This document shows, in pieces, positions 1 to 64,000 of a DNA stretch of 64,000 nucleotides (position 1 is the first letter of the stretch; every line of letters starts with the position of its first letter). Both the position numbers and the translations under genes were made by a program. Source of the DNA: Elusimicrobiaceae bacterium. Its GTDB lineage: Bacteria > Elusimicrobiota > Elusimicrobia > Elusimicrobiales > Elusimicrobiaceae. The notes beneath the pieces were generated by a model. That model searched no databases. It worked only from the letters and a program-made list of their open reading frames with translations, and was not told the DNA's origin. The DNA is taken from NCBI GenBank assembly GCA_017528825.1, contig JAFXOI010000001.1, forward strand, positions 1-64,000. The letters are read 5' to 3'.

Positions 1-662
1 ACCATGCCTAAAATATGATCACTGGCCGGAGTATTCTTCTCTCCGTAAAGTAGATACTCTCCCACAAAAGTGAAAAATCCCAACCCCATCACCAGCATTG
101 CGTTGGCCCGCGGATCATATTGGCTAATACGTACCAGCTCATGCGCCAACACCGCTTCTAACTCGGTCCTAGACAATTGTTTTAAGGTCCCTCTGGACAA
201 AATAATAGCCGACTTTTTAGGAGACATCCCCACCGAAAAAGCATTCATGGATTCATCTTCCAGTACATATAATTTGGGGGTTATCATACCACAACGGATG
301 CACAAAGTGTTCAAGATTTCAAATGCTTCTTCATGCTCAAAGCAGGGCAATTCTTTGGCACGCACACATTCCAAAATAATTTGGTCGCCCTGTTTCCAGG
401 CCTGCCACGCCCAAAAAATAGCCATCCCTATGCATAACGGCAACAGCCACAAACAAGTTTCATGCGCAGACACAAGTGCTTGTCGCCACAAATCACTCCA
501 ACTCCACACATTGGTATAAGAAATATACTTTAAGCAACCGAGCAGAAAATAGCCGCCGCAAACAATCAGCCAAATTGCCACAGAAAACGAGATAGGCAGA
601 CTGGCCGCCCACAAAACGCTGTTACGTTGGTTACGGCGAATATGTTCATAAGCTACTGCCAT
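1..662 (-). CDS. HtpX-like M48 family paralog with degenerate zinc motif (partial)
   Basis: The reading frame is open to the window edge. It starts at the ATG at 662, three bases after the stop of the intact htpX gene, so the two are probably translationally coupled. The visible 220 residues resemble HtpX: two hydrophobic N-terminal segments, then the PKLYVLEDESMNAF and LSRTELEAVLAHEL blocks that pair with similar blocks in the neighbour. Where M48 peptidases have HExxH, this protein reads HELVR (bases about 131-145), so the second zinc-binding histidine is replaced by arginine. If the sequence is right, the protein is unlikely to be a normal zinc peptidase and may be a pseudo-protease partner of the adjacent HtpX. 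The C-terminus is outside the window. Confidence 0.8.
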   Translation of the reverse strand, partial: MAVAYEHIRRNQRNSVLWAASLPISFSVAIWLIVCGGYFLLGCLKYISYTNVWSWSDLWRQALVSAHETCLWLLPLCIGMAIFWAWQAWKQGDQIILECVRAKELPCFEHEEAFEILNTLCIRCGMITPKLYVLEDESMNAFSVGMSPKKSAIILSRGTLKQLSRTELEAVLAHELVRISQYDPRANAMLVMGLGFFTFVGEYLLYGEKNTPASDHILGM

Positions 663-665
663 GGG

Positions 666-1697
666 TCAACCTCGCAGCACATCGGCGTCCATAGTGCGCA
701 ATTTTGCAATACGCTTAGAGGTAGGAGGATGCGTCGCAAACAAGCCGCTGATTTCTGAAAAAAGCCCCATTTTATCCAACGGATTGGCAATACACATAGC
801 GGCCATGCTTGCATGCTGGTCTAATACTTCCACCCGCGGATCTTTTTCTATTTTTTCCAAAGCATTTGCCAAAGCTCCCGGATTGCGCGTCAGAAGCGCG
901 GCTGAAGCATCCGCCTGATATTCGCGAGTACGGGAAACCGCCAAACGAATCAGCGGCGCGATCAAATATCCGTAAATAGCAAAGAAAATACCTAAAATAA
1001 GCAAAACCAAACGAGCACCGCCTTCATTTTTACTATTACGTGAAACGCGCGCTCTCAAGGCAGAACGGAAACACATTTCCGATAAAAAGGTAAAAAAGGA
1101 AATACCGGCTACTGTAATTAACATCAAACGAATATCTCGGTTTCTGATATGAGAAAGTTCATGGGCAATCACGCCTTCCAGCTCTGCCCGCTCCAAACGC
1201 CGCACAATGCCAACGGTCAGGGCAATGGAAGCATGCTCCGGGTCGCGGCCTGTGGCAAAAGCATTTAACGAATTGTCATTAATTAGATAAATTTGGGGTA
1301 GCGGTAACCCGGAAGTAATGCATAAATTTTCCACCAAGCGAAAAATTTCGGGCTGAGACTCCTTGGTTATTTTTAAGGCATTGGCTCCGCGCAATAAAAG
1401 CTGATCTCCAAAATAGTAAGAAATAATAATCCATAAAACAGCCACTACCCACAATACCGGTATTACGATACTGGCCATACGATTGGCACGCTCTAACGGA
1501 GTTCCCTCTCCCATATACGCCGCGCCACTGGTTTCATAGTAACTTTCTGCCGAAGAAATATCCGCTGTTTGTACGGCCAGATTGGTATAGCCGAACAGAA
1601 ACAGATAGCCCAAAGCCGCAAAGGTGATCGGAAAAAGCAAAACAAGCAGCCACGTGCGCCGCTTGTTTTGCTCTATGAAATCATAAGTGGTAGGCAC
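666..1697 (-). CDS. htpX: M48 family membrane zinc metalloprotease HtpX
   Basis: This 343-residue protein belongs to the HtpX family, inner-membrane zinc endopeptidases that degrade damaged membrane proteins. The HELSH zinc motif is at about residues 179-183, and the downstream SRTREYQAD block supplies the third ligand glutamate. Hydrophobic segments lie near residues 15-37 and 76-97, with two more after the HExxH helix, as usual in the family. The start is a GTG at 1697, preceded by a GGAG site. It follows lemA by nine bases; the LemA-HtpX pairing is common in bacteria, and LemA is thought to assist HtpX-like proteins. A second, degenerate HtpX copy follows immediately. Confidence 0.93.
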   Translation of the reverse strand: MPTTYDFIEQNKRRTWLLVLLFPITFAALGYLFLFGYTNLAVQTADISSAESYYETSGAAYMGEGTPLERANRMASIVIPVLWVVAVLWIIISYYFGDQLLLRGANALKITKESQPEIFRLVENLCITSGLPLPQIYLINDNSLNAFATGRDPEHASIALTVGIVRRLERAELEGVIAHELSHIRNRDIRLMLITVAGISFFTFLSEMCFRSALRARVSRNSKNEGGARLVLLILGIFFAIYGYLIAPLIRLAVSRTREYQADASAALLTRNPGALANALEKIEKDPRVEVLDQHASMAAMCIANPLDKMGLFSEISGLFATHPPTSKRIAKLRTMDADVLRG

Positions 1698-1706
1698 AAC
1701 CTACTC

Positions 1707-2273
1707 CTAAAATTCTACTTTTACAGGTTGGCTGACAGCTGCTTTTTCTGCCTCATCCAATTCGAAGAAATCTTCTTTTTCAAAATGGAACATAGCCGCT
1801 ACCACATTGCTGGGAAATGTTTCCAATTGATTGTTATAAGCCAATACATTGCCGTTATAAAAACGACGACCGGCTTGCAACTTATCTTCCGTGTCACGCA
1901 GTTCGCGTTGCAATTCCAAAAAGTTTTGGTTTGCTTTCAATTCCGGGTAATTTTCGCTGACTGCAAATAAAGATTTCAACGTACCGCTCAAGAAATTTTC
2001 CGACTTGGAAACGTCCTTCATATTCTCATGGGGTTCCATGGCCATATTACGCGCTTGGATCACGTTTTCCAAGGTTTCTTTTTCGTGTTTGGCATAACCT
2101 TTTACGGTATTGACTAAGGTGGGTATCATATCATAACGCCGTTTCATTTGCACTTCCACGTCACTCCACGCCTCTTTCACACGGTTACGAAGCGTAATAA
2201 AACGGTTATACGCCATGACAAAATAAATCGCTAACACAACTAATAGAACTAATACTATTCCAAGTCCAGCCAT
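1707..2273 (-). CDS. lemA: LemA family protein
   Basis: The protein has 188 residues, the usual LemA length. It begins with one membrane helix (residues 3-20), followed by the conserved AYNRFITLRNRVKEAW and RRYDMIPTLV blocks that open the helical bundle. LemA proteins are inner-membrane proteins with a periplasmic alpha-helical domain. Their biochemical role is unclear, but the gene is very often next to htpX, as here. An AGGAGG-type ribosome site precedes the ATG. It lies ten bases downstream of the sulfatase gene and is probably in the same transcript. Confidence 0.93.
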   Translation of the reverse strand: MAGLGIVLVLLVVLAIYFVMAYNRFITLRNRVKEAWSDVEVQMKRRYDMIPTLVNTVKGYAKHEKETLENVIQARNMAMEPHENMKDVSKSENFLSGTLKSLFAVSENYPELKANQNFLELQRELRDTEDKLQAGRRFYNGNVLAYNNQLETFPSNVVAAMFHFEKEDFFELDEAEKAAVSQPVKVEF

Positions 2274-2282
2274 TGCTGCCTC

Positions 2283-4304
2283 CTATTGGTCCTGCTCATT
2301 ATTTTTATGATTATTATACAACAAATACTTAGAGGTTTCATACAGGCCCAAAGCCATATTTTTCATATGCGTGTAGCGTTGGGGTTCTTCACTGGCTAAG
2401 TTACGGTTAAAATCCGGAGCTCCGAATTTATACAAACCGTCTTGACCGTCTACTCCCAAAATTTGATAATAATACTCCCCTTGCACAAAACCAATGGGGT
2501 GCGGAGTTTGTGCCCATGCATAAAGGAATGCACCGGGTTCATGTTTGTAGCTTAGGACATCCCGCCCGATAGAACGAGTCATATATCCGCGCCCTAACAA
2601 ACCCATCACCGTCGGGACAATATCCACTTGGCTGGCCGTCTCGGTCACCACACGCGGTTTTTTAATCACCGGACCAGCCAAAATAAGCGGCACTTGGTGA
2701 TTAATCAAGTTCAGTTCCACATACCCGCGCGGCATATTTTCCGATTCGGGAGCCGCTAATCCGTGGTCCCCAAAAATCACAAACAGCGTATTATGATAAT
2801 AATCCGATTTTTCAGCCAGCTTAAAAAATTCATGCAAGAAATGATCCGACAAGCGCAAGGAGTTATATTCATCCACACTCACAAAACTGCGCTTGTGCAC
2901 TTGTTCGTTCGTCAAGGTAGTGTTTGGTACAAATCCTGCATTATCAGCCGGAATGGTGTAGGGACGATGATAGCCGGCCGTTTGAATAATGGCCAAAAAT
3001 GGCTTGCCTGTCTTATGCTGATCGGCCTCCAAAATACGGTTGGCCTCCCGGAACAAGTCCAAATCGGAAATACCCCACACATCGTTGCGGTGTTCATTTT
3101 GGAATTTGCCCTCTTCGTACATATGTACATGATCCAAATTATGCTCAATAACTCCGCGTATATTTCCCCAGCTGGAACTGCCGCCAATGAAATAATACTT
3201 TTCATACTCACGCAAAGCATTGGCCACCAAATGTTGATCTACAATGAGCGGATTGCGGGAGCTGGTTTTGACAGAACTTACATCGGGGATACCCGTTAAA
3301 GTGGCAAATACCGCACGCGCTGTGGCAGAAGTGGGCGTAAAGAAATTGGTAAACAAAATACCCTTATCTGCCAGTGATTTAACAAACGGCGTAGGGTCCA
3401 AATCCGGATTCGTAAAGGAGGATTTGTTCCATGCCAAAGATTCCATAAAAATCAGCACCACATTGTAATCTTTGGGCTGGGCAGACGAAGCATATTCCCG
3501 TTCATAATTAAGCGTCTCTTTGTTGGGGTGTTGCACCTGCAAGTAGGCCGCCACTTCATCGTAATAGTGACGGGCTTTGTTTGCATCGTAATCTTTGCCC
3601 ATGGCAAAGCGATAAGTATCAAATAAGTTCAAGACCGGGTTTAAGGTTAAATTGCAGATAAAATTATTAGTGGAATGGTACGCATTACTCCAGCGTAGCG
3701 GATATTGGCTGATTTGTCCGAACATCAATCCCCCCGTTATCAAAAGACCTCCGAAAAACCAAGCCAAATTGCCTTTCCAACGGTATTTATCATCCCGGCC
3801 AAAGGCATAAGTCAATAATTTTTTGGTAAAGAAATATCCGATTACGGCCCATAACAAAAGGCCTAAAATAATCCATACAACCGGGTAGGTTTCCCACAAC
3901 ATTTGGGCGGAAATAAGGGCGTTTTCGGAATAGGTGAAAATGGAAGAAGTGACCCGCATGGAAATATATGCATAGTGTGCAAAATCCGTGAAATATATCA
4001 ACATCAAAAGCATTTCAATTAGCGCATAAAACCAACAGACACCTTTTTTAATATACGAGGCTTTATGCCAAAAAGCGTAAACCGTTAAATATAATCCCAG
4101 TGGAATTGCTACTGCGCAGGCCAGGCGGGCATCAAATTTGGCACCAATATAAAATGTTTCCCAAAGCTCGTGATAATGTTCGGGCGTCAAAGCTCCGCGG
4201 TACACATACATAAACACCAAACGCAGGGCTTCAAATACGAGCCAATTGCCGAAGATAAACAAAGCATAGGACTGTATCCAGCGGGGAACTGCCAATTTTT
4301 TCAT
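2283..4304 (-). CDS. LTA synthase-like membrane sulfatase/phosphotransferase
   Basis: This 673-residue protein has about five hydrophobic segments in the first 210 residues, followed by an extracytoplasmic sulfatase-fold domain. The domain opens with NVVLIFMESLAW, a metal-binding glutamate block. The candidate nucleophile threonine lies in the FFTPTSATARAVF stretch, and the FVIFGDHG block carries late metal ligands. Members of this family move phosphoglycerol or phosphoethanolamine onto surface glycans or lipids. Which substrate is used in this diderm cannot be told from the sequence. It has an AGGAGG ribosome site and starts the lemA-htpX-htpX-like operon. A promoter with an extended -10 (TGATAAAAT) lies at about 4330-4345 on this strand. 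Confidence 0.85.
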   Translation of the reverse strand: MKKLAVPRWIQSYALFIFGNWLVFEALRLVFMYVYRGALTPEHYHELWETFYIGAKFDARLACAVAIPLGLYLTVYAFWHKASYIKKGVCWFYALIEMLLMLIYFTDFAHYAYISMRVTSSIFTYSENALISAQMLWETYPVVWIILGLLLWAVIGYFFTKKLLTYAFGRDDKYRWKGNLAWFFGGLLITGGLMFGQISQYPLRWSNAYHSTNNFICNLTLNPVLNLFDTYRFAMGKDYDANKARHYYDEVAAYLQVQHPNKETLNYEREYASSAQPKDYNVVLIFMESLAWNKSSFTNPDLDPTPFVKSLADKGILFTNFFTPTSATARAVFATLTGIPDVSSVKTSSRNPLIVDQHLVANALREYEKYYFIGGSSSWGNIRGVIEHNLDHVHMYEEGKFQNEHRNDVWGISDLDLFREANRILEADQHKTGKPFLAIIQTAGYHRPYTIPADNAGFVPNTTLTNEQVHKRSFVSVDEYNSLRLSDHFLHEFFKLAEKSDYYHNTLFVIFGDHGLAAPESENMPRGYVELNLINHQVPLILAGPVIKKPRVVTETASQVDIVPTVMGLLGRGYMTRSIGRDVLSYKHEPGAFLYAWAQTPHPIGFVQGEYYYQILGVDGQDGLYKFGAPDFNRNLASEEPQRYTHMKNMALGLYETSKYLLYNNHKNNEQDQ

Positions 4305-4361
4305 ACACCCTCCTAAATATACTTATATTTTATCAAAATATAAAGAGGGCTAACCAAAAAT

Positions 4362-4388
4362 AAACCCCGCTCGTTTGAGCGGGGTTTT
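4362..4388 (-). terminator. Rho-independent terminator of the coiled-coil protein gene
   Basis: The stem AAACCCCGCTC / GAGCGGGGTTT has a four-base GTTT loop. On the minus strand it is followed by TTATTTTT. It lies 15 bases after the stop of the gene at 4403-4834 and separates it from the sulfatase operon. Confidence 0.85.
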
Positions 4389-4402
4389 AGATAAAAGTAA
4401 AA

Positions 4403-4834
4403 TTACTTTTCTTTTGTTTCGGTCACTTTCATGCTTTCCAACTCTTCAATCAAACTAAGCAAAGTGGGTTGCAGTTTATTCACATATTCCTGCTCAAAAG
4501 TAGTTAACCGTTGTTCCATCCGGGCCACAATTTTGCCTAAATCAGCATTGTTTTTATCTTGTGCTAATTTCTGCTCTTCTAGTTTATAGTACAGCTCTTT
4601 CACCTTTTCTTTCAAATCCGTCACTTCCAAGGCAGAGGTGTTCTGCAAAGAGCTCAAAATGGACGCCCGAGAGGCAAACGCCGGTTTGGCTACCGTCATT
4701 ACTGTTAAATCTTCTACCGGATAATCCAGGGACGTATCTTGCACCAAAACAGCCCGATATTTTGCTGTAAAATAAAACAGCAAAATAAAACAAACTACAA
4801 ATCCGATCAATTGAAAAAGCATTGCATTTATCAT
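4403..4834 (-). CDS. Small membrane-anchored coiled-coil protein, function unknown
   Basis: I do not recognise this 143-residue protein. Residues 5-23 form one hydrophobic N-terminal helix, and a short linker follows. From about residue 70 onward the sequence is charged and heptad-like (LEVTDLKEKVKELYYKLEEQ and on), which predicts a long coiled coil ending in a Glu/Lys-rich tail. The topology suggests a membrane-tethered cytoplasmic or periplasmic rod. It is transcribed alone, bounded by its own terminator downstream and by a divergent promoter region shared with the nuclease gene at 4936. Confidence 0.6.
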   Translation of the reverse strand: MINAMLFQLIGFVVCFILLFYFTAKYRAVLVQDTSLDYPVEDLTVMTVAKPAFASRASILSSLQNTSALEVTDLKEKVKELYYKLEEQKLAQDKNNADLGKIVARMEQRLTTFEQEYVNKLQPTLLSLIEELESMKVTETKEK

Positions 4835-4935
4835 AGTTATAAATATATTATCATATTTTCACTACTAATGAAGCAATTCTTTGCCGCCAACACTCTTTCT
4901 GGCGATATCCCTAAAAATATCATAGAATATAAGTA

Positions 4936-6423
4936 ATGAACGAAGCCTTATTAAATACCTTATTTACACAATTTTCAGCTGGGCGTACTCCCGACCATAC
5001 CGATTTCAACGCTTCTAAAATGTTTTCTCTTTTAGAAGACCCCTTTGGGATTTGGTGTTCCTTTCACGCCCCCCGAGAAGAGGCCGTGTCCGAACCCAAT
5101 CAATATGAAAATCTAAAAGTCCGCACCGACCGCCACAACCGCGACAACTGGATACGGGAACATTTTCCCGGAGTGGAATTTATCACCGCGTCTAATGACA
5201 CAGAGCGTTTTCGGGCCACTTTGCGTGCTATGATAGAAGGCAAACCCTCTATCGTGAATGCCTCTTTGTGGAATTTACCGAAAAATGTTTACGGGGCTGT
5301 GAATATGTTGCAACGCATGGAAGGCGGCAGCAGTGTGTTCGGTCCGTATTATTACCGCATCGTTCAGTTTAAACGCGCCCATGACTTAAAAGAACATTAT
5401 GCTTTGCAGATTTCTTTGCTTAACAACATTTTGGCAGCGATTCAACAATTTACCCCCCGCTATAGCCGCGTGGAGCTCAAAGGTAAACACACAGACGTCG
5501 ATTATACCGAACATGAGCAGCGCCTGATCAGAGAACTAGACTATTTCCGCGCCATACGCGACGGAAAAGCAAAACCGGAAGCCCACAAACCACCCAAAGC
5601 CGCCCATGCCCCGTGGCGGGTATATGCCAATAAAATTACCGCCCAAACGAAAGATTTACAAATGTTACCGCATTTGAGCGCAGAGATGCGTCAATGTCTA
5701 AAAATTTGCGGATTATTCAACACGGACGATGTGGCACGTGCCGGTTTGGCTACGCTACAAACTATTTTGGAAGAACCCTATGCCTCAGATGCTTACTATA
5801 CCGCTCTTGCTTATTTGAAACAACAACCGGTCCTGCGGGCGGAAGGGCATTTTCCGCCGCCAGTCAAAGCCCATAACTTGTATTTTGACTTTGAAGCAAC
5901 GGAAACTTTTACCAAGGAAAATACTTCCTTTGTGTACTTAATCGGCATTTGGGATAAAGAAGAAAATAAATATGTTTCCTTTGTTGCCAAAACACCAGAA
6001 GAAGAAATTAAGATCTTTGAGCAATTTTGTGATTATGTCAAAGATCCGGAAAATACCGCTCTGTATCATTGGACGGAATATGAAGTGAAGAAAATGCGCA
6101 AGCTCGCTAGTGAAAACAAGTGTGACGCTGATAAATTAAACCGCCTTATCGGCTTGTGTTATGATTTGAAAGTCGCAATAAATAATGCTTTCTACTTGCC
6201 GGCACCCAGTTTTTCGCTCAAGGCGGCCGCGCCGGCATTTGGTTTTCATTGGCGCCAAGATGACTGCGGTGCCATGGACAGCATGGTTTATTTTACCAAT
6301 TGGCTTAAAACCGGAGATACCAATCTACTCAATAAAGTACTCATGTACAATGAAGACGATTGTATAGCCATGCTATACCTAGAAGAAAAACTCAAACAGG
6401 CAACTATTATTAAACCTCTATGA
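4936..6423 (+). CDS. RNase H-like (TM0106/YprB-type) predicted nuclease
   Basis: The C-terminal third of this 495-residue protein starts with NLYFDFEATETF, the DxE motif of the RNase H-like exonuclease domain found in YprB and TM0106-family proteins. It continues through FVYLIGIWD, ALYHWTEYE and a final MYNEDDCIAMLYL block with the late acidic residues. The N-terminal part (DPFGIWCSFHAP near residue 35) resembles the start of TM0106-family RecB-like nucleases, and a helix-hairpin-helix-like stretch sits in the middle. A DNA or RNA processing exonuclease is likely; the substrate is unknown. No clear ribosome site precedes the ATG. It overlaps the stop of a tiny ORF (4868-4936) by TAATG, which could couple their translation. 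It overlaps the next gene by ATGA. Confidence 0.75.
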   Translation: MNEALLNTLFTQFSAGRTPDHTDFNASKMFSLLEDPFGIWCSFHAPREEAVSEPNQYENLKVRTDRHNRDNWIREHFPGVEFITASNDTERFRATLRAMIEGKPSIVNASLWNLPKNVYGAVNMLQRMEGGSSVFGPYYYRIVQFKRAHDLKEHYALQISLLNNILAAIQQFTPRYSRVELKGKHTDVDYTEHEQRLIRELDYFRAIRDGKAKPEAHKPPKAAHAPWRVYANKITAQTKDLQMLPHLSAEMRQCLKICGLFNTDDVARAGLATLQTILEEPYASDAYYTALAYLKQQPVLRAEGHFPPPVKAHNLYFDFEATETFTKENTSFVYLIGIWDKEENKYVSFVAKTPEEEIKIFEQFCDYVKDPENTALYHWTEYEVKKMRKLASENKCDADKLNRLIGLCYDLKVAINNAFYLPAPSFSLKAAAPAFGFHWRQDDCGAMDSMVYFTNWLKTGDTNLLNKVLMYNEDDCIAMLYLEEKLKQATIIKPL

Positions 6424-7208
6424 AAAACGAATTTGCTGTCTTGCAAGAATGTCTCTACACCGCCGGCAATATTGCCAAGCGGCATTTTGGCAAAGTGTCC
6501 TATCACTTAAAAGGACGCGACAATTTAATCACAAAAGCCGACGTGGCTTGCCAAAAAGCTATTTTGAAAATCATTCAGAAAAATTTTCCGCAACATGATT
6601 TTTTAGCCGAAGAAAACGGCCTGCGCAACACCGGCAGTCCTTGGCGATGGATTATTGACCCCATTGACGGCACTACCAATTTTGCCCACCACATGCCTCA
6701 TTTTTCTACTTCTATTGCACTTGCGTATCAAAATGAGATTGTGCTTGGCGGTGTATATGATGCCAGCATGGATGAACTGTTTTTAGCTCGTAAAGGCCGC
6801 GGCGCTACGTTAAACGGCAAAAAAATACGGGTTTCTTCCGTCAAAAAAGTAGAGCGTTCGCTACTGGTCACCGGTTTTCCGTATGGAAAAGAAAAACGTA
6901 TCCAAGAGCTGTTAAAACCTTTCGAAAATTTTCTTTTATCCTGCCATGATGTGCGCCGTTTAGGATCTGCCGCGCTGGATTTATGTTGGGTGGCGTCCGG
7001 ACGATTTGACGGATATTGGGAAGATTCCTTAAATCCTTGGGACGTTTCAGCCGGAAAATTGATTTTGGAGGAAGCCGGCGGAAAAGTAACCCTTTACAAC
7101 GGCCGTCCGTGGAAACAAGTGGAACAATTTGGACAACAACTTTTAGCCAGCAACGGACTGATTCACCGGCAAATGTGTGCTATAATAAAAAAGAGCACAT
7201 CCCGTTAA
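6420..7208 (+). CDS. suhB: Inositol-1-monophosphatase family phosphatase
   Basis: This is a 262-residue member of the lithium-sensitive, Mg-dependent sugar phosphatase family (IMPase/SuhB). The metal-binding motifs are all visible: EEN near residue 62, WIIDPIDGTTNF near residues 78-90, and the late NPWDVSAGKLILEEAGG block. Likely substrates are inositol monophosphate or related sugar phosphates; in enterobacteria the homolog SuhB also binds the transcription machinery. It starts inside the stop of the nuclease gene (ATGA), so it is cotranscribed with it. A strong -10-like TGCTATAAT in its 3' end (about 7180) may drive the following ACT gene. Confidence 0.9.
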   Translation: MKNEFAVLQECLYTAGNIAKRHFGKVSYHLKGRDNLITKADVACQKAILKIIQKNFPQHDFLAEENGLRNTGSPWRWIIDPIDGTTNFAHHMPHFSTSIALAYQNEIVLGGVYDASMDELFLARKGRGATLNGKKIRVSSVKKVERSLLVTGFPYGKEKRIQELLKPFENFLLSCHDVRRLGSAALDLCWVASGRFDGYWEDSLNPWDVSAGKLILEEAGGKVTLYNGRPWKQVEQFGQQLLASNGLIHRQMCAIIKKSTSR

Positions 7209-7229
7209 ACATTTTTGAGTGAGGCAACT

Positions 7230-7637
7230 ATGTCTATCAGCGTGGTAAAACAATATAGCGTCTTTTTAATTAATGAGCCCGGTTCCTTAAAAAATTTTAC
7301 TCAATTATTTTCTCACGAAAACGTCAACATCTTAGGCATTTCTTCTGACGTGCGTTTTGATGCGGCAGTAGTGCGGGTGGCCGTTAAATACAATGACGAA
7401 ATCGGACACGCTTTAACCAAAGCAGGATTTACGAATGTAAAAGTCAATGCAATTTGCGTAGACACTCCGGAACGATTGGGCGTTATACGCGATATTAGCG
7501 ATGTGTTACAAAAACAAAATTTGAACATCACCTCCATTTACGGAGCAGGCACACACAACGGACGCGCCCGGTTTATTATCGTGGTCAACAATATCACACA
7601 AGCCTTATCTGCCTTAGAAAGTTCCGGTTTATTTTGA
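7230..7637 (+). CDS. Tandem ACT-domain protein
   Basis: I place the start at the ATG at 7230, because GAGG lies seven bases upstream; a TTG 15 bases earlier in the same frame has no such site. The 135-residue product consists of two ACT domains. The first (QYSVFLINEPGSLKNFTQLF) and the second (CVDTPERLGVIRDISDVLQK) each carry the proline-glycine-leucine-type ligand loop. ACT domains bind amino acids or other small ligands and regulate enzymes or act as sensors. Stand-alone tandem ACT proteins occur in anaerobes; the ligand is unknown. Confidence 0.85.
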   Translation: MSISVVKQYSVFLINEPGSLKNFTQLFSHENVNILGISSDVRFDAAVVRVAVKYNDEIGHALTKAGFTNVKVNAICVDTPERLGVIRDISDVLQKQNLNITSIYGAGTHNGRARFIIVVNNITQALSALESSGLF

Positions 7638-7713
7638 GCGCTGTTTTGTGTGAAAAAGATTTTGCGGTTTGTACTAAAATTGAAGGAAATTACTGTTTGC
7701 AAGGAGATGTTTT

Positions 7714-8430
7714 ATGAGCCAAATTCCTACGCCTCATATTAATGCCAAAGCCAATGATTTTGCAGAAACTATTTTGTTACCCGGAGACCCGTTGCGGGCC
7801 AAATTTATCGCGGAAAATTTTCTGGAAAATGCCAAACAAGTCACTTCTGTACGTAATGTACTGGGATTTACCGGCACCTATCAAGGTAAACCCATTTCCG
7901 TCATGGGAACAGGCATGGGATGCGCCTCTATGGGAATCTATTCCTACGAACTCATGCATTTTTATGGTTGCAAAAATTTAATCCGCATCGGCACTGCGGG
8001 CGCCTTAACACCCAAACTCAATGTCGGAGATATTGTACTGGCACAGGGAGCCTGCACCAATTCCAATTATGTAAAACGGTTTGGCCTGCCCGGCGATTAT
8101 GCTTGTATAGCCAGTTATACTTTGCTGCGAAAGGCCGCCGATACCGCTGAAAAATTAGGGCTTCCCTATGCGGTAGGCAATGTAGTGACCTCTGACATGT
8201 TTTACGCCCCGCAAAAAGTAGCTCCTGCCGGTATGACGTGGGCGGATATGGGCGTATTGGCTGTGGAAATGGAAACGGCCGCGCTATATGCCAATGCCGC
8301 AGCAGCCGGGGCCAATGCACTTACCATTCTGACCATTTCCGATTCGGAATTTTCCGGCCATATTACCACGGCCGAAGAACGCCAAAACAGTTTTACCAAT
8401 ATGATGAAACTGGCCTTACAGCTGGCATAA
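7714..8430 (+). CDS. deoD: Purine nucleoside phosphorylase (DeoD type)
   Basis: This 238-residue protein matches the hexameric bacterial PNP family, which cleaves purine (deoxy)ribonucleosides with phosphate to give the base and (deoxy)ribose-1-phosphate. Visible landmarks are TPHINAKANDFAETILLPGDP at the N-terminus (start of the phosphate site), GTGMGCASMGIYSYEL, LIRIGTAGAL, and AVEMETAALYA near residue 180 (ribose and base contacts), with the catalytic aspartate in ISDSEF. An AAGGAG site lies eight bases before the ATG. It likely serves purine salvage, together with hpt at 55538. Confidence 0.95.
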   Translation: MSQIPTPHINAKANDFAETILLPGDPLRAKFIAENFLENAKQVTSVRNVLGFTGTYQGKPISVMGTGMGCASMGIYSYELMHFYGCKNLIRIGTAGALTPKLNVGDIVLAQGACTNSNYVKRFGLPGDYACIASYTLLRKAADTAEKLGLPYAVGNVVTSDMFYAPQKVAPAGMTWADMGVLAVEMETAALYANAAAAGANALTILTISDSEFSGHITTAEERQNSFTNMMKLALQLA

Positions 8431-8472
8431 AAAAGAATTTGCAAAATTGGACCAGTCTTTTTCATAAATGAA

Positions 8473-8507
8473 GGAACTCCGAGCATAGACTCGGAGTTCC
8501 TATTTTT
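8473..8507 (+). terminator. Terminator between deoD and the convergent pilin gene
   Basis: A perfect 11-bp stem (GGAACTCCGAG / CTCGGAGTTCC) with a six-base loop is followed on the plus strand by TATTTTTG. It lies 40 bases after deoD and 14 bases from the end of the convergent pilin gene, so it may serve both. Confidence 0.85.
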
Positions 8508-8520
8508 GTAGTTCAACTTT

Positions 8521-9021
8521 TTAACAAGGTTTTTCAGTATTTATATCAAAGCAACTAAAACCTTCCTGCTTTAGTACTTTGCATATAGCTAATCCTGCCG
8601 TAGATTTAGCGGCACATTCATGATAGGTCCATTTAGAAGTAACTAGGTTGCCATGAACGGTTACGTAAAGAGTATTGTCATTTTTGCGTACCCAGATATG
8701 ACTGGCATCAGCATCTGGTTCACACACCACAACGGAAGGACTATATCCTTTATTTTTCAAAGAAGCCATCGGCAATTCCACACTTAGTCCGCTTGCATCC
8801 TCATCAAAGTCATGACAACCCTCTGTTGGCACTCCATTTTCTAATACATATAATGCTAAAGCTTGTTTAGCATCCCGGATAAACAATAGTATTTCTGCCG
8901 CTCGTGCCTTGGCTACTGCTTTTTCATATTGCGGCAAAGCAATGGCTGATAAAATACCGATAATTAACACTACTACCAACAACTCAATAAGCGTAAACGC
9001 TCTGTTATTTTTTAACAACAT
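8521..9021 (-). CDS. Type IV pilin-like protein (prepilin signal FTLIELL)
   Basis: The 166-residue protein begins with a short basic leader, then the class III prepilin cleavage site and hydrophobic helix (AFTLIELLVVVLIIGILSA). The sequence continues with PQYEKAVAKARAAE, as in pilins and type II pseudopilins. The globular part is small. Cysteines near its end (HECAAKSTAGLAICKVL and the final Cys) probably form disulfides. It could be a pilus subunit or a minor pseudopilin exported through the inner membrane. An AGGAGG site precedes the start. The promoter has a ten-base T run in its spacer. Unlike the other pilin genes here, it has no copy of the structured RNA beside it. Confidence 0.85.
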   Translation of the reverse strand: MLLKNNRAFTLIELLVVVLIIGILSAIALPQYEKAVAKARAAEILLFIRDAKQALALYVLENGVPTEGCHDFDEDASGLSVELPMASLKNKGYSPSVVVCEPDADASHIWVRKNDNTLYVTVHGNLVTSKWTYHECAAKSTAGLAICKVLKQEGFSCFDINTEKPC

Positions 9022-9047
9022 AACAACCTCCTTTATTAATTTCTTAA

Positions 9048-9073
9048 ATGCTACAAAAAAAAAACGGTGTCAA
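9048..9073 (-). promoter_or_regulatory. Pilin promoter with a ten-T spacer (candidate phase-variable promoter)
   Basis: Read on the minus strand, a -35 box TTGACA (9073-9068) is followed by CCG, ten T residues (9064-9055), G, and a -10-like TAGCAT (9053-9048). The spacer is 14 bp as sequenced, shorter than the optimum of about 17. Gain or loss of T residues by slippage would change the spacing and therefore the strength. The element lies 27 bp before the pilin start codon. A matching arrangement precedes the pilin at 30322-31287. Confidence 0.55.
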
Positions 9074-9086
9074 GTGTTTTGTGCAA

Positions 9087-9112
9087 TACTTTTTCTTTCC
9101 GAAGAAAAAGTA
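9087..9112. repeat. A/T-rich 11-bp inverted repeat
   Basis: TACTTTTTCTT and AAGAAAAAGTA flank a four-base TCCG loop. It sits just upstream of the candidate phase-variable pilin promoter. It could be a hairpin in a passing transcript or a protein-binding palindrome; nothing further can be said. Confidence 0.6.
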
Positions 9113-9147
9113 CACAAAAAGACGGTCGGCCAAGAAGCAAAAAAGAA

Positions 9148-9214
9148 TCTGCAAACGGCTGTTTGATAAACTCGCTTTGCTCACACATATCAAACAGACT
9201 ACCCCGTTTGCAGA
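9148..9214. repeat. Long two-part hairpin with T-runs on both sides
   Basis: TCTGCAAACGG (9148-9158) pairs with CCGTTTGCAGA (9204-9214), and CTGTTTGATA (9159-9168) pairs with TATCAAACAG (9188-9197). This leaves 21 base pairs around a 19-base loop, with one small bulge. T-rich tracts follow on both strands, so it could stop transcription in either direction. Otherwise the 9022-9396 interval between the pilin and the PmbA-like gene holds no recognisable gene. Confidence 0.65.
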
Positions 9215-9352
9215 CTATTTTTTACTACGCTTCAAGGCCGATTTATAACAGCAACATGCGATATAGGTTGGGGGGCACCCTGACACAATCCACAATATCT
9301 CATGCTTCTGTCGGGCCAAGCCAGAACTATAAAAACTAAAAAAGAATTACAA

Positions 9353-9377
9353 ATCCCCCTCGCACAACGAGGGGGAT
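9353..9377 (-). terminator. Terminator hairpin after the PmbA-like gene
   Basis: The stem ATCCCCCTCG / CGAGGGGGAT has a five-base loop. On the minus strand a TTGTAATTCTTTTTT tail follows. It lies 20 bases after the stop at 9397. Confidence 0.75.
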
Positions 9378-9396
9378 ATTTATTTAGCAAGAACTC

Positions 9397-11004
9397 TCAT
9401 TTGGGCAACGACAAAAACGGCGCGCGGTCCGGTTTTTGTTGGGTAGGCACCATCTCTATTTCTTCTACTAAAATAGAGGGCGTAATCACGGATACATTGC
9501 CCAAATTGACTGATTGTGCATCTGTTCCGGCCGCTGCGATATCACGCAAACTACGAGCGGTTAACCCGTCCAATTTGATGCCATATACAGCTTCTTTATG
9601 TCCGTCTGCCGTATAAATTCGTTCCGCTAGTACATAGGGGAAAGAATGGAAAATATAGCCATATTCTAGCCCCAACTCTCGGCAACGCTGCAATAATTTT
9701 TCTTCTAATAGTTTTGGGGACACGGCGCTCATTGGCTCAAAAAACACGTTCGTCACATCCGCACGCGGATAGGCACTTACAGAACGAGCATGCCCGTTAC
9801 TGCGGCTTTGATCTTTAATTAAACTACGCATGGTAGGCAACATTTGCAACTTGCCATTTTCTACCAAATGTAATTCTTGGGCTTGTACGCCCTCCGCATC
9901 CACAGGCATAAATCCTGACAAAGGGAAATCTTGATACTGACGTGCTTGCGGGCGGTCAAAGACCTCAAACATCGGGCTCATCACGCGCATACCCACCTTG
10001 TCTTTGAACAGTCCGGCACTGGCATCGGTTTCACTGCGTGCGGAGAGTAATGGTTTGCTGTTACGGATATTTTTGATGAATAATTGTTGAAAAAATCCGG
10101 CAGCTGCCTCCGGCATAAACAGCACAGGACCGATATAAGGTTCCGCTTTCTTGGCTGTACGCTGTTGCGCTATCTGTTGTAAAAATTCCGTTGCTTTGGC
10201 ACGGATGAATTCCTCTGCTTTATTAATGTCTACCGGTAGAGGATAGTTAGCTTGTAAATTTCGTTTATAGCCGTCTGTATTACGGAAGCTAGCTACTAAA
10301 ATCACCTCATTAGTGGGAACTTGTATCTGGTAAAAATTTCCTTCACTATCTAGGAAATAGCGTGCGATTTGCCCCAATCGCACGGACACTTCATACTGTT
10401 CCAAATAATTCCGTTTTTTCCCTTCGGCAGATAATTCTTGCACCAAGGCTTCAAAAGGCGCCGCCGGATAAGGTTCAAACGGCCGAATCTCTTCCACATA
10501 AGAGGCGTGCGGAGCCGTTGAAAAATCGTTTGGTTCTTCGCCCAAGTTTTTACGTCTTCTGTAGGCCTCTTTCTTTTCGGCTAAATTGGAGGCTTTGATA
10601 TATTCCAAATCAGTCAATTGCCATAAATTTTGGCGTAGGGCTTCTTCGCTATCTCCGCCCCGGCCGGAAAGCACCGTATAAGGATAACGATCATCCACAA
10701 ATCCCGAACTATTATGTTTTTGATCTCCCGCATACATATAAACAGCCATCCCTACACCGGAAATAGGGTTCTGCCCCGAGGTTTTGTACAATTGCCCCAT
10801 ATCCGCCGAAAAGTTTTGTCCTTCTTGGTGAGCCACTCGATAGACAATGTAAAGAGGTTTTGCGCTTCCCTTTACGTGCAGATGCTTTTTTGTGCGATTC
10901 ATCTCTGCCTGCATCGCACGGAAATATATATTATCAGGCAACTGCGTAGCGCTCACGCTCTGCACCAATAAACATAAGAAAAAAATTCCAAGCCACTTTT
11001 TCAT
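9397..11004 (-). CDS. Exported PmbA/TldE-like protein
   Basis: This 535-residue protein belongs to the TldD/PmbA superfamily by its overall pattern and its place directly after a TldD-like gene. It lacks the HExxxH metal motif: the matching region reads AAAGFFQQLFIKNI. This is typical of the non-catalytic TldE/PmbA partner of the heterodimeric protease. Residues 1-19 (MKKWLGIFFLCLLVQSVSA) form a clear signal peptide, so the protein is predicted to act in the periplasm, whereas classical TldD/TldE work in the cytoplasm. A strong AAGGAGGG site precedes its ATG, which follows the upstream stop codon with no gap. Confidence 0.75.
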   Translation of the reverse strand: MKKWLGIFFLCLLVQSVSATQLPDNIYFRAMQAEMNRTKKHLHVKGSAKPLYIVYRVAHQEGQNFSADMGQLYKTSGQNPISGVGMAVYMYAGDQKHNSSGFVDDRYPYTVLSGRGGDSEEALRQNLWQLTDLEYIKASNLAEKKEAYRRRKNLGEEPNDFSTAPHASYVEEIRPFEPYPAAPFEALVQELSAEGKKRNYLEQYEVSVRLGQIARYFLDSEGNFYQIQVPTNEVILVASFRNTDGYKRNLQANYPLPVDINKAEEFIRAKATEFLQQIAQQRTAKKAEPYIGPVLFMPEAAAGFFQQLFIKNIRNSKPLLSARSETDASAGLFKDKVGMRVMSPMFEVFDRPQARQYQDFPLSGFMPVDAEGVQAQELHLVENGKLQMLPTMRSLIKDQSRSNGHARSVSAYPRADVTNVFFEPMSAVSPKLLEEKLLQRCRELGLEYGYIFHSFPYVLAERIYTADGHKEAVYGIKLDGLTARSLRDIAAAGTDAQSVNLGNVSVITPSILVEEIEMVPTQQKPDRAPFLSLPK

Positions 11005-12705
11005 TTATTTGCCCTCCTTTTTAAGCAATGGGGAAGGCAATACCGGCGGTTTGAAATCCCCTTTTTGTGTTTTTTCCATTTCCATTGACTGGAGTAGCAA
11101 GCTGGGCGCAATGTTCGTTTGAGGCACCCAACCACTTTCTGCCCCGCAACTGCCGTCAAAAACTGTATCATCATCCCCCACTGCCAACACTTTGTTGAAA
11201 CTGACTAACGGGGTGCCCACTACATCAAGTCCTCGCACCAGTTCTCGGCGGCCGTCCGGATATACACGCCATAGCAGCTTGGCCTGTAATTTAAAACTTT
11301 GCGGCATAGAAGTACCCGTAAAAGTAAAACCACCACCCAAATCCTCCACAATAAATCCATAAGGTTTGCCTTGGCGTTTAATCTCTTCAAGCAATTGTTG
11401 TTCCAACTGTTCATACGGTACGGTTTGAGAAGCTGTGGTGCGCATAATGCCCATACGTGCCACCGCGCGACGCCCCGTTTCCCGACGGCCATGTCCATTG
11501 GATAAGGCAAAGCCATTAATAGGGCTGCTGGACATTAAAAAGTTCTTGAGTACTCCGTTTTCAATCAAAGTAACCGGACGCGCCTGCACGCCTTCATCAT
11601 CATACAAGTAGTGTCCGCGCAGGGCGGTTCCGTTAAATTGTGTTAGCGTAGGATCATCCACAATCGTTAGTAAAGAGGAAACAACCGGTTGTCCCACTTT
11701 GCCTGTAAAGGTTTGTCCCTCCGAATCATCTTTTTGCCGATGACCTTCCAGTCGATGCCCCAATACCTCATGTACAAACACCGCTGCGGCTTTCCCTTTT
11801 AAGATAGTAGGGGCGTTCAGCGGTTCTCCTTCCGGGGCCGAAGTTAAGTCTGCAAGTTCCTGTAAAGATTGTTGTACATCTGCGGTCAATTGTTCGACGG
11901 AAGGAAGCTCCTCTTGTGAGAATACATTATAATCCTTAAATCGTTCTACCGTCATTCCATCAGCTGTTCGGTTGGATATACGATACATCAAACGCAACCG
12001 AGCGTATGGCGTTTTCAAGCGGGTCCCGCGGCTATCTACAAAATAACGGTGTCCTTGCGTAATACCGAATGAAAAAGAGCTGTCCAGTACATATTCCTTT
12101 CCAATGACTAATTTGGAAGCCTCTACTAATAAGTCTTTGATTTTTTCGATATCTACGGTTTGCAAATCCTGCTGATAACAAGCCGTTTGTTTGGGTGGGA
12201 ACACAAAATCATCCGATTGATCTTTTGTTTCCGACATGGTGCGCACATTGGCTGTCACACGGCTATAATTTGCTTGTGCTTGTTCGACCGCTTTTTGCGT
12301 GGCTCGCCACCAAGCCAGCTTAAAAGATTTCGGATTTTCAATAGAAATCTGCGCCGCACTTTCTACTCCTGCCAAAGAAGTGTCTTGCCCTTCCCCTTTC
12401 AAGGCATGTGTATCATCTAATTGCAAACTGCCGGCACGGGCTTGTACTTCTGCATTGGACGTATAGGTATGATACTGTTGGATTACTCCGCCCAGTTCCA
12501 CCGAAATGCCTTCATTTTCACCTTCCTGATAGGTATAAGATAAATAGTAAATAGGCGGCTTCTGTTTTTTCAAAACCGCAAAACTGCGCTTTAACTCCTG
12601 CTCCATGAACCGAAGCGGTACTTCTTGTTTAACATCACATACTGCCGGTGCGGCCCAACTTGCCACGGCATAACATATACATCCTAAAATTAACCATTTT
12701 TTCAT
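11005..12705 (-). CDS. Exported TldD-like metalloprotease
   Basis: The likely start is the ATG at 12705. The longer frame, back to 12816, would put 37 unlike residues before an otherwise good signal peptide (MKKWLILGCICYAVASWAA). The mature part carries the TldD zinc motif HEVLGH at about residues 312-317 and the later SCGAESGWVPQTNIAP block with the candidate cysteine ligand. TldD and TldE form a protease that trims unfolded or modified peptides, such as microcin precursors. Here both subunits are predicted to be exported, which suggests a periplasmic variant of unknown substrate. The PmbA-like partner follows with no intergenic base. Confidence 0.8.
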   Translation of the reverse strand: MKKWLILGCICYAVASWAAPAVCDVKQEVPLRFMEQELKRSFAVLKKQKPPIYYLSYTYQEGENEGISVELGGVIQQYHTYTSNAEVQARAGSLQLDDTHALKGEGQDTSLAGVESAAQISIENPKSFKLAWWRATQKAVEQAQANYSRVTANVRTMSETKDQSDDFVFPPKQTACYQQDLQTVDIEKIKDLLVEASKLVIGKEYVLDSSFSFGITQGHRYFVDSRGTRLKTPYARLRLMYRISNRTADGMTVERFKDYNVFSQEELPSVEQLTADVQQSLQELADLTSAPEGEPLNAPTILKGKAAAVFVHEVLGHRLEGHRQKDDSEGQTFTGKVGQPVVSSLLTIVDDPTLTQFNGTALRGHYLYDDEGVQARPVTLIENGVLKNFLMSSSPINGFALSNGHGRRETGRRAVARMGIMRTTASQTVPYEQLEQQLLEEIKRQGKPYGFIVEDLGGGFTFTGTSMPQSFKLQAKLLWRVYPDGRRELVRGLDVVGTPLVSFNKVLAVGDDDTVFDGSCGAESGWVPQTNIAPSLLLQSMEMEKTQKGDFKPPVLPSPLLKKEGK

Positions 12706-12824
12706 AATCGCTTCCCACAATAAGATAGTGTTATTGTAGCAAAAACAGTCTTCCAAACAACTAAATATCCTTGTTGAGTTTGTGAAAGTAGTCCAAAATT
12801 TGATATGATAAAGCATAGTTTTAT

Positions 12825-12897
12825 GCCGAGGTAGCTCAATTGGCAGAGCAACGGTTTTGTAAACCGTAGGTTGTGGGTTCGATTCCCATCCTCGGCT
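12825..12897 (+). tRNA. tRNA-Thr (anticodon TGT)
   Basis: The 73-base cloverleaf has acceptor arms GCCGAGG / CCTCGGC, the D-arm GCTC...GAGC, the anticodon stem ACGGT / ACCGT around loop TTTGTAA (anticodon TGT, threonine) and the T-arm GTGGG TTCGATT CCCAT with its slight mismatch. CCA is not encoded. A TATGAT -10-like box lies about 16 bases upstream. Its 3' end is part of a 64-bp direct repeat. Confidence 0.95.
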
Positions 12898-12950
12898 TTT
12901 TTCTTCGGATTTTGCGTGATTTCGTTGTTCCTCACTCGCTCGGATACCTC
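12887..12950 (+). repeat. 64-bp direct repeat, copy 1 (contains the tRNA-Thr 3' end)
   Basis: The segment starts inside the T-arm/acceptor region of tRNA-Thr (CATCCTCGGC) and runs 53 bases past the gene. An identical copy begins at 13041. The repeat includes CTTTTTTCTTCGG, which may act as a weak terminator for the tRNA. Confidence 0.9.
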
Positions 12951-13040
12951 GGGTTCCACCCTTTTACAGTATACACTCGCTCGTTCGTGCCTAGAAATCT
13001 CAGCAAACTCCTGTGAAAAACTTACTCTTTAGCGTTCTTA

Positions 13041-13104
13041 CATCCTCGGCTTTTTTCTTCGGATTTTGCGTGATTTCGTTGTTCCTCACTCGCTCGGATA
13101 CCTC
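13041..13104 (+). repeat. 64-bp direct repeat, copy 2
   Basis: It is identical to 12887-12950 and contains the last ten bases of tRNA-Thr without the rest of the gene. The copies are 154 bp apart, start to start. A partial tRNA 3' end at a distance is the usual footprint of integration at a tRNA gene followed by loss of the element, but a simple tandem duplication would look the same. No gene was found in 12898-13191. Confidence 0.9.
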
Positions 13105-13179
13105 TTTTCTAACGGTCATTTGTTTTAACATAGAACCTCCAAAAACGACAATACTTTGAAAGGGCTATCGCATATTTGA

Positions 13180-13192
13180 TAAACTCACTTTA
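13180..13192 (+). promoter_or_regulatory. -10 box six bases before ATG (leaderless-type promoter)
   Basis: TGATAAACT (extended -10, TAAACT at 13180-13185) lies six bases before the ATG at 13192. No Shine-Dalgarno-like purine run precedes the start. A TTGAAA lies about 19 bases further upstream. Confidence 0.5.
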
Positions 13193-14490
13193 TGATGGCT
13201 TTATTCATTATTGTATTGATGCTGATACTCAATGCGTTGCTGGCTGCTTATGAAATGGCGCTAGCATCCATCGCGCGCACGCAATTGTCTATTTCCGTGC
13301 AGGAGAAAAAGAAAGGAGCTGAAAGTGCGCTCTATATGAAAGACCATATAGAAGGCAGTTTGGCTACCATTCAAATCGGCATCTCGTTGGTAGGCGCAAT
13401 TGCCGCTGCCGTAGGCGGAGCAGATGCAGACAAAATCTTTACCCCTTGGCTACAAAACACGTTACACTTGCATCATCACCTGGCTCACATTGTATCTGTG
13501 ATATTGGTAGTATTACCCTTAAGTTTTGTCACGATTGTGTTTGCAGAACTGACCCCCACAACTTTTGCGCTGAAAAACAAAGAATGGGTGGTTTTGTCCC
13601 TTTCTCCGTATATGCGTTACCTGTATAATTTTCTATTTCCTTTAGTGCGCATCATGGAAGACATTGTCGGCTTTTTAACTAAAAAAACACTACGCAAAAA
13701 CACCGACCCCAAAGCCGCTCAAAAAATTGCCTTGGCAGATTTACGCGCTGCTGTATCTATCGCTTCCAACTCCCGTTTATTTACCCAAGCGGAGGAAAAA
13801 ATTGTGCTTTCCAGCGCGCAGTTCTGCGTGCGAAAAATTAAAGAAATCCAAGTGCCTTTGGACCAAGTCTACATGCTATACGCGCAAGACACTATAGCAG
13901 ACACTTTCATCAAAGCCCACTTGGATATGCACACCCGCTTTCCGGTCTATGAAACACCGGAGGACCGACAAAGCATCATCGGTTATTTGAATTTTAAGGA
14001 TATTTTCAATGCCACGAAAACAGCCGCGTCCGGAGTTTCCCCCACCACGCGCTCTATCTTGCGCCCAATCATGCGTTTAGATGAAGATACTCCGATCTCT
14101 ACCGCCTTGCAACAACTCATGAAAGCCAAGCAACATATTTGTCTGGTGACCGATGACGAACAAATTACCGGTATTTTAACGTTGGAAGACATTTTTGAAG
14201 AATTGGTGGGTGAAATTGAAGACGAATATGATTTCTTCCCGGCGTATATACGTCCGTTTGGTAACGGTTTAGTGGTCAGTGCCACGGCCCGTATACAGGA
14301 CGTTTTCAAAGAATTAAATATACCGATTCCTGCAGATATCCCCGCTCAGCAAACTGCCCAACAATGGGCCGAACAACAGGCCGGACACGCACTGGTCTCC
14401 AGCGAAACCGTTTGTGCTAACGGGCTGCAGGTGGCTGCCCGCAAATTCCGCCGGCGCAAATTGATGGAAATGTTGGTAACGAAATTGTAA
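13192..14490 (+). CDS. CorC/HlyC-type CNNM-domain and CBS-domain membrane protein
   Basis: In this 432-residue protein, residues 1-150 hold three or four hydrophobic segments of the DUF21/CNNM type (LNALLAAYEMALAS is the family signature near the start). Two CBS domains follow (MRLDEDTPISTALQQLMKAK and ITGILTLEDIFEELVGEIEDE). The C-terminus is a CorC_HlyC-type domain. Family members are linked to Mg and Co export or homeostasis; the older hemolysin label comes from a misleading homology. The start at 13192 fits the leaderless pattern seen elsewhere in the window; the second ATG at 13195 is the alternative. Confidence 0.88.
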   Translation: MMALFIIVLMLILNALLAAYEMALASIARTQLSISVQEKKKGAESALYMKDHIEGSLATIQIGISLVGAIAAAVGGADADKIFTPWLQNTLHLHHHLAHIVSVILVVLPLSFVTIVFAELTPTTFALKNKEWVVLSLSPYMRYLYNFLFPLVRIMEDIVGFLTKKTLRKNTDPKAAQKIALADLRAAVSIASNSRLFTQAEEKIVLSSAQFCVRKIKEIQVPLDQVYMLYAQDTIADTFIKAHLDMHTRFPVYETPEDRQSIIGYLNFKDIFNATKTAASGVSPTTRSILRPIMRLDEDTPISTALQQLMKAKQHICLVTDDEQITGILTLEDIFEELVGEIEDEYDFFPAYIRPFGNGLVVSATARIQDVFKELNIPIPADIPAQQTAQQWAEQQAGHALVSSETVCANGLQVAARKFRRRKLMEMLVTKL

Positions 14491-14524
14491 TACTTCTGCT
14501 GTAGAAAGTTTGCGGAAAATTAGC

Positions 14525-15211
14525 CTAAATTTTTCCATTGGCTTTTAAGCTGTAGTGCTCGCCTTTTCCAATGATAATATGATCATGTACGGTAATGCCA
14601 AACAAAGCGGCCGCACGGGCCACATCTTTGGTCATGGCCACATCGTCCATGGACGGCGTTGGATCTCCGGAAGGATGATTATGCACTAAAATAACAGCCG
14701 AGGCTTTGGCAGTAAGCACATGCTCTACAATCTGACGCGGTGTAATGCTGATTCGGTCTAAGCTACCACGACAAATAATCTCCGTTCCTATCACGGTATT
14801 ACGCACCGATAAGTAGATCAATTCCAAACATTCTTCGCTATGGCCTGCTAAGGAGGCTTTGCAATAATTCAAAACTTCTTCCGGCGTATGAATAACTGCT
14901 TTTTCCTTTACTTCATCCAAACTATATTTTTTGAACACATCGCGAATGAGTTTCAAAAACAGAGCGCTTTGTTTTCCGATACCGGGCACGGCACATAATT
15001 CCTCTAGCGGAGCATCCAAAACAGCCGAAAGCGTACCAAAACGCTTCAGTAGCGCCCACGCTAGCGGTTTGGTGTCTCGCCGTGCGATACAATACGTCAG
15101 CAACAACTCCAGCGTCTCATGATCTAAAAAATGATCCAGCCCGCCGGAAGCAAATTTCTGGCGGATACGCTCTCGGTGTCCCATATAAGAAGGTTTTTCC
15201 ATGTCCCCCAT
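14525..15211 (-). CDS. radC: RadC family protein (JAMM metal domain)
   Basis: This 228-residue protein has a helix-hairpin-helix-like N-terminal part (LEELCAVPGIGKQSALFLKL, residues about 65-85). A JAB/MPN-type domain follows, with a C-terminal HNHPSGDPTPSMDD motif near residues 175-188 whose His and Asp residues bind metal. RadC homologs are widespread and were once linked to recombinational repair; their true activity is unsettled. The ATG at 15211 is supported by a TATAAT box six bases upstream, the leaderless arrangement. An ATG nine bases later has a GGGGG run before it and is the alternative start. Confidence 0.9.
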   Translation of the reverse strand: MGDMEKPSYMGHRERIRQKFASGGLDHFLDHETLELLLTYCIARRDTKPLAWALLKRFGTLSAVLDAPLEELCAVPGIGKQSALFLKLIRDVFKKYSLDEVKEKAVIHTPEEVLNYCKASLAGHSEECLELIYLSVRNTVIGTEIICRGSLDRISITPRQIVEHVLTAKASAVILVHNHPSGDPTPSMDDVAMTKDVARAAALFGITVHDHIIIGKGEHYSLKANGKI

Positions 15212-15223
15212 AATTTAATTATA
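15211..15223 (-). promoter_or_regulatory. TATAAT six bases before the radC start
   Basis: On the minus strand TATAAT (15223-15218), then TAAATT, then ATG at 15211. A perfect -10 hexamer at this distance puts the expected transcription start at or next to the A of the start codon. Confidence 0.6.
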
Positions 15224-15294
15224 TGTTTTTTCTGTACTATTTTTAATGCTAGAATAAAAAGAAAGTTTTATTTTGTCTTTTGACAGGAGTTGAT

Positions 15295-16653
15295 ATGGCT
15301 TTGAAAATAGCGGTTATCGGAGGCGGTCCTGCCGGATATCCGGCCGCACAAACAGCGGCTCGTTTGGGAGCGGAAGTTACTTTAATCGAACAAGCTCAAT
15401 TGGGCGGTGTGTGTCTGCATTGCGGGTGCATTCCTTCCAAATCTTTGTTGGATGCCGCCCACCGCTTAGACATTGCGCGTGATATTTCTCGCTTCTTAGA
15501 GGGAGATCTGACTACTCTGCCGGCAGTTTCGTGGAAGAATATTCAAAAAAGGCAACAAACTGTTACCCAAAAATTAGCTACCGGCGTGACGGCTCTAATG
15601 AAACAAGCCAAGGTAACCGTGTTGCAAGGTACCGCCTCATTTATGGATGCACATACTTTAGCGGTACAAACGCCGGAAGGGGCACAAACCGTAGCCTTTG
15701 ACAAAGCCATCATAGCTACCGGTTCGCAAGCATTTATCCCCGCCCCGTTTGACCAATTATCCGGTTGTTTATATGACAACAGTACGATTTTTCAATTGCC
15801 CGCTCTACCCAACAAGTTAGTAATCGTTGGAGGCGGAGCAATTGGCTGCGAAATGGCTACTTTTATGGCGGCTTTGGGAGTGGAAGTGCATTTGATTGAA
15901 ATGCAACAAAGACTACTACCCGCCATGGATGAAGGGTTGGCCCGCGTAGCAACTAAATCCTTACAAAAACGCGGAGTACATATTTTAACCGGCCAAGCCG
16001 TTACGCAGGCCCGTATAGAAGGAAAACAAGCCATCCTTACATTATCAGACGGTTCTACCCTAACTACTCCGGCCGTATTAGCCGCTATTGGACGCTCTTG
16101 TGATTTGACCGCATTACATCCGGAGCGCGCAGGTTTAACATGGAACCGCAAAGGTTTACAAAACGTCAATCCGATTAATTTACAAGTAGCTGACCACTTG
16201 TACGTCGCCGGAGATGTCACAGGCCTGTGCTTATTGGCGCACGCCGGTACCCGTCAGGGTATAGTAGCCGCACAAAATGCCTGTGGTCAATCTGCTGTTT
16301 ATAACAATGCGCTTATTCCAAATGCAGTTTATACCTTCCCCGAATTGGCCTGCGTGGGAATGAGCAAAGCCCAAGCCCAAGCACAAGGGATTGCAATCAA
16401 ACTCCACAAATCCTATTTGTTAGCAAACGGTCGGGCACAAACAATGGACGAAACCGAAGGTTATGTGGAACTCATCAGCCAGGCCGATACCGGTAAATTA
16501 TTAGGGGCCAACTTGGCTTGTGCCCACGCTTCGGAACTACTCAGCGCATTAACCGTAGCGGTGGAAGCCGGTCTGACTATTTCGCAACTCAGACAGGTCG
16601 TATTTCCGCACCCCACTTTAAGTGAGGCCATTGGGGAGGCACTCGCTAAATGA
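15295..16653 (+). CDS. lpdA: Dihydrolipoyl dehydrogenase
   Basis: I take the ATG at 15295 as the start: AGGAG precedes it at the right distance, and the FAD-binding motif (VIGGGPAGYPAA) then lies near residue 7, as usual. The redox-active disulfide is in GGVCLHCGCIPSKSL, where the CxxxxC pair carries an extra cysteine between the two active ones. The NAD motif is VIVGGGAIGCEM, and the C-terminal catalytic His-Glu pair is in VFPHPTLSEAIGE. It is the E3 flavoprotein of 2-oxoacid dehydrogenase or glycine-cleavage complexes. No E1 or E2 gene is nearby, so its partner complex is unknown. It overlaps trmJ by ATGA. Confidence 0.93.
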   Translation: MALKIAVIGGGPAGYPAAQTAARLGAEVTLIEQAQLGGVCLHCGCIPSKSLLDAAHRLDIARDISRFLEGDLTTLPAVSWKNIQKRQQTVTQKLATGVTALMKQAKVTVLQGTASFMDAHTLAVQTPEGAQTVAFDKAIIATGSQAFIPAPFDQLSGCLYDNSTIFQLPALPNKLVIVGGGAIGCEMATFMAALGVEVHLIEMQQRLLPAMDEGLARVATKSLQKRGVHILTGQAVTQARIEGKQAILTLSDGSTLTTPAVLAAIGRSCDLTALHPERAGLTWNRKGLQNVNPINLQVADHLYVAGDVTGLCLLAHAGTRQGIVAAQNACGQSAVYNNALIPNAVYTFPELACVGMSKAQAQAQGIAIKLHKSYLLANGRAQTMDETEGYVELISQADTGKLLGANLACAHASELLSALTVAVEAGLTISQLRQVVFPHPTLSEAIGEALAK

Positions 16654-17360
16654 AGCGGTCAATCGCTATTGTCTTGGTACGCCCGCGCGACCCCAATAAT
16701 ATCGGGGCCGCCGCCCGTGCAATGGCAAATTTTGGACTGAGTGATTTGCGCGTAGTAGAGCCGTATGAACCCTCTTGGCGTACCGCAGTCAGTGCCGTGG
16801 GAGCCGCTGATATTATGCAAAAAGCGCACTTGTTTGATACACTGCCGCAAGCCTTAGCCGATTGTACGGTCACCGTGGCAACAACGGCACTTAAAAACCG
16901 TCGCTTAAATGAAAAAATTGTAACACTACCCACATTCCCTGACTGGATCAACACACAACCGGCGGGTAAATTGGCTATTGTATTTGGAAATGAAAAAACC
17001 GGCCTTTCCAATGAAGATATTGAATTATGTAGTGCCGCCATGCATATCCCCACCACAGCCAAGCAACCTTCTATTAATTTAGCGCAAGCGGTTATTTTAA
17101 CTTGTTATGAACTGGCCCGCGGACAAGTGCCCCCGCGCGGCAAAAGCGCCCTCAAAGCGGCTACTTTTTCGCAAGTGGAATTGGTGATTGACGAATTGGA
17201 AGGGCTCACGCAATACGTACACTTCAAACAAGACTATACCGTCAAGCAACGCAAAGCCATTTTACGCAAATTAATACAGCGTGGCGAACTGTCCAAAGGA
17301 GATTTGTTTTTCTTAAAGAAATTTGCGGCACATATTCATGGAACATTAGCCCGTAAATAA
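16650..17360 (+). CDS. trmJ: TrmJ-like tRNA/rRNA 2'-O-methyltransferase (SPOUT family)
   Basis: The 236-residue protein has the family-typical N-terminus (VLVRPRDPNNIGAAARAM) and the knotted SAM-binding motifs LAIVFGNEKTGLSNED and PSINLAQAV near residues 105-145. The closest named family is TrmJ/TrmH-group 1, which methylates the 2'-O of residue 32 in some tRNAs. Its length matches TrmJ. It starts inside the stop of lpdA, so the two are cotranscribed, and a terminator follows. Confidence 0.87.
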   Translation: MKRSIAIVLVRPRDPNNIGAAARAMANFGLSDLRVVEPYEPSWRTAVSAVGAADIMQKAHLFDTLPQALADCTVTVATTALKNRRLNEKIVTLPTFPDWINTQPAGKLAIVFGNEKTGLSNEDIELCSAAMHIPTTAKQPSINLAQAVILTCYELARGQVPPRGKSALKAATFSQVELVIDELEGLTQYVHFKQDYTVKQRKAILRKLIQRGELSKGDLFFLKKFAAHIHGTLARK

Positions 17361-17373
17361 ACGGGCTTTTTTG
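17348..17373 (+). terminator. Terminator after trmJ
   Basis: The stem AGCCCGT / ACGGGCT is followed by TTTTTTG and begins inside the last codons of trmJ. It isolates lpdA-trmJ from the butyrate kinase gene. Confidence 0.85.
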
Positions 17374-17425
17374 TGCCCGCTGATACGTGCGAAAATGTTA
17401 CAATATAACCAAGCAAGGAGCAATC

Positions 17426-18538
17426 ATGCAACCGAACATATTAGTCATTAATCCCGGCTCTACCTCTGATGATATCGGTTATTACCGCGGATCCGAAACG
17501 GTATTTGAGGTGACGGTTCGCTATTCACAAACCGATTTAGCCCCTTACGAAGGGAAAAATGTAACCGAACAACTACCCTTGCGCAAAAAAGTCATTTTGA
17601 ATTATTTAGACGATCACCATATTCCGTTAACGGAGATCCATGCCGTCATCGGTCGTGGCGGATTTATCCGCTCCGTAGAAGGCGGTGTGTACGAAGTTAA
17701 TGACCAAATGGTATCCGATTTAGAAACCGGCCGATATGGCGGCATACATGCTTGCAATTTGGGGGGCATTTTGGCGCGTGAAATCGCCAAAGATGCTCAC
17801 TGCCCCAGTTTTATTGCCAATCCGGTCGTCATTGATGAAATGCAACCGATTGCCAAATATAGCGGTATGCCCGGCAATCCGCGCATATCCATTTTTCATG
17901 CCTTAAGCCAAAAACGGGTAGCCCGTTTAATTGCCGAAAAATTAGGGCATACATACGAAGAAATTAATTGCATTATCGCACATGGTGGCGGGGGCGCTTC
18001 GGTAGGCGCGCACAGACATGGCAAAGTGATTGATGTGAGCCACGGCTATGAAGGCGATGGCATCATGACCCCCCAACGTAGCGGCGCAGTGCCCTGCTCC
18101 AAGCTGGTGGAAATGTGTTTCTCCGGGAAATATACCCAAGAGGAAATCCGCCTTATGCTACGCGGCAAGGGCGGTTTAGTCGCTTACACTGGAACGTACG
18201 ATATTAAAGAGTTGGAAGAATTTATTAAAACCGGGCAAAAACGCCCCGGCTCACTAATCCATTGTACCCCGGAGCAAGCCAAAGAAGCCTTAGATGCCAT
18301 GATTTATCAAATGGCTAAAGAAATCGGTGCTATGGCTGTGGTGCTGGAAGGAAAAGTAGATTTTATTGCTTTAACGGGCGGACAAATGTATAGCAAATAT
18401 ATTCCGCCTGAAATCGGGCGGCAAGTGGGGTGGATTGCCCCTATTTATGTGTTTCCGGGCAGCGAAGAAAAAGATGCCCTGCGCGACGCAGCAAGCCGCG
18501 CTTTGGAAAATCCCTCTATAGTAAAACATTATTCGTAA
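17426..18538 (+). CDS. buk: Butyrate kinase
   Basis: The start is the ATG at 17426, eight bases after AAGGAG; a longer frame begins at 17387 but would overlap the promoter (TGTTACAAT at about 17397-17405). The 370-residue product has the acetokinase-family features ILVINPGSTSDDIGYY, VIGRGGFIRSVEGG and CIIAHGGGGASVGAH. It converts butyryl phosphate and ADP to butyrate and ATP, and some homologs use branched-chain acids. The next gene encodes phosphotransbutyrylase, so the pair makes a substrate-level phosphorylation route from an acyl-CoA. Confidence 0.95.
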   Translation: MQPNILVINPGSTSDDIGYYRGSETVFEVTVRYSQTDLAPYEGKNVTEQLPLRKKVILNYLDDHHIPLTEIHAVIGRGGFIRSVEGGVYEVNDQMVSDLETGRYGGIHACNLGGILAREIAKDAHCPSFIANPVVIDEMQPIAKYSGMPGNPRISIFHALSQKRVARLIAEKLGHTYEEINCIIAHGGGGASVGAHRHGKVIDVSHGYEGDGIMTPQRSGAVPCSKLVEMCFSGKYTQEEIRLMLRGKGGLVAYTGTYDIKELEEFIKTGQKRPGSLIHCTPEQAKEALDAMIYQMAKEIGAMAVVLEGKVDFIALTGGQMYSKYIPPEIGRQVGWIAPIYVFPGSEEKDALRDAASRALENPSIVKHYS

Positions 18539-18550
18539 AGGAGTCATAAC

Positions 18551-19468
18551 ATGAAGTTTAAGAGTTTTGAAGACCTGATTAATCAGGTAAAAGGAAAATC
18601 AAATCGTGTCGTCGTCCCCGGCGCCAACAATTCCGAGGCGTTGCAAGCCATCAAAATGGCAGACGAAAACGGCTTGATTTCTCATGGTATTTTAATTGGT
18701 CCTATCGCCCAAGTAAAAGAAATGGTGAAGAAAATCGGATTGCCGGAAGAAAAATTCGATTTCATTGATTGCGAAGATGTCCCCACCATGTGCAAATTGG
18801 CCGTAGATCAAATTTTGGCCGGAAAGGGTGATTTCCTGATTAAAGGATTAGTAGATACAAAATACTACATGAAAGCTATTTTGAACAAAGAAGCTCATTT
18901 GGTTCCGGAAGGTGCTTTGTTGTCTCACTTCGTTTTGTATAGCACCCCGAAATATCACAAACCTTTTGCGGTTACGGACAGTGCTGTAGTGATTGCTCCT
19001 ACGTTGGAACAAAAAGCTAAAATCATTCAAAACGCCGTCAACACCATGCACAAATTGGGCTTAGAAACTCCTAAAGTGGCTTGCGTGTGCCCGGTAGAAA
19101 AAGTGAATGAAAAAATCCCCAGCACCGTAGATGCCGCCACGTTAGCGCAAATGAACGGCGAAGGGAAAATCACCGGTTGTGTAGTGGAAGGACCTTATGA
19201 TTTTTATATTTCCATGTCTGCCCAACGCGCTGCTGAAAAAGGAATCACGGGCAAACAAGTAGCCGGTGATGCTGATATTTTGATGTTGCCGGACTTGGAC
19301 GCGGCCAACCCGCTTTATAAAGCCTTAGCTTTCTTCGGCGATCACATGGAAGCGGCGGCTGTACTGGTCGGTCCGAAAATTCCCGTCATTTTGCCCTCCC
19401 GCGCAGATGACCCGAAAGTCAAACTCAACGCTATTGCGCTGTGCTCTTTCTTAAAAGATCAAAAATAA
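18551..19468 (+). CDS. ptb: Phosphate butyryltransferase
   Basis: This 305-residue protein belongs to the phosphotransacetylase/phosphotransbutyrylase family. Blocks such as RVVVPGANNSEALQAIKMA, GKGDFLIKGLVDTKYYMKA and GDADILMLPDLDAANPLYKA are visible. It exchanges CoA of butyryl-CoA (or a related short acyl-CoA) for phosphate. It follows buk by 12 bases with an AAAGGAG site. The gene order here is buk-ptb, the reverse of the clostridial ptb-buk order. The source of the acyl-CoA is not in this window. Confidence 0.95.
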   Translation: MKFKSFEDLINQVKGKSNRVVVPGANNSEALQAIKMADENGLISHGILIGPIAQVKEMVKKIGLPEEKFDFIDCEDVPTMCKLAVDQILAGKGDFLIKGLVDTKYYMKAILNKEAHLVPEGALLSHFVLYSTPKYHKPFAVTDSAVVIAPTLEQKAKIIQNAVNTMHKLGLETPKVACVCPVEKVNEKIPSTVDAATLAQMNGEGKITGCVVEGPYDFYISMSAQRAAEKGITGKQVAGDADILMLPDLDAANPLYKALAFFGDHMEAAAVLVGPKIPVILPSRADDPKVKLNAIALCSFLKDQK

Positions 19469-19475
19469 CCGTTTA

Positions 19476-19506
19476 GGAGGCCGGACTATCCGGCCTCCCT
19501 TTCTTT
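19476..19506 (+). terminator. Terminator after ptb
   Basis: The perfect stem GGAGGCCGG / CCGGCCTCC has a five-base loop and is followed by CTTTCTTTT. The next gene starts two bases later. Confidence 0.8.
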
Positions 19507-19507
19507 T

Positions 19508-20794
19508 ATGTACGAAAAGTTTCTTGCGTTTCTAAATCGGCATTACCGCCGGTATCACGATGTATTATTTTATATTTTCACCTTGGGAATTATCGCTGTT
19601 ACCACGGTAGTGGCCGTTCATATCTCCAAACAAAAAGATAGTTTAGATTTACAAAATTCTTATATCAAAGAGATTGCCGTTTCCCAATTTACAATTCAAG
19701 AAAAACCCATTTATATTGCTCTACAGGAATTAGGACTCACCAACCGCGAAGTGCTAAATATCGTAGAAAAATTAAATTCCGTAACCGATACCCGCAAACT
19801 CCAGCCGGCAGACACCTACTCTATTTCCACTACTACGGACGGTCGCTTTGCGATGCTACTGCTTCATAAGGGGCTCAGTCACTATTATGTGGCTGATGTG
19901 GCAGGACAATTAGTAACCGGTGTATCGGATATGGAAGTAAAAACCCGCGTTAAACATACAGCCGGAAAAATTGAAGGGTCGCTTTTCCAATCTATGCTCA
20001 AAGACGGCATTACCACCTCGCTGGTATTGGACTTGACCGATGCTTTTTCTTGGGCAATTGATTTTAATACGGAAACCCGCAACGGCGATGAATTTGCCGC
20101 CGTGTGGGAAGAAAACTATACGGCCGATGGCACCATTACCAGTCAAGAACTGGTAGCCGCCTATTACAAAGGCCAAGCGGCTGGGGAGCATTACGCTTTT
20201 TACTATGAGGATGAATTTTTTGATCAGACCGGCAAAATTAGCAAAAAAATGTTCTTAAAATCGCCGATTAGCTTCCGCGGGGTGCGTATTACGTCGCGCT
20301 TTAATCCAAGTCGTATGCATCCCATTTTACGCATCCGCAGACCGCATTTAGGAATTGATTATGCCGCCCCTGTCGGCACGCCCATTCAAGCAGTGGCCGA
20401 CGGAGTAGTAACCTTCGTAGGCACTAAAGGCGGCTTTGGGAAATACTTGGAAATACGTCACGCCAATAATTATGTTACCTCATACGGTCACTTAAGCCGC
20501 TACGCCGCCAAGGCCAAAAAAGGCAATAAGGTCAAACAGGGCGATACCATCGCTTACGTCGGATCTACGGGGTTATCTACCGGTCCGCATTTAGATTTTC
20601 GTATCAAAGAAGGCAATAAATTTGTAGACTTTTTAAAGATGAAAAATCGCAACTCTGCGCTACGTTCCATTACCCAAGAACAGCGCGAGGACTTTGAACA
20701 AGTAAAAGCATTGTATTTGAAATCTTTACAAGAAGCGCGAACCGACGCCCATTTGCCTCAATTGGAAGCGGCCGCGCAACAGGAGTCAATATGA
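19508..20794 (+). CDS. M23 family (LytM-type) peptidoglycan endopeptidase
   Basis: This 428-residue protein has one hydrophobic N-terminal segment (residues about 21-41), a middle region of no recognised fold, and a C-terminal M23 domain. HLGIDYA supplies the first zinc His and Asp. TSYGHLSRY holds the catalytic His, and PHLDFRI occupies the position of the usual HxH motif, with Asp in place of the second His; this variant occurs in other M23 proteins. It is probably anchored in the inner membrane and cuts, or helps others cut, peptidoglycan. No ribosome site is visible before the ATG, which sits just after the ptb terminator. It overlaps the next gene by ATGA. Confidence 0.87.
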   Translation: MYEKFLAFLNRHYRRYHDVLFYIFTLGIIAVTTVVAVHISKQKDSLDLQNSYIKEIAVSQFTIQEKPIYIALQELGLTNREVLNIVEKLNSVTDTRKLQPADTYSISTTTDGRFAMLLLHKGLSHYYVADVAGQLVTGVSDMEVKTRVKHTAGKIEGSLFQSMLKDGITTSLVLDLTDAFSWAIDFNTETRNGDEFAAVWEENYTADGTITSQELVAAYYKGQAAGEHYAFYYEDEFFDQTGKISKKMFLKSPISFRGVRITSRFNPSRMHPILRIRRPHLGIDYAAPVGTPIQAVADGVVTFVGTKGGFGKYLEIRHANNYVTSYGHLSRYAAKAKKGNKVKQGDTIAYVGSTGLSTGPHLDFRIKEGNKFVDFLKMKNRNSALRSITQEQREDFEQVKALYLKSLQEARTDAHLPQLEAAAQQESI

Positions 20795-21366
20795 AAAAAC
20801 GTATTGCTTTAACCGGGGGCCCCAATGGTGGCAAGACCACAGCCTTATCGGTACTCAAAGAAACATTTGGAAATAAAATTGAACTGGTGCCGGAAGCCGC
20901 AACGCTGATTTTCAGCGGTGGTTTCCCGCGCAAAGACGGCAGCCGCCCTCATGTAGAGGCCGCTCAACGCATTATTTTTTACACCACTCAGCAATTAGAA
21001 GAGCTGGCTATGAAAACCTCTGCGGCTGATTTGATTATTTGCGACCGGGGTACTGTGGACGCGGCGGTGTACTGGCCCGGCGGCATTGATGCGTTCTTTG
21101 CCGATATGGGCACTACGCTTGATGAGCAATTGGCCCGTTACGATGCGGTTATACACCTTTCCCCTCCGCTTAAGGCCGAGTTCTACCAATCTACCAATGT
21201 GCGTACGGAAAGTTTGGCTGAGGCTTCTGCCATTGACCGTAAGATTATGAAGATTTGGGAACGCCACCCCAACCGCATGGTCCTGCCCTCTATGGAACAT
21301 TTCTTCCAAAAAGCGGGCATCATCAAGAATTTTATTGAAACATTAATTCCTCAGGAGAAAAAATAA
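20791..21366 (+). CDS. NadR-like/AAA_28 P-loop protein, copy 1
   Basis: The 191-residue protein starts with RIALTGGPNGGKTTAL, a Walker A loop of the AAA_28/NadR-kinase type. A Walker-B-like ADLIICDRGTVDAAVYWPGG lies near residue 85, and a lid region contains FYQSTNVRTE. Related proteins are ATPases or nucleoside-type kinases; the substrate is unknown. It starts inside the stop of the peptidase gene. The very similar paralog that follows overlaps it by TAATG, so the pair arose by tandem duplication and is surely cotranslated. Confidence 0.82.
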   Translation: MKKRIALTGGPNGGKTTALSVLKETFGNKIELVPEAATLIFSGGFPRKDGSRPHVEAAQRIIFYTTQQLEELAMKTSAADLIICDRGTVDAAVYWPGGIDAFFADMGTTLDEQLARYDAVIHLSPPLKAEFYQSTNVRTESLAEASAIDRKIMKIWERHPNRMVLPSMEHFFQKAGIIKNFIETLIPQEKK

Positions 21367-21932
21367 TGAGTAAAAAGAAAATCGTTTTAACCGGCGGCCC
21401 CAGCGGCGGCAAAACAACTGCCTTATCTATTTTGAAAGAAACTTTCGGCAGTAAGATTGAAATCGTGCAAGAAGCGGCCACGCTGATTTATAGCGGCGGT
21501 TTCCCGCGCAAAGACGGTAGCTCTGCTCATGTGGAAGCGGCCCAACACATTATTTTTTATACCGTACATCAATTAGAACATTTGGCCGATGTTACCAGCA
21601 ATGCACAACTCATTGTGTGTGACCGCGGCTCTATTGACGGAGCGGTGTATTGGCCGCATGGACCGGAAGATTTCTTCAAAGCCATGGGCAGCAGCTTAGA
21701 GGCCGAACTGGCCCGCTATGATGCTGTATTACACTTATCCCCTCCGCCGCAAAAAGATTTTTACCAGTCCACCAATGTCCGCACTGAAACTTTGGAGCAG
21801 GCCTTGGAAGTGGACCGAAAAATTTTGAAGATTTGGGAAAAGCACCCCAATCGCGTTATCGTGCCCGGCAAAGAACACTACTTTGAAAAGGCCGAAATTA
21901 TCAAAAATTTTGTAGAGAAATTACTGCAATAA
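21366..21932 (+). CDS. NadR-like/AAA_28 P-loop protein, copy 2
   Basis: This 188-residue paralog of the preceding gene carries the Walker A KIVLTGGPSGGKTTAL and the matching CDRGSIDGAVYWP block. Long stretches are identical between the copies (GGFPRKDG, HVEAAQ, FYQSTNVRTE), while the lid and C-terminal region differ more. All visible catalytic motifs are kept in both, so neither looks decayed. Two intact copies with small differences could form a heterodimer or have different substrates. Confidence 0.82.
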   Translation: MSKKKIVLTGGPSGGKTTALSILKETFGSKIEIVQEAATLIYSGGFPRKDGSSAHVEAAQHIIFYTVHQLEHLADVTSNAQLIVCDRGSIDGAVYWPHGPEDFFKAMGSSLEAELARYDAVLHLSPPPQKDFYQSTNVRTETLEQALEVDRKILKIWEKHPNRVIVPGKEHYFEKAEIIKNFVEKLLQ

Positions 21933-21958
21933 TTTTACAAGTAGGAGTTTAACTTATT

Positions 21959-22366
21959 ATGTGGAACCCATTCAAACGCAAAAAAACTACGCCGGAAACT
22001 GCGGCGTCAACTGCCCCTGTTTCTTCGGAAAATAAAGCCAAGAAAAAGGAAAGCATTGAGGAGCGCTTGGAAAAAGAACTAGACGCTCTGCCGGCAATTT
22101 TCAAAAACAAATTAAAAGATCCGCAAGTCAAACAACGTTTCATTGACATCGCCAAACGTATGGAAAAAGACGGAGTAGACTTCAAAAGCATTCGCCAAAT
22201 GAAGAAATGGATGAAGGAACACGAAGCGGAACTAAAAGCCGAACAAGCCGGCAATATGCCCAAGGTGGAAACGGTAGTACATGATGGCCCGCGCATCGGC
22301 CGCAATGACCCGTGTCCGTGCGGCAGCGGCAAGAAATACAAGAAGTGTTGCGGCAAAGACTTATAA
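21959..22366 (+). CDS. SEC-C zinc-motif protein
   Basis: This 135-residue protein has a charged, lysine-rich N-terminal half and a C-terminal SEC-C motif ([19 protein letters not shown]), the zinc-binding tail known from SecA and many small accessory proteins. It likely binds zinc and docks on a protein or on ribosome or translocase components. The exact role is unknown. AGTAGGAG lies upstream, and a bidirectional terminator follows. Confidence 0.8.
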
Positions 22367-22375
22367 AATAAAAAC

Positions 22376-22405
22376 CCCCGCTCCTGTGAGCGGGGATTTT
22401 ATTTT
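22376..22405. terminator. Bidirectional terminator between the SEC-C gene and the efflux operon
   Basis: The stem CCCCGCTC / GAGCGGGG has a CTGT loop. T-rich tails follow on both strands (ATTTTATTTT on plus, GGGTTTTTATTTT on minus), which serves the two convergent genes. Confidence 0.87.
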
Positions 22406-22417
22406 AGATTAAAAGTC

Positions 22418-23956
22418 TTATTTTTGTTCTGCTGTTTCCGGCAAAGTCACCGTTTCTTGCGGCGTTACTGTCTCTTGTGGCGTTACCGTCTCCGGAGCAG
22501 GTTGGCTTGCAGGGGTAACTGCGTTGTTAGCCGCTTCTTGTTCTTGGCGCAGTTGCTCTTCAAAGGGACCAAAGCCGCATTTCTCATCCCAGCCGCCGCC
22601 TAATGCTTTAGACAAATTCACCAGTCCTACCAGTTCGGCTTGGCGTGCCTGCGCTAAAGACATTTCTGCTTGTAACAGATTACGTTCCACGTCTAACAAT
22701 TCCATGGTGCCAATCAACCCTGCATCTTCTTGTTTTTTAGTCAGTTCATAACTGCGACGCAAGGCCTGCGTTTGTTTCAAACGAATATCAAACGTCTCGC
22801 GATTAATTCGATTGGCATTGAGAGCATCTAACGCTTCTTTGAAGGCAACTTGTACTGCTTTTTCATATGCCGCGAGCATCTCTTCATATTTTGCCTTAGC
22901 GGCACGGTTTTGTGCTATTAACTTGCCTCCGTTAAAAACAGGTTGCATGGCAGAAGCACCGATTGCCCATATACCGTTAGTACCGCGGAATAATTGTCTC
23001 AAATCATTGCTGGCATATCCGGCCGCACCGGTCAAAGAAATATCCGGGAAATACGCCGCACGCGCCGCACCGATACGGGCATTAGCCGCAATTAGTTGTC
23101 CTTCGGCACTTCGCACATCGGGGCGATTGGCTAAAAATTGGGACGGCAACCCTTGTGGCACTTCCGGCACTACAACTACGTCACGTAAGTGCCCGTTGCG
23201 GGGCTTATCTTTTTCCATAATTTCCCGCGGACTGTCTCCTACTAATACCGCTAAGGCAGTCTCTGCTTGGCTGACTTGCAATTCCAACTCCTTAGCAGAA
23301 GCCGCCACAGTGTACATATCGGCTTCCACGCGGCGCAAATCCACTTCCGCAATCACGCCGGCCTCATAGCGGCTATTGTAAATACGCACACTTTCCAATC
23401 GGGTTTCTAAGGTTTTGTTGGCAATTTCTAGTTGAGCGTCCAACATCCGCAACGTGAAATAAGAGGTTGCCACCTGCGCCGTCAAAGATAAAAGCACCGT
23501 GTCTTTGGCCGTCATTGTGGAGAGCAAATCGGCTTTGGCCGCTTCGCTTAAGCGACGATATTTTCCCCACAGATCCAGTTCAAAAGAGGCTACCACCGTA
23601 GCGGTACTAGCCGTCTGCCCAGAACCGTAATAATTGCCGGCTCTGCCACTACCTGCCTGCAAGCCGATTGCCGGCAACTGATCTGCCACCGCACTGGTCA
23701 CCCCGGCACGGGCTTCTTCTACGCGGGCAATGGCTTGGCGCAGATCCCGGTTATACTGTAAGGCTTGTTTTTCCAAACGGTTCAAATCGGCGTCTTCAAA
23801 CATTTCCCACCATTGATAATTTTGAAACACGCTAAAATTCTCGCCACTATTTTGGGCAGGCAAGTCTAACTCCGGCCGTTTATAATTCGGCCCCAGCATA
23901 CAACCGCTGAGCCACAAAGTACCCGCCGCTATGGCTATACATTTTCTAAATGTCAT
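22418..23956 (-). CDS. RND efflux outer-membrane channel lipoprotein (OprM/NodT family)
   Basis: This 512-residue protein begins with a lipoprotein signal peptide (lipobox LSGC near residue 19) and carries the OMF repeats: PNYKRPELDLP near the start, YNRDLRQAIARVEEARAG, and the second-half copy NARIGAARAAYFPDISLTGA. It is the TolC-like exit duct of the pump. The C-terminus has an unusual tail with three copies of the six-residue unit TPQETV or close to it. It overlaps the transporter gene by 11 bases and ends the efflux operon. Confidence 0.92.
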   Translation of the reverse strand: MTFRKCIAIAAGTLWLSGCMLGPNYKRPELDLPAQNSGENFSVFQNYQWWEMFEDADLNRLEKQALQYNRDLRQAIARVEEARAGVTSAVADQLPAIGLQAGSGRAGNYYGSGQTASTATVVASFELDLWGKYRRLSEAAKADLLSTMTAKDTVLLSLTAQVATSYFTLRMLDAQLEIANKTLETRLESVRIYNSRYEAGVIAEVDLRRVEADMYTVAASAKELELQVSQAETALAVLVGDSPREIMEKDKPRNGHLRDVVVVPEVPQGLPSQFLANRPDVRSAEGQLIAANARIGAARAAYFPDISLTGAAGYASNDLRQLFRGTNGIWAIGASAMQPVFNGGKLIAQNRAAKAKYEEMLAAYEKAVQVAFKEALDALNANRINRETFDIRLKQTQALRRSYELTKKQEDAGLIGTMELLDVERNLLQAEMSLAQARQAELVGLVNLSKALGGGWDEKCGFGPFEEQLRQEQEAANNAVTPASQPAPETVTPQETVTPQETVTLPETAEQK

Positions 23957-26900
23957 GTACTATTTCCTCCTTCTCTTGGGCCGATTTTTCTTTAGCAGAG
24001 ATTTTTTCTTTACGACCACCGGAAATAATGTAGAAAAATACTGGCACGAACATGGGCGCGATTACCGTCGCAGCCAACATACCAAACACCACCGCCGTTC
24101 CGATAGCATGACGGCTGGCCGCACCGGCTCCGGTGCTGACAGCAAGCGGCACACACCCTAAAATAAAAGCCAGTGAGGTCATCACAATAGGCCTAAAACG
24201 CAAGCGAATAGCTTGCACGGCAGCATCATAGGCGCTGGCCCCTTGCTCTTTAATCATCACCGCAAATTCTACAATCAAAATAGCGTTCTTAGCGGCTAAC
24301 CCTACCAAGGCCACCAAGGCGATTTGGAAGTAAATATCGTTATTCAGTCCGCGCATCCACGTACCCAACAAGGCCCCAAACATACCAAACGGAACTGCCA
24401 AAATAACCGCAAACGGAAGGCCCCATTTTTCATACTGGGCCGCCAAAATCAAGAACACCACCAACATCCCCAGCAAAAGTGCCATCGTTGAGGAGCTACC
24501 GCTAATAGTTTCTTGATAAGTAGTACCCGTCCAGGAAAGGGTGAAATCTTCTCCCAAAGTTTCTTTAGCAGTTTCCTCCATGGCAGTAATAGCTTGGCCG
24601 GAGCTGTATCCGCTGGCAGGCGTTGCCATTATTTTGGCCGCAGGGAAAGCATTAAAACGTTCCACCATGTCTGGTCCTAAAGTGGGAGTTAAGGTGATAA
24701 AAGCCGCCAGCGGAATCATATCCCCCGCCTGCGAACGAACATAAATCTCTCCCAACTGTTCCGGACGCGCGCGGAAATCACCTTCTGCTTGCATCATAAC
24801 CTTAAAGCTGCGGCTGAATTTTGTAAAGTCATTTACATACGCTGTACCGAAAGTCCCTTGAATCGTGTTATAGAGTTCCGACAGAGAAACATTCATCGCC
24901 ATCGCTTTAATTTCATCTACTTTCAAATCATACTGCGGGGTAGCCGCCGAGAACGTAGTGCTTACCTCTTCCAACTCCGGTCTCTTCTTAGCAGCGGCAA
25001 TAAATTCACTTACTTTAGCAGACAAAGCCGCACTACCGCTTCCGGCACGATTTTGAATATATCCTTCCAAACCACCGGTCGTACTCATCCCCATTACCGG
25101 CGGCGGGTTAAACGGCATCACTACAGCTCCGTGAATTTGTCCCGTCCCCATTTTGCCAATCGCCGCTACCGTACCAAAGGAGGATAAGGCCTCCGTTTTG
25201 CGTTCCTTCCACGGCTTTAATGCCACGAAGGAAGAAACAGAACTGCTTTTCATGGTACTACTGAGCATGTCATAACCGGCAAACGTGAATTCTTCTTGTA
25301 CGGCAGGTTGTTTCTCGATAATTTGCTCTAATTGTTTGGCCACCTCTTCAGTACGACTAAGAGCACTGGATGGATCTAACATCGTAGCCACCATGAGCAT
25401 CCCTTGGTCTTCATCGGGTAACAATCCGCCCGGCACCAATTTGAAAAGACCGGCAGCCGCTCCCCAAATGAGCAATATACTTAGTAAAGCCACCGGAAGC
25501 CGACGGATAAAGAATGCCGCCACGCCCGTATATTTTTCAGTCATCTTTTCAAACCAATTATCAAAACGGAAGAAGAAACCGCTTGTTTTGGGTTTCATTT
25601 CTCGAAGTAGTAACGCACACAAAGCAGGCGTCAGCGTAAGGGCTACTAAACCGGAAATAACAACAGACACGGCAATCGTGATAGCAAACTGCTGATACAT
25701 CACTCCGGTAAAACCACCCATAAATGCCACCGGCACAAACACGGAACACAACACCAGCACAATGGCCACAACCGGACCGGTTACTTCGTCCATTGCTTTG
25801 ATAGTGGCCTCTTTGACCGGCAAATGTTCCTCATGCATAATACGCTCTACGTTTTCAATAACCACGATAGCATCGTCCACCACAATACCAATCGCCAGTA
25901 CTAGTCCAAACAACGTAAGGGTATTAATAGAAAATCCTAACAACATCATTCCCGCAAAGGCGCCTACAATAGAAACCGGCACTGCCAAGCACGGAATTAA
26001 AGTAGCCCGCCAATCGTGCAAGAACAGATACACCACTAAGAACACCAAAATCATCGCTTCAATTAAGGTATGAATAACTTCTTCAATAGAAGCATTCACG
26101 AATAATGTGGTATCGTAAGCCACCTTGTATTCAACACCGCTGGGGAAATTTTTGGCCAGTTCATCCATCCGTTTAATTACCGCTTGTTCGGTGGCCACCG
26201 CATTGGCACCCGGCGAGAGGAAGATCCCGATAGGAACTGCGGGTTTTCCATTATAAGAACCGGAAAACTCATAGGTTTGGCTGCCTAACTCCACCCGCGC
26301 CACATCTCTTAAGCGTAGCGAAGTTCCGTCCGGATTAGCCCGTAAAATAATTTCCTCAAACTCCGCCGGATCTTTTAAGCGGCTAGGGGCTACGATGGTG
26401 TACATTCTATCTACACTGGTCGTCAAGGGAGGTTGTCCGATTTTACCGGCGGCACGCTGTGTATTTTGTGCTTGCACCGCTGCCATCACATCACTTACAG
26501 ACAGTCCCAACTGACTCATAACATCCGGTTTAAGCCAAATGCGGATAGAATAATCATTGGCAGACATTACCTGCGCGTCGCCCACCCCTTCAATACGTTT
26601 CAAATCGTCTACCACGTTGACCAAAGCATAGTTTCCAATATAGGTGGTATCATATACGCCGCTGGGAGAGTACATAGCAATTAACAGTAAAATGGCGGAA
26701 GATTTTTTCTCCACTCTTACCCCGTAACGCCGCACGTCTTCCGGCAAGGAAGTAGTGGCGGCCTGCACGCGGTTATTCACGTTAATCATGGCTTGATCCG
26801 GATCTGTTCCTACGCTGAAATAAACCAGTAAATTCATATCCCCGTTGGCGGCGGAAGTAGAGTTCATATACAACATATCTTCTACCCCGTTGACTTGCTG

Positions 26901-27101
26901 CTCAATAGGAGCCGCCACCGTATCGGCAATAATTTCAGGGCTGGCTCCCGGATATTGAGCCGATACCTGCACGGACGGAGGAGTTAAATCCGGATATTGT
27001 TCAATCGGAAGCGAAGTGATAGACACAATACCCGCCAATAAAATCAGCAAAGAAATAACTGTGGAAAAAATGGGGCGATTAATAAAAAATTTAGAAAACA
27101 T
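23946..27101 (-). CDS. RND multidrug efflux transporter (AcrB/MexB-like, HAE1)
   Basis: The 1051-residue length and sequence are typical of HAE1 transporters. FFINRPIFSTVISLLILLAG is the first membrane helix. The two periplasmic halves follow, then VFLVVYLFLHDWRATLIP and the FGLVLAIGIVVDDAIVVIEN helix with the two proton-relay aspartates, and the second-half equivalent ALVGLAAKNAILIVEFA. It exports drugs, bile acids or similar amphiphiles in exchange for protons. It sits between the adaptor (nine bases upstream) and the outer-membrane channel, forming a complete tripartite pump. Confidence 0.95.
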   Translation of the reverse strand: MFSKFFINRPIFSTVISLLILLAGIVSITSLPIEQYPDLTPPSVQVSAQYPGASPEIIADTVAAPIEQQVNGVEDMLYMNSTSAANGDMNLLVYFSVGTDPDQAMINVNNRVQAATTSLPEDVRRYGVRVEKKSSAILLLIAMYSPSGVYDTTYIGNYALVNVVDDLKRIEGVGDAQVMSANDYSIRIWLKPDVMSQLGLSVSDVMAAVQAQNTQRAAGKIGQPPLTTSVDRMYTIVAPSRLKDPAEFEEIILRANPDGTSLRLRDVARVELGSQTYEFSGSYNGKPAVPIGIFLSPGANAVATEQAVIKRMDELAKNFPSGVEYKVAYDTTLFVNASIEEVIHTLIEAMILVFLVVYLFLHDWRATLIPCLAVPVSIVGAFAGMMLLGFSINTLTLFGLVLAIGIVVDDAIVVIENVERIMHEEHLPVKEATIKAMDEVTGPVVAIVLVLCSVFVPVAFMGGFTGVMYQQFAITIAVSVVISGLVALTLTPALCALLLREMKPKTSGFFFRFDNWFEKMTEKYTGVAAFFIRRLPVALLSILLIWGAAAGLFKLVPGGLLPDEDQGMLMVATMLDPSSALSRTEEVAKQLEQIIEKQPAVQEEFTFAGYDMLSSTMKSSSVSSFVALKPWKERKTEALSSFGTVAAIGKMGTGQIHGAVVMPFNPPPVMGMSTTGGLEGYIQNRAGSGSAALSAKVSEFIAAAKKRPELEEVSTTFSAATPQYDLKVDEIKAMAMNVSLSELYNTIQGTFGTAYVNDFTKFSRSFKVMMQAEGDFRARPEQLGEIYVRSQAGDMIPLAAFITLTPTLGPDMVERFNAFPAAKIMATPASGYSSGQAITAMEETAKETLGEDFTLSWTGTTYQETISGSSSTMALLLGMLVVFLILAAQYEKWGLPFAVILAVPFGMFGALLGTWMRGLNNDIYFQIALVALVGLAAKNAILIVEFAVMIKEQGASAYDAAVQAIRLRFRPIVMTSLAFILGCVPLAVSTGAGAASRHAIGTAVVFGMLAATVIAPMFVPVFFYIISGGRKEKISAKEKSAQEKEEIVHDI

Positions 27102-27110
27102 ATCAGCCTC

Positions 27111-28418
27111 TTATTTCTTATCGGTAGCAGTATCTGAGGGAGCTTGGCCGTTTGTCAGCGAATTTGGCAAAACTTGTTTATCCCCTTTTTCGTCCTGCTC
27201 CAAAGCCTCTTCCAAGGTGTCTATGTTCACAGCCGTAGTGGTACTGGGTACGGTCTGCTTTGTGGCGGAAATTGGTAAGGAAAAATCTTTTGCGCTTGGA
27301 GATACTTTCATATCCGGACGGATTTTAATCAATCCTTCCGATATAATTGTCTCCCCGCCTTTTAATCCTTCTGTTACGATATACAAATTATCCTGCAACT
27401 GTACCTTTACCGGTTGCGATTTGACCGTATTATCAGCTTGTACAATATACACCAAATCCCCCGCCGGAGTGCTTAAAACGGCAGAAGAAGGAACCAGTAC
27501 GGCTTCCTTATATACGGTCCCAATCAAGCGCACTCTTATAAACTGTCCCGGCATCAACATCCGCTGATTGGTCGGATTTGGAAATTCGGCCCGTATTGCC
27601 AAGGAAGAAGTCTTAACATCTTCCGTGCTGTCGAAGAAAATGATCGTTCCTTTTTCCGGATAGACCCGTCCGTCTGAAGTGATAGCCTCCACATAGACCG
27701 GATTTTCTCCGGTAGTGTCTAAAACGATGGTACCTTCTGTGTATCCTTGTGCCATTTTGTAAAATTGAGAGCTAGGCATAGAGAAGTTAACCCACAAGGG
27801 CTGGATTTGCACCATCGTGGTAAGTAGCCCATTTCCCGCCGGAGAAACCAAACTACCCACAGATTGTGCTTCCTTACCTGTAATCCCCGATATAGGGGCT
27901 AATACTTTAGTATATTGCAAATTAATTTTCGCATCACTTACGCCGGCCTGCGCCACTTTTACCGAAGCCTGAGCCGTTTCATAGGCAGATAAAGAATCGT
28001 CGTAATCTTTTTGACTTACGGCATTATCGGCACGCAATTTTTTCATACGTTCATAATCACGCCGTGTCCGACTCACATCCGTTTGTGCTTGAGCCAAAGC
28101 ACCTTCTGCCCGTTGCAAAGCCACTTCATATTCAGCCGGATCAATTTGGAACAGTTGTGTACCTTGTTGCACATAAGCGCCTTCATCAAATAAGCGAGCC
28201 TTTAGAATTCCGCCCACCTGTGCGCGTACTTGTACCTGCAAAGACCCCACTACTTGGGCCGGATATTCCATATTCCAAGGTAAATCTGCTTTTAATACCT
28301 TTATGGTTGTGACAGGAAGAGCTGCGTCTTGTTGTGACGCATCCTTTTTATGACAAGCACAAAGCATCGATATTGCCAAACAGACACAAACAGCCGAAAC
28401 AATTTGTATTTTTTTCAT
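27111..28418 (-). CDS. RND efflux periplasmic adaptor lipoprotein (AcrA/MexA-like)
   Basis: The start is the ATG at 28418, which has GGAGAGG at the right distance; a 15-base longer frame lacks that. The 435-residue product has a lipoprotein signal (LCAC near residue 22), the lipoyl halves flanking a coiled-coil hairpin (LQRAEGALAQAQTDVSRTRR and on), and the beta-barrel block FPNPTNQRMLMPGQFIRVRL. A poorly conserved polar tail of about 60 residues ends in DTATDKK. It links the transporter to the outer-membrane channel and is first in the operon. Confidence 0.93.
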   Translation of the reverse strand: MKKIQIVSAVCVCLAISMLCACHKKDASQQDAALPVTTIKVLKADLPWNMEYPAQVVGSLQVQVRAQVGGILKARLFDEGAYVQQGTQLFQIDPAEYEVALQRAEGALAQAQTDVSRTRRDYERMKKLRADNAVSQKDYDDSLSAYETAQASVKVAQAGVSDAKINLQYTKVLAPISGITGKEAQSVGSLVSPAGNGLLTTMVQIQPLWVNFSMPSSQFYKMAQGYTEGTIVLDTTGENPVYVEAITSDGRVYPEKGTIIFFDSTEDVKTSSLAIRAEFPNPTNQRMLMPGQFIRVRLIGTVYKEAVLVPSSAVLSTPAGDLVYIVQADNTVKSQPVKVQLQDNLYIVTEGLKGGETIISEGLIKIRPDMKVSPSAKDFSLPISATKQTVPSTTTAVNIDTLEEALEQDEKGDKQVLPNSLTNGQAPSDTATDKK

Positions 28419-28499
28419 GATAAACCTCTCCAATCTTAAAAAAAAATGAAATCAAAATTTTACTAGCAAACGCCCTACTTTATATTAAATTAAAATCTG

Positions 28500-28514
28500 A
28501 CTTGAAAAACAAGT
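28500..28514. promoter_or_regulatory. Small palindrome in the efflux/acetyltransferase divergent region
   Basis: ACTTG-AAAAA-CAAGT, a perfect five-base inverted repeat with a five-base spacer, lies between the divergent efflux operon and the acetyltransferase gene. It could be an operator for the efflux operon, but no regulator gene is nearby and a match this short may be chance. Confidence 0.3.
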
Positions 28515-28543
28515 GTTCTAACCCTTTTTCCCCGGCAAATTTT

Positions 28544-28557
28544 GCTACAATACGGTA
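28544..28557 (+). promoter_or_regulatory. Extended -10 five bases before ATG (leaderless-type promoter)
   Basis: TGCTACAAT (TACAAT at 28546-28551) is followed by ACGGT and ATG at 28557. There is no ribosome site. Confidence 0.55.
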
Positions 28558-29126
28558 TGAGCGAAAAAGAAAACATGTTAGCTGGTCTATTCTACAATTC
28601 CGCGGATCCGGAATTAGTACAGGCACGCCAAAATGCCCGCCGTTTACTGTGGAAATATAACGCCACCGATCCGGCAGACTTGTCTGCGCGCCAGCAAATA
28701 AGTCAACAATTATTTGGAAGCGTCGGCAAAGATGTAATTATAGAACCTCCTTTTTTATGTGATTACGGTAGCCAAATTTATTTGGGGGAGCGGGTATTTA
28801 TCAATTTTAATTGTGTGATTTTGGATTGTGCCCGCGTGGAAATCGGGGATGGCACTATGTTAGGGCCTTGTGTGCAGATTTATACGGCCACCCATCCCAT
28901 TGAGCCGGATGCCCGCGCCGGCGGAAAAGAATTTGCGGCTCCTGTTTGTATTGGCAAAAATGTATGGATTGGCGGAGGAGCTATTATTTTACCCGGTGTT
29001 AAAATCGGGGACGGTGCAGTTGTTGGAGCCGGAGCCGTGGTAACCAAAGATGTTTCGCCATACACGGTAGTAATCGGAAATCCGGCCAAACAAATTCGGC
29101 AATTTTACAAAACACCTAATCAATAG
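28557..29126 (+). CDS. Maltose/galactoside O-acetyltransferase family protein
   Basis: Taking the ATG at 28557 gives 189 residues, the usual size of the LacA/Maa family. An N-terminal Mac domain (MLAGLFYNSADPELVQARQN) is followed by left-handed beta-helix hexapeptide repeats. They include the loop TATHPIEPDARAGG with the catalytic histidine and end in GAVVTKDVSPYTVVIGNPAKQI. It moves an acetyl group from acetyl-CoA to a sugar or similar acceptor; the natural acceptor is unknown. It appears cotranscribed with the next gene. Confidence 0.9.
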   Translation: MSEKENMLAGLFYNSADPELVQARQNARRLLWKYNATDPADLSARQQISQQLFGSVGKDVIIEPPFLCDYGSQIYLGERVFINFNCVILDCARVEIGDGTMLGPCVQIYTATHPIEPDARAGGKEFAAPVCIGKNVWIGGGAIILPGVKIGDGAVVGAGAVVTKDVSPYTVVIGNPAKQIRQFYKTPNQ

Positions 29127-29132
29127 GAGTAG

Positions 29133-29915
29133 ATGTCTATGCATAAATTACGTTATGTAGGTTTTTTGGCAATACTGATACTGGCTCCTCTATTCTGCGC
29201 CGCGGAGCCGGAAATTGTGATAGAGATGCAAGGCACCCCCGCTCCTGCCACCAAGACCACCAACATTTCTATTTGGGATAAAACAGCCCCTCAGTTAACC
29301 CGCTTATTACGCGGTAAAACACGGGAAGATGCTTTGTATTCCATCACCGTGGTATCGGTCAAAGACCGCACAATATCCGGCACTAAGCAAAAATATGCCC
29401 TTGTGGAGTATAAGAAAGACAAGTTGTTTCGCAAACTTTTATTTCAAGCCAAAGATCCGCAACTTTTCTTAACAGCCGCCGCTACTGCGCAAGATGTACT
29501 GGCCGTTAACAAAAAATATGCAGTTAATATCGGACTGGGCCAAGAGGATTTTGAAAATACATATAAGAATAAATTTACCTCGGAAACAGACCCCGATTTG
29601 CCGCAAAATGCCGTTTTGTATAAATTGGCATATACGGATGTAAACACCTCTACCGCTAGCGACCATTGGTATTTGTTTGAGGACCGGCAACTCAGCCAAA
29701 CTTTCTATACGAAAGAAGATAAAGATGCCTATTTGCAAACCCTTCGACCTGCGCCGGCTCCGGTGACCCCTCAACCTAAGAAAAAACAGAAAAGACCTCC
29801 CTTCAAGGCCTTGATATCCGGCGGAACAACTTGGGATCAATCTTATTTACCGAGCATGGTCGATCCTAAAACGGTCAAACAATCTCAAGACACCGAGTCC
29901 GACTCCCAAAAATAA
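29133..29915 (+). CDS. Exported protein of unknown function
   Basis: I do not recognise this 260-residue protein. It begins with a signal peptide (hydrophobic FLAILILAPLFCA, cleavage probably near CAA-EPE). The mature part is charged and mixed, and the last 50 residues are proline- and lysine-rich (VTPQPKKKQKRPPFK) and end in a serine/aspartate tail. GGAG lies upstream and fits an ATG at 29139 slightly better than the one at 29133, so the start may be two codons later. It follows the acetyltransferase by six bases. Confidence 0.6.
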   Translation: MSMHKLRYVGFLAILILAPLFCAAEPEIVIEMQGTPAPATKTTNISIWDKTAPQLTRLLRGKTREDALYSITVVSVKDRTISGTKQKYALVEYKKDKLFRKLLFQAKDPQLFLTAAATAQDVLAVNKKYAVNIGLGQEDFENTYKNKFTSETDPDLPQNAVLYKLAYTDVNTSTASDHWYLFEDRQLSQTFYTKEDKDAYLQTLRPAPAPVTPQPKKKQKRPPFKALISGGTTWDQSYLPSMVDPKTVKQSQDTESDSQK

Positions 29916-30082
29916 TTCCCATTAAAAAACCCCCGAGATGAGTATCGGGGGTTACTGGTATCAGGCCGGGTAGCCTGTACCAGCCGGGGGATTGTAAGTT
30001 CAATCAAAGGTTGCCCGTCCTTGAGAATTATCACAGCCTCTGCAACAAAGCTGATTTCCTCTATGAGTAAATTACCCAACAA
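29885..30082 (-). pseudogene. Possible Phd/YefM-like antitoxin remnant
   Basis: The minus-strand frame following RNA copy C reads about 60 residues that include LIEEISFVAEAVIILKDGQP and then LIELTIP. This resembles the C-terminal half of Phd/YefM-type antitoxins, where a glutamate-rich helix leads to a strand, a D/N-G-K/Q-P turn and an aliphatic strand. It starts only with TTG, lacks the DNA-binding N-terminus and has no toxin neighbour. It would be a fragment at best. The resemblance is judged by eye and may be coincidental. Confidence 0.25.
29928..29953 (-). terminator. Terminator reading on the minus strand
   Basis: The stem AACCCCCGA / TCGGGGGTT is followed on the minus strand by TTTTTTAAT. 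There is no T-run on the plus side, so it appears built to end minus-strand transcripts coming through the structured RNA at 30081-30244. A second nested hairpin (CTGGTA...TACCAG) lies just beside it at about 29955-29983. Confidence 0.7.
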
Positions 30083-30244
30083 AAAGGGCAGCCCTCGTCA
30101 CTAGGAGTTAGCACACGCCCAGTAACGACGCTGCCCTAACCGTGTAATTCTTTACACAGTTAAATGGCTTCGCCGTTTTTGGGGTGCTAACTGTTGTTTT
30201 CATTTCAAACAACCGTTCCGTCTCTTCAACGGACCCAAAAACAG
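30081..30244 (-). ncRNA. Structured double-pseudoknot-type RNA, copy C (downstream of the cysteine-rich pilin)
   Basis: Read on the minus strand. The enclosing helix is CUGUUUUUGG (30244-30235) with CCAAAAACGG (30182-30173). Inside it are the hairpin CCGUU-GAAGA-GACGG, a second hairpin GUUGUUU/AAACAAC, and the strand AGUUAGCAC (30192-30184). That strand pairs perfectly with GUGCUAACU (30114-30106) in the loop of the last stem. A ten-pair hairpin AACUGUGUAA/UUACACGGUU comes next. The last stem is GGGCAGC/GCUGCCC, extended by UCGUUACU/AGUGACGA, and ends in UUUUU. The hairpin called H4 in the other copies is reduced to GGC-GAA-GCC here. A CATAAT -10-like box lies at 30291-30286. No known RNA family was recognised. 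Confidence 0.75.
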
Positions 30245-30321
30245 TACATTTAACTTTTAATAAATACGTTTCCTACTCTAAATGTATTATGCAAAAAAAG
30301 ATATTCTAAAGTAAAGTTTTT

Positions 30322-31287
30322 TCAACATTTAGGAGCATTACTTGGACAATTTGTCTGACCGGGCACGCCTTCCTCGCAACAACCACCAAGATATTCCACT
30401 GCCGCAGGCCAACCAGTGTTACAACCATTCAGTACTTTAGCTACACATTTAGATCCACTATATAACTTTGCTCCATAACAAGTTGAACCATAGCCATTAT
30501 CAATTGTGCTAGCTTCACATGATGCTCCATTTTTAAAGCTTGAATAGGAACAGGCTTGAACTCCATCTCCAGCACAAGCACTATTATCATACTCTTTAGA
30601 CGAGCACCCGCGAAAAGCGGCGCCCTTACACATTCCTTCCGGCCCAATTTTGCTGCCGCCGCCATTGGTATAACCGCATTGGTCAGGATAATTTTCATCT
30701 GCTATTACGCCCATTCCTAAATCGGTACAACGCTCGATTGTTGTGTTATAACATTTTGTTTTGCTACTGCTCCAACTTCCGGTTGCCGCTCCGCAGGTGG
30801 CTTTATCTACCGATTGGTCTAACAAATATCTCGTATATCCATCATCGGTATTTTTTAAGTATTGTCCTAGTAATAATTTCTCACAAAGTCTGTTGGCGCG
30901 CTCATCTCCGGTAGCCGCTTCACAATGTAACTGTCCGGCAAATTTTGGATTGTCATCTAAATAGCTGGCTAAACGCACATTGGCAAGTTTACTATTTGTC
31001 ACTCTGATTACATTGGGGTCAGAGGTGTTATTGGGGGTGATTAAATTAAATGTTAAATCACTATTTTCCATAGTCACGTCCAAATTACCCATGGTGTCGG
31101 TATAGCCGTCATTGGACATCTTAAATGCTTCCTCTGCGTCTTTTATCGCTTTGGCTCCCGGGAGCATTGTGCTCCAATGACTCTTGTCCACTGCTCCTTG
31201 ATACATTGGGATAGCAATGGCAGAAAGAATCCCAATAATCAGAACTACGATTAGTAATTCAATTAAAGTAAAGGCTTTCTTTGACAT
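30322..31287 (-). CDS. Type IV pilin-like protein with a cysteine-rich repeat C-terminus
   Basis: The prepilin signal is AFTLIELLIVVLIIGILSAI at residues 5-24, followed by PMYQGAVDKS. This is a 321-residue protein, nearly twice the length of the other pilins here. Residues about 200-321 carry roughly twenty cysteines in imperfect units of 18-24 residues with two cysteines each (for example CSYSSFKNGASCEAS and CYGAKLYSGSKCVAK), a likely disulfide-stabilised adhesin-like region. It could be a pilus-tip or surface-binding subunit; this is inference. An AGGAG site precedes the start. Its promoter has a 12-T spacer, and RNA copy C lies 78 bases after its stop. Confidence 0.85.
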   Translation of the reverse strand: MSKKAFTLIELLIVVLIIGILSAIAIPMYQGAVDKSHWSTMLPGAKAIKDAEEAFKMSNDGYTDTMGNLDVTMENSDLTFNLITPNNTSDPNVIRVTNSKLANVRLASYLDDNPKFAGQLHCEAATGDERANRLCEKLLLGQYLKNTDDGYTRYLLDQSVDKATCGAATGSWSSSKTKCYNTTIERCTDLGMGVIADENYPDQCGYTNGGGSKIGPEGMCKGAAFRGCSSKEYDNSACAGDGVQACSYSSFKNGASCEASTIDNGYGSTCYGAKLYSGSKCVAKVLNGCNTGWPAAVEYLGGCCEEGVPGQTNCPSNAPKC

Positions 31288-31373
31288 TTTTATTCTCCTG
31301 TTTAATCATCTTAAAACGCCCGTAATGCAACGTTTCGCAAGCAAGTGTCTTGAAAACAGCGGCGTTCTAAGAA

Positions 31374-31401
31374 ATCGTAGCAAAAAAAAAAAACAAGTCA
31401 A
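31374..31401 (-). promoter_or_regulatory. Pilin promoter with a twelve-T spacer (candidate phase-variable promoter)
   Basis: On the minus strand TTGACT (31401-31396), TG, twelve T residues (31393-31382), GC, then TACGAT (31379-31374). The spacer is 16 bp. The arrangement repeats that before the pilin at 8521-9021. A leader of about 80 bases separates it from the start codon. Confidence 0.6.
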
Positions 31402-31460
31402 GCCCTTTTTATTTCCCGACGAGAAAACGGCCAAAAAACAAACAACAAAGACAAAAAAAT

Positions 31461-31485
31461 CCCGTCCAATAACAACTTGGACGGG
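31461..31485 (-). terminator. Terminator of the rplM-rpsI operon
   Basis: The stem CCCGTCCAA / TTGGACGGG is followed on the minus strand by a run of seven T. It lies 23 bases after the rpsI stop. Confidence 0.88.
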
Positions 31486-31507
31486 ATAAATTCTGTACAA
31501 CAAACGC

Positions 31508-31903
31508 TTAACGTTTGGAGAACTGGAAGCGTTTGCGAGCACCCGGTTGACCCGGTTTCTTTCTTTCTACCATACGCGGATCGCGGGTTAAGAAACCGGC
31601 TTTCTTAACAGCCTTTTTCAAATCCTCGCTGATTTCCGCTACGGAGCGGGCAATAGCGTGACGCAAAGCGCCCGCTTGAGAAGAAATACCGCCGCCCTGC
31701 ACTTTGGCAGTGACGTCATACTCTTTTTCTAAATTCGTAACGGTTAAAGGTGCTTTCACCGTGGCCTGATATTTAGCATGGCCTTTGAAATAATCGGCCA
31801 AGGCTTTGGCATTTACGGTGATGATGCCGGTACCTTTTACCAATTTGGCTTGTGCCACAGAAGTTTTGCGGCGGCCGGTTTTAATTTCTTTGGTATTGTT
31901 CAT
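31508..31903 (-). CDS. rpsI: 30S ribosomal protein S9
   Basis: This is the 131-residue S9 protein of the small subunit. It has the family start KTGRRKTSVAQAKLVKGTGIITVN and the invariant basic tail ending RKKPGQPGARKRFQFSKR, whose last residues reach the P-site tRNA in the ribosome. It follows rplM by 14 bases, the near-universal L13-S9 operon. Confidence 0.97.
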   Translation of the reverse strand: MNNTKEIKTGRRKTSVAQAKLVKGTGIITVNAKALADYFKGHAKYQATVKAPLTVTNLEKEYDVTAKVQGGGISSQAGALRHAIARSVAEISEDLKKAVKKAGFLTRDPRMVERKKPGQPGARKRFQFSKR

Positions 31904-31917
31904 ACAATTAATCCCTC

Positions 31918-32343
31918 TTATTTGGCAAATCTGCCGGCAAATTCGTGTTCTTCGCCTTTGTAAATGCGTAAGCGTTTCATGCGCGGAGCACGTAAACGAT
32001 TGACATCCAACATGCGTTTAACCGCAAGTTCCAACACTTTGGTGGAATCTTTTTCAAACTGACGTTTGAGCGGGGTTTCTTTGGCGCCCTTGGCATAACC
32101 GGAGTGGGAGAAATATACTTTTTCTTCCATTTTGTTACCGGTTACTTTGATTTGGTCGGTATTGGTTACGACAACAAAATCACCGCAGTCCATATGAGGG
32201 GTATAGGTTCTTTTGTGTTTTCCCATCAGCAGCACGGCTACACGGGTAGCCAAGCGGCCTAAGGTTTGACCCGCCGCATCAATATGATGCCACTTGCGGG
32301 TGGTTTCTACTTCCTTGACGGAAGGTAAAAAAGTTTTCGTCAT
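31918..32343 (-). CDS. rplM: 50S ribosomal protein L13
   Basis: I place the start at the ATG at 32343 (MTKTFLPSVKEVETTRKWHH), which gives the standard 141 residues; the longer frame adds 18 unlike residues. Landmarks are AAGQTLGRLATRVA, LMGKHKRTYTPHMDCGDFVVV and the C-terminal LRIYKGEEHEF. L13 is an early assembly protein of the large subunit. The gene is cotranscribed with rpsI. Confidence 0.97.
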   Translation of the reverse strand: MTKTFLPSVKEVETTRKWHHIDAAGQTLGRLATRVAVLLMGKHKRTYTPHMDCGDFVVVTNTDQIKVTGNKMEEKVYFSHSGYAKGAKETPLKRQFEKDSTKVLELAVKRMLDVNRLRAPRMKRLRIYKGEEHEFAGRFAK

Positions 32344-32466
32344 AATTTTAATTCTACCTTTTGTTATTAAAGCGCAACGGAGTGGTGGCCGTTGCATTAA
32401 TGACTCGTGGTTTCCCAGATATTATAGCAAATTTATGAGAACTTCGTTGATTTTTATGCAAACTAT

Positions 32467-32483
32467 GCTACAATACAACTATA
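32467..32483 (+). promoter_or_regulatory. Promoter eight bases before ATG (leaderless-type)
   Basis: TTGATT (about 32448-32453) and TGCTACAAT (TACAAT at 32469-32474), 16 bp apart, are followed by ACAACTAT and ATG at 32483. There is no ribosome site. Confidence 0.55.
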
Positions 32484-33016
32484 TGAAACGCAAAATAATC
32501 ATCTATTTTCTTATTTTTATCTCTCTGCTTGTTGCGGCAGTGGCGGCGTTTTTTTGTATCCGCTCGTACTATCAAAAAGCACAACAGCAAGCACTTGAAA
32601 AACAAAAACTTGAAGAACAAGAACACGAGAAAAAAGTAGTCACGTACGCAATTGAACATCTAGACATCATGGAAAAAGCCCTGGAGGCCTATATCAAACG
32701 GCCGGGTGATTCCCCTAAATTTGATATTTTGCTTAATGAGATATTAAAATTGGCCGAAACAGACCTCTCTTATGGACAATGGGATGGCACTTTGGGCGTA
32801 TATACTACCAAATATTTTGTTTATTTAGGCGGTTGCTATAGCAGCTGGTGTTACATAGAAGCGAATCGCAAAGGTAATTCTTACAGTTTACATCTCAAAC
32901 ACAACGGCAAAAAATGGTCCGAAAAGCGCTGTTACACCAAACGGACTGAATTGGGCCGCCTAATTTGCAACCATTTAAAACCGAGTGGTTGGAAATATGT
33001 AGAAGGTGAAGGTTAA
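32483..33016 (+). CDS. Pilin-like membrane-anchored protein lacking a prepilin signal
   Basis: The ATG at 32483 is chosen because it starts the MKRKIIIYFLIF hydrophobic anchor and because a promoter, not coding sequence, lies before it. The 177-residue product has one N-terminal membrane helix (residues 5-24). A charged helical stretch rich in Lys, Glu and Gln follows (residues 28-50). The small C-terminal domain has WCYIEANRKGNSYSL and a final KRCYTKRTELGRLICNHL. That end resembles the C-terminus of the pilin at 8521-9021 (HECAAKSTAGLAICKVL). The FTLIEL cleavage site is missing. It may be a pilin-derived ectodomain on a permanent anchor. RNA copy D begins 28 bases after its stop. Confidence 0.6.
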   Translation: MKRKIIIYFLIFISLLVAAVAAFFCIRSYYQKAQQQALEKQKLEEQEHEKKVVTYAIEHLDIMEKALEAYIKRPGDSPKFDILLNEILKLAETDLSYGQWDGTLGVYTTKYFVYLGGCYSSWCYIEANRKGNSYSLHLKHNGKKWSEKRCYTKRTELGRLICNHLKPSGWKYVEGEG

Positions 33017-33021
33017 TTTGC

Positions 33022-33133
33022 TATAACACCAATTACAATTTGAACTGTTTCTGGAACTGTGTGAAGAATACAGAGTCATTGGAAACTATTTGTAAATCGT
33101 TGGAAGGACTAGGATGGATATAGCCGGATAGTG
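33022..33133 (+). ncRNA. Truncated copy D of the structured RNA family
   Basis: A TTTGCTATAAC promoter-like box (TATAAC at 33022-33027) is followed by CUGUUUCUGG (33045-33054) and the hairpin CUGUGU-GAAGA-AUACAG (33057-33073). These match the 5' parts of copies A-C, with a compensatory change (C-G to U-A) in the GAAGA hairpin. The matching 3' strand CCAGAAACAG and the later hairpins are absent. The similarity fades before the end of the convergent dus gene at 33144, so this copy is probably decayed or truncated. Confidence 0.5.
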
Positions 33134-33143
33134 AAATGTAAAC

Positions 33144-34109
33144 CTAGACCAAATTCCCAAACAATTTTTTGATATCTGTTAGGTTTTCCATTCGTACAAA
33201 TTTGCCGCGCACTTCAGCGGCATTTGGGAAATCGCGTAGCCAATAGCCCGCCGTTTTTTTACTGCGACCAATCCCGATACGTTCCCCGTAGCGGGCCACA
33301 TTTTCTTCAATGAGCGCCAAATAAATTTCCGCCCGGCGTTTGTAATCAAGCGGCATGACTTTTTCCCCCGCCAATTCCTTGGCAATATCACTAAAAATAT
33401 AGGGGTTTCCCACGGCCGCACGGCCAATTAATAACCCCGCACACCCCGCACCGAAAAACTGTTTTGCTTTTTCTACTCCGTCGATACCGCCATTACCAAA
33501 TACCGGAATTTTTACCGCCGCGCATACCGCCGCTAACGCTTCCAAATTCGGCTCTCCGCTGTGCATATCTTCCGCCGCGCGCGCATGCATCATCACCGCG
33601 GCCGCGCCTTCTTGTTCGGCTACGCGCGCCAGCTCCGGTCCTAAAATCGTACCGCGCTTTAACGCAATACGAGTTTTAAGTGTAACGGGAATTTTAACGG
33701 CCTTCACCGCCGCGGCCACTAGGCGCCCCAAGTGAACGGGGTCCTTCATAAGCACACAGCCCGCTCCGGCTTTATTGATTTTTTTAACCGGACAACCGGC
33801 ATTAATGTCAATAATATCGGCCCCGCGCGCTTCTGCGGCACAAGCCGCTTCGGCAATGGTGCGCTCATCCGAACCAAAAATCTGCATAGAAACCGGTTTT
33901 TCGCGCGGGTCTATTTGCAACATACGAGTACTGCGCGCATTGCCATAATGCACGGCATGAGCAGATACCATCTCCGCGCATACAACCCCCGCCCCACCGC
34001 GCAAACACAAGGCACGAAACGGTCCATCCGTAACCCCTGCCATAGGGGCCAGCCACAGATTATTCGGCGCTAAAAAACGGCCTATTTTTACCGGACGGAT
34101 TTCATTCAT
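33144..34109 (-). CDS. dus: tRNA-dihydrouridine synthase (Dus/NifR3 family)
   Basis: The ATG at 34109 overlaps the stop of the upstream gene (ATGA) and has GGAG nine bases before it, so I prefer it to the frame start at 34124. The 321-residue protein has LAPMAGVTDGPFRALC (FMN site), MQIFGSDERTIAEAA, IDINAGCPVKKINKAGAGC with the catalytic cysteine, and GNGGIDGVEKA and GLLIGRAAVGNPYIF at the phosphate-binding end. It reduces uridines in tRNA. Which position it serves (DusB-like) is not certain. It is last in a run of four minus-strand genes. Confidence 0.93.
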   Translation of the reverse strand: MNEIRPVKIGRFLAPNNLWLAPMAGVTDGPFRALCLRGGAGVVCAEMVSAHAVHYGNARSTRMLQIDPREKPVSMQIFGSDERTIAEAACAAEARGADIIDINAGCPVKKINKAGAGCVLMKDPVHLGRLVAAAVKAVKIPVTLKTRIALKRGTILGPELARVAEQEGAAAVMMHARAAEDMHSGEPNLEALAAVCAAVKIPVFGNGGIDGVEKAKQFFGAGCAGLLIGRAAVGNPYIFSDIAKELAGEKVMPLDYKRRAEIYLALIEENVARYGERIGIGRSKKTAGYWLRDFPNAAEVRGKFVRMENLTDIKKLFGNLV

Positions 34110-35599
34110 GGTCGCATACTCCAACGACCGCGGGTCGGTTTACCTACCGGTTTGTTGCCGGCCAAACATAAACGGAGTACTGTCCCCATTTCTACTTGTG
34201 TGTTTTTGAACTCCAAAGAATCAATAAAACCATCATGACCCGCCCCGCCGGCTAATAAATGATCCGTTACGGCTACGCGGTAAGTGGCATTGGGAGAAAG
34301 CGGTTTATCCCCCACTTGCACCGTGGTAATTTTAGCAATTCCCGCTTGCTGGGTATAATGCACCTTCATACCGGAAATTTGCGCAAAATTATCCGCCACC
34401 GACAACCCTTCTTCCAACGCCTTTTTCAACGCATTTCCTTTAATGGTCAAATAAGTCACATGGTCTGAATAAGGATATACTTTATATAAATCATATTGTG
34501 TCACAACGCCCTCCGGCAATTGATCACGCAGCGAAGAAGCATTAATCACAGCCGCATCTGCTTTGGCCCACTTACGCAAACAATCCGCCGCCCAATTTCC
34601 CAAATCGGATTCTCCATCCAATTTTCCGATTAAGGCTTGTTCTGTTTTTCCTACCGGCCGGCTCATTTGACTGCGGGCCGCACGGCGCAACTCGGCTATT
34701 TGCAGAGCCACTTCCTCATCTTCCCCGAAATCCCGCTTGTATAAAACCACATTTTCAAATTGGCTATAAGCCAACTCACCGTTCTTTTGAAAGAAAAGTT
34801 GAACGCGGCCCACACTGTCCAAACGAGACCCCGGATATACCAGTAAGGTGCGGCCCAATTGCCTTACCTCCGCATCTTCGTGGTTTAGGTCAGAGGTTAC
34901 AAGAATATCTATTCCTTCCACTTCTTCTGCCAATTCGGTAGCCGTTAAAGAGCTCTTTTTCTCTTCTGTGTCCATCGCCGCCAGTGCCACAATGACTTGA
35001 GCTCCCTTTTCCTTGAGTAACTGTATAGTTTTCCTGGCGGTCTCCGCTTCCGGCAGGATTTTCAAACCGCCCAACCGATGTTTTCCTTTGAGTGACTGCG
35101 CGCTCACCAGTCCTATGACCCCGATTTTATAGGAACCTACTTCTTGCAACAACCAAGGTCGTACGCCCTCCGGCACGCGACCGTTAGACAGCACTACATT
35201 GGACAATACAAACGGAGCAGGGGACTCTTTGATAATGGATGCTAAAGATCTCCAACCATATGCTAAATCTTTTTCCGTAAACAGGCGGCCGCTATAAGGG
35301 ATTGCGCGGGCGGCCTGATTGAAATATCCCCCTTGTGAAAGGGTACCCTCCGGCGTTTGCGCAAACCAATTGCCCCCTTCCAACAATAGAAAGGGGGTGG
35401 TTTGTCGGTCTAAAAAAGATTTTAAGATAGAAAGTCCGCCCGTTACTTCGTTGCCATAACGCGGTTCCGGCCGAGACCAAAAAACCCCTTCTATATCTGT
35501 CGTAATAAACAAATTGACTGAAGGTAATTCTTTAGGTGCGCAACCGAAAAAACCGATTCCTGTCACCAATAACAACAAAATACGAACGGCTTGTTTCAT
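34106..35599 (-). CDS. 5'-nucleotidase/UshA-family lipoprotein
   Basis: This 497-residue protein has a lipoprotein signal (lipobox FFGC near residue 20), then a metallophosphoesterase domain in which the usual DTHG motif is replaced by TTDIEGVF. The C-terminal substrate domain includes AVTDHLLAGGAGHDGF. It is the most divergent of three tandem homologs. The first metal motif (D-x-H) appears altered, as the histidine position is occupied by glutamate, so activity may differ. It overlaps the next homolog by ATGA and the dus gene by ATGA. Confidence 0.8.
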   Translation of the reverse strand: MKQAVRILLLLVTGIGFFGCAPKELPSVNLFITTDIEGVFWSRPEPRYGNEVTGGLSILKSFLDRQTTPFLLLEGGNWFAQTPEGTLSQGGYFNQAARAIPYSGRLFTEKDLAYGWRSLASIIKESPAPFVLSNVVLSNGRVPEGVRPWLLQEVGSYKIGVIGLVSAQSLKGKHRLGGLKILPEAETARKTIQLLKEKGAQVIVALAAMDTEEKKSSLTATELAEEVEGIDILVTSDLNHEDAEVRQLGRTLLVYPGSRLDSVGRVQLFFQKNGELAYSQFENVVLYKRDFGEDEEVALQIAELRRAARSQMSRPVGKTEQALIGKLDGESDLGNWAADCLRKWAKADAAVINASSLRDQLPEGVVTQYDLYKVYPYSDHVTYLTIKGNALKKALEEGLSVADNFAQISGMKVHYTQQAGIAKITTVQVGDKPLSPNATYRVAVTDHLLAGGAGHDGFIDSLEFKNTQVEMGTVLRLCLAGNKPVGKPTRGRWSMRP

Positions 35600-37059
35600 T
35601 TCACTTCTACAATACGGCCTGTCGGCAAAGCAATTAACGGAGATTGCGCCGCAATTCCTTCTTCTAATAATGTGCGCAATCCTTTCGTACCAAACGGTTT
35701 TTTGTCTTCCGCTTTGATGCGCTTAAACGGCCAGCCTTCCATATTACCGGCGGCCACATAGTCGTTGGTAGCAAAGGTATAAGTTTTGTGGTTTTCTACC
35801 GGTTGGCCATCCACAAACAATTTCAAATCTTTCACCTTACCGTTTTTGTTCCGATAGGTAATCGTCATACCGGAATAGGTATATAAACTGCGCGGCAACA
35901 ACGTATGCTTGACCAGATATTTCAAGAATTTACCGTCTACGGTCATCATGACAATTTTATTATCAAACGGATTTACATCCACCACATCATGACGTGTAAT
36001 CGTGCCCTTTGGCAAATCTACACGTGTGCCGCCGTTATTTTGGGCAAAAATTTGCACGCCTGTATACGCGCGGCCCAAATCGGCAATAAAGTTATTGAGC
36101 GGGCTATCTTTATGTTGGGGGTTGTCCGAAGAGATAGAAATCGTTTCCGCCGTCTTTCCGATTACTTTGTCCATCCCCGGCTCCATGAGTGACTTTGCAT
36201 AAGCGGCCACTTTGGCGTCCTGCCCCACCTTAGATATCACTAACGGAATTAATTCTGCTTGGGCGGAAACAAATTTGCCGGTTTCATCATCTGTAACCAC
36301 CGTTACTTTATTGACATTTTGCAGATTGCAACCGTCTTCTGCATATAAAGTATCTTTAATTTTTTCGTTGACAAAAATATGTGCATGCCCGCCAAGAACC
36401 AAATTTACACGATCGCTAAATTTGCGGCCGATATCGCCCACATAGGGTTGCACCCCGTGTTTTTGATCATGCAAAGAATCGTGCACAATCACGACCACTA
36501 CATTTGGATGCAAGGCTTCTACTTCTTTTAGGGCTTTTTTCAAGGCTTTTATCGGTTTCAAAAATTTATATTTTTTAAGGCTAGAAGCGGCTGCCCTATT
36601 GGCTAGTCCAATGACTGCAATTTTTACACCGTCCACATCAAAAATTTCATAAGGTTTAACATGCGCCGGATATGTATTGGTTTGCGCGTCTACAAAATTA
36701 GCCGCCAGTACCGGAAAATTTAACGCTTCAAACATGGGGGCAATCGCTGCCTCTTTGAAATCAAATTCATGATTTCCAATGGTAGTAGCTTGATAGCCCA
36801 GTTTATTCATCAATTGTACGCTTTTAATACCTTTGGAACTTTTAGCCTCGGCAGTTCCGTTGGAAAAATCGCCCGAATCTAGTAGCAAATACGGATGCGG
36901 ACCGTTTTTGAGCACATTGGCTAAGGCCGCAAAACCGCCGACGCCATTTTTCGGATAATAATATCCATGGGTATCACTGGTGTGATAAATGACGGTGGTT
37001 TTGGCAAACAAACCGACCGCCGTCAGCAACAAAGCAATCAATAACGATACTCTTTTCAT
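35596..37059 (-). CDS. 5'-nucleotidase/UshA-family periplasmic phosphoesterase, copy 2
   Basis: This 487-residue protein has a signal peptide (VSLLIALLLTAVGLFA). The metallophosphoesterase motifs are intact: YHTSDTHGYYYP, LLLDSGDFSNG, TIGNHEFDF and LGGHAHIF. The C-terminal 5'-nucleotidase domain contains NNFIADLGRAYTGVQ and FATNDYVAAGNMEGW. The protein hydrolyses nucleotides or similar phosphoesters in the periplasm for salvage. It is about half identical by eye to the next homolog upstream. Like its neighbours it has no visible regulator. Confidence 0.9.
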   Translation of the reverse strand: MKRVSLLIALLLTAVGLFAKTTVIYHTSDTHGYYYPKNGVGGFAALANVLKNGPHPYLLLDSGDFSNGTAEAKSSKGIKSVQLMNKLGYQATTIGNHEFDFKEAAIAPMFEALNFPVLAANFVDAQTNTYPAHVKPYEIFDVDGVKIAVIGLANRAAASSLKKYKFLKPIKALKKALKEVEALHPNVVVVIVHDSLHDQKHGVQPYVGDIGRKFSDRVNLVLGGHAHIFVNEKIKDTLYAEDGCNLQNVNKVTVVTDDETGKFVSAQAELIPLVISKVGQDAKVAAYAKSLMEPGMDKVIGKTAETISISSDNPQHKDSPLNNFIADLGRAYTGVQIFAQNNGGTRVDLPKGTITRHDVVDVNPFDNKIVMMTVDGKFLKYLVKHTLLPRSLYTYSGMTITYRNKNGKVKDLKLFVDGQPVENHKTYTFATNDYVAAGNMEGWPFKRIKAEDKKPFGTKGLRTLLEEGIAAQSPLIALPTGRIVEVK

Positions 37060-37130
37060 GGGGGCTCCTTGATCTGTACAGACGTTAAATATATTTTATC
37101 CTAACAAAATTTATGTTGCCTTTCAACGCA

Positions 37131-38588
37131 TTAGGGCAGTTGTATCACACGCCCTGCCGCTGGCACTGAAACAGATTGTTTAGCCAGTGCTTCTTCAATT
37201 AACTGCCACATAGTTATCTGGCCTACTGCTTGTTTATCCGTCGAGTCAATGGACTGAAAATGTTTTCCCCGCGCTAAAAAAGAATTGGTAGCCAGTGTAT
37301 ATTTTTTACGATTTTCTACCGGTTTACCATTGATTAAAATTTTCACTTGTTTGGGTTGATTTTTCTTATTCTTTTTATAGGTTACGGTCAATCCGCTATA
37401 CGCTAGCAAATTGCGAGGTAGCAAAGTTTTTTTGACTAATTGTTTAATAAACCTTCCGTCTACGTTCATGCTGACTAGCGTATCATCAAACGGGAAAAAA
37501 TCTAACAAATCACGCTTGGTAACTGGCCCAGCTGCCAATCCTGTACGCACCCCGCCGACATTGCTGATAAACACATCCGCTTTGGTATAGGACCGCCCGA
37601 TATCGGCTACCCAATCATCCGCCACACTATCTTGGGCCGGAGCAACTGCTTTAGCTGGTAATGGTTGAGCCAGCGTGCCTAATACTTTTTCCAGTCCCGG
37701 TTCACGTAAACTCTCGGCATATTGCTTGATTTTTTTATCTTCACCGGTTTTCGAAATGGTTAAGGGAATTAACTGCGCCTGTATAGAGGTAATTTGGCGG
37801 GTTTTATCATCTACATCAATCGTAATTTTACCTACAGATTTTAAATAATATCCCACTTCATTATATAACACTCCATTGAGCCGCTGATTCGTAAACACTT
37901 TGTGTGCATGCCCACCCAATACAATCTGCACTTTTTGGCCATATTTTCGGGCAATATCCCCCAAGTAAAAAGGACTCTCCGGGCGGTCATCTGCCAACGA
38001 ATCATGTGCCAGCACTACCACGACATCTGCTTGTTTTACCTCAGGCTGTGCCAAGGCCTGCTCCAAGGCATCTAGCGGTTTGGTAAACGTATATTTTTTA
38101 GTGGCTTTGGTAGGGGTGCGGTTAGCAAGCCCTATGACTGCTATTTTGATACCATTGACGGTAAATACTTGATAGGGTTTGACAAAGGCCGGACGTTGAT
38201 AGCTATCCGCTTCAAAAAAATTGGCCGCTAAAATAGAAAATTGAGCCTGTTTTAGCATATTTTCCAACCCGTCATCATAATAAGCAAATTCATGATTGCC
38301 AATGGTGGCCGCCTGATAATGCAGTTTATTCATCAGTTGCACGGCTTTGATTCCTTTGGAATTTTTAGTTTCGGCAGTACCTTCGGCAAAATCGCCGGCA
38401 TCTACCAGCAGATAAGGATTTTTTTCTTGCCGTAGCACCGCGGCTAAGGCCGCAAAACCGCCTTGCCCGTTTTTGGGATAAAAAAACCCGTGTGTATCGC
38501 TGGTGTGATATATCACCGCCGTTTTGGCTGACAGCCCAAAAGCAATAACCATTAAAAACAAACTTAACACTATTTTTTTCATATTCAC
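37131..38588 (-). CDS. 5'-nucleotidase/UshA-family periplasmic phosphoesterase, copy 1
   Basis: This 485-residue paralog of the next gene carries a signal peptide (IVLSLFLMVIAFGLSA), YHTSDTHGFFYP, LLVDAGDFAEG, ATIGNHEFAYY and LGGHAHKVF, so all metal-site motifs are present. The C-terminal domain includes DDWVADIGRSYTKADVF. The 71-base gap to the next homolog has its own ribosome site for that gene. The three-gene array suggests that nucleotide or phosphate scavenging outside the cytoplasm matters to this organism, which also carries deoD and hpt for purine salvage. Confidence 0.9.
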   Translation of the reverse strand: MNMKKIVLSLFLMVIAFGLSAKTAVIYHTSDTHGFFYPKNGQGGFAALAAVLRQEKNPYLLVDAGDFAEGTAETKNSKGIKAVQLMNKLHYQAATIGNHEFAYYDDGLENMLKQAQFSILAANFFEADSYQRPAFVKPYQVFTVNGIKIAVIGLANRTPTKATKKYTFTKPLDALEQALAQPEVKQADVVVVLAHDSLADDRPESPFYLGDIARKYGQKVQIVLGGHAHKVFTNQRLNGVLYNEVGYYLKSVGKITIDVDDKTRQITSIQAQLIPLTISKTGEDKKIKQYAESLREPGLEKVLGTLAQPLPAKAVAPAQDSVADDWVADIGRSYTKADVFISNVGGVRTGLAAGPVTKRDLLDFFPFDDTLVSMNVDGRFIKQLVKKTLLPRNLLAYSGLTVTYKKNKKNQPKQVKILINGKPVENRKKYTLATNSFLARGKHFQSIDSTDKQAVGQITMWQLIEEALAKQSVSVPAAGRVIQLP

Positions 38589-38593
38589 TCATT

Positions 38594-38623
38594 AAAAAGG
38601 GGGACTCTTTTCTCCCCCTTTTT
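38594..38623 (-). terminator. Terminator between nifS and the nucleotidase array
   Basis: The stem AAAAAGGGGGA / TCCCCCTTTTT has a loop of about eight bases. On the minus strand it ends with TTTTTAAT. It ends the nifU-nifS transcript. Confidence 0.82.
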
Positions 38624-39796
38624 TTATTTTTCTGCTAACTTAGCAAATGGCGAAATTTTGCGCAGATTTTCGATAATACCCGGTAATACTTCCACTACCT
38701 TATCCACTTCTTCGCGGGTGGTTTCTTCGGACAAGGAAAAACGCACCGACCCGTGGGCAAATTGGAAATCCACTCCCATCGCGCGCAACACATGCGAGGG
38801 CTCTAAAGAACCCGAAGTACATGCTGAGCCGGAAGAAGCGCAAATGCCATATTCGTTCAAATGCATTAAAATGGCCTCTCCCTCCACATAGCCAAAACTG
38901 ATGTTGACGGTATTGGGTACGCGGTGGTCCGGATCTCCGTTTAACTTGCTGTCGGGAATTTTTTCAAGTAAACTCTTCTGTAAATAATCCCGTAGCGCGG
39001 CCATTTGAGCAATGGCCGGGCCGTCCGCACGTGCTTTGGCCAGTTCGGCGGCCTTACCAAGCCCCACAATATAAGGGATATTTTCGGTGCCGCCGCGACG
39101 GGCTTTTTCTTGGTGTCCGCCCATCATAAATTCCGTAAAACGAGTCCCGCGGCGTACATACAAAGCCCCCACTCCTTTAGGCGCATTAAATTTGTGACCG
39201 GACAAAGACAACATATCAATAGCGGTATTTTTCACATCTAACGGCATTTTGCCGATTACTTGCACGGCATCAGTATGGAACAAAGCTCCGTGCGCTTTGG
39301 CCAGCCGGGCAATTTCGGGGATTGGGAAAAGGGTGCCGGTTTCACTATTGGCCCACATCACAGAGACCAGTGCCGTATCGTCGCGCAAAGCGTTTTTATA
39401 TTGATGCATATCAAAGCGGCCCTGTTTATCTACCCCGATATAATCTACTTGATATCCTTGGCTTTCCAAATAACGGTACGGATGCAAAATGGCCGGATGC
39501 TCTACAGCGGAAGTAATAATATGTTTTTTCTGCGGAAAACTGCGCACCGCGGAAAAAATGGCCGTATTATCACTTTCAGTCGCGCAAGAGGTGAAAATAA
39601 TTTCATCGGCATACGCCGCGCCGACTAAAGCCGCTACTTGTTTGCGGGCCTGCTCCATAGCGTGATGAGATTCTGCCGCCAGCGGATACATAGAGGAAGC
39701 GTTGCCGTATTTTTCCGTAAAATACGGTTTCATCGCTTCAAATACCGCCGGAGCGACCGGCGTAGTGGCATTATTATCCAAATAAATCAGTTTCAT
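38624..39796 (-). CDS. nifS: Cysteine desulfurase
   Basis: This 390-residue class V aminotransferase-fold enzyme releases sulfur from cysteine for Fe-S cluster assembly. It has YLDNNATTPV at the start and HKFNAPKGVGALYVR with the PLP lysine near residue 202. The mobile loop GICASSGSACTSGSLEPSHVL carries the catalytic cysteine near residue 325. This is the NifS/IscS (group I) type. It follows nifU by one base, so the pair forms the Fe-S assembly unit of the organism. Confidence 0.95.
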   Translation of the reverse strand: MKLIYLDNNATTPVAPAVFEAMKPYFTEKYGNASSMYPLAAESHHAMEQARKQVAALVGAAYADEIIFTSCATESDNTAIFSAVRSFPQKKHIITSAVEHPAILHPYRYLESQGYQVDYIGVDKQGRFDMHQYKNALRDDTALVSVMWANSETGTLFPIPEIARLAKAHGALFHTDAVQVIGKMPLDVKNTAIDMLSLSGHKFNAPKGVGALYVRRGTRFTEFMMGGHQEKARRGGTENIPYIVGLGKAAELAKARADGPAIAQMAALRDYLQKSLLEKIPDSKLNGDPDHRVPNTVNISFGYVEGEAILMHLNEYGICASSGSACTSGSLEPSHVLRAMGVDFQFAHGSVRFSLSEETTREEVDKVVEVLPGIIENLRKISPFAKLAEK

Positions 39797-39797
39797 A

Positions 39798-40655
39798 TTA
39801 GGCCTTTTCTACCGTCACCGCAGGATCTAATTTTTCCTGCAAAGTCTTTTCAATAAAACCTTTCAAGGTTACATCTGCGGCTAAACAGCCCTGGCACATA
39901 CCGATCAAACGCACTTTAATCACTAGGCCGGATACGTCCACCAGTTCCACAGAACCACCGTCTTTATTGAGTTGTGGGCGGATGTCTTCTTCCAACACTT
40001 TTTCAATGCGTTTGATTTTTTCCACGATGGTTAAATCAGCAAATTTTTTGTCTGCGTTATCGGCACTGGGTGCGGGCACTGCGCACGAATTGACTTTATC
40101 TAAAATTTTTTGAATATCGCCTTTGCACTTGCCGCAAGCACCGCCGGCTTTGGTATAAAAGGTGACTTCTTCAACCGTCGTCAAATGATTGGTGCGAATG
40201 GCCTTAATAATGGCTTCTTCCGACACATTAAAACAATGGCAAACGATTTTTTCGGCTTCCTGCTCAAATACCACCGGCTTGCCGCCTTGACGATAACTTT
40301 GCACCGCCGCTTCTAGGGCTTCCATTCCCATCACCGAGCAATGCATTTTTTCAGCCGGCAGAGACCCTAACTCATCAGCAATGTCTTGATTGGTTATTTT
40401 GGATGCTTGCTCCAAGGTTTTACCTTTAATCATTTCCGTTAATACAGAAGAAGAGGCAATCGCGCTGGCACAACCAAACGTTTCAAATTTGGCATCTTCA
40501 ATGACTTCTGTTTCTTTATTAATTTTAAGTGTTAATTTTAAAGCGTCCCCACACACCAAACTGCCTACCTGACCGGTAGCGTCGGCATTTTCAATGGCCC
40601 CCACGTTGCGCGGATGGCGGAAATGATCCATTACTTTCTCTGTATAATCCCACAT
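39798..40655 (-). CDS. nifU: NifU Fe-S scaffold protein (three domains)
   Basis: This 285-residue protein has the full NifU layout. The N-terminal IscU-like scaffold has Cys35, Cys62 and Cys106 and ends near residue 123. A middle [2Fe-2S] BFD-like domain has Cys139-x-Cys141 and Cys174-xx-Cys177. The C-terminal Nfu domain has Cys244-xx-Cys247 (GMCQGC). It builds Fe-S clusters on sulfur supplied by NifS. Full-length NifU occurs in nitrogen fixers but also serves as general machinery in several anaerobes; no nif structural genes are in this window. The upstream -10 and AAAGGAG support the start. Confidence 0.95.
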   Translation of the reverse strand: MWDYTEKVMDHFRHPRNVGAIENADATGQVGSLVCGDALKLTLKINKETEVIEDAKFETFGCASAIASSSVLTEMIKGKTLEQASKITNQDIADELGSLPAEKMHCSVMGMEALEAAVQSYRQGGKPVVFEQEAEKIVCHCFNVSEEAIIKAIRTNHLTTVEEVTFYTKAGGACGKCKGDIQKILDKVNSCAVPAPSADNADKKFADLTIVEKIKRIEKVLEEDIRPQLNKDGGSVELVDVSGLVIKVRLIGMCQGCLAADVTLKGFIEKTLQEKLDPAVTVEKA

Positions 40656-40725
40656 AAAAGGCTCCTTTTGTATTCTTCTATATTATAGCATTTCTGAAAA
40701 TTCACTATCCGCACCAAAAATTTAC

Positions 40726-40731
40726 TATAAT
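40726..40731 (+). promoter_or_regulatory. Promoter -10 (TATAAT) for structured RNA copy A and pilin
   Basis: TATAAT lies 65 bases before the first helix of RNA copy A. A second -10-like TACAAT at 40785-40790 sits only six bases before the helix, so the 5' end could be at either place. Confidence 0.45.
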
Positions 40732-40795
40732 GAAAAAAATTATACAGGAGAAATTGAAGTACACGCGCTACAACGCGTAAAAATACAATTTTGAA

Positions 40796-40992
40796 CTGTT
40801 TTTGGAACCGTATGAAGAATACGGCATACTGAAAAGTACAGAGCAACGCCAAAAACAGCCAATTTAGGCACAAAATAAACGGACTAATTACCCGGGTGTT
40901 TTGTGCCGAATGTTTGCCGTTCATTAGAACGGCAAACTACGGCTGTTTTCTACTGGCTTGGTTGCTCTGGCCCGGGAAAACGGCCGTTTTTT
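40796..40992 (+). ncRNA. Structured double-pseudoknot RNA, copy A (upstream of a pilin gene)
   Basis: H1 is CUGUUUUUGG (40796-40805) with CCAAAAACAG (40849-40858), ten pairs. H2 is CCGUAU-GAAGA-AUACGG and H3 is UACU-GAAA-AGUA. Pseudoknot PK1 is CAGAGCAAC (40839-40847) with GUUGCUCUG (40961-40969), nine perfect pairs. H4 is GGCACAAAA (40867-40875) with UUUUGUGCC (40899-40907). Its loop holds CCCGGG, which can pair with CCCGGG at 40971-40976 as PK2. H5 is GUUUGCCGUUC-AUUA-GAACGGCAAAC. H6 is GGCUGUUUUC (40941-40950) with GAAAACGGCC (40976-40985), followed by GUUUUUU. H6 plus the U-run is terminator-like and lies 38 bases before the pilin ATG. Confidence 0.8.
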
Positions 40993-41029
40993 ATGTCGTT
41001 TTCAGGGCCGACCATAAAAAGGAGTAGTT

Positions 41030-41599
41030 ATGAAAAAAGGATTCACCTTAATTGAACTGTTAATAGTTGTGTTAATTATAGGCGTACTGAGCGCCATTGC
41101 CCTGCCGCAATATGAAAAAGCCGTGGAAAAGAGCCGGGCCGCAGAACCCATGACTTTACTTAGTGCTCTAGGTAAAGCCCAAGAAGTATATTATATGGCT
41201 AACGGAACCTATGCAGATACTTTTGATTTATTAGATGTGCAAATACCCAATAATTATCAATCTTCAGACAAGTGTTCTTTATTTAATGATAGTACGGATT
41301 GCGTGGCAAACCAAGACTGGGCTATTGGCTTTTTAGAAGATAAAACTTGGGGATGGACTTTCTTTTTTGCAGTACGTTTGCAGGGAAAGTATGCTGTAAA
41401 AGAAAATAGTGAAAATCAAGCTGTACTACTATATTTATCAAAACGCCCATCTAACACTAGTCAAGCTTTGCCACAACATGAACATACCGTTATGTGTTCA
41501 TCAAATGGAAATTATTGTAAAACTGTACTCGGCGGAAAAGCATTTAGTGGGTGGAGAAATTCAAACAGTGGGGGCTCGCATACAAATCACACCTTATAG
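41030..41599 (+). CDS. Type IV pilin-like protein (downstream of RNA copy A)
   Basis: The 189-residue protein starts MKKGFTLIELLIVVLIIG, a very short basic leader before the prepilin cleavage site. ALPQYEKAVEKSRAAEPMTL then continues the long N-terminal helix. The globular part carries cysteine pairs (KCSLFNDSTDC and VMCSSNGNYCKTVLGG) and a Gly/Ser/His-rich end. GGAG precedes the start. It is preceded only by the structured RNA, so its expression may depend on readthrough of the terminator-like H6. A role as pilus or pseudopilus subunit is inferred. Confidence 0.88.
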   Translation: MKKGFTLIELLIVVLIIGVLSAIALPQYEKAVEKSRAAEPMTLLSALGKAQEVYYMANGTYADTFDLLDVQIPNNYQSSDKCSLFNDSTDCVANQDWAIGFLEDKTWGWTFFFAVRLQGKYAVKENSENQAVLLYLSKRPSNTSQALPQHEHTVMCSSNGNYCKTVLGGKAFSGWRNSNSGGSHTNHTL

Positions 41600-41624
41600 T
41601 TTCTGCATCCATTCTTCCCTTTTT

Positions 41625-41641
41625 GCTAAAATGATAGGGTA
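41625..41641 (+). promoter_or_regulatory. Extended -10 eight bases before the nadK start
   Basis: TGCTAAAAT (TAAAAT at 41627-41632) is followed by GATAGGGT and the ATG at 41641. No normal ribosome site is seen. Confidence 0.5.
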
Positions 41642-42474
41642 TGAGTTTTTCCAATATCCTACTAGTGTGCAATCCCTCGCAATCGCAGGCCGCGAAAACC
41701 GCGGAGCACTTGGCGGATTTTTTGCATACCAAAAAATGCGCGTGCACGATTACCGATGACTATAAAACTATCCCCGGTACGCCCGCGGATTTGTGTATTA
41801 GTTTAGGCGGGGACGGCACCATTTTGCGTTGCGCACGCATTACCGCGCCGCTGCACATTCCCGTACTGCCGATTAATTGCGGCAGCTTGGGTTTTTTGTC
41901 GGCGTGCGAGGCACACGAAGCGGAACTCGTTTTATCCCATATTTTAGACGGAAAATACAACATTCATACGCGCTGGCTTTTGTCGGCCGATATTTTCCGC
42001 GCCGGGCAGCCCGATGTCAAAGGCGCACTGGCCTTTAATGATTGCGTCATTAAAGCCAGCCAGCCGCGTGCCTACACCTTGCAAGCCCAGCGCAACGGAC
42101 AATTTTTCAAACAGTTTTACGGGGATGGTGTGATTATTGCTACGCCGTCGGGCTCTACCGCTTATTCGTTAGCGGCCGGCGGGCCGATTGTAGAGCCGCA
42201 ACTAGATGTATGGACCATTACGTCCATTTGCCCGCATTCGCTAGCTGACCGCGCTTTGCTGCTCAATGCGCAAGCCGAGTTGACTTTCTTTCCGCAATTT
42301 AAGAACCCGGCCGACCGGGCCGCGGTGAGTTTAGACGGTCAAGAAAATTTTATCTTGCAAAATGCAGACCGCGTAGTCTTGCGCCGCGCCACTTGCCAGG
42401 CGCAGTTAATCACTACGGAAAATTTTGACTTTTTCAATCGTCTGCACCAAAAATTAGAATGGGGGACCCGCTAA
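41641..42474 (+). CDS. nadK: NAD kinase
   Basis: This 277-residue protein phosphorylates NAD to NADP. The ATP-site motif is SLGGDGTILRCAR near residue 57, INCGSLGFLS follows near 79, and the NAD-binding region includes GDGVIIATPSGSTAYSLAAGGPI. The start is at 41641, just after a -10 box, which suggests a leaderless mRNA. It overlaps recN by TAATG, a common nadK-recN arrangement in bacteria. Confidence 0.95.
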   Translation: MSFSNILLVCNPSQSQAAKTAEHLADFLHTKKCACTITDDYKTIPGTPADLCISLGGDGTILRCARITAPLHIPVLPINCGSLGFLSACEAHEAELVLSHILDGKYNIHTRWLLSADIFRAGQPDVKGALAFNDCVIKASQPRAYTLQAQRNGQFFKQFYGDGVIIATPSGSTAYSLAAGGPIVEPQLDVWTITSICPHSLADRALLLNAQAELTFFPQFKNPADRAAVSLDGQENFILQNADRVVLRRATCQAQLITTENFDFFNRLHQKLEWGTR

Positions 42475-44126
42475 TGCTGCGCCAACTGACCGTACGCAAT
42501 TTTGCCATTATTTCCTCGGTTAGCTTTACCCCCAAACCCGGACTCAATGTTTTCACCGGGGAAACCGGCGCCGGAAAATCCGTAGCCATCGCGGCCTTAG
42601 GTTTTGTACTGGGAGCGCGCGGCTCTGTATCACTTATCAAAGACGGCACCGATAAATTGGAAGTCAGCGCGGTCTTTGATAATTCCCTATCTAAAACCCT
42701 GCAACAAAAATACAACATTTCTTCCGCTACTTTTACGCTGACCCGCACTTTAGACCGTGGCGGAAAAGGCAAATCTTATATTGACGGAAAACCCGTACCG
42801 GCGGCCGCACTAGCCGAACTGGGGCAACAGTTAGTGGATTTTCACGGCCAGCACGAACATCAAAGTCTGCTTCGCCCCGATGTGCAACTTAATTTGCTAG
42901 ACACCTATGCCAAACTGCTCCCTTTACGCGATAAAACCCACACCGCTTGGCACCAGTGGCAAGAAGCACAAGCCCGCTTGCAAGCGGCCAGTTTGTCCGA
43001 ACAAGAAAAACAACGCCAATTGGATTTATACACTTTTCAACTGCAGGAAATTGAAAATGCCGCGCCCAAAGCCGGAGAGGATTTGGAATTGGAGCAAAAA
43101 TTGCCGCAACTCAAACACGCCGGTAAATTAGTGGAATGTGCCGCGCAAGCATACCACGATTTATACGAAGATGAAAATGCCGCCGTAACGCTGGTAGGCC
43201 GCGCGTTGCGCCAAGTGCGTGACATGGCACAACTGGACGAACAAGCCCTGCCGTTAGCCGACCGTTTGGCACAAGCCGAAACCCTGCTGTCTGACACCTG
43301 TGAAGAAATTGCCTCTTATCAGCAGGATTTACATGCGGACCCGCAAATTTTAGACCAAATGCTTTCCCGCCACGAAAAACTCAAACGTCTCAAACTTAAA
43401 TATGGACCGGAACTTGCCGATGTTTTGCAAACCGCCGCGGATATGAAAGCACAAATTGACCGTTTACAAAACGCGCAGTTAGTGCAGGAAGAACTCACCC
43501 AGCAGGTCCAGCAAACTCGCCACCAGTTAGACCAACTATGCGAACAATTACACGAAAAACGCTTAAAAGCCGCCGAACAATTAGCCGCCTGTTTACAGCA
43601 AGAAATTGCTCCCTTGGGTTTTAACGGACTGCAAGTGGAAATCGCGGTAGAAATGGACAGCGAAAACCCCACCGCCACGGGCGCTGACCGAGTAGAATTT
43701 TTATTGTCCCCCAACCCGGGTCAAGAATTACGCCCACTACGCGCCATTGCCTCCGGCGGAGAATTGTCCCGCGTCATGCTGGGACTTAAAACCGTACTGG
43801 CCGGAGAAATACCCGTCATGATTTTTGACGAGGTGGACACCGGTATCGGCGGACGGACCGCCACATTAGTCGGGCAAAAATTGCGCTGCGTGGCCCAAAA
43901 TCGCCAAGTGCTATGCGTCACCCATTTAGCCAGCGTAGCCGCTTATGCACAAGCACATTTTTATATCGAAAAATGCACGGACGGGAAAAAGACGGAAGTG
44001 CAGCTTTCCGCTCTCTCAGACAAACAGATTACGCAAGAAATTGCACGCATGTTGGGTGCATTGTCCGACACCGATAAAACCGCTTTAGCCCATGCACAAC
44101 AAATGCGCCAACAAGCTAATAAATAA
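42474..44126 (+). CDS. recN: DNA repair protein RecN
   Basis: The ATG at 42474 overlaps the nadK stop and has a GGGGGA site. The 550-residue SMC-like ATPase opens with LTVRNFAIISSVSF and the Walker A GETGAGKSV. A coiled-coil arm occupies about residues 145-350, and the ABC-type second half has ASGGELSRVMLGLK and IFDEVDTGIGGRT, with CVTHLASVAAYA at the end. It holds or tethers broken DNA ends during recombinational repair. Confidence 0.95.
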   Translation: MLRQLTVRNFAIISSVSFTPKPGLNVFTGETGAGKSVAIAALGFVLGARGSVSLIKDGTDKLEVSAVFDNSLSKTLQQKYNISSATFTLTRTLDRGGKGKSYIDGKPVPAAALAELGQQLVDFHGQHEHQSLLRPDVQLNLLDTYAKLLPLRDKTHTAWHQWQEAQARLQAASLSEQEKQRQLDLYTFQLQEIENAAPKAGEDLELEQKLPQLKHAGKLVECAAQAYHDLYEDENAAVTLVGRALRQVRDMAQLDEQALPLADRLAQAETLLSDTCEEIASYQQDLHADPQILDQMLSRHEKLKRLKLKYGPELADVLQTAADMKAQIDRLQNAQLVQEELTQQVQQTRHQLDQLCEQLHEKRLKAAEQLAACLQQEIAPLGFNGLQVEIAVEMDSENPTATGADRVEFLLSPNPGQELRPLRAIASGGELSRVMLGLKTVLAGEIPVMIFDEVDTGIGGRTATLVGQKLRCVAQNRQVLCVTHLASVAAYAQAHFYIEKCTDGKKTEVQLSALSDKQITQEIARMLGALSDTDKTALAHAQQMRQQANK

Positions 44127-44159
44127 TCTGTTAAAAAGTGTTCTTATATCCGTTTCTTT

Positions 44160-44202
44160 TGATACAATATAAATGTTAACGGCAAAATTGTTTTGCCGAA
44201 TT
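44160..44202 (+). promoter_or_regulatory. Promoter and 5' UTR hairpin of the small membrane gene
   Basis: TGATACAAT (an extended -10) is followed about ten bases later by the inverted repeat CGGCAAAA / TTTTGCCG with a three-base loop, in the leader before the AAGGAG site. The hairpin has no T-run after it, so it is more likely an mRNA-stability or regulatory element than a terminator. Confidence 0.5.
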
Positions 44203-44220
44203 TGAAATAAGGAGTATGCT

Positions 44221-44544
44221 ATGTCTTGCAAAAACAAGTGTTGTTGGTGGCCGCATAACTGGTTGTGCTTGAGAGGTTTATACTGGGTATTTGTGGCATT
44301 TTTCTATTTAGCCGTTGTATACACGGTATACGTATCTTATATGATGATTGCCACTCCCATGTTAACCGGTGTAGCCTTCTGGGAAAGTTTCTTATCTTTC
44401 TTAGTCAACGCCATCAGCTTAATGGTAGGTTTCTTGACCGTGGCGGCCATTTTGAAAGCCCTGCGCAAAATCGTTCATGCAGTTGCACCGTGCTGCTGCC
44501 AAGAAAAGAAAGAAGAAGTAGTCGTAACCAAACAAGACAAATAA
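44221..44544 (+). CDS. Small two-helix membrane protein with cysteine clusters at both ends
   Basis: I do not recognise this 107-residue protein. Cysteines cluster near the N-terminus (SCKNKCCWWPHNWLC) and after the second helix (APCCCQEKKEE). Two membrane segments lie at residues about 20-42 and 56-80. Both cysteine clusters would face the same side of the membrane, most likely the cytoplasm given the basic flanks, and could bind a metal or be acylated. The tail is charged. It has a good AAGGAG site and its own terminator, so it is a real monocistronic gene. Confidence 0.7.
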   Translation: MSCKNKCCWWPHNWLCLRGLYWVFVAFFYLAVVYTVYVSYMMIATPMLTGVAFWESFLSFLVNAISLMVGFLTVAAILKALRKIVHAVAPCCCQEKKEEVVVTKQDK

Positions 44545-44550
44545 TCTATA

Positions 44551-44578
44551 AAAGGCGGCCGTCAAACGCCGCCTTTTT
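44551..44578 (+). terminator. Terminator after the small membrane gene
   Basis: The stem AAAGGCGGC / GCCGCCTTT has an eight-base loop and is followed by TT. Confidence 0.85.
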
Positions 44579-44589
44579 ATTTCAACATT

Positions 44590-45966
44590 ATGAAAAAATA
44601 TATCCTTTTCGCATTTTCTGTATTACTGATTTCCCCTCTGTTTGCTGAAACCGTTAAACTCAAAGACGGTACTTTTGTGAGCGGTTCCATCACCTCTCAA
44701 ACCGAATATACGCTCAATGTACGCACTTCTTACGGACCGGTCGTGCTCAATCAACGCGAGGTGGAGGCAATCTTGCCCGATAAACACCGTGTCTATTTGA
44801 AGGGTGGCACTCAACTAATCGGGGTCATTACCGATCTAGACGAATTTAATCTGAAATTGCAAACCGATGACGGAGTCGTTAATATCGATATGCCCCAAAT
44901 TGTATCGGTGGAAGTGTACGATTACGAACAGGGCGATTCCGCCAAAAAAACAATTGAACAACATCAAGCCGCACAGCAGGCGCAAGAAGCTGCTGCTGCC
45001 GCTGCGGCGGCCGCGGCCGCTGGTGTTTCCGTCGGAGAAGGGGCTGCTTCAACCGCTACCGCCGTTGGAGAAGACGGGCTTAGTTTCGATGCGGATATTG
45101 AAAAGGCCTTTGATGCAAAAAAACCTGAAATTGTAAACGGTCAAGTACAAACCGTGCGGGAAGTTTCTGCAGCGGATATCCGCGCGCAACAGGCCGCTGC
45201 CATGACCGATGAGGAAGCATTCTTGAAAGGAGTCACCCCTTCCAAAGCCGAACAAATCAAAGAAACTGCTGAGGCAGCCCGTAGCGGAAAACTGGAAAAA
45301 ATCAAACAAACCGAAGCTAAAAAAACCAAACGCCCCAAAGATGCCACCAGCAATAAATTTCTTTCTATTTCCGTAGGTGCTCAAGGCAATAAGTTAAAAC
45401 TAAATAATTCCGATAAAAAAGGTTTTGATAAAAATGACGTGTACGATATAGGAGGCACCTCAGTACGGGCAGAGGCCACTTTTATGTGGCGTCTAAAAAG
45501 CAGTAATTTTTGGCTGGGTCCGTCTTTAGCTTTTGCCAACATTTCCAAAAGTTCCTTTACCGATAAAGACCCGGGTATTGAGCAGGCCAACGCCGCAGCG
45601 GAGGCCGCAGGACGCGAATTGCCCTATCCGCCGGGCTCTAACTTAGACGTAGAAACCAGCGGTCAAATGATTGATATTTTGCTAAAGGGAACTTACTATT
45701 TCAATCCGGATAGTTTATTTTCCGTCTATGCTACAGCGGCGGGCGGCTATCGTTTCTTAACACTTAACTACCGCGGAGTTATCTCCGGTGATACAATCAA
45801 TGTCGGCTCGCCACTAGCTGTAGCGGGAGTGGGCGTGCAAACTTATTTAGATGATTTACTGATTGGACTGGAAGTGACCGAACATATAAATATGTACCAA
45901 GATGAATTTAAGGATTCTGCCAAAGCAAACACAGTAGCTTCCTTAACATTTAGCTGGAAATTTTAA
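44590..45966 (+). CDS. Exported protein with two SH3/Lsm-like repeats and a C-terminal beta-barrel
   Basis: This 458-residue protein of unknown function has a signal peptide (residues 1-19, cleavage near LFA-E). Two tandem units of about 45 residues follow: VKLKDGTFVSGSITS and YLKGGTQLIGVITD mark their starts, and the pattern suggests small beta-barrels. A long Ala/Gln-rich helix and a charged linker with Lys and Glu (to about residue 255) come next. The last 200 residues alternate in the way of an outer-membrane beta-barrel and end in phenylalanine (TFSWKF). The layout suggests an outer-membrane protein with a periplasmic arm. There is no clear ribosome site. Confidence 0.65.
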   Translation: MKKYILFAFSVLLISPLFAETVKLKDGTFVSGSITSQTEYTLNVRTSYGPVVLNQREVEAILPDKHRVYLKGGTQLIGVITDLDEFNLKLQTDDGVVNIDMPQIVSVEVYDYEQGDSAKKTIEQHQAAQQAQEAAAAAAAAAAAGVSVGEGAASTATAVGEDGLSFDADIEKAFDAKKPEIVNGQVQTVREVSAADIRAQQAAAMTDEEAFLKGVTPSKAEQIKETAEAARSGKLEKIKQTEAKKTKRPKDATSNKFLSISVGAQGNKLKLNNSDKKGFDKNDVYDIGGTSVRAEATFMWRLKSSNFWLGPSLAFANISKSSFTDKDPGIEQANAAAEAAGRELPYPPGSNLDVETSGQMIDILLKGTYYFNPDSLFSVYATAAGGYRFLTLNYRGVISGDTINVGSPLAVAGVGVQTYLDDLLIGLEVTEHINMYQDEFKDSAKANTVASLTFSWKF

Positions 45967-47072
45967 TGCACATTTTACTCTTACCCAATAGTTTGAAAGG
46001 ATCTCTCAGCGCGCGCCAAACGGCGCGCGTTTTGTGCCAAGCGTTACAGAAAAAACACACCGTTCGCGCCGTTGCGCTTTCGGATGGCGGAGATGGATTC
46101 ATCGATTTCTTTAGCACCTTGTATCCGTCAGCACGCAAAGTGTATCTGAGCGCCCAAAATGCTTTCGGCAAATCCGTCCGCACATCGTATTTATGGATAC
46201 CTAAACAAAAAACCGCCGTGCTGGAAACAGCCCAAATTTGCGGATTGGGACAAGCTAAAAAAGAGGAATTAAATCCCTTGGGGGCTTCTTCTTTTGGGGT
46301 AGGACAGGTATTACTGCACGCACTTAAAAAAGGGGCTAAAAAAATTTATATCGGGCTGGGCGGCGTAGCCTGTAATGACGGCGGTGCCGGTATCGTACAA
46401 GCACTGGGAGCTTTATTTTTAGATAAACACAACCGCGCGCTGCGCCCGGGGGCCAAACCGCTCTTACAACTACGTAGTGTAGAGTTCTCAGCGCTGCGTC
46501 CGCTTTTACGCGGCGTGCAAATTTATGCAGTGGCTGATGTAATTAATCCCATGCTCGGCCCGCAAGGATCCGCACGGGTGTATGGTCCGCAAAAAGGAGC
46601 CACCCCGGCGCAAGTGCGCACCTTGGAAAAAGCACTCTGCGCGTATGCCCGCGTGCTTAAGCGTGTTACGGGAAAAGACATTGGCCATACTCCTTCCACC
46701 GGAGCGGCAGGGGCATTATGCGCCAGCCTATATGCACTTTGCGGAGCTAAAATTATTTTAGGAGCCGATTTTTTACGCACCCATCTGCCGTTGGCTACCT
46801 GGGCCAAACGGGCCGATTTAATCATTACGTGTGAAGGAAAATTAGACCACCAAACTCTATTTGGCAAAGCTCCGCTGGCCGTACTCCAAGTAGCCAAAGC
46901 GCAACACAAACCCGTTTTGTTTATTTGTGGCCAATGGGAAGGAAAAGTGCTTCAAAAATTACCGCGCGGTACGCAATTAAAATTAATCTGTTTATCGGAT
47001 TTTGCCGCCGATACGGCAGATAGTATCAACCATGCCGGTCGCTATTTGCGCCGTGCCGTACAAACCCTATAA
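45966..47072 (+). CDS. glxK: Glycerate kinase
   Basis: This 368-residue glycerate kinase (GK-I family) phosphorylates D-glycerate to a phosphoglycerate. Characteristic blocks are LLPNSLKGSLSARQTA at the start, ALSDGGDGFIDFF, YIGLGGVACNDGGAG and DLIITCEGKLDHQTLFGKAP. It starts in a TAATG overlap with the preceding outer-membrane gene and ends with a six-base tail-to-tail overlap with gph. A product relation with Gph (phosphoglycolate to glycolate) is possible but not shown. Confidence 0.93.
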   Translation: MHILLLPNSLKGSLSARQTARVLCQALQKKHTVRAVALSDGGDGFIDFFSTLYPSARKVYLSAQNAFGKSVRTSYLWIPKQKTAVLETAQICGLGQAKKEELNPLGASSFGVGQVLLHALKKGAKKIYIGLGGVACNDGGAGIVQALGALFLDKHNRALRPGAKPLLQLRSVEFSALRPLLRGVQIYAVADVINPMLGPQGSARVYGPQKGATPAQVRTLEKALCAYARVLKRVTGKDIGHTPSTGAAGALCASLYALCGAKIILGADFLRTHLPLATWAKRADLIITCEGKLDHQTLFGKAPLAVLQVAKAQHKPVLFICGQWEGKVLQKLPRGTQLKLICLSDFAADTADSINHAGRYLRRAVQTL

Positions 47073-47714
47073 AAATTTCAAAATATCAGCTGCTTTATGC
47101 GCTACGTACGCAGGGTGATAACTTTGCAGTAAAGACAAAGAACGAAATCCCCACGTTACCGCACATGCTTGCACGCCGGCATTTTGCGCGGTCTGCATAT
47201 CCACTTCCGAATCCCCCACATACAACGTATCTGCCGAAGAAACCGCACTCTCCTGGCAGATTTTTTCCACCAGCATCGGATGCGGCTTAGTAGGAAACCC
47301 CTCACGTTGACCATACACCGCAGTAAAAGAAATAGTCGGAAAATAATGAGCAATCAATTCAGAGGTGGCGGCTTGGTATTTATTGGAAGCTACGGCCAGT
47401 TTAATGCCACGTTGTTGTAATGTTTCCAGTAGTTCTGTAATGCCTGCATACGGTACGGTTAAATCTGTTCCGTGCGCGTTATAATACGGTACAAACAACT
47501 CTTTGACGCGGGCGATATCTTCTGCACTGCGATTTTGCTCCGGTAAAGCCCGCTCAAAAAGTTTATAAATACCGTTTCCGACAAACTGTAAGTAGGCCTC
47601 TTCTTTGTGCATAGGAAAACCCAATTGCACCAATGCCTGATTGGTAGCGGCGGCTAAATCCGCGATGGTGTTAAGTAGTGTTCCGTCCAAATCAAAAATG
47701 ACCAGTTTCTTCAT
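47067..47714 (-). CDS. gph: HAD phosphatase, phosphoglycolate phosphatase-like
   Basis: This 215-residue HAD-superfamily protein has IFDLDGTLLNTIADLA at its start (nucleophile Asp near residue 8), VASNKYQAATSEL (motif II), KPHPMLVEKI and YVGDSEVDMQTAQNAG (motif IV). The size and cap match Gph/PGP-like enzymes that hydrolyse 2-phosphoglycolate, but HAD substrates cannot be assigned securely from sequence. A TACAAT box lies six bases before the ATG, so the mRNA is probably leaderless. Confidence 0.85.
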   Translation of the reverse strand: MKKLVIFDLDGTLLNTIADLAAATNQALVQLGFPMHKEEAYLQFVGNGIYKLFERALPEQNRSAEDIARVKELFVPYYNAHGTDLTVPYAGITELLETLQQRGIKLAVASNKYQAATSELIAHYFPTISFTAVYGQREGFPTKPHPMLVEKICQESAVSSADTLYVGDSEVDMQTAQNAGVQACAVTWGFRSLSLLQSYHPAYVAHKAADILKFL

Positions 47715-47726
47715 ACATATATTGTA
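47714..47726 (-). promoter_or_regulatory. TACAAT six bases before the gph start
   Basis: On the minus strand TACAAT (47726-47721), then ATATGT, then the ATG at 47714. There is no ribosome site upstream. Confidence 0.55.
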
Positions 47727-47769
47727 GAAATTTTCACCAAGGATCTTTTTACCGAATAGAAGATTTACA

Positions 47770-47798
47770 AAACCCCAAGATAAAATATCTTGGGGTTT
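47770..47798. terminator. Bidirectional terminator after the hydrolase gene
   Basis: The stem AAAACCCCAAGATA / TATCTTGGGGTTTT has a three-base AAA loop. T-runs on both strands allow it to end the minus-strand hydrolase operon and stop opposing transcription. Confidence 0.87.
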
Positions 47799-47812
47799 TA
47801 TGTGAGTAAATT

Positions 47813-48703
47813 TTACGCCAGATACGTTCGGAAGAAATCGCCCATGCGCTGCTTATACTCAAAGCCGCCCACTTCGGCACACTGATTGTGCTTGGCGCCC
47901 GGAACGAGCCAAATTTCTTTCGGTTCGCCGGCATTTTTATAGAGCAGTTTGGCTTGAGCGGCCGGCACTAAATTGTCGTAACGGCCATGGATAATAAAAA
48001 TCGGACGCGGCGTAATTTTCGGAACATTAAATTTAGGACTGTATTGCTCCGGATTAGCTCCCAAGCGTTGACGAATATAGTGTAACACAATGGGCATCAA
48101 CGGGAAATACGGTACTTTATTGTGTACCCAGGCCCAGCGGGATACCACTTTGCGGAAAGAATAATACGAAGCCTCTGCCGCCACGCAGGCAATTTCCGGA
48201 TTGTTCGCTGCTTCGTAAATGGCCACCATACCGCCCATGGATAAACCATACAAACCGATTTTTTCACAAGCAAACGGACGCGTCTCTTTTAAGAATGAAA
48301 TCGCCGCCTGCAAATCTTTCGTTTCCAAATAACCGATAGAGCTGATTTTGCCGCCGCTTTCTCCCAAGGCGCGGAAGTCAAAATACAGCAAGTTAAAACC
48401 TAAATCGCGCAGGAAGCAAGTATTTCTAAAAATATCTCCGCGGTTCATACCCCAACCGTGCATCAAAATAATGGTTTTGTTGGAATCGGGATTGGGTAAA
48501 AACCATCCTTTGAGTTGCACTTTATCGGCGGTTTGAAAGCAAACATTTTCGTAGGCCAAACGATATTGGTCCGGCCACACATCCAAAGGTTTTCTTTTGG
48601 AAACCGGGTGCAAGGCCTTCTTGGCGATGCGGGAACATCCCCACAACACCGCTAAACAACCTACTGCCAGTACTAATAAAATAATTAAAAAGATTTGAAG
48701 CAT
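47813..48703 (-). CDS. Membrane-anchored alpha/beta hydrolase
   Basis: In this 296-residue protein one N-terminal membrane helix (residues 3-25) is followed by a serine hydrolase fold. HGWGMNRGDIF marks the oxyanion loop, GLSMGGMVA holds the nucleophile serine near residue 150, HGRYDNLVP the acidic residue region, and GAKHNQCAE the histidine. It is similar in outline to the BEM46/YqkD family. The substrate (lipid, ester or peptide) cannot be named. A TAAAAT box six bases before the ATG suggests its own leaderless transcript in addition to readthrough from nnrD. Confidence 0.8.
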   Translation of the reverse strand: MLQIFLIILLVLAVGCLAVLWGCSRIAKKALHPVSKRKPLDVWPDQYRLAYENVCFQTADKVQLKGWFLPNPDSNKTIILMHGWGMNRGDIFRNTCFLRDLGFNLLYFDFRALGESGGKISSIGYLETKDLQAAISFLKETRPFACEKIGLYGLSMGGMVAIYEAANNPEIACVAAEASYYSFRKVVSRWAWVHNKVPYFPLMPIVLHYIRQRLGANPEQYSPKFNVPKITPRPIFIIHGRYDNLVPAAQAKLLYKNAGEPKEIWLVPGAKHNQCAEVGGFEYKQRMGDFFRTYLA

Positions 48704-48715
48704 ATTTTGATTTTA
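48703..48715 (-). promoter_or_regulatory. TAAAAT six bases before the hydrolase start
   Basis: On the minus strand TAAAAT (48715-48710), CAAAAT, then the ATG at 48703. It matches the spacing seen before mutS, gph and radC. Confidence 0.5.
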
Positions 48716-48741
48716 TAAAATATCCGTCGTATTGTGCTGAT

Positions 48742-49632
48742 TTATTTTCCGCGTAGGAGTTTTTTCATGGCACGGGGCAACTGCATGGCCACGTCAGAAG
48801 CCAGCACACAACGCTCGCTTAATGCTTGGGCCGCCAACTCACCGCATAACCCGTGTAAATATACACCTGCCGCCGCAGCTTTAAGAGCGGAGGCTTTATT
48901 AAAACCTTCCGCCGCTACCCATTGAGCCCATAATCCGGCAATAATACCTCCCAATACATCTCCGGTTCCGGCTTTTGCCAGGGCTGGGCCGCCGGTAGGA
49001 TTAATATAAGTAGTTTTTCCGTCTGTTACCACACTATGAAAACCTTTAAGCACACTCACGCCGCCTGTTAAATTACTTAACTGCTTGGCCTGTTGGATAC
49101 GTACTTTTTCCAGTGTACTGATTTCCCCACCAATCATCCGTTTCATCTCGGCCGGATGCGGGGTACAAATTACCGGAACACGCCGGCAAATCTGATCCCA
49201 ATGAGGAGTGCGCGCTAAAGCGTTTAGCGCATCTGCATCCAGCACCGTGGGGAATTGTATTTTTTTCAAGAAAGGAATAATAAAGGGCGCCTTAGACAAA
49301 CCCGAGCCAATTAACACAACAGACGGTTCAAATTGCTCTACGTAACGTAACAATACGGAAGTGGCCGAGGCGGAAATCACTCCCTCTTTTACCGGTAATC
49401 CCAGTGTCAAACTCTCCGGCAATGCGGCCGCGGCCATTTCTTGGCGGTTGCGTGGCAAAGCCAAACACACCAACCCCGCGCCTGCCTGTAATGCTCCTTT
49501 GGCACACAGCACTCCTGCGCCGGACATACAGTCCGATCCGGCCACTACAAGCACACGCCCGAAGGTGCCCTTATGGGCCGTCTTCGGGCGTTGTGGTAAA
49601 AAGGATTTAACTATCGCGCGGGTTAGGCGCAT
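48742..49632 (-). CDS. nnrD: ADP-dependent (S)-NAD(P)H-hydrate dehydratase
   Basis: This 296-residue ribokinase-like protein of the YjeF C-terminal family repairs hydrated NAD(P)H using ADP. Visible are GTFGRVLVVAGSDCMSGAG, VLDADALNALA, CTPHPAEMKRM and the GTGDVLGGIIAGL anion-hole motif near residue 235. The epimerase half (NnrE) that is often fused to it is absent here, so the epimerase must be encoded elsewhere or be missing. An AGGAG site precedes the start, nine bases after glmS. Confidence 0.92.
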   Translation of the reverse strand: MRLTRAIVKSFLPQRPKTAHKGTFGRVLVVAGSDCMSGAGVLCAKGALQAGAGLVCLALPRNRQEMAAAALPESLTLGLPVKEGVISASATSVLLRYVEQFEPSVVLIGSGLSKAPFIIPFLKKIQFPTVLDADALNALARTPHWDQICRRVPVICTPHPAEMKRMIGGEISTLEKVRIQQAKQLSNLTGGVSVLKGFHSVVTDGKTTYINPTGGPALAKAGTGDVLGGIIAGLWAQWVAAEGFNKASALKAAAAGVYLHGLCGELAAQALSERCVLASDVAMQLPRAMKKLLRGK

Positions 49633-49640
49633 AAAACTCC

Positions 49641-51482
49641 TTATTCTACGGTCACGCTCTTAGCTAAATTGCGTGGCTGATCGATATCGCGTCCCAAACG
49701 TTTTGCCACCCAATAGGCAAAAAATTGTAACGCAACAATATCCAATACCGGTTGCAAATACTCACTGGCTTGCGGCACAATAATTTGTTTATCCGTCACC
49801 GCCGCCGCTTCTTCTTGTCCGTCCGGCGTAGTAACAGCTATCACAAAGGCACCGCGGGCGCGGCATTCTTGGCAAGCAGAGAGCATCTTATCAAACAACT
49901 GGTTTTTAGGCATCAGCACCATTACCGGTGTGCCTTTGTCGATTACAGAAATCGGCCCGTGCTTAATCTCTCCCGCAGCAAAACCTTCGGCGGAAGAATA
50001 AGAAATTTCCTTCAGTTTCAAAGCACCTTCCAAAGCAATCGGGAAATCTACATTGCGGCCCAAGAAAATAAAGCGGTCAGATTTGTAAATCTTGCGCGTC
50101 AAATGTCGCACCGTGTATTCAATTTTCAATGTTTCCGCTACCGCTTTCGGTACCGCCATTAATTCTTTATACAGTTTGTTAAATTCACTTTGGCTGATAT
50201 TTCCCGAAGCATGCCCCAAGAATATAGCCAGCGCATACAAGGAAATAATTTGACTGGTAAATGCTTTTGTGGAAGCCACGCTGATTTCCGGCCCGCAATG
50301 CGTATAAAATACACTATTGCACGCACGGGTTAATCCAGATCCCAGCACATTACAAATCGCCAGGCGCTTAAATCCCAAATCTTTCGCCTTTTTCACCGCG
50401 CCCAAAGTATCTGCTGTTTCACCGGATTGGCTGATAGCAATACACAGCGTATCTTTGGCAGGCGGAATCGTACGGTATTTGAATTCACTGGCTAAATCCA
50501 CAGATGCGGTCACGCCGGCAAAATTCTCTAAATAATACTTCCCAATTAAAGCCGCATGATAGGCCGTTCCGCAAGCCACCATGTATACATTGCGAATTTT
50601 GCGCAAATCTTCTGTCTTAAGTCCCAAAATACGGGCAAAGTCTGCACGAGCCGTACGCAACGTATCTTCTAAGGCTTGGGGTTGCTCATAAATTTCCTTG
50701 AGCATAAAATGTTTGTAGCCGCCTTTCTCAGCTGTTTTTTGATCCCAAGACACTTTGATGGGTTTGGCTTTCATTTCCTTGCCATCTACTCCATATACAG
50801 TTACTTTTTCCGGGGTGAGAACTACGGTTTGTCCGTCTTCCAAAAATAACACTCTGTTGGTATGTTTGAGGAAAGCCGGCACATCGGAAGCTAAAAAGTT
50901 CTCCGTTTTACCTACGCCCACTACTAACGGGCTTTGATTCTTCACACCGATAATTTGATGCGGAGTCTTCGTCCACATGACGCCGTAGGCAAAAGCCCCA
51001 TGCAACTCTGCATTGGTTTTCATGACCGCTAATAACAAACGCTCTTCATCTGTTTTGGCAGTGACATGTTTCAGATTTTCTTCAATCAAATGAGCAATCG
51101 TTTCCGTGTCGGTTTCGCTTTGGAATTTATGGCCTAAGGATTGCAGTTTTTCCTTAAGAGGCAAAAAGTTTTCGATAATCCCGTTATGCACCACCACAAT
51201 GTCTCCGCTACAATCGGTATGTGGATGTGAATTTTCTTCACTGGGTTTGCCATGAGTGGCCCAACGGGTATGCCCAATTCCGCACGATCCTTTCGGACTT
51301 TCCAGTAGGGCCGCCTTCTCCAGTTCCGCCACCTTGCCTACAGCACGGATACGATGTGTTTTTCCATTTTCCGCCACGGCAATACCTGCAGAATCATAAC
51401 CGCGGTACTCTAATTTTTTAAGTCCTTCAATCAAAAACGGAACGCTGTTTTTAGTGCCTACATATCCAATAATTCCACACAT
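49641..51482 (-). CDS. glmS: Glutamine-fructose-6-phosphate transaminase (isomerizing)
   Basis: This 613-residue protein has the Ntn glutaminase domain first (MCGIIGYVGTKNS with Cys at position 2 as nucleophile; GIGHTRWATHGKPSEENSHP). Two SIS sugar isomerase domains follow (SQSGETADTLGAV near residue 350 and LEGALKLKEISYSSAEGF). It makes glucosamine-6-phosphate, the first step to UDP-GlcNAc for cell wall and lipopolysaccharide. glmM lies two genes upstream in the same operon. No glmS ribozyme-like sequence was found in the 11-base upstream gap. Confidence 0.97.
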   Translation of the reverse strand: MCGIIGYVGTKNSVPFLIEGLKKLEYRGYDSAGIAVAENGKTHRIRAVGKVAELEKAALLESPKGSCGIGHTRWATHGKPSEENSHPHTDCSGDIVVVHNGIIENFLPLKEKLQSLGHKFQSETDTETIAHLIEENLKHVTAKTDEERLLLAVMKTNAELHGAFAYGVMWTKTPHQIIGVKNQSPLVVGVGKTENFLASDVPAFLKHTNRVLFLEDGQTVVLTPEKVTVYGVDGKEMKAKPIKVSWDQKTAEKGGYKHFMLKEIYEQPQALEDTLRTARADFARILGLKTEDLRKIRNVYMVACGTAYHAALIGKYYLENFAGVTASVDLASEFKYRTIPPAKDTLCIAISQSGETADTLGAVKKAKDLGFKRLAICNVLGSGLTRACNSVFYTHCGPEISVASTKAFTSQIISLYALAIFLGHASGNISQSEFNKLYKELMAVPKAVAETLKIEYTVRHLTRKIYKSDRFIFLGRNVDFPIALEGALKLKEISYSSAEGFAAGEIKHGPISVIDKGTPVMVLMPKNQLFDKMLSACQECRARGAFVIAVTTPDGQEEAAAVTDKQIIVPQASEYLQPVLDIVALQFFAYWVAKRLGRDIDQPRNLAKSVTVE

Positions 51483-51492
51483 AGAAATCTCC

Positions 51493-52209
51493 TTAGAGCA
51501 ATTCTTTCATTCCAGACACAGCATTAGGCAACCCCGCCAATACCGCACGGGAAATAATAGAAAACCCAATGTTTAGGCAACTCATACCACACAAATCTGC
51601 TACCGGTAATACATTTTCATAATCCAGTCCGTGACCGGCATGCACTTCCAAGCCCAATTCTTTGGCAAGTAAGGATGACATGGCTAAATCTTGCAACAGG
51701 GCCGCACGTTGTTTAGCGGTGCGCGCTTGGCTGTAATCGCGCGTGCATAGTTCCACAATATCTGCCCCGCATTTGGCAGCCGTCCGTACGCTATCTGCCG
51801 TCGGGTCAATAAACAAACTTACGCGGATTTTTTTCTTTTGCAGGGCTTCGGTCATGGCGCGGATACGGTCAAAATTTTTTGGCGTAAATTTCAGCCCGCC
51901 CGTAGTGGTTACTTCTCCCGGTTGTTCCGGCACGATACATACAGAACCGGGTTTGTATTTGAGAACCATTTTCTGCATTTTCTCGGAAAAATTACACTCC
52001 AAATGAATGTATTTACGATACACTTTACACAAACGGGCTAAATCTTTTTCTGTCATATGGCGATCATCGTTACGGACATGTATCACGATATAATCGGCTC
52101 CCATCGCCAAACAAATCTCGGCCGCCATCAGCGGATCCGGATAGGTTTCTTGCCGAGCATGGCGCAAAGTGGCTACATGGTCAATATTAACACCCAACTG
52201 TAAACTCAT
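51493..52209 (-). CDS. pdxJ: Pyridoxine 5'-phosphate synthase
   Basis: This 238-residue TIM-barrel enzyme closes the pyridoxine ring from DXP and 3-amino-2-oxopropyl phosphate. The N-terminus LGVNIDHVATLRHARQ, the DRHMTEKDL loop, PEQPGEVTTTGGL and the glycine-rich end HAGHGLDYENV are all present. It overlaps glmM by a few bases and lies between glmM and glmS in the same transcript. Confidence 0.95.
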   Translation of the reverse strand: MSLQLGVNIDHVATLRHARQETYPDPLMAAEICLAMGADYIVIHVRNDDRHMTEKDLARLCKVYRKYIHLECNFSEKMQKMVLKYKPGSVCIVPEQPGEVTTTGGLKFTPKNFDRIRAMTEALQKKKIRVSLFIDPTADSVRTAAKCGADIVELCTRDYSQARTAKQRAALLQDLAMSSLLAKELGLEVHAGHGLDYENVLPVADLCGMSCLNIGFSIISRAVLAGLPNAVSGMKELL

Positions 52210-53558
52210 TTTTTATCCTCCATATGCACCCGATAGGCCGCTTCGGCCGCATCAGCTACACGTTGCACTTCGGTTGCTTGTGCACCTTCCACTAAGATAC
52301 GCAATTTCGGTTCCGTGCCGCTATAGCGCACGAACACACGTCCTTTACCGCCCAAGCTGTTTTCCAACCGATAAATTTCATCCAAAAAACCGGACAAACT
52401 TTCTAAATCCGGTTTGCTGGTAACCGCTATGGCACGTAATTGACAAGGATATTTTTCCCATTGCCATGCGAATTGGCTAACCGTTTTGCCGGATTTTTTA
52501 GCAAATTGTAAAAATTGCAATGCCGATAAAATTCCATCTCCGGTGTTCGCAAATTCCGAGAAAATAATGTGGCCGGATGTTTCTCCGCCTACGGCTAAAC
52601 CTTGCTCTTTTAACACGCGGGCCACATGCTTGTCTCCAACGGGAGTCAGCTCCACATTTACACCTTGTTCTTGCAAAAAATTAATACATCCCAAGTTTGC
52701 CATGACCGTCATGACTGCTTTGTTCTGGGGTAATTTTCCGGCTTGGCGTAAGGCCAAAGCTGCCGCGGAAATAATATACTCGCCGTCTAATTGGCGACCG
52801 GTCTCGTCACTAGCCATTACACGGTCAGCATCTCCGTCAAAGCTAAAACCAACATAAGCACCGGTCTCTTGGACGAGTTGTTGCATCTTTTCCGTATGCA
52901 AAGCGCCCACCCCTTTATTAATAAGCGCTCCGTTGTTTTCAGCCGCCATGACCACCACGTCCATTCCTAATGCACGGAACACATCCGGTGCAATTTGGTG
53001 AGCGGCACCATTGGCGCAATCCAGCACTACTTTAGTGCCTTGCAACAATTTAGGGTCAACGGTGGACATTAAAAATTTTTTATATCCCACCACCAGTTCC
53101 GGAGCCGGGCGATAGTTGCCAACCGGAGCCGGTACCGTATCTAATTGTTCGATCGCTTGTTCGATTTGTTCTTCCAGTGCTTCCGGCAATTTAGTACCCG
53201 TCGCACTAAAAAATTTAATTCCGTTAAATTCAGGGGGATTATGACTGGCAGAAATTACCACACCACACACGCTACCGGTTTGTTTAACAGCTGTAGCTAC
53301 GGACGGAGTGGGCGAAACACCCATATCGAGTACGTCCGCTCCGGCGGCCCGGATACCGGTGGCTAAACTTTTTAGAATAGCAGGGCCGGAAAGGCGGGTA
53401 TCCCGCGCAATTATGACCTGCTTTTTGAGATGTTCTTTTTCGGCATATTGGTCTAATGCTTTCAAAGCACCATATCCTAGTTTACAAATAAAATCTTCTG
53501 TCAACGGAAACTGGCCTGCTACTGCACGCACGCCATCCGTACCAAAATATTTGCCCAT
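52206..53558 (-). CDS. glmM: Phosphoglucosamine mutase
   Basis: I start it at the ATG at 53558 (MGKYFGTDGVRA), which has AAGGAAGG before it; the longer frame has no such site. The 450-residue protein has the phosphoserine loop ISASHNPPEFNGIKFF near residue 100, the metal loop SFDGDADRVMA near 240, the sugar loop GGETSGHI and the phosphate loop RYSGTEPKLRI. It interconverts glucosamine-6-P and glucosamine-1-P, the step after GlmS. Confidence 0.96.
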   Translation of the reverse strand: MGKYFGTDGVRAVAGQFPLTEDFICKLGYGALKALDQYAEKEHLKKQVIIARDTRLSGPAILKSLATGIRAAGADVLDMGVSPTPSVATAVKQTGSVCGVVISASHNPPEFNGIKFFSATGTKLPEALEEQIEQAIEQLDTVPAPVGNYRPAPELVVGYKKFLMSTVDPKLLQGTKVVLDCANGAAHQIAPDVFRALGMDVVVMAAENNGALINKGVGALHTEKMQQLVQETGAYVGFSFDGDADRVMASDETGRQLDGEYIISAAALALRQAGKLPQNKAVMTVMANLGCINFLQEQGVNVELTPVGDKHVARVLKEQGLAVGGETSGHIIFSEFANTGDGILSALQFLQFAKKSGKTVSQFAWQWEKYPCQLRAIAVTSKPDLESLSGFLDEIYRLENSLGGKGRVFVRYSGTEPKLRILVEGAQATEVQRVADAAEAAYRVHMEDKK

Positions 53559-53597
53559 ATTCCTTCCTTTTGTGCTCGCCGGCACAAATTTCAAAAG

Positions 53598-55538
53598 CTA
53601 AAACAGCTCCGCCTGATGCGGTCCTTCTTCTTTTTCAGCAACTACAGTCGAGGAAGTTCCCTCTTGAGGAGCCGAAGTTTTCTTTTCCGCAGCCTCTGGC
53701 TGGGCGGCAGTTTCTTGTTTCTTAGGAGCTAAGCCCAATATTTCATCAATCTCTGCCGCTTCCACGACTTCTTTTTCTAACAGACGTTCAACCAATTTAT
53801 CAAATTGTGCACGGTGAGAAGTAATAATTTCCTTTGCACGAGCATATGCACTGTGCAATGTATCGGAAATTTCGCCGTCAATACGTTGTGCCATTTCTTC
53901 CGAATATTGGCGGTGGCGGGATAAATCCCGTCCTAAAAACACTTCACCTTCTTCTCCGCCCGGCAAAGCAATGGGACCTATTTTCTCGCTCATTCCCAGT
54001 TCCATAATCATCTTACGGGCATAAGCGGTTGCTTTATTCAAATCGTCGCTAGCACCGGAGGTGATTTCTCCAAATACCAACTCTTCCGAAGCTCGTCCGG
54101 CCAGTAAAATGCAAATCTTATCCAAGATTTCAGACTTACTGGTTAAAAATTTATCCTCTAGCGGCAACTGCAAGGTGTAACCCAGCGCTTGACCGCGCGG
54201 CACAATAGTCACTTTATGCACCGGATCGGAATGATGCGTTAAACGGGCCACGATTGTGTGCCCCACTTCGTGCGCGGCAATGATTTTCTTTTCTCTTTCT
54301 GAAATGATACGGCTCTTTTTTTGCGGACCGGCTAATACACGTTCCACCGCTTCGTCCATATCAGCATTGTCCACCGCTTCTTTATCGGCGCGCGCGGCCA
54401 AAATGGCGGCCTCATTCACTACGTTTGCCAAATCTGCGCCGACAAATCCGGGCGTTCCTTTGGCAATGATTTTCAAATCTACTTCGGAAGCCAGTTTGAC
54501 CTTTTTGGCATGCACCTTCAAAATTTCTTCGCGGCCTTTCAAATCCGGAGCTGGCACAGATACGTGGCGGTCAAAACGTCCCGGACGGACTAAGGCCGGA
54601 TCTAACACATCGGGTCGGTTGGTAGAGGCCATCAAAATAATACCTTGTTTACTTTCAAAACCGTCCAACTCAATAAGGAGTTGGTTCAAGGTTTGCTCTC
54701 TTTCATCGTGCCCGCCGCCAATACCGGCAAAACGTCTGCGGCCTACCGCGTCCAGCTCATCAATAAAGATAATGGCCGGAGCATTCTTTTTGGCCTGTTC
54801 AAACAGGTCCCGCACACGGGCTGCTCCAACGCCGACAAACATCTCTACAAATTCAGAGGCAGACGCACTGAAAAAAGCCACACCGGCTTCTCCGGCTACC
54901 GCTTTAGCCAGCAAAGTTTTACCTGTACCCGGAGCGCCATATAACAAGACACCTTTGGGTAATTTACCACCTAATTTTTGGAATTTTTTTGGATTTTTCA
55001 AAAACTTAATGACATCTTGCAATTCTTCTTTCGCTTCCTCTACGCCGGCCACATCTTTGAAAGTAATGGTTTGCTTAGAAGGGTCTTGCATTTTCGCTTT
55101 GCTACGAGCAAAGTTCATGGCACTTCTTCCGTCATTACGCTGCGGACGAATAAACACAAACCACCACAGACCAATCAATAGCACAATCCATAACACGTTA
55201 AACAAAATGTTACTGACCCAGCTATTGTCCGCCTGCGCCTTATAGGCCACTTGTTTGGATGTTAATTCTTTTACCAGTTCCGGATCTTCTATGCGCACGG
55301 TTTTGAACTGCGCTTCCTTGCCATCCGCATCTTTGAAAGTTCCGGTGATGAGCGTAGGAGCAACCGTTAAATTAGACACTTCTCCGGTAGCCACTTTCTG
55401 CTTAAAGTCAGAATAATCCAGTTCCTGTGTTTTACTGCCGGGACGATTAAACAAGAAAACAGCCACGGCAAAAATGGCCACCCACATCAAAATTTGATTG
55501 ACGGAAATAATCCGACGATGATTGTTTTTATTATTCAT
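53598..55538 (-). CDS. ftsH: ATP-dependent zinc metalloprotease FtsH
   Basis: This 646-residue membrane protease has two membrane helices (residues about 14-28 and 110-128) flanking a periplasmic loop. The AAA domain carries Walker [13 protein letters not shown] near residue 203 and the second region of homology, and the M41 protease motif is [13 protein letters not shown] near residue 420. The polar C-terminal tail is rich in Glu, Ala and Lys. It degrades unassembled membrane proteins and some regulators. It overlaps hpt by one base, a common hpt-ftsH arrangement. Confidence 0.97.
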
Positions 55539-56065
55539 TATTTCTTAAAAACTCCAATATACGGTAAATTGCGGTATAGTTCATCATAATCCAGCCCATA
55601 CCCGATTACAAATTCGTTCTCAATTTGGAAACCCACATATTTTGGGGTGATGTCAACTTTGCGATTGGCCGGTTTATCAAGTAAGCAACAAATTTCAATA
55701 CTGCCTGCTCCGCGGTTGGCTAAATTTTTTAGCAAATAATCTAAAGTTAAACCGGTATCTACAATATCTTCTACAATGACCACATGGCGGCCTTTGATAC
55801 TTTCACGCAAATCAAGCATCGTGCGCACTTCGCCGGTGGAATTGGTACCGCAATAGGAAGAAAGGCACATAAAGTCCATTTTGCAATCGATACTGATTTC
55901 ACGGAGCAAATCTGCATAAAACATAATACTACCGCGCAAAATACCTACAAACAAAGGTTCTTTCCCTTTATAGTCGGCAGAAATTTCTCTTCCTAATTCT
56001 GCGATTCTGTTTTTCAATTGTTCCTGCGAAATTAAAATACGTTCCAGCACCGGCATATTGGACAT
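55538..56065 (-). CDS. hpt: Hypoxanthine phosphoribosyltransferase
   Basis: This 175-residue type I PRTase salvages hypoxanthine (and guanine) to nucleotides. The PRPP loop is HVVIVEDIVDTGLTLDYL near residue 95, PLFVGILRGSIMFYADLL lies before it, and the C-terminal VIGYGLDYDELYRNLP is a family signature. A GGGAGG site lies seven bases upstream. It heads the long operon hpt-ftsH-glmM-pdxJ-glmS-nnrD. Confidence 0.95.
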   Translation of the reverse strand: MSNMPVLERILISQEQLKNRIAELGREISADYKGKEPLFVGILRGSIMFYADLLREISIDCKMDFMCLSSYCGTNSTGEVRTMLDLRESIKGRHVVIVEDIVDTGLTLDYLLKNLANRGAGSIEICCLLDKPANRKVDITPKYVGFQIENEFVIGYGLDYDELYRNLPYIGVFKK

Positions 56066-56172
56066 AATTTCCTCCCAAAATGGTATATATACAGCATACC
56101 TTTTTTAGAGAGCGCTGTGAAGGGGGAAAAAGGCAGTACCCCCCTAAAAATAATGATTCACTAAAAATTTGT

Positions 56173-56178
56173 TATACT
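56173..56178 (+). promoter_or_regulatory. Promoter -10 (TATACT) for RNA copy B
   Basis: TTTGTTATACT carries TG one base before the hexamer (extended -10). It lies 24 bases before the first helix of copy B, so a start at about 56185 would give a short leader. Copy D has the similar TTTGCTATAAC. Confidence 0.5.
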
Positions 56179-56201
56179 AAAAGGGTAGTACACAATTTAT
56201 T

Positions 56202-56411
56202 CTGTTTTTGGAACCGTTGAAGAGACGGTGCGCTTTTGGGATACCAAAGGCAATAGCGAAGTCCAAAAACAGCTCGTTATCAGGCACTACATACCGGAGC
56301 CGATCCCTTTGGTGTGTGGTGCCGAGCGTTTGCCGCATCTTTAGGTGCGGCAGACCACGGCTGTTATATTTGGGGTCAACTTCGCTAGGCTCTGATATAG
56401 CAGCCGTTTTT
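56202..56411 (+). ncRNA. Structured double-pseudoknot RNA, copy B (upstream of a pilin gene)
   Basis: H1 is CUGUUUUUGG with CCAAAAACAG (ten pairs). H2 is CCGUU-GAAGA-GACGG and H3 is CUUUUGG-GAUA-CCAAAGG. PK1 is AGCGAAGU (56255-56262) with ACUUCGCU (56379-56386), eight perfect pairs. H4 is GGCACUACAUACC (56283-56295) with GGUGUGUGGUGCC (56311-56323), 13 pairs including wobbles; its loop GGAGCC can pair with GGCUCU at 56388-56393 as PK2. H5 is GUUUGCCGCAUC-UUUA-GGUGCGGCAGAC. H6 is GGCUGUUAUAU (56359-56369) with AUAUAGCAGCC (56395-56405), followed by GUUUUU. The pilin ATG lies 33 bases after the U-run. Confidence 0.82.
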
Positions 56412-56443
56412 GTTGGGTTTCAAAACAGAAAAAGGAGAATGTT

Positions 56444-56989
56444 ATGAAACACAACAAACGGGGTTTTACCCTCATTGAATTATTAGTAGTCGTGCTGATT
56501 ATCGGCATTTTGTCAGCCATTGCTATCCCGCAATATCAGAAAGCCGTAGAAAAAGCAAAAGCAACCCAAGCTTTAACTCTTCTAAAATCGATTCAAACTG
56601 CTGAAAATGCTTATTTTCTAGCTAATGGGACTTATGCAATAAATGATTGGTCTCTACTTGACGTACAAATAGATTGGCCCGATTCAACAAAAAAATGGTG
56701 GGAAGGCGGGAAAATACCAAAAACCAATGGAGAGTGGGTTTTAGAAATTTTCCAATGGGGAACAACTTCGATTGTTATGGGAAGAATTGAAGGGAATCAT
56801 CAAGGCGGAGCTTTTATTTTACCTTTAATTCCATTTCCCGGTACAGATAAAATTTCTGCAAATCAAATTTATTGTGCAGAAAAGCGATGTTGCGGAACGG
56901 TATATAGGGGGACAGGTTATTGCGAAAAAATATTTGGAGGAACTAAAATTTATAGTGATGGTGGAGAAGATTGGTATAGTCTACCTTAA
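56444..56989 (+). CDS. Type IV pilin-like protein (downstream of RNA copy B)
   Basis: The 181-residue protein starts with the basic leader MKHNKRG and the prepilin site FTLIELLVVVLIIGILSAI; AIPQYQKAVEKAKATQALTL then continues the helix. The mature part has Trp-rich stretches (VQIDWPDSTKKWWEGG) and a cysteine-bearing end (IYCAEKRCCGTVYRGTGYC). AAAAGGAG precedes the ATG. Like the pilin at 41030, it sits right after a copy of the structured RNA. The leader and helix are close to those of the other pilins while the ectodomain differs, so the family varies mainly in its exposed part. Confidence 0.88.
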   Translation: MKHNKRGFTLIELLVVVLIIGILSAIAIPQYQKAVEKAKATQALTLLKSIQTAENAYFLANGTYAINDWSLLDVQIDWPDSTKKWWEGGKIPKTNGEWVLEIFQWGTTSIVMGRIEGNHQGGAFILPLIPFPGTDKISANQIYCAEKRCCGTVYRGTGYCEKIFGGTKIYSDGGEDWYSLP

Positions 56990-57029
56990 ATATTTTTTAT
57001 TAAGTACTATAGGATATGCCACCAAGCAA

Positions 57030-57060
57030 CAAAACCCGATACGTTATGTGTCGGGTTTTG
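57030..57060 (+). terminator. Terminator after the pilin gene
   Basis: The stem CAAAACCCGA / TCGGGTTTTG has an 11-base loop and lies 40 bases after the pilin stop. It could also act against the convergent mutL transcript. Confidence 0.75.
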
Positions 57061-57093
57061 TGCGTAAATCCTTGCAGCCGAAGAAGCCGTTTA

Positions 57094-58971
57094 TTACCTG
57101 CCAAACAGCTTGGCAATATCCTTCGTACTAAGCACCGCCACACAGGGCCTGCCATGTGGGCAATGCATCCCATCTTTACACTTCTTCATATTTTCCAACA
57201 GGCCTTCCGCTTCGGCGACGGAAATTTGGTCGTGAGCTTTGATGGCTTTTTTGCATGCCAGTAAAGCCACCATTTTTTGTTTCAGTTTATCGTCAGATTT
57301 GGCGGGATCTCCCACAATTTGCGATAGAGAAACAATAAAGGCCTTCATATCATCTTCCTTAAATCGCAACATGGAAGGAATGGTATTAACTAAAATCGTA
57401 CGGGCTGAGAAACGCGCTAATTCAAATCCGGCCTTTTTCAACCAATCGGCCCAACTCATCAAACTTTCGGCGTTACTTGCAGATACATCCACATGAATGG
57501 GGAAAATAAGTTCTTGCACCGTCACTTTACGTGCTTCAAACGCATCTAAATACTGTTCATACAAAACACGCTCTTGGGCCGCATGCTGATCAATCAGCAC
57601 GAGTCCATCCGGATTTTCAAATATCAAATAGGTTTTTTCCAGTTGTCCCAGATAATGATACGGCCCATGCCACCACGCCGGAGCAGCCGCTTGCGCAGAA
57701 GAAACTGCATCTGCTTTCGGAGAAGTTGTTTGCGGTTTAGAAGCCACGAATTCTGCATTGGCGGCCCGATACTCCACCGGATCTTCCGTTTCCCGCAAGG
57801 CCCAACTGCGAGGAGAGGATTCTTCCGACTTGGAAACAGCCGGGATACCCACTATTTCCCCGGGTTGTTTTTCAAATAAATCAGCTGACGCCACCGGAAC
57901 AGAAGGCACCAAGGGTTTTTGCGTGGCAACCGGTGTATCGGACGCGTCCGCTTGCGGTTGAAAGTTCACCGGCTGGGCCGAACTAAATACCGTCTCCGAT
58001 ACCGCTTGCAAAATGGTAGAGAACATGTGTCTTTCATCTGCAAAACGGATATCGCGTTTTTGCGGGTGAATGTTCACATCGAAAGAGGCAGGATCGGCCT
58101 CTATATAAATGATAAAAGCGGGATGTCTGTCTTTGGAACGGACATTTTGAAAGGCGCGGTATACCGCTTGTTGAATGGTTTTACTTTCCACCGGGCGGCG
58201 ATTAACAAACATAAATTGTAAATCACGCGTGGCCACTAATTTATCCGGCGGCGTAATGAAAATTTCCAGTCCCAACTCCTTAAAAGAGCGGTGGATTAAA
58301 CTTTCCCCCACCTCCGCGCCTAAAATATCGCGGGCGCGGGCCAGTACCGCTTCTTTGACTGGTCCCGTTTGCGCAGGCAGCTGATATACTTCCCGCCCGG
58401 AACTTACTACAGTGTATCCTACTTGCAAATTAGCCAGTGCACTTTCTTCTACTACCTTTAACAGGCAAGCGCGTTCGTAAGAAGCACTTTTCAGAAATTT
58501 TAACCGGGCCGGCACATTGTAAAACAAATCTCGTATTTCCACCGTTGTGCCTGCAATAGCCGGGGCAGGGCGCTGGCCCATCACTTGACCGCCGTGCACT
58601 TCTAAACAAGAGCCTTCCCCTTCCGGCACGCAACTGGTCATTTTCAAATGAGATACAGCCGCTACGGAATATAAGGCTTCCCCGCGAAATCCAAAAGTAT
58701 GCAAATTGTTTAGATCTTCAAAATGATTAATTTTACTGGTTGCATGGCGTAGCACGCTGGCCGCCAAATCCGCCGGAGTCATCCCGCAACCGTTATCGTT
58801 GATACGGATTAACTCCCGGCCGCCCCCCTCTATATCTATGTGCACGACCGTAGCTCCGGCATCCACCGCATTTTCTAATAATTCCTTTAATACGCCTGCG
58901 GGCCGCTCGATGACTTCTCCTGCAGCAATTTGACCGGCAGTTTTTTCATCTAACACATGGATTTTATTCAT
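57094..58971 (-). CDS. mutL: DNA mismatch repair protein MutL
   Basis: This 625-residue protein has the GHKL ATPase first (IAAGEVIERPAGVLKELLENAVDAG, NDNGCGM, TFGFRGEALYSVAAV). A Pro/Ser-rich linker occupies about residues 340-430, and the C-terminal dimer domain has the endonuclease motif DQHAAQERVLYE and the CPHGRP motif. It therefore looks like a nicking MutL, as in bacteria without MutH. It overlaps mutS by eight bases and is cotranscribed with it. It ends FGR, as many MutL proteins do. Confidence 0.96.
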   Translation of the reverse strand: MNKIHVLDEKTAGQIAAGEVIERPAGVLKELLENAVDAGATVVHIDIEGGGRELIRINDNGCGMTPADLAASVLRHATSKINHFEDLNNLHTFGFRGEALYSVAAVSHLKMTSCVPEGEGSCLEVHGGQVMGQRPAPAIAGTTVEIRDLFYNVPARLKFLKSASYERACLLKVVEESALANLQVGYTVVSSGREVYQLPAQTGPVKEAVLARARDILGAEVGESLIHRSFKELGLEIFITPPDKLVATRDLQFMFVNRRPVESKTIQQAVYRAFQNVRSKDRHPAFIIYIEADPASFDVNIHPQKRDIRFADERHMFSTILQAVSETVFSSAQPVNFQPQADASDTPVATQKPLVPSVPVASADLFEKQPGEIVGIPAVSKSEESSPRSWALRETEDPVEYRAANAEFVASKPQTTSPKADAVSSAQAAAPAWWHGPYHYLGQLEKTYLIFENPDGLVLIDQHAAQERVLYEQYLDAFEARKVTVQELIFPIHVDVSASNAESLMSWADWLKKAGFELARFSARTILVNTIPSMLRFKEDDMKAFIVSLSQIVGDPAKSDDKLKQKMVALLACKKAIKAHDQISVAEAEGLLENMKKCKDGMHCPHGRPCVAVLSTKDIAKLFGR

Positions 58972-61531
58972 TTTCTATTCTCTTTTTCCATTCGGCTATC
59001 AATTGCAAAGCACCCATGGGCGTTAATTTGTCCGGATTGGTCATTTGGATTTCTTGTAAAATGGGAGCGGAAAATAAATCCTGTCCGGCTGTTTTTTCTT
59101 TGGCGGAAATTTTGGTACCTTTTTGCGCTTCCAAATCTTTAAGCACTTTGCGTGCACGCAAAGTTACGGCCGCCGGCAAGCCGGCAATTTCAGCCACGTG
59201 CACTCCATACGATTGATCGGCCGGTCCGGGTAAAATGCGGTATAAAAAGGCCAGTTTGCTTTGTCCCACAGCGTCTTGATATTCCTTGGCTTCTACGTGA
59301 AAATTTTTCACGCTGGCATACTTATTTTCCAAGTCTACTAACTCAAAATAATGGGTGGCAAATAATACTTTCGCGCCTCCTTTTGGACGGTATAAATATT
59401 CCACAATAGCCCACGCAATTGAAATACCGTCAAAGGTAGAAGTACCGCGACCGACCTCATCTAACAAAATCAAACTGCGCGGGGTTTGAGACGCTAAAAT
59501 ATGGGCTGTTTCATTCATTTCCACCATAAAGGTAGAATTACCCCGTTGCAAGGCATCGTGTGCACCAATGCGGGTCATAATTTGGTCTACAATTCCCACA
59601 AACGCTTCTTTGGCCGGTACAAAGGAACCCATTTGAGCCATAATTACAATCAAAGCTGTTTGCTTGAGATACACACTTTTTCCGCCCATATTAGGACCGG
59701 TAATGAGCATCATTTGGGTTTGGCAACCGTCCAGTTCCAAGTCATTGGGAACAAAAGAGCCCGCCGGAATTAAAGATTCCACAATCGGATGACGGCCTGC
59801 TTTGTAAGAGAGCCCCGTTCCGTCTGTTACGGTCGGACGCACAAAATTATATTTCAAAGCCGCCAAGGCTAAGGATAAATACACATCCAATTCCGCCGCT
59901 GCCTGAGCAAATTGTTTTAGCGGAGTCAGTTGGCCGGCCAAGGTTTTACGTATTTCGTCAAACAAAGCACTTTCTAACCGCAAAATTCGGCTTTCGGCAT
60001 TTAAGATTTTATTTTCTAATTCTTTTAGTTCCTGCGTAATAAAACGTTCGGCATTGGTCAGGGTTTGTTTGCGTGTATAATTGTAGGGTACTTTTTCAAT
60101 TTGCGATTTAGTTACCTCTAAATAATACCCATACACAGAGTTGTATCCTGCTTTCAAATTGGTAATACCGGTTTTCTCTTTTTCGCGGGCGCACAACTCT
60201 TCCAGCGCTTTGCCGCTGTTGCTACGCAAGGCACGCAATTCATCCAACTCGGCATGATATCCCGGCCGAATAATATGTCCGTCTCCGATATGCAAGGGCG
60301 GCTCTTCATCAATGGCCTCATATAATAATTTGGACATCTCTTGAGTAGCCGGATAAAATTGCTCAAATCGCTGTTGGATATGCGGAACTACTTGCGCACC
60401 GTATTTTTCCAGCCATCGATGCAACGGTTCTACATGAAGTAAAGACTGGCGTAATCCCCCCACATCGCGCGGAGAGGCATGTCCTGCCGCGGTGCGAGTC
60501 ATAATCCGTTCAACATCGGAAATGTTCTCCAAAATAGGCCCTAATGTTGCCAGCGCCTCTTGATTTTGCATAAATCCTTGCACGCAGTCTTGCCGCTGGC
60601 GGATTTCCTGCACAGATAACGAAGGATGCAAAATCCACTCTTTTAATTTACGACTGCCGAAAGCGGTTTTGGTGTGATCCAACAAAGCCCATAAACTGCC
60701 TTGGCGAGATCCCTCTTGGCTTTTGACCAGTTCCAAGGAATTAACTGCATTTTCATCTAGTTGCAAATAATCGGTTAATTGACGGTACACAGGCACTAAT
60801 GTATCCTGCACGCCGGGCTCGGTGGCCGCTACATACCGCAACACCTGTAACGCACACGTCAGCGCCATGGAACGGCCCTTCCATTGGGCCTCCACCGGCC
60901 AAGTAGGCGGGATGGTTTCTCCCCCCTGCAACGGATCTAACGTGGTCAATAATAAATGGGAAGGCAGTACCACCTTGTGTTGCAATTGCCGCAAGGTATT
61001 ATCGTCTGCCATAATTTCTGAAGGATTTACAGCCGCCAAAGCACCTGCCAAATTGGTCAAGTGGGGATCATCGGTTTGCTCAGTAACCCAAAATTCTCCC
61101 GTGGATACATCTACACAGGCCATGCCCCAACCATTGCCCCGAGTAGTCAAGCAGACCAAAAAGTTGGATTGATTGGCATCCAACATATTATCTTCCAAAA
61201 CCGTACCCGGAGTAATTACGCGGATTACCTTACGTTCAAAGAGTTTAGTTTTTCCGTCGGCCTCTGAGCTGACTTGTTCGCAAATACCTATTTTTTTGCC
61301 GGCTTTGAGTAGTCTGCCGATATAGGTGGTGGCGGCATGAAACGGGATGCCGCACATAGGTACCCCGTGCCGCTGGGTTAAAGTGAGACTGAGCAGTCCA
61401 CTCACTTCACGCGCCTGCTCGTCGAACATTTCATAAAAATCCCCTAATCGGAAAAACAAAATGACGCCGGGATATTGGTTTCTAATCGCGGCGTATTGCT
61501 TCATTAAAGGAGTATCATAGGTACTTGCCAT
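58964..61531 (-). CDS. mutS: DNA mismatch repair protein MutS
   Basis: This 855-residue protein recognises mispaired DNA. The mismatch-binding domain has PLMKQYAAIRNQYPGVILFF with the Phe-x-Glu-type motif (DFYEMF) near residue 35. The clamp and lever regions are present, and the ATPase has Walker A ITGPNMGGKSVYLKQ, LILLDEVGRGTSTFDG and FATHYFELVDLE. The start at 61531 is preceded by TGATAAAAT six bases upstream. The mutS-mutL overlap gives a compact repair operon. Confidence 0.96.
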   Translation of the reverse strand: MASTYDTPLMKQYAAIRNQYPGVILFFRLGDFYEMFDEQAREVSGLLSLTLTQRHGVPMCGIPFHAATTYIGRLLKAGKKIGICEQVSSEADGKTKLFERKVIRVITPGTVLEDNMLDANQSNFLVCLTTRGNGWGMACVDVSTGEFWVTEQTDDPHLTNLAGALAAVNPSEIMADDNTLRQLQHKVVLPSHLLLTTLDPLQGGETIPPTWPVEAQWKGRSMALTCALQVLRYVAATEPGVQDTLVPVYRQLTDYLQLDENAVNSLELVKSQEGSRQGSLWALLDHTKTAFGSRKLKEWILHPSLSVQEIRQRQDCVQGFMQNQEALATLGPILENISDVERIMTRTAAGHASPRDVGGLRQSLLHVEPLHRWLEKYGAQVVPHIQQRFEQFYPATQEMSKLLYEAIDEEPPLHIGDGHIIRPGYHAELDELRALRSNSGKALEELCAREKEKTGITNLKAGYNSVYGYYLEVTKSQIEKVPYNYTRKQTLTNAERFITQELKELENKILNAESRILRLESALFDEIRKTLAGQLTPLKQFAQAAAELDVYLSLALAALKYNFVRPTVTDGTGLSYKAGRHPIVESLIPAGSFVPNDLELDGCQTQMMLITGPNMGGKSVYLKQTALIVIMAQMGSFVPAKEAFVGIVDQIMTRIGAHDALQRGNSTFMVEMNETAHILASQTPRSLILLDEVGRGTSTFDGISIAWAIVEYLYRPKGGAKVLFATHYFELVDLENKYASVKNFHVEAKEYQDAVGQSKLAFLYRILPGPADQSYGVHVAEIAGLPAAVTLRARKVLKDLEAQKGTKISAKEKTAGQDLFSAPILQEIQMTNPDKLTPMGALQLIAEWKKRIENE

Positions 61532-61546
61532 ATGGTTATTTTATCA
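61531..61546 (-). promoter_or_regulatory. Extended -10 six bases before the mutS start
   Basis: On the minus strand TGATAAAAT (TAAAAT at 61543-61538), then AACCAT, then the ATG at 61531. There is no ribosome site before the ATG. Confidence 0.6.
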
Positions 61547-61644
61547 ATTTTCAATGCTTCCTTGGAGCGTTAAATTTTTCGTCGGTAAAGAGCCACCTCT
61601 CTGTTTGGTAAGAAGAAACAAAAATGACAGTCGAATGCTTTTTT

Positions 61645-61653
61645 TGTTATAAT
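61645..61653 (+). promoter_or_regulatory. Promoter of tRNA-Tyr (TGTTATAAT)
   Basis: An extended -10 (TGTTATAAT) lies about 55 bases upstream of the mature tRNA-Tyr 5' end. The leader contains a small hairpin GCGGGATATCCCGC at about 61678-61692. Confidence 0.6.
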
Positions 61654-61710
61654 AAATGTGTTGAAAATGCTACGACCTGCGGGATATCCCGCTCTCATTT
61701 CACTTTATTC

Positions 61711-61794
61711 GGTAGGGTGGCTGAGTGGTCAAAAGCAACGGTCTGTAAAACCGTCGGGCTACGCCCTACATAGGTTCGAATCCTATCCCTACCA
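61711..61794 (+). tRNA. tRNA-Tyr (anticodon GTA)
   Basis: The 84-base class II tRNA has acceptor arms GGTAGGG / CCCTACC with discriminator A. The anticodon stem ACGGT / ACCGT surrounds loop CTGTAAA (anticodon GTA). The long variable arm is CGGGCTACGCCCT-like, and the T-arm ATAGG TTCGAAT CCTAT is intact. CCA is not encoded apart from the CC of the stem and the discriminator A. Confidence 0.95.
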
Positions 61795-61797
61795 AAA
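61777..61797 (+). repeat. 21-bp direct repeat, copy 1 (tRNA-Tyr 3' end)
   Basis: The 3' end of tRNA-Tyr plus three following bases is repeated exactly at 61981-62001, 204 bp downstream. Confidence 0.88.
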
Positions 61798-61801
61798 TTT
61801 G

Positions 61802-61825
61802 AAACCCGCCTTCTTGGCGGGTTTT
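61802..61825 (+). terminator. Terminator of tRNA-Tyr
   Basis: The stem AAACCCGCC / GGCGGGTTT has a five-base loop and is followed by TAAATTTT, right after the tRNA. Confidence 0.8.
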
Positions 61826-61980
61826 AAATTTTATGTATAGAAGCGGCAGGAACTGCTTCCTGCCGCGAGGATTCGAAAGGCGCAGCGATGTTTTTGTTTG
61901 AGCCGCGGCTGTTAGCGGCGAAAGGCAAAAACCGCGAGCCCGGCCTGCAGGAAAATTCCGTCAGGAATTTTACCGGAAGG
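61826..61980. mobile_element. Small structured insertion between the tRNA-Tyr 3'-end repeats
   Basis: About 155 bases with no supported ORF lie between the terminator and the second repeat. They hold perfect inverted repeats such as GCGGCAGGAA / TTCCTGCCGC (about 61841-61864) and AAAATTCC / GGAATTTT, and an inverted copy of the tRNA T-arm motif (AGGATTCG at 61868-61875). Flanking by a direct repeat of the tRNA end suggests a short insertion or the remnant of an integrated element. No transposase is present, so mobility is inferred only. Confidence 0.4.
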
Positions 61981-62001
61981 CGAATCCTATCCCTACCAAA
62001 A
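61981..62001 (+). repeat. 21-bp direct repeat, copy 2 (isolated tRNA-Tyr 3' end)
   Basis: It is identical to 61777-61797, without the rest of the tRNA. It is followed four bases later by another terminator, which may be the original one of the tRNA gene. Confidence 0.88.
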
Positions 62002-62004
62002 ATA

Positions 62005-62030
62005 TACCCCGCGCAAGCGGGGTTTATTTT
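62005..62030 (+). terminator. Second terminator downstream of tRNA-Tyr
   Basis: The stem ACCCCGC / GCGGGGT has a GCAA loop and is followed by TTATTTTTAT. It lies just after the second 3'-end repeat and just before the end of the convergent GH57 gene. Confidence 0.8.
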
Positions 62031-62055
62031 TATGAGGAAGTGTTCGGGCCAAAAC

Positions 62056-64000
62056 TTATATTTCAATTTTTAGCTTATGAGCCAGTGCTTTCAAAATACT
62101 TTTTCCGCGGGCCGCAACGCTTAGCTTTTCCAGCCCTTGAAATACTTTTAACTGCACTTGATAATAGTTTGGCGTAAAGCCAAAAATATCAATATAGTTT
62201 AAGAACTCCACCAATTTTACCGCCGCTTCTATTTGTTGCGGTTGTTGCCAGAACTCCTGCGCAAAAGCCTCTAACTTTTGCTCCACAATCGGGTTAATCT
62301 TTTTCATGTCCAGCTTTAACCCCAGCGCATGCACATCTTCCAGTAATTCTTCGATTGCATGGACATCTATTTCTTTTTGCTGGAGTTCGGTTTGCAAATC
62401 AGAAGTGAGTACAAAATCCGCCACAGCCGCAAAAGCAGCCGGCAAAGGGGCTCCTACATATTTTAACCCGCGCACAGCCGGATATTGTACTTCAAAAATA
62501 CGGTCAAATCCTTCTGTGGTTTGTTTTTCCACCCGGTGCAACAAACGGCTCAGCACTTCGCGCCGGACATCGGCAAACAAAGAATTAAACGGATAAATAT
62601 GCTTAAAAGCGCGGGAGATTTCTTCCTGCAATTGTGCCGCCGAGCCATGCTGCATGGTATTTTTTAAGGAAGCAAAAATTTCCTGTTCATTAACTTCGTT
62701 GGCAGGAGCCGTACCGCAAGTGATACAAAATTCCTGATGCGTATATCCCACCGCAAACACCACGTCTTTCTCTTCTAATGTAATGATATTTTTGATGTGC
62801 ATGCCGCCTGTCATCACACTGGCCTGACTAGATTTATTTACCACACAGCGGTAATGGCTAATCTCACAGCCGTACATAGGCAAAGGATCTTTGTCCATTG
62901 CTCCGTAGTGCAAGGCAATTTGCAAGGCGGTTTTTTCCAAAGACATACGAGACGGACGCACGTATTTTTCATACACGGCCGCGCCGTTTTTCAAACTCTT
63001 TACATTGCTGGGGGCCGCTTTTAACATTTGTACAAAATGTTCTTCCAGTTCCTTGCCACCCACTTGGACATGTAACTCCAAAGCACGCGAAGCATATTGT
63101 AAAATCTGTACTGTTTCCAACCCGCTGATTTCATCAAAAAACCAACCACAACTGGTGTACATCAGCAAGGCCGCCCGTTGCATTTCCAGTAATTTAAGTG
63201 CGGTACTGCGGTCCCGCCAAGCTGTTTCCGTAGCATGCCGCAAGAAAAAGCGGTGCTGGGCGTCCAAACTGCGGTCTAAAATCAGTTCTATATAATCGTT
63301 TCGTGCTGCCCACGGATCTTTGAAATATTCACGGCCTTTATTTTCAAAAGTCAGGGCCATCTCATCGCGAATAAAATCTAATGCGGCACGCAATGGAGCA
63401 CGCCATTTCTGATGCCAGCCGGCTCGACCTGAATTACATCCGCAGTCACTGCGCCAACGTTCCACTCCGTGAAAGCAACTCCACGATGTATTTTCAATAA
63501 TTTCCGCTTCATATTCAGGCGGATATTTTTCTAAAAATTCCCCATACACCGTCAGTTGAACATCCGGCATATCTTGTATGATTTCCAAACAACTGGCCAA
63601 AGCCATATCGGCAAATTTTTGATGATGTCCGTAGGTTTCTCCGTCGGTAGCAATATGTACCAACTGCGGGCCTTTGTCATCGCTATAAGTACCGATTAAA
63701 CGATTGACCAAATTTTCTCCGCTTTTAAGCGTATCGGAAAAAGCAATTCCTTGTGATACCGGCCCGTCATAAAAGAACAAAGCTATTTTTTTGCCCGACG
63801 GCAAATTGCACAAGTAAGCCCGTTTAGGATCTACCTTGGCGCCAGATACATCCGTCCATTGTTTTTGCCCTATCTTGCGCACGCGGGCACATTGACCCGG
63901 TGCCAAAATTACATATTTTAATCCGTGCGCCGCCAATACTTCCAAGGTTTCGGTATTGCAGGCTGTTTCGGCTAGCCACATAGCTTCTGCGTCTCGTCCA
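62056..64000 (-). CDS. Glycoside hydrolase family 57 / DUF3536 protein (partial at the window edge)
   Basis: The frame runs off the end of the window; the bases before its first ATG (63981) stay open and read GRDAEAMWLAETACN. This matches the GH57-type core, where a (G)xxxMWLPExA motif is usual, so the N-terminus lies beyond 64000. Further blocks are LVHIATDGETYGHHQKFADMAL (candidate catalytic aspartate) and SWSCFHGVERWRSDCGCNSG. The last roughly 400 residues are helical DUF3536-like sequence. GH57 proteins act on alpha-glucans; some lack activity, so substrate and role are left open. Confidence 0.8.
   Translation of the reverse strand, partial: GRDAEAMWLAETACNTETLEVLAAHGLKYVILAPGQCARVRKIGQKQWTDVSGAKVDPKRAYLCNLPSGKKIALFFYDGPVSQGIAFSDTLKSGENLVNRLIGTYSDDKGPQLVHIATDGETYGHHQKFADMALASCLEIIQDMPDVQLTVYGEFLEKYPPEYEAEIIENTSWSCFHGVERWRSDCGCNSGRAGWHQKWRAPLRAALDFIRDEMALTFENKGREYFKDPWAARNDYIELILDRSLDAQHRFFLRHATETAWRDRSTALKLLEMQRAALLMYTSCGWFFDEISGLETVQILQYASRALELHVQVGGKELEEHFVQMLKAAPSNVKSLKNGAAVYEKYVRPSRMSLEKTALQIALHYGAMDKDPLPMYGCEISHYRCVVNKSSQASVMTGGMHIKNIITLEEKDVVFAVGYTHQEFCITCGTAPANEVNEQEIFASLKNTMQHGSAAQLQEEISRAFKHIYPFNSLFADVRREVLSRLLHRVEKQTTEGFDRIFEVQYPAVRGLKYVGAPLPAAFAAVADFVLTSDLQTELQQKEIDVHAIEELLEDVHALGLKLDMKKINPIVEQKLEAFAQEFWQQPQQIEAAVKLVEFLNYIDIFGFTPNYYQVQLKVFQGLEKLSVAARGKSILKALAHKLKIEI

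Follow-up and report, generated by a model that had tools for sequence, protein, structure and literature searches.

Homopolymer-spacer promoters before type IV pilin-like genes suggest slipped-strand phase variation in a genus of Elusimicrobiaceae

Phase variation by homopolymer slippage is best known in pathogens and mycoplasmas. In Neisseria, a homopolymer between the -35 and -10 boxes of porA and opc changes their spacing, a coding homopolymer in pilC shifts the reading frame, and variation of the major pilin comes from recombination with silent copies; the fim genes of Bordetella have an activator-dependent promoter with the C stretch upstream of its -10 box. Two reports describe Bordetella pertussis fim2, fim3 and fimX as having homopolymer-length-dependent promoters (PMC1891110, PMC10172299), the length of the C stretch affecting transcription of fim2 and fim3 (PMC1891110). 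For Mycoplasma hyorhinis, published work places an A tract in the promoter region of each vlp gene, with switching by insertions and deletions there (PMC10502178), and counts seven vlp genes in one strain (PMC4198240). In the open-licence literature, judged by titles and the openings of abstracts, no such system is described for Elusimicrobi pilins, type IV pili or phase variation.

The stretch of DNA analysed here, the window, comprises 64 kb of a draft genome (1.53 Mb, 41 contigs) of an Elusimicrobiaceae bacterium that contains 114 matches to the N_methyl family PF07963, and two of its pilin-like genes are preceded by promoters with a homopolymer spacer (Table 1). The arrangement resembles the Vlp system in that a family of surface-protein genes carries a homopolymer in the promoter region of each gene concerned, vlp expression being random on/off (PMC10502178). 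It differs in scale, with about 37 dispersed tract promoters against the seven vlp genes of one strain (PMC4198240), and also in that the products are pilins rather than lipoproteins, the phylum is another, and the tract is of T, A or G depending on the species. With Bordetella fim it shares a homopolymer in the promoters of pilus-subunit genes (PMC1891110, PMC10172299); the length effect on transcription is that of fim, which comprises few genes and another pilus type. The spacer homopolymer recalls porA and opc, and a coding tract found in one relative (G030) recalls pilC, but these Neisseria genes are single while a large paralog array is seen here. By analogy, the present promoters would work like those of vlp, fim and porA/opc; the likeness is one of sequence, from which we infer the switching.

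Table 1. Promoters, pilin-like genes and leader RNAs in the 64-kb window (window positions)
Feature	Position	Strand	Description
Tract-spacer promoter, 28 bp	31374..31401	-	TTGACT-TG-T12-GC-TACGAT; spacer 16 bp
-35 box of this promoter	31401-31396	-	TTGACT
T12 tract of this promoter	31393-31382	-	flanked by TG and GC
-10 box of this promoter	31379-31374	-	TACGAT
Presumed transcript start and 5' untranslated region	31288..31373	-	before pilin 30322-31287; 86 bp from promoter to ATG
321-aa cysteine-rich type IV pilin-like protein (N_methyl)	30322..31287	-	PF07963, 27.1 bits (cut-off 21.2)
Second tract-spacer promoter	9048..9073	-	TTGACA 9073-9068, CCG, T10 9064-9055, G, TAGCAT 9053-9048; spacer 14 bp
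166-aa type IV pilin-like protein (N_methyl)	8521..9021	-	PF07963, 33.8 bits (cut-off 21.2)
Attenuator-like leader RNA	40903-40992	+	before pilin 41030-41599
Attenuator-like leader RNA	56319-56412	+	before pilin 56444-56989

The two promoters read as an earlier note on this DNA had claimed: a T12 run with 16-bp spacing before the cysteine-rich pilin, and the same design in a shorter form before the other. In both, recognisable -35 and -10 boxes flank the tract, as in the spacer switches of vlp and porA, so that its length sets their spacing, and the TGC before TACGAT may furnish the longer promoter with an extended -10 element. Both proteins have the N-terminal methylation motif and hydrophobic helix of type IV pilin-like proteins. 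The 321-residue pilin contains 18 cysteines and belongs to a large paralog family: its own genome yields 42 matches at E <= 1e-20. Outside that genome the top score goes to a G033 protein with 44% identity across some 170 residues, and shorter matches that span some 80 residues at the N-terminus reach 58%. Nine long pilins were aligned, longer genes cut by the ends of their stretches being left out; their mean identity to the window protein is 0.79 in residues 1-20 and drops to 0.16-0.37 in residues 181-320. The two window pilins can be aligned with each other in their N-terminal regions alone, where 30 of 54 residues are identical, and the word 'unrelated' applied to them earlier is thus apt for the protein bodies and wrong for the N-terminal regions.

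Runs of at least nine T number three on the two strands of the window, and only two reach T10, both of them in the two pilin promoters. The third, a T9 run (28438-28446, minus strand), lies just before the start region of an HlyD-like gene (27111-28433) in an AcrB-type efflux operon and is possibly another slippery site. Searched against Rfam, the promoter and rpsI region gave seven matches (E up to 5), none reaching the gathering score, and the whole window gave two tRNAs and no regulatory RNA at the pilin promoter.

Across the whole draft genome, 91 T10 windows collapse to 32 runs of at least ten T, and 31 of these lie on the same strand as a pilin match, 32-248 bp upstream of it. The remaining run stops 104 bp short of a contig end, roughly the distance at which a pilin start would be expected, and no other run of this length occurs away from pilins, against about 66 runs expected in the genome under a first-order model of the window bases (about 5 under a zero-order model). 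Random placement would put at least 31 of the 32 at pilins with P = 4e-64, and two congeners agree: a pilin match follows within 300 bp for 19 of 20 such runs in G028, where the exception adjoins a contig end, and for 14 of 15 in G023, where the exception has no pilin near. This comparison used 41 of 141 pilin matches. The judgement that two pilin genes would hardly share this design by chance is borne out, and a genome scan found such spacers enriched upstream of pilins, the opposite of the outcome that the earlier note had named as fatal to its idea. The pattern TTGACN3T9N0-8TANNAT has 20 sites in the genome and none in the reversed control, which stays at zero across all 61 genomes scanned; the bare pattern TTGACN12-20TANNAT is uninformative, with 199 sites versus 153 for its reversed control. 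Counting tracts of at least T8, 37 tract promoters lie upstream of the 114 pilin matches. When the matches are sorted, 36 have a tract promoter, 36 a leader RNA and 42 neither, and since 78 therefore lack a tract promoter, the proposed switch would reach only part of the pilin set. Palindromic repeat-like elements (GGATGACC..., GCTGAGCAAAGACGACTCAGC) sit between tract promoter and pilin start at C35:17758, C11:16322 and C31:100985.

The tract pattern is present in 10 of the 61 genomes, all of one genus and with up to 83 sites in a single genome, and in none of 24 genomes from the other family of the order. A stricter pattern run on one genome for each of 84,980 species, a set from which records of the window's own genome were possibly left out, returned 91 stretches; 79 of the 80 listed are titled as Elusimicrobiaceae, Elusimicrobiales or Elusimicrobia and one as 'uncultured bacterium'. 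Separate scans of viral contigs found no further copies. At pattern-picked loci in seven metagenome-assembled genomes (MAGs) of relatives, 86 of 99 runs of at least ten T have a pilin motif within 300 bp downstream. Of the other 13, eight lie near the end of the available sequence (seven at 3-173 bp, one at 302 bp); in two the motif follows after 318-320 bp; L279 and one run of L297 have no pilin near; and the last, the T11 tract promoter of L295 from a roe-deer MAG, precedes a small lipoprotein-like gene instead of a pilin. In L172 (G011), near position 1294, a tract promoter runs directly into the mid-coding sequence of a pilin, as if a deletion had taken out leader and N-terminus.

Tract and spacer lengths vary. 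The 37 promoters of the source genome carry T8-T16 and spacers of 13-20 bp: 13 bp in five, 14 in one, 15 in four, 16 in eighteen, 17 in six, 18 in two and 20 in one. T12 is the commonest tract (19/37), and among 36 promoters with one flank pair in the roe-deer MAG it accounts for 31, with T11 in four and T13 in one; this dominance is narrower than free slippage would give and speaks against the slippage reading. Among 20 promoters of G028 that share the same boxes, ten carry T12, three T11, two T10, four T9 and one T7. These are the 20 of 25 tract-promoter stretches that fitted a flank pattern requiring constant boxes, which leaves the 95 bases after the tract as the only free comparison; the five left out are a contig end (T13), two tracts running straight into ACAAT (T10, T8), one with an internal G (T10) and one with other flanks (T12). 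Among the 190 promoter pairs, nine have at most three mismatches in those 95 bases, and seven of the nine differ in tract length, a count that gene conversion could blur and whose pairs are not independent. Length thus differs while the neighbouring sequence stays constant among paralogs within one genome, as distinct from one locus across strains, and in short-read assemblies a tract length may be off by one base.

Canonical TTGACA-n-TATAAT sites of the genus provide a yardstick for these spacers. Once three tract promoters had been excluded, 147 other listed sites had spacers of 17 bp in 63 cases, 18 bp in 50 and 16 bp in 12, as compared with 16 bp in 18 of the 31 tract promoters with at least ten T (Fisher P = 3e-9). 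The usual tract spacer is one to two bp under the genus norm of 17-18, and the T12 state may for that reason be a weak one. The earlier phrase 'closer to optimum' for the 16-bp spacing should be amended, as 16 bp is not the optimum of this genus.

We favour, with a probability of about 0.77, slipped-strand phase variation, in which homopolymer-spacer promoters would turn pilin-like genes up and down randomly and independently. Each tract promoter would be of the sigma-70 type, with a spacer made up largely of a single homopolymer; slippage of the polymerase would add or remove tract bases and so change the distance from -35 to -10, and each pilin gene would be turned up or down randomly, reversibly and independently of the others. 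The 16-bp form (T12) is probably weak or intermediate, the 17-18 bp forms (T13-T14) strong and those of 13-15 bp (T11 and shorter) off. A clonal population would then carry many combinations of pilin subunits and display combinatorial pili. The earlier hint of combinatorial on/off expression draws strong support from the placement of the tracts, their length differences and the coding C tracts described below; the switching itself would be what these features of the sequence point to. As in contingency loci generally, the tracts are longer than chance would give and lie in a promoter or a reading frame.

The base of the tract changes among relatives. Tracts of at least 11 A, 57-300 bp before pilins, occur in G011 (nine runs) and G032 (one run), in stretches partly chosen for holding T10 windows; most of these promoters read TTGACA-AATC-A11-CGATAATAA, with one -35 box cut by a contig end and one reading TTGAAA, and the spacer measures 16 bp to GATAAT or 18 to TAATAA. 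At one locus of G061, TTGACG-AGGTGC-G10-TATAAT stands before a pilin. In G030 every run of at least nine G or C, seven in all, is a C9-C12 tract that follows an ATG and precedes the pilin motif by 38-94 nt (L338-L344), with the upstream ATG in frame in three and out of frame in four, which suggests frameshift phase variation of these pilins; the G/C runs fetched from other genomes are mostly not at pilins. Homopolymers at pilin 5' ends thus recur with four bases and two mechanisms, promoter spacing and reading frame.

This variety bears on a fixed regulon, in which the T tract would be a stable architectural element, whether rigid or bent DNA or the site of a regulator, and would co-regulate the pilins without its length acting as a switch. 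Such a regulon would fit the dominance of T12 with a 16-bp spacer and the flanks common to many paralogs, and it is possible for the species with T tracts; we nevertheless consider it unlikely, since it leaves the A, G and coding C tracts unexplained and near-identical promoters differ in length. A T-specific regulator was set aside because the tracts of relatives are of A, G or coding C. The varying base, together with the length differences at near-identical promoters, favours slipped-strand phase variation over a fixed T-tract regulon.

Promoter and 5' regions are near-identical among many paralogs of the source genome, and the distance of 95 bp from tract to pilin match at the 321-residue pilin recurs at ten other loci. 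Both observations would suit a hitchhiking cassette, whereby duplication or gene conversion copies promoter, leader and N-terminal codons as one unit and the tract is carried along with no role of its own. This seems very improbable, given that at least two flank types in the source genome retain long tracts, other genomes have flanks of their own, one-base runs of other kinds recur at the pilins of relatives, and long T runs are otherwise absent from a genome in which the first-order model expects dozens. Several contigs of the source genome (C5, C9, C13, C17, C25, C35, C39) end in or near pilin 5' regions, as expected if near-identical cassettes of promoter and N-terminus break the assembly. 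That the runs reflect base composition or errors of a draft in 41 contigs, some with runs at their ends, is refuted as a cause of their placement by the concentration at pilins, the empty reversed controls and the same outcome in two more genomes, although exact lengths may still carry error.

A second set of pilins lies downstream of the attenuator-like leader RNA, which by a simple pattern precedes 36 of the 114. In its layout a covarying hairpin comes first, and a U run follows a second, long hairpin that is terminator-like; 13 of 26 predicted pairs show sequence changes on both sides, and the overlap of GCCG and ACGGC would make two exclusive folds possible. Rfam gave no match at the gathering score in the window and none credible for one instance of the leader. 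A model built from 22 leaders finds 47 copies in the source genome and 90 in G026; of the 47, 37 were checked, and in 35 of these a pilin match follows within 500 bp. At E <= 0.001 the leader turns up in 36 of the 41 genomes examined from the genus. Two long pilins of the source genome, C1:99899 and C1:31210, are 65% identical as proteins and differ in control, with the leader RNA in one and a T-tract promoter in the other. In relatives (L349, L353-L356, L358-L363, L365) the leader also stands before genes that look outer-membrane-like, lipoprotein-like or glycan-related, labels assigned by eye from the sequences and not by family search, and the RNA may on that account govern the cell surface at large.

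There is an even chance, in our estimate, that the genus plays a stochastic keyboard: tens of dispersed pilins under hypermutable tracts that would rest a base or two short of the best promoter spacing and come on by a slip, with T, A or G tracts in promoters and C in coding sequence, and a second pilin set under the attenuator-like leader RNA. If slipped-strand phase variation does operate here, slippage would control dozens of type IV pilin-like genes in a lineage of uncultured gut commensals. Sister species would be running the same device on different bases, which would make the genus a natural experiment in promoter spacing and in contingency loci, and which pilins are on would become predictable from sequence.

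What the first reader, a model, noticed from the sequence alone, without database searches (positions are those of the whole stretch)
40796..40992. Copy A: terminator-like last stem directly before a pilin gene
Stem H6 (GGCUGUUUUC/GAAAACGGCC) with six U looks like an intrinsic terminator and lies 38 nt before the pilin ATG. Its loop holds the 3' strands of PK1 (40961-40969) and possibly PK2 (40971-40976), so forming or breaking the pseudoknots could decide termination versus readthrough. That would make the RNA a cis-acting attenuator or riboswitch. Alternatively it is a free small RNA and the pilin uses another promoter.
Basis: partly seen in the sequence, partly recalled or inferred. Interest (0 to 1): 0.75.

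Follow-up and report, generated by a model that had tools for sequence, protein, structure and literature searches.

The report
Shared RNA switch before pilin genes
Before this pilin gene, and before about 45 other genes in the same bacterium (mostly pilins), lies the same folded RNA leader, whose strands can swap partners to form either a stop signal for transcription or a structure that lets the gene be read; no catalogued RNA family matches it and it was found only in the phylum Elusimicrobiota.

Summary
In detail: a U-tailed stem with the 9-bp "PK1" in its loop lies 37 nt before a prepilin ATG. It is one of about 45 strong copies (plus 3 weak) of a ~200-nt RNA in this 1.53-Mb genome; 38 of the 47 copies with a readable downstream ORF precede prepilins. 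No Rfam family matches. A covariance model finds the RNA in 94 of 341 Elusimicrobiota genomes, in two families; pattern hits from other phyla fail the model. Helices covary strongly.

The P1 3' strand (B) pairs equally well with P1-5' (A) and with terminator-5' (A'), and PK1 directly extends B:A'. In 37 of 37 copies the transcript without the terminator 3' strand folds as antiterminator; in 36 of 37 the full leader folds as P1 + terminator (copy A is a near tie). A, B and A' change together in Elusimicrobium minutum and in a divergent copy at 30081-30253. Beyond the U tract, a segment D is complementary to A or to B', the strands freed when B:A' forms; in many copies D lies in a hairpin masking the Shine-Dalgarno. 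This suggests one strand exchange controlling termination and often translation. Signal, direction and termination itself are untested. PK2 is not supported.

The parts
40796..40805 (+). Strand A (P1 5' strand, CTGTTTTTGG), strand 1 of the attenuator
   Evidence: Invariant or nearly so in 37 own-genome copies
40808..40824 (+). P2 hairpin CCGTAT-GAAGA-ATACGG, GNRNA-type loop
   Evidence: Double changes in all four counted pairs; loop fits GNRA or GNRNA in 27/37 own, 29/59 same-family, 20/28 second-family copies
40827..40838 (+). P3 hairpin, variable in sequence and length
40839..40847 (+). PK1 5' strand (CAGAGCAAC), directly 5' of strand B
40849..40860 (+). Strand B (CCAAAAACAGCC): P1 3' strand and antiterminator 5' strand (strand 2)
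   Evidence: Pairs with A (P1) or with A' (antiterminator)
40867..40907 (+). P4 hairpin; apical loop contains the palindrome TAATTA (40885-40890)
   Evidence: Covariation; 6-nt palindromes in the loop in 25/37 copies, 4.5 expected from loop shuffles
40912..40937 (+). P5 hairpin
   Evidence: Covariation
40940..40957 (+). Strand A' (CGGCTGTTTTCTACTGG...): terminator 5' strand and antiterminator 3' strand (strand 3)
   Evidence: ACGG.TGT identical in 37/37 own-genome copies; pairs with B or B'
40961..40969 (+). PK1 3' strand (GTTGCTCTG), in the terminator loop, directly 3' of A'
40970..40986 (+). Strand B' (terminator 3' strand, strand 4)
40987..40992 (+). U tract of the intrinsic-terminator-like hairpin
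   Evidence: T run kept in all 37 copies
40997..41009 (+). Segment D (CGTTTTCAGGGCC), here class II: complementary to B' (GGCCCGGGAAAACG)
   Evidence: duplex -24.3 kcal/mol, 1% of shuffles as good
41020..41024 (+). Shine-Dalgarno AGGAG of the pilin gene (not clearly masked in this copy)
   Evidence: no significant masking helix in this copy
41030..41599 (+). Prepilin-type gene, MKKGFTLIELLIVV..., 189 aa
   Evidence: Pfam N_methyl 30.7 bits, above its cut-off of 21.2
56191..56411 (+). Second full copy in the window, before a prepilin gene
   Evidence: 186.7 bits with model R1
30081..30253 (-). Divergent copy with changed A, B, A', B' and PK1 sequences but the same alternative pairings; no clear gene after it
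   Evidence: 37.9 bits; pairings and folds
33031..33258 (+). Degenerate copy (P1 5' strand and P2 recognisable)
   Evidence: nhmmer 14.8 bits over 33031-33076; 26.9 bits with R1 at 33034-33258

Best explanation
The element is the 5' leader of the pilin mRNA and works as a cis-acting four-strand attenuator. Strands in order are A, B, A', B'. State OFF: A:B (P1) and A':B' (terminator with U tract), bridged by PK1 as a pseudoknot. State ON: B:A' extended by the 10-bp PK1 into one long antiterminator helix enclosing P4 and P5, leaving A and B' free. PK1 is probably the toehold from which A' displaces A from B as the RNA is made. In the readthrough mRNA a segment D before the ribosome site pairs with the freed A (class I) or freed B' (class II) and holds the ON fold; in class I copies D is also part of a hairpin that masks the Shine-Dalgarno, so A:D would open it and translation would be switched together with transcription. 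A factor that holds P1 (perhaps a protein or tertiary contact at the GNRA-type P2 loop, perhaps RNA dimers through the palindromic P4 loop) would favour OFF. Shown by sequence: the helices, their covariation, the alternative pairings, D and the masking hairpin. Inferred: termination in the cell, default state, strand-exchange order, signal. Copy A is class II and has no clear masking hairpin, so for copy A only the termination half is proposed.
For: 54-pair structure: 95% of cells paired, 31 pairs with double changes, 0/500 shuffles reach any of the five measures. PK1 cis against trans. B:A' mean -14.8 kcal/mol, P1 -14.1, B:A' plus PK1 -30.5, terminator -21.7. B:A' pairs formed in 293 of 296 cells, including three columns of B outside P1. 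Minimum-energy fold without the terminator 3' strand is the antiterminator in 37/37; full leader is P1 + terminator in 36/37. Concerted change of A, B and A' with all pairings kept in genus g11 including the E. minutum-sized genome, where swapped partners pair worse, and in the divergent window copy 30081-30253. D complementary to A or B' in 69 of 112 copies, against 8 of 112 for A' or B. Masking hairpin in class I: 16 of 20 own-genome copies at p<=0.05; arms fit their own partner better than permuted ones (0 of 5000). Same-strand gene follows 128 of 132 copies examined. In 11 of the same-genus relatives whose nifU-nadK junction was readable upstream, neither leader nor prepilin is there.
Against: No RNA or expression data. 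In copy A the full-length ON and OFF folds are nearly equal (-84.0 and -83.3), and energies leave out PK1 in the OFF state. D lies downstream of the U tract, so it cannot influence the termination event itself. D is not significant in 43 of 112 copies and is weaker in the second family (8 of 20); the SD mask is significant in few class II copies. Start codons and D were assigned by script. No signal identified.
Confidence: 0.72

Rival explanations
1. Stand-alone small RNA: each copy makes a terminated ~200-nt RNA acting in trans, and the downstream gene uses its own promoter.
For: U-tailed end in every copy; stable compact fold; several copies have no close gene; P4 palindromes could make dimers.
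Against: A same-strand gene follows almost every copy, typically with its ATG 31-46 nt after the U tract in prepilin cases; no sigma-70-type promoter found in copy A's gap; D is complementary specifically to the leader strands freed in the ON state; the antiterminator has no use in a free RNA.
Confidence: 0.12
2. Attenuator acting on termination only; D and the Shine-Dalgarno hairpin are by-products of shared ancestry or composition.
For: Copy A and most class II copies lack a significant SD mask.
Against: D-A and D-B' complementarity is strand-specific; SD hairpin arms co-vary between copies; B-like D motif recurs in some second-family copies.
Confidence: 0.3
3. Mobile repeat: the RNA is part of a spreading element and the regulatory look is incidental.
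For: 1 to ~46 copies per genome; leader + prepilin present in this genome and absent at the same junction in most relatives.
Against: Always in the same orientation just before a gene; compensatory evolution of every helix; no transposase or terminal repeats were seen with it (not searched for systematically). Mobility of leader + gene as a unit is compatible with the best explanation.
Confidence: 0.1
4. Small-molecule riboswitch of a new class (e.g. for a cyclic dinucleotide), using the attenuator as its expression platform.
For: Large leader, GNRA-type loop in P2, multi-gene set of pili, glycosyltransferases, outer-membrane proteins and R-M genes.
Against: No Rfam riboswitch match; conserved unpaired positions are few; no ligand-linked gene family among the targets.
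Confidence: 0.25

Closest known systems
trp-type transcription attenuators (1:2 / 2:3 / 3:4 strands)
   Same: Same four-strand logic: 1:2 and terminator 3:4 against antiterminator 2:3 (general knowledge)
   Different: No conserved leader peptide; strand 2:3 is extended by a 10-bp helix of free sequence that can persist as a pseudoknot; four enclosed hairpins; an extra strand D after the terminator
T-box leaders
   Same: Many copies per genome, terminator/antiterminator choice, genes of one theme (general knowledge)
   Different: No Rfam match to any T-box family; no shared T-box sequence reported; targets are surface and defence genes
SAM-II riboswitch of Sinorhizobium meliloti metA (PMC9373788)
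   Same: One leader is reported to combine a Rho-independent terminator with Shine-Dalgarno sequestration
   Different: Different fold and phylogeny; there the effects are described as incoherent and SAM-dependent; here both would act in the same direction and the signal is unknown
Termite-flg and Termite-leu candidate RNAs (PMC2864571; RF01729, RF01730)
   Same: Structured RNAs from termite gut, a habitat known for Endomicrobia
   Different: Both are Rfam families and neither matched any copy tested

Membership tests
Any RNA family in Rfam 15 | Score at or above the family's gathering threshold over the leader | tested here: not met
   Window at gathering threshold gives two tRNAs only; copy A and 27 loci with copies at permissive E-values give no family match at a leader position that nears its threshold
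Intrinsic-terminator attenuator (mechanistic kind) | GC-rich hairpin followed by a U tract before the gene | tested here: met
Intrinsic-terminator attenuator (mechanistic kind) | Mutually exclusive antiterminator | tested here: met
   At sequence level:
Intrinsic-terminator attenuator (mechanistic kind) | Regulated readthrough in the cell | not testable with these tools
   Needs RNA data
Riboswitch | Direct binding of a ligand that shifts the fold | not testable with these tools
   No ligand data; no known aptamer match
trp-type attenuator | Leader peptide with regulatory codons in strand 1 | tested here: inconclusive
   No start codon is shared by the copies in the upstream regions read (by eye); short frames occur in single copies, including copy A (TTG..TAA upstream of P1)
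T-box leader | Rfam T-box model match | tested here: not met

The most novel reading that the evidence does not exclude
A phylum-specific sensor RNA class in which one four-strand exchange, started from a sequence-free toehold helix, switches termination and ribosome access together for a whole surface-and-defence gene set, with the signal read by P1-P2-P3 or by RNA dimers through palindromic P4 loops.
Probability: 0.3. Interest if true: 0.87.

Novelty: new variant of a known kind. Interest (0 to 1): 0.74.

Why it matters
A single unnamed leader RNA apparently governs dozens of pilin, cell-surface and restriction-modification genes in gut and termite-associated Elusimicrobiota, a phylum with very little known about gene regulation. 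The design is instructive: strands with several partners are frozen in sequence while the single-partner toehold helix varies freely, and one liberated strand could open the ribosome site. It makes direct tests possible (3'-end mapping, reporter swaps) and gives a marker for the regulon in uncultured genomes.

Tried and rejected
PK2: no support. Known RNA family: none. Trans-acting RNA carrying the common B-like sequence TCCAAAAACAG: five sites outside the copies known from the model, three inside long open frames and none a convincing copy. Conserved ACAATTT before P1 as the -10 box: its first T is not conserved and TATAAT/TATACT boxes lie further upstream in many copies, so it is more likely transcribed. 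Conserved upstream hairpin as a general feature: present in some copies only, mean z -0.76 in own genome. First SD test used a badly placed SD core and showed nothing; it was repeated with the core GGAG and class labels, so that result is post hoc. First versions of the D test had a wrongly cut B' strand and were replaced. Papers: searches for an earlier description in Elusimicrobiota found none in an open-access library only.

Full report
WHAT IS THERE. Copy A spans 40796-40992: P1 (40796-40805 with 40849-40858) enclosing P2, P3 and the PK1 5' strand; then P4 (40867-40907), P5 (40912-40937), and the hairpin 40940-40986 with PK1's 3' strand in its loop and six T after it. The prepilin gene starts at 41030 (Pfam N_methyl above cut-off). 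The leader folds at z = -9.0 against shuffles.

COPIES. BLAST of the region gives 40 matches in the same 1.53-Mb genome. A covariance model from 37 full copies (R1) gives 45 places with E below 1e-20, two of them cut by contig ends, and three weaker ones; many of the remaining low-scoring rows are the reverse strand of the same places. The window holds copy A, a second full copy (56191-56411), a divergent one (30081-30253, minus) and a degenerate one near 33031. Of 47 own-genome copies with a readable downstream frame, 38 precede prepilin-like proteins (motif match); one further case (L027) carries the motif behind a long N-terminal extension. In relatives the followers are more varied: glycosyltransferases, outer-membrane beta-barrels, lipoprotein-like proteins, polysaccharide enzymes, DNA methylases and other restriction-modification proteins.

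DISTRIBUTION. R1 hits 94 of 341 Elusimicrobiota genomes (strict filters), in the window's family f1 and in family f21; more sensitive runs add weak hits in genus g11. Genus g1 includes a record titled Candidatus Avelusimicrobium (same place as G001). The single 1,643,562-base contig of G094 has, from memory, the size of the Elusimicrobium minutum Pei191 genome; the name is therefore an inference. That f21 is Endomicrobia-like is also an inference, supported by record titles only at phylum level. Pattern hits outside the phylum fail the model.

STRUCTURE. RNAalifold gives 54 pairs. Counted on the alignment, 95.0% of cells pair, 31 pairs show double changes, and no shuffle reaches any measure; sliding the partners drops pairing to 39-52%. 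PK1 is 9-12 bp in 36 of 37 own copies, all different, and in nearly all copies of both families.

THE ANTITERMINATOR. Strand A (CUGUUUUUGG) resembles A' (GGCUGUU..UUUGG), and B (CCAAAAACAGYCG) resembles B' (..AACAGCCG). So B can pair with A or A'. B:A' is as strong as P1 (mean -14.8 and -14.1 kcal/mol). Its eight alignment pairs are formed in 293 of 296 cells, and three columns of B that lie outside P1 (88, 90, 91) still match A'. PK1's strands lie directly 5' of B and 3' of A', so in this state PK1 is the nested continuation of B:A' (-30.5 together). Without the last strand, all 37 copies fold as antiterminator; with it, 36 of 37 fold as P1 + terminator. The exception is copy A, where both folds are within 1 kcal/mol. 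These energies ignore PK1 in the pseudoknotted state, so they show the design, not the equilibrium.

CO-CHANGE. In f21 P1 loses its first C-G pair while B keeps the AG(Y)CG that A' needs in most copies; two of 24 have CAU instead. In genus g11, B reads UAAUCG and A' CGAUUA or CGGUUA, with A changed accordingly; all three pairings persist and swapped partners pair worse. The divergent window copy does the same with other letters. This is the strongest evidence for the switch, though it rests on few sequences.

SEGMENT D. Between the U tract and the start codon, D is complementary to A in 42 of 112 copies and to B' in 29 of 112 (each at <=5% of shuffles), A or B' in 69 of 112; the control strands A' or B in 8 of 112. 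A and B' are exactly the strands released by B:A'. In class I copies D's UUUUCC also pairs with GGAGAA of the Shine-Dalgarno, often through the start codon, in stems of up to 12 pairs; 16 of 20 own-genome class I copies are significant and arms fit their own partners better than permuted ones (0 of 5000). A:D covers the UCC of that stem, so it would free the site. Class II copies, copy A among them, show strong B':D pairing but mostly no significant mask. The D and SD analyses were built after looking at the sequences and were revised twice; they need an independent test set.

OTHER FEATURES. P2 has a GNRA or GNRNA loop in 27/37, 29/59 and 20/28 copies. The P4 loop carries 6-nt palindromes of several sequences (UAAUUA, UUAUAA, UCAUGA, UUCGAA, UUGCAA) in 25/37 own copies against 4.5 expected; three own copies have a short P4 without it. 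This fits kissing dimers but is not proof.

CASSETTE. The nifU-nadK-recN order is conserved in relatives, mostly with neither leader nor prepilin at that junction; two relatives have a prepilin there, one with a partial leader. Leader and gene seem to be gained or lost together.

VERDICT. A cis-acting attenuator of a family not in Rfam, with a four-strand exchange, probably coupled to translation in part of the copies. Kind: known (attenuation); variant: new. The signal is open.

Noticed in passing
window 30081-30253 (-): Divergent copy of the leader with other sequences in every strand but the same alternative pairings; no clear gene follows.
   Followed up: yes
window 33031-33258: Degenerate copy, only P1 5' strand and P2 recognisable, after a small membrane-protein-like frame.
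   Followed up: partly
upstream of copies, e.g. L070, L110, L117 before the match: Many long-form leaders have TATAAT, then AGGAG without a shared start codon, then a hairpin (AUAAGCC..GGCUUAU), then ACAAUUU before P1. Role of the AGGAG is unexplained.
   Followed up: partly
window 40655-41641 and L274-L288: Leader plus prepilin lies between nifU and nadK here; most relatives have that junction without it.
   Followed up: partly
L015, L023, L027, L029 prepilin frames: Some prepilin frames start with a long extension of repeated flavour (SFCSASQPLNKAEALNKDTFRATRRVGFTLIE, RHCGRGPTIQ...GMTT) before the prepilin motif, as if a repeat sits in the leader-peptide part.
   Followed up: no
L073:250-467: PK1 strands do not match each other; each matches another copy. 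Near a contig start, so probably an assembly chimera between copies.
   Followed up: no
L094 downstream of the match: A second hairpin with a T run (GTCCATAAACAG...CTGTTTATGGAC TTTTTTT) follows the first terminator.
   Followed up: no
L090/L100: Two copies in tandem before one gene in a second-family genome.
   Followed up: no

What the first reader, a model, noticed from the sequence alone, without database searches (positions are those of the whole stretch)
56202..56411. Copy B: same fold with a 13-pair H4 and a second potential pseudoknot
Copy B keeps every helix of copy A and strengthens H4 to 13 pairs including wobbles. Its H4 loop GGAGCC can pair with GGCUCU placed right after the PK1 3' strand, the same relative place as the CCCGGG/CCCGGG pair of copy A. 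Two independent sequences giving the same second long-range pairing raise the chance that PK2 is real. The pilin ATG follows the U-run by 33 nt.
Basis: seen in the sequence. Interest (0 to 1): 0.7.

Follow-up and report, generated by a model that had tools for sequence, protein, structure and literature searches.

The report
Two-state RNA leader of pilin genes
In gut Elusimicrobia a roughly 210-letter RNA segment sits in front of dozens of pilin and other surface genes, appears built to flip between two folds that hide or free the start of the gene, and carries a self-complementary loop that should let two copies stick together; it matches no family in Rfam 15.

Summary
The sequence feature is real, but the headline claim (PK2) is not supported. 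Copy B (56202-56411) is one of 48 copies in its genome; relatives occur in 61 of 198 genomes of the phylum examined. No Rfam family matches. PK1 is certain: 183 of 187 parsed copies keep it (control 149 of 3000). PK2 is at chance: 10 of 183 copies versus 10.1 permuted, and both its strands lie inside better-supported helices.

What the H4 loop does conserve is a palindrome: 177 of 187 loops hold one, 125 of 187 of six letters or more (10.6 in shuffles), with 20 different palindromes. This is the comparative signature of a symmetric kissing loop, so RNA dimers are likely.

The leader also holds mutually exclusive pairings: H1b pairs with H1a or with the 5' arm of the U-tailed hairpin H6. PK1 is nested with the second choice, so it need not be a pseudoknot. 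After the U-run a covarying hairpin (H7) buries the start site.

Best reading: a new cis-acting on/off RNA switch for pilins, glycosyltransferases, surface proteins and a few defence genes, with PK1 as locus-specific toehold and H4 as dimer contact. The signal is unknown; nothing was tested at the bench.

The parts
56168..56178 (+). extended -10-like promoter motif TTTGTTATACT; transcript start expected a short way upstream of the element
   Evidence: 31 of 43 own copies have TATAMT within 90 nt upstream; the simple scanner did not call it
56202..56213 (+). H1a, CUGUUUUUGGAA: 5' strand of H1; also complementary to the strand in front of the Shine-Dalgarno site in many copies
56213..56229 (+). 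H2 hairpin
56230..56251 (+). H3 hairpin
56254..56262 (+). PK1 5' strand UAGCGAAGU
56263..56272 (+). H1b, CCAAAAACAG: pairs with H1a or, with the following nucleotides (AACAGCUCGU, 56268-56277), with H6a
56283..56323 (+). H4 hairpin, 17 pairs in the minimum-energy fold
56300..56306 (+). H4 apical loop CC-GAUC-C with palindrome GAUC: predicted kissing-loop dimer contact
56328..56355 (+). H5 hairpin
56357..56376 (+). H6a: 5' arm of terminator-like H6; alternative partner of H1b
56379..56387 (+). PK1 3' strand ACUUCGCUA in the H6 apical loop
56388..56393 (+).
56389..56407 (+). H6b: 3' arm of H6
56407..56411 (+). U-run after H6
   Evidence: 4 or more U after GCCG in 153 of 187 copies
56409..56455 (+). 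H7: UUUGUUGGGUUUCA with UGAAACACAACAAA; start codon in the stem, Shine-Dalgarno in the loop region
   Evidence: in copy B the helix carries one mismatch, so copy B is not among the 90 copies scoring 8 or more
56432..56437 (+). Shine-Dalgarno AAGGAG
   Evidence: sequence
56444..56989 (+). type IV pilin-like gene, 181 aa, MKHNKRGFTLIELLVVVLIIG
40796..40991 (+). copy A of the same leader, H4 loop AC-UAAUUA-C
30081..30244 (-). third, diverged short-form copy; PK1 complementarity kept by eye; my anchors did not parse it
   Evidence: 39.8 bits, E 5.5e-9; sequence

Best explanation
It is a cis-acting mRNA leader that switches between two mutually exclusive folds. OFF fold: H1a pairs with H1b, and the U-tailed hairpin H6 forms and acts as a terminator; in transcripts that read through, H7 buries the start codon and/or Shine-Dalgarno site. 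ON fold: the PK1 strands pair first and act as a toehold; H6a, which shares CUGUU with H1a, then displaces H1a from H1b. PK1 plus H1b:H6a make one long nested helix around H4 and H5, so H6 cannot form. The freed H1a (or freed H6b) pairs with a strand (S3) just in front of the Shine-Dalgarno site and opens H7. H4 is a self-complementary kissing loop, so two leader RNAs with the same palindrome can dimerise. PK1 is different in every parsed copy of the genome and so could keep strand exchange within the right molecule. Shown by comparative sequence analysis: PK1, H1-H6, H4 palindromes, H7, and S3 strands in a part of the copies. Supported more weakly: H1b:H6a. Inferred: termination, ON/OFF assignment, toehold order, dimerisation in the cell. 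Unknown: the signal that sets the switch.
For: PK1: 183 of 187 copies, cross-copy control 149 of 3000. H4 palindromes: at least 6 nt in 125 of 187 loops versus 10.6 shuffled; 29 of 47 unique loops versus 3.3; H5 loops as a natural control 9 of 187 versus 6.8 shuffled. The palindrome does not recur elsewhere in the same leader beyond chance (24 of 177 versus 19.5 permuted), so no partner inside the molecule was found. H1b:H6a: mean pairing score 10.42 versus 10.22 permuted (sd 0.025, maximum of 1000 permutations 10.31); for the 31 copies with non-consensus H6a 9.91 versus 9.26, 0 of 2000 draws as high. Energies of the two folds are close: mean -87.8 and -86.1 kcal/mol for 40 own copies. H7: score 8 or more in 90 of 139 copies, 15.3 shuffled, 33.1 with another copy's strand. 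S3 strands: complementary to H1a (8 or more) in 69 of 187 versus 12.6; to the H6b side in 11 of 187 versus 0.4. The sense strand is the functional one: 178 G-U cells versus 36 A-C cells in the consensus pairs. Median distance to the start codon 39 nt, with a start assigned in 183 of 187.
Against: No transcript, probing or reporter data. Permutation controls ignore relatedness, so significance is overstated. H1b:H6a rests on a nearly invariant H6a. 85 of 187 copies fit neither S3 type by my thresholds. The pattern scanner does not call H6 a terminator (its loop limit is 8 nt), and U-runs could serve H7 rather than termination, although 41 of 49 copies without a strong H7 still have 4 or more U. 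If PK1 forms fully together with H1 and H6, the first fold would win by up to about 14 kcal/mol. Short-form copies such as window 30081-30244 keep PK1 without an obvious H4, so dimerisation cannot be essential to the core switch. 10 of 187 H4 loops have no palindrome.
Confidence: 0.6

Rival explanations
1. A metabolite- or second-messenger-binding riboswitch: the near-invariant letters of H1, the H4/H5 junction and H6 form an aptamer for an unknown ligand, and the two folds are its expression platform.
For: Near-invariant unpaired and paired letters over many copies; many copies per genome over one functional theme, as known for c-di-GMP riboswitches in front of pilin genes (recalled; PMC6366702 seen in search listing only).
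Against: No Rfam riboswitch matches. The most conserved letters are largely explained by the shared H1a/H1b/H6a/H6b strands; I see no separate conserved junction that looks like a pocket. No ligand can be named.
Confidence: 0.2
2. A structural mRNA leader without switching: it protects the mRNA or insulates it from upstream transcription, and has been copied along with duplicated pilin genes.
For: Own-genome copies mostly precede pilins (37 of 43 by motif).
Against: In relatives 62 of 140 downstream genes lack the pilin motif and include glycosyltransferases, OMP barrels, lipoproteins and methylases. Pilin number does not predict leader number: G011 has at least 80 pilin hits and 6 leaders. 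Covarying alternative pairings and start-site hairpins would be unnecessary.
Confidence: 0.12
3. A DNA-level element: a mobile or recombination sequence (inverted ends CTGTTTTTGGAA...TTCCAAAACAG) that shuttles promoters or pilin cassettes.
For: 12-bp inverted ends in a subset of own copies; 48 copies here versus 0-9 in the 40 relatives (one search scored at most 12 per genome, so it cannot say more).
Against: G-U to A-C ratio 178:36 marks the sense RNA; orientation and spacing to the start codon are fixed; inverted ends are absent from most relatives; I did not search for a transposase or target duplication.
Confidence: 0.05
4. PK2: the H4 loop pairs with the strand after PK1.
For: 6 possible pairs in copy B (sequence).
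Against: 10 of 183 copies versus 10.1 permuted; both strands sit in supported helices; the loop conserves self-complementarity instead.
Confidence: 0.03

Closest known systems
OLE, GOLLD and ROOL homo-oligomeric RNAs (PMC12286853; passages and section 8 read)
   Same: Symmetric kissing loops whose inner letters switch between palindromes; that paper uses the switch GGCC to GAUC or AGCU in OLE as evidence for an intermolecular contact, the same argument used here.
   Different: Those are large RNAs with several contacts and solved structures; this is a ~210-nt mRNA leader with one candidate contact and no structure.
HIV-1 DIS kissing loop (PMC7357161, passages; abstracts)
   Same: A palindromic 6-nt kissing loop (table of PMC7357161) in a leader; the 2+6+1 loop layout of DIS is recalled, and 70 of 187 loops here have it; a leader with alternative long-range folds (recalled).
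   Different: Bacterial, many paralogs with many palindromes; no sequence relationship claimed.
Guanidine-II riboswitch (PMC7357161, passages)
   Same: Bacterial leader with a palindromic loop-loop contact (two nucleotides).
   Different: Two short stem-loops, each binding guanidine; different fold and size.
Terminator/antiterminator attenuators and two-level riboswitches (general knowledge)
   Same: Mutually exclusive helices before a U-tailed hairpin, and a start-site hairpin.
   Different: No upstream ORF, tRNA-like or ligand signature recognised; a locus-unique toehold and a dimer loop are added.

Membership tests
Any Rfam 15 family | score at or above the curated gathering threshold | tested here: not met
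   only two tRNAs in the window; best match at this locus E 3.2 at permissive settings
Cis-regulatory RNA leader | consistently placed in front of a start codon, sense strand structured | tested here: met
   start codon assigned for 183 of 187, median 39 nt; Shine-Dalgarno match of 4 or more letters in 174 of 183; G-U 178 vs A-C 36
Intrinsic-terminator attenuator | U-tailed hairpin with a competing antiterminator | tested here: inconclusive
   4 or more U in 153 of 187; competing H1b:H6a covaries; simple scanner negative; termination itself untested
Riboswitch | binds a ligand that sets expression | not testable with these tools
   none
Homodimerising RNA (symmetric kissing loop) | loop keeps self-complementarity while its sequence changes | tested here: met
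   177 of 187 loops, 20 palindromes; orthologous leaders carry different palindromes
Homodimerising RNA (symmetric kissing loop) | dimer observed physically | not testable with these tools
   none
Pseudoknot (PK1) | PK1 forms at the same time as H1 and H6 | tested here: inconclusive
   pairing certain but equally compatible with a nested fold

The most novel reading that the evidence does not exclude
The genome carries a network of about 48 surface-gene leaders that talk to each other as RNA. Leaders sharing a palindrome (14 with UAAUUA, 9 with GAUC, 6 with UUAUAA, 5 with UCAUGA among 43 parsed own copies) can dimerise across genes. A unique PK1 toehold in each leader (43 of 43 distinct) gives it a private address that keeps the shared switching strands from invading the wrong mRNA. 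Expression of one pilin would then depend on how many same-class leaders are present: an RNA-only way to choose among surface variants.
Probability: 0.2. Interest if true: 0.92.

Novelty: new variant of a known kind. Interest (0 to 1): 0.77.

Why it matters
If right, it is a new class of bacterial regulatory RNA combining transcriptional and translational control in one leader. It would also offer a strong comparative case for mRNA homodimerisation in bacteria (20 palindromes over 187 copies), where functional RNA dimers are described as rare (PMC7357161 abstract; PMC12286853 section 8). It would help explain how host-associated Elusimicrobia with tens of pilin genes choose which surface and defence genes to express, and it gives an orthogonality rule (shared switch, private toehold) useful for RNA circuit design.

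Tried and rejected
PK2: rejected, also for the strand 5' of the PK1 partner (38 of 183 versus 38.7 permuted). PK1 as a guide to another place in the same locus: 0 matches of a 9-mer, 0.33 expected. PK1 as a fast-mutating tag: orthologous leaders keep PK1 or change it by compensation (L050/L057; L133/L195), so the diversity is between paralogs. H4 palindrome pairing with another part of the same RNA: no excess. H4 as a DNA dyad for one protein: too many different palindromes, and the palindrome is off-centre in the loop (2+6+1, 2+4+1, 3+6+1, 3+6+2). Viral carriage: 7 pattern hits in viral contigs, none of them a covariance-model hit at 1e-6. Three non-Elusimicrobia pattern hits (L090, L129, L138) gave no model hit. 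Literature: searches found no description of this element; the E. minutum genome paper is not held. Four copies fail PK1. L144 and L109 come from one MAG (Cd354_bin122) with near-identical H4-H5 blocks, and L210 looks like two copies joined, so I suspect assembly chimeras, untested; L103 is unexplained.

Rows dropped before counts: of 112 + 73 model hits I left out 3 truncated ones (L104, L190, L197), one weak hit (L125 6790) and two repeats (L215, L068); 36 own copies and L039 were added. The 216 rows became 204 distinct and 192 after removing those over 93% alike. 5 of 192 were not parsed by my anchors (L088, L084, L077, L078, L039); by eye all five keep a PK1. H7 was counted only on the 139 copies with a start 24-75 nt away and a Shine-Dalgarno match of 4 or more.

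Full report
What is there. Copy B lies between a gene on the other strand (ORF 55538-56065, minus) and a 181-aa type IV pilin-like gene starting at 56444. The 261 nt around it fold with z -8.9. A DNA search of the window's own genome (1.53 Mb, 41 contigs) gave 40 matches. A covariance model built from 36 of those copies (R1; alignment A1) gave 56 rows. I count 48 places after removing opposite-strand and partial echoes; two of the 48 are cut by contig ends. The window itself holds three: copy A 40796-40991, copy B 56202-56411, and a diverged short copy on the minus strand at 30081-30244 (39.8 bits).

Where else. With R1, 22 of 41 genomes in a relatives search (own included) and 61 of 198 genomes in a phylum search have a match. 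Matches fall in the own family and in one other family of the phylum (f10), and not in the 16 listed genomes of the sister family in the same order. Weak matches (best 42.2 bits, E 1.2e-9) exist in a single-contig 1.6-Mb genome of another genus of the family. Rfam 15 has nothing: the gathering search finds only two tRNAs in the window and the permissive search of this locus gives no E-value below 3.

What follows it. A start codon could be assigned for 183 of 187 copies, median 39 nt downstream. In the own genome 37 of 43 downstream genes carry the pilin motif, and one more (L014) does if its start is placed as. In relatives 78 of 140 do. Of 60 non-pilin proteins scanned with Pfam, 9 match glycosyltransferase family 2, 3 family 8, 2 family 9, 5 outer-membrane barrels and 3 EcoRI-type methylases; others are HAD-like or polysaccharide-synthesis proteins. 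PADLOC names the two methylases tested MTase_II, and L067 best matches an HKD+Snf2 model. The theme is surface structures plus a few DNA-defence genes. Pilin number alone does not predict leader number: all 90 genomes of the family searched have pilin-type N-termini (12 to at least 80 hits).

Observation check. The helices are real: RNAalifold on the 36 copies gives 55 pairs, 31 of them with changes on both sides in at least one copy. PK1 is present in 183 of 187 parsed copies; pairing the 5' strand of one copy with the loop of another reaches the same score in 149 of 3000 draws. In the own genome all 43 parsed copies have different PK1 strands. Their mean identity stays near one third even between copies whose H4-H5 block is 88-93% alike (7 pairs). 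PK2 fails: 10 of 183 copies reach a score of 5, 10.1 in permutations. In copy B its strands are part of the H4 stem (GGAG/CUUU) and of the H6 apical stem.

What the H4 loop conserves. Listing all H4 loops shows UAAUUA, GAUC, UUAUAA, UCAUGA, AGCU, UUCGAA, UUGCAA, GGCC, CUCGAG, GUAC, CUGCAG and others. 177 of 187 contain a palindrome of at least 4 nt and 125 of at least 6 (shuffled loops: 10.6). Among 47 distinct loops 29 have at least 6 (shuffled 3.3). H5 loops, a natural control, do not (9 of 187; shuffled 6.8). The commonest layouts are 2+6+1 (70) and 2+4+1 (44). Orthologous leaders, such as those of the EcoRI-type methylase or of the zinc-ribbon gene, carry different palindromes. Since letters next to each other in a small loop cannot pair with each other, this points to pairing between two molecules. 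PMC12286853 (section 8 read) uses the same argument for OLE and GOLLD. The palindrome does not recur in the rest of the same leader beyond chance (24 of 177, permuted 19.5). Exceptions: 10 of 187 loops, among them six with a simple small hairpin end (CGACGG or CAAAAG).

Alternative pairing. H1b (AACAGUCGU) is complementary both to H1a and to H6a (ACGGCUGUU); H6b resembles H1b and H6a resembles H1a. The H1b:H6a score exceeds 1000 permutations (10.42 versus 10.22, sd 0.025), also among the 31 copies with a changed H6a (9.91 versus 9.26). PK1 is nested with H1b:H6a, so both can form one long helix around H4 and H5. In 40 own copies the two folds have similar computed energies (means -87.8 without PK1, -86.1 with PK1 nested; adding the whole PK1 duplex to the first would favour it by about 14 kcal/mol, an upper bound). 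H6 followed by 4 or more U occurs in 153 of 187. By order of synthesis PK1's 3' strand appears after H6a and before H6b, so PK1 could act as a toehold for H6a to take H1b from H1a before H6b is made; this step is inference.

Start-site control. After the U-run, 90 of 139 copies can form a helix of score 8 or more with the Shine-Dalgarno/start region (15.3 shuffled, 33.1 with another copy's strand); 66 of the 90 include the start codon. Some are 19 pairs long (L015, L018, L030). Strands in front of the Shine-Dalgarno site are complementary to H1a (8 or more: 69 of 187, shuffled 12.6) or to the H6b side (11 of 187, shuffled 0.4): just the two strands that the alternative fold sets free. 85 of 187 copies fit neither by my thresholds.

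RNA or DNA. In the consensus pairs of 36 copies there are 178 G-U and 36 A-C cells, so the sense-strand RNA is what selection sees.

Verdict. A new cis-regulatory RNA class, most likely a two-level attenuator with a predicted dimer contact; PK2 is rejected. Limits: no wet data; permutation tests ignore relatedness; most copies come from MAGs; the signal is unknown. Not-in-print rests on searches of an open-licence library that lacks most subscription journals.

Noticed in passing
window 30081-30244, minus strand (L039); also L077, L078, L224, L225, L230: Short-form leaders that keep H1, PK1 and H6 but seem to lack H4; possibly an older core of the family.
   Followed up: partly
L007, L011, L019, L032 (own genome contigs C3, C5, C4, C5): Extra coding sequence between the pilin start codon and the conserved GFTLIEL stretch; in L007 and L032 it contains a palindrome GTCATTCCCGAA...TCGGGAATCT, found 3 times in the genome. 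Looks like in-frame repeat insertions.
   Followed up: partly
upstream of several copies, e.g. L009, L010, L011, L026: An extra small hairpin between the -10-like motif and the ACAATTT box just before the element (ACAATTT-like in 164 of 187).
   Followed up: no
L144 2555-2761, L109 1996-2204, L210 261-467: Copies with unmatched PK1 strands, perhaps assembly chimeras or true gene conversion between copies.
   Followed up: no
leaders in L145, L160, L198 (EcoRI-type methylase) and L067, L178 (helicase-like): The same leader type precedes DNA modification or defence-like genes in related species, suggesting a regulon of variable surface and defence functions.
   Followed up: partly
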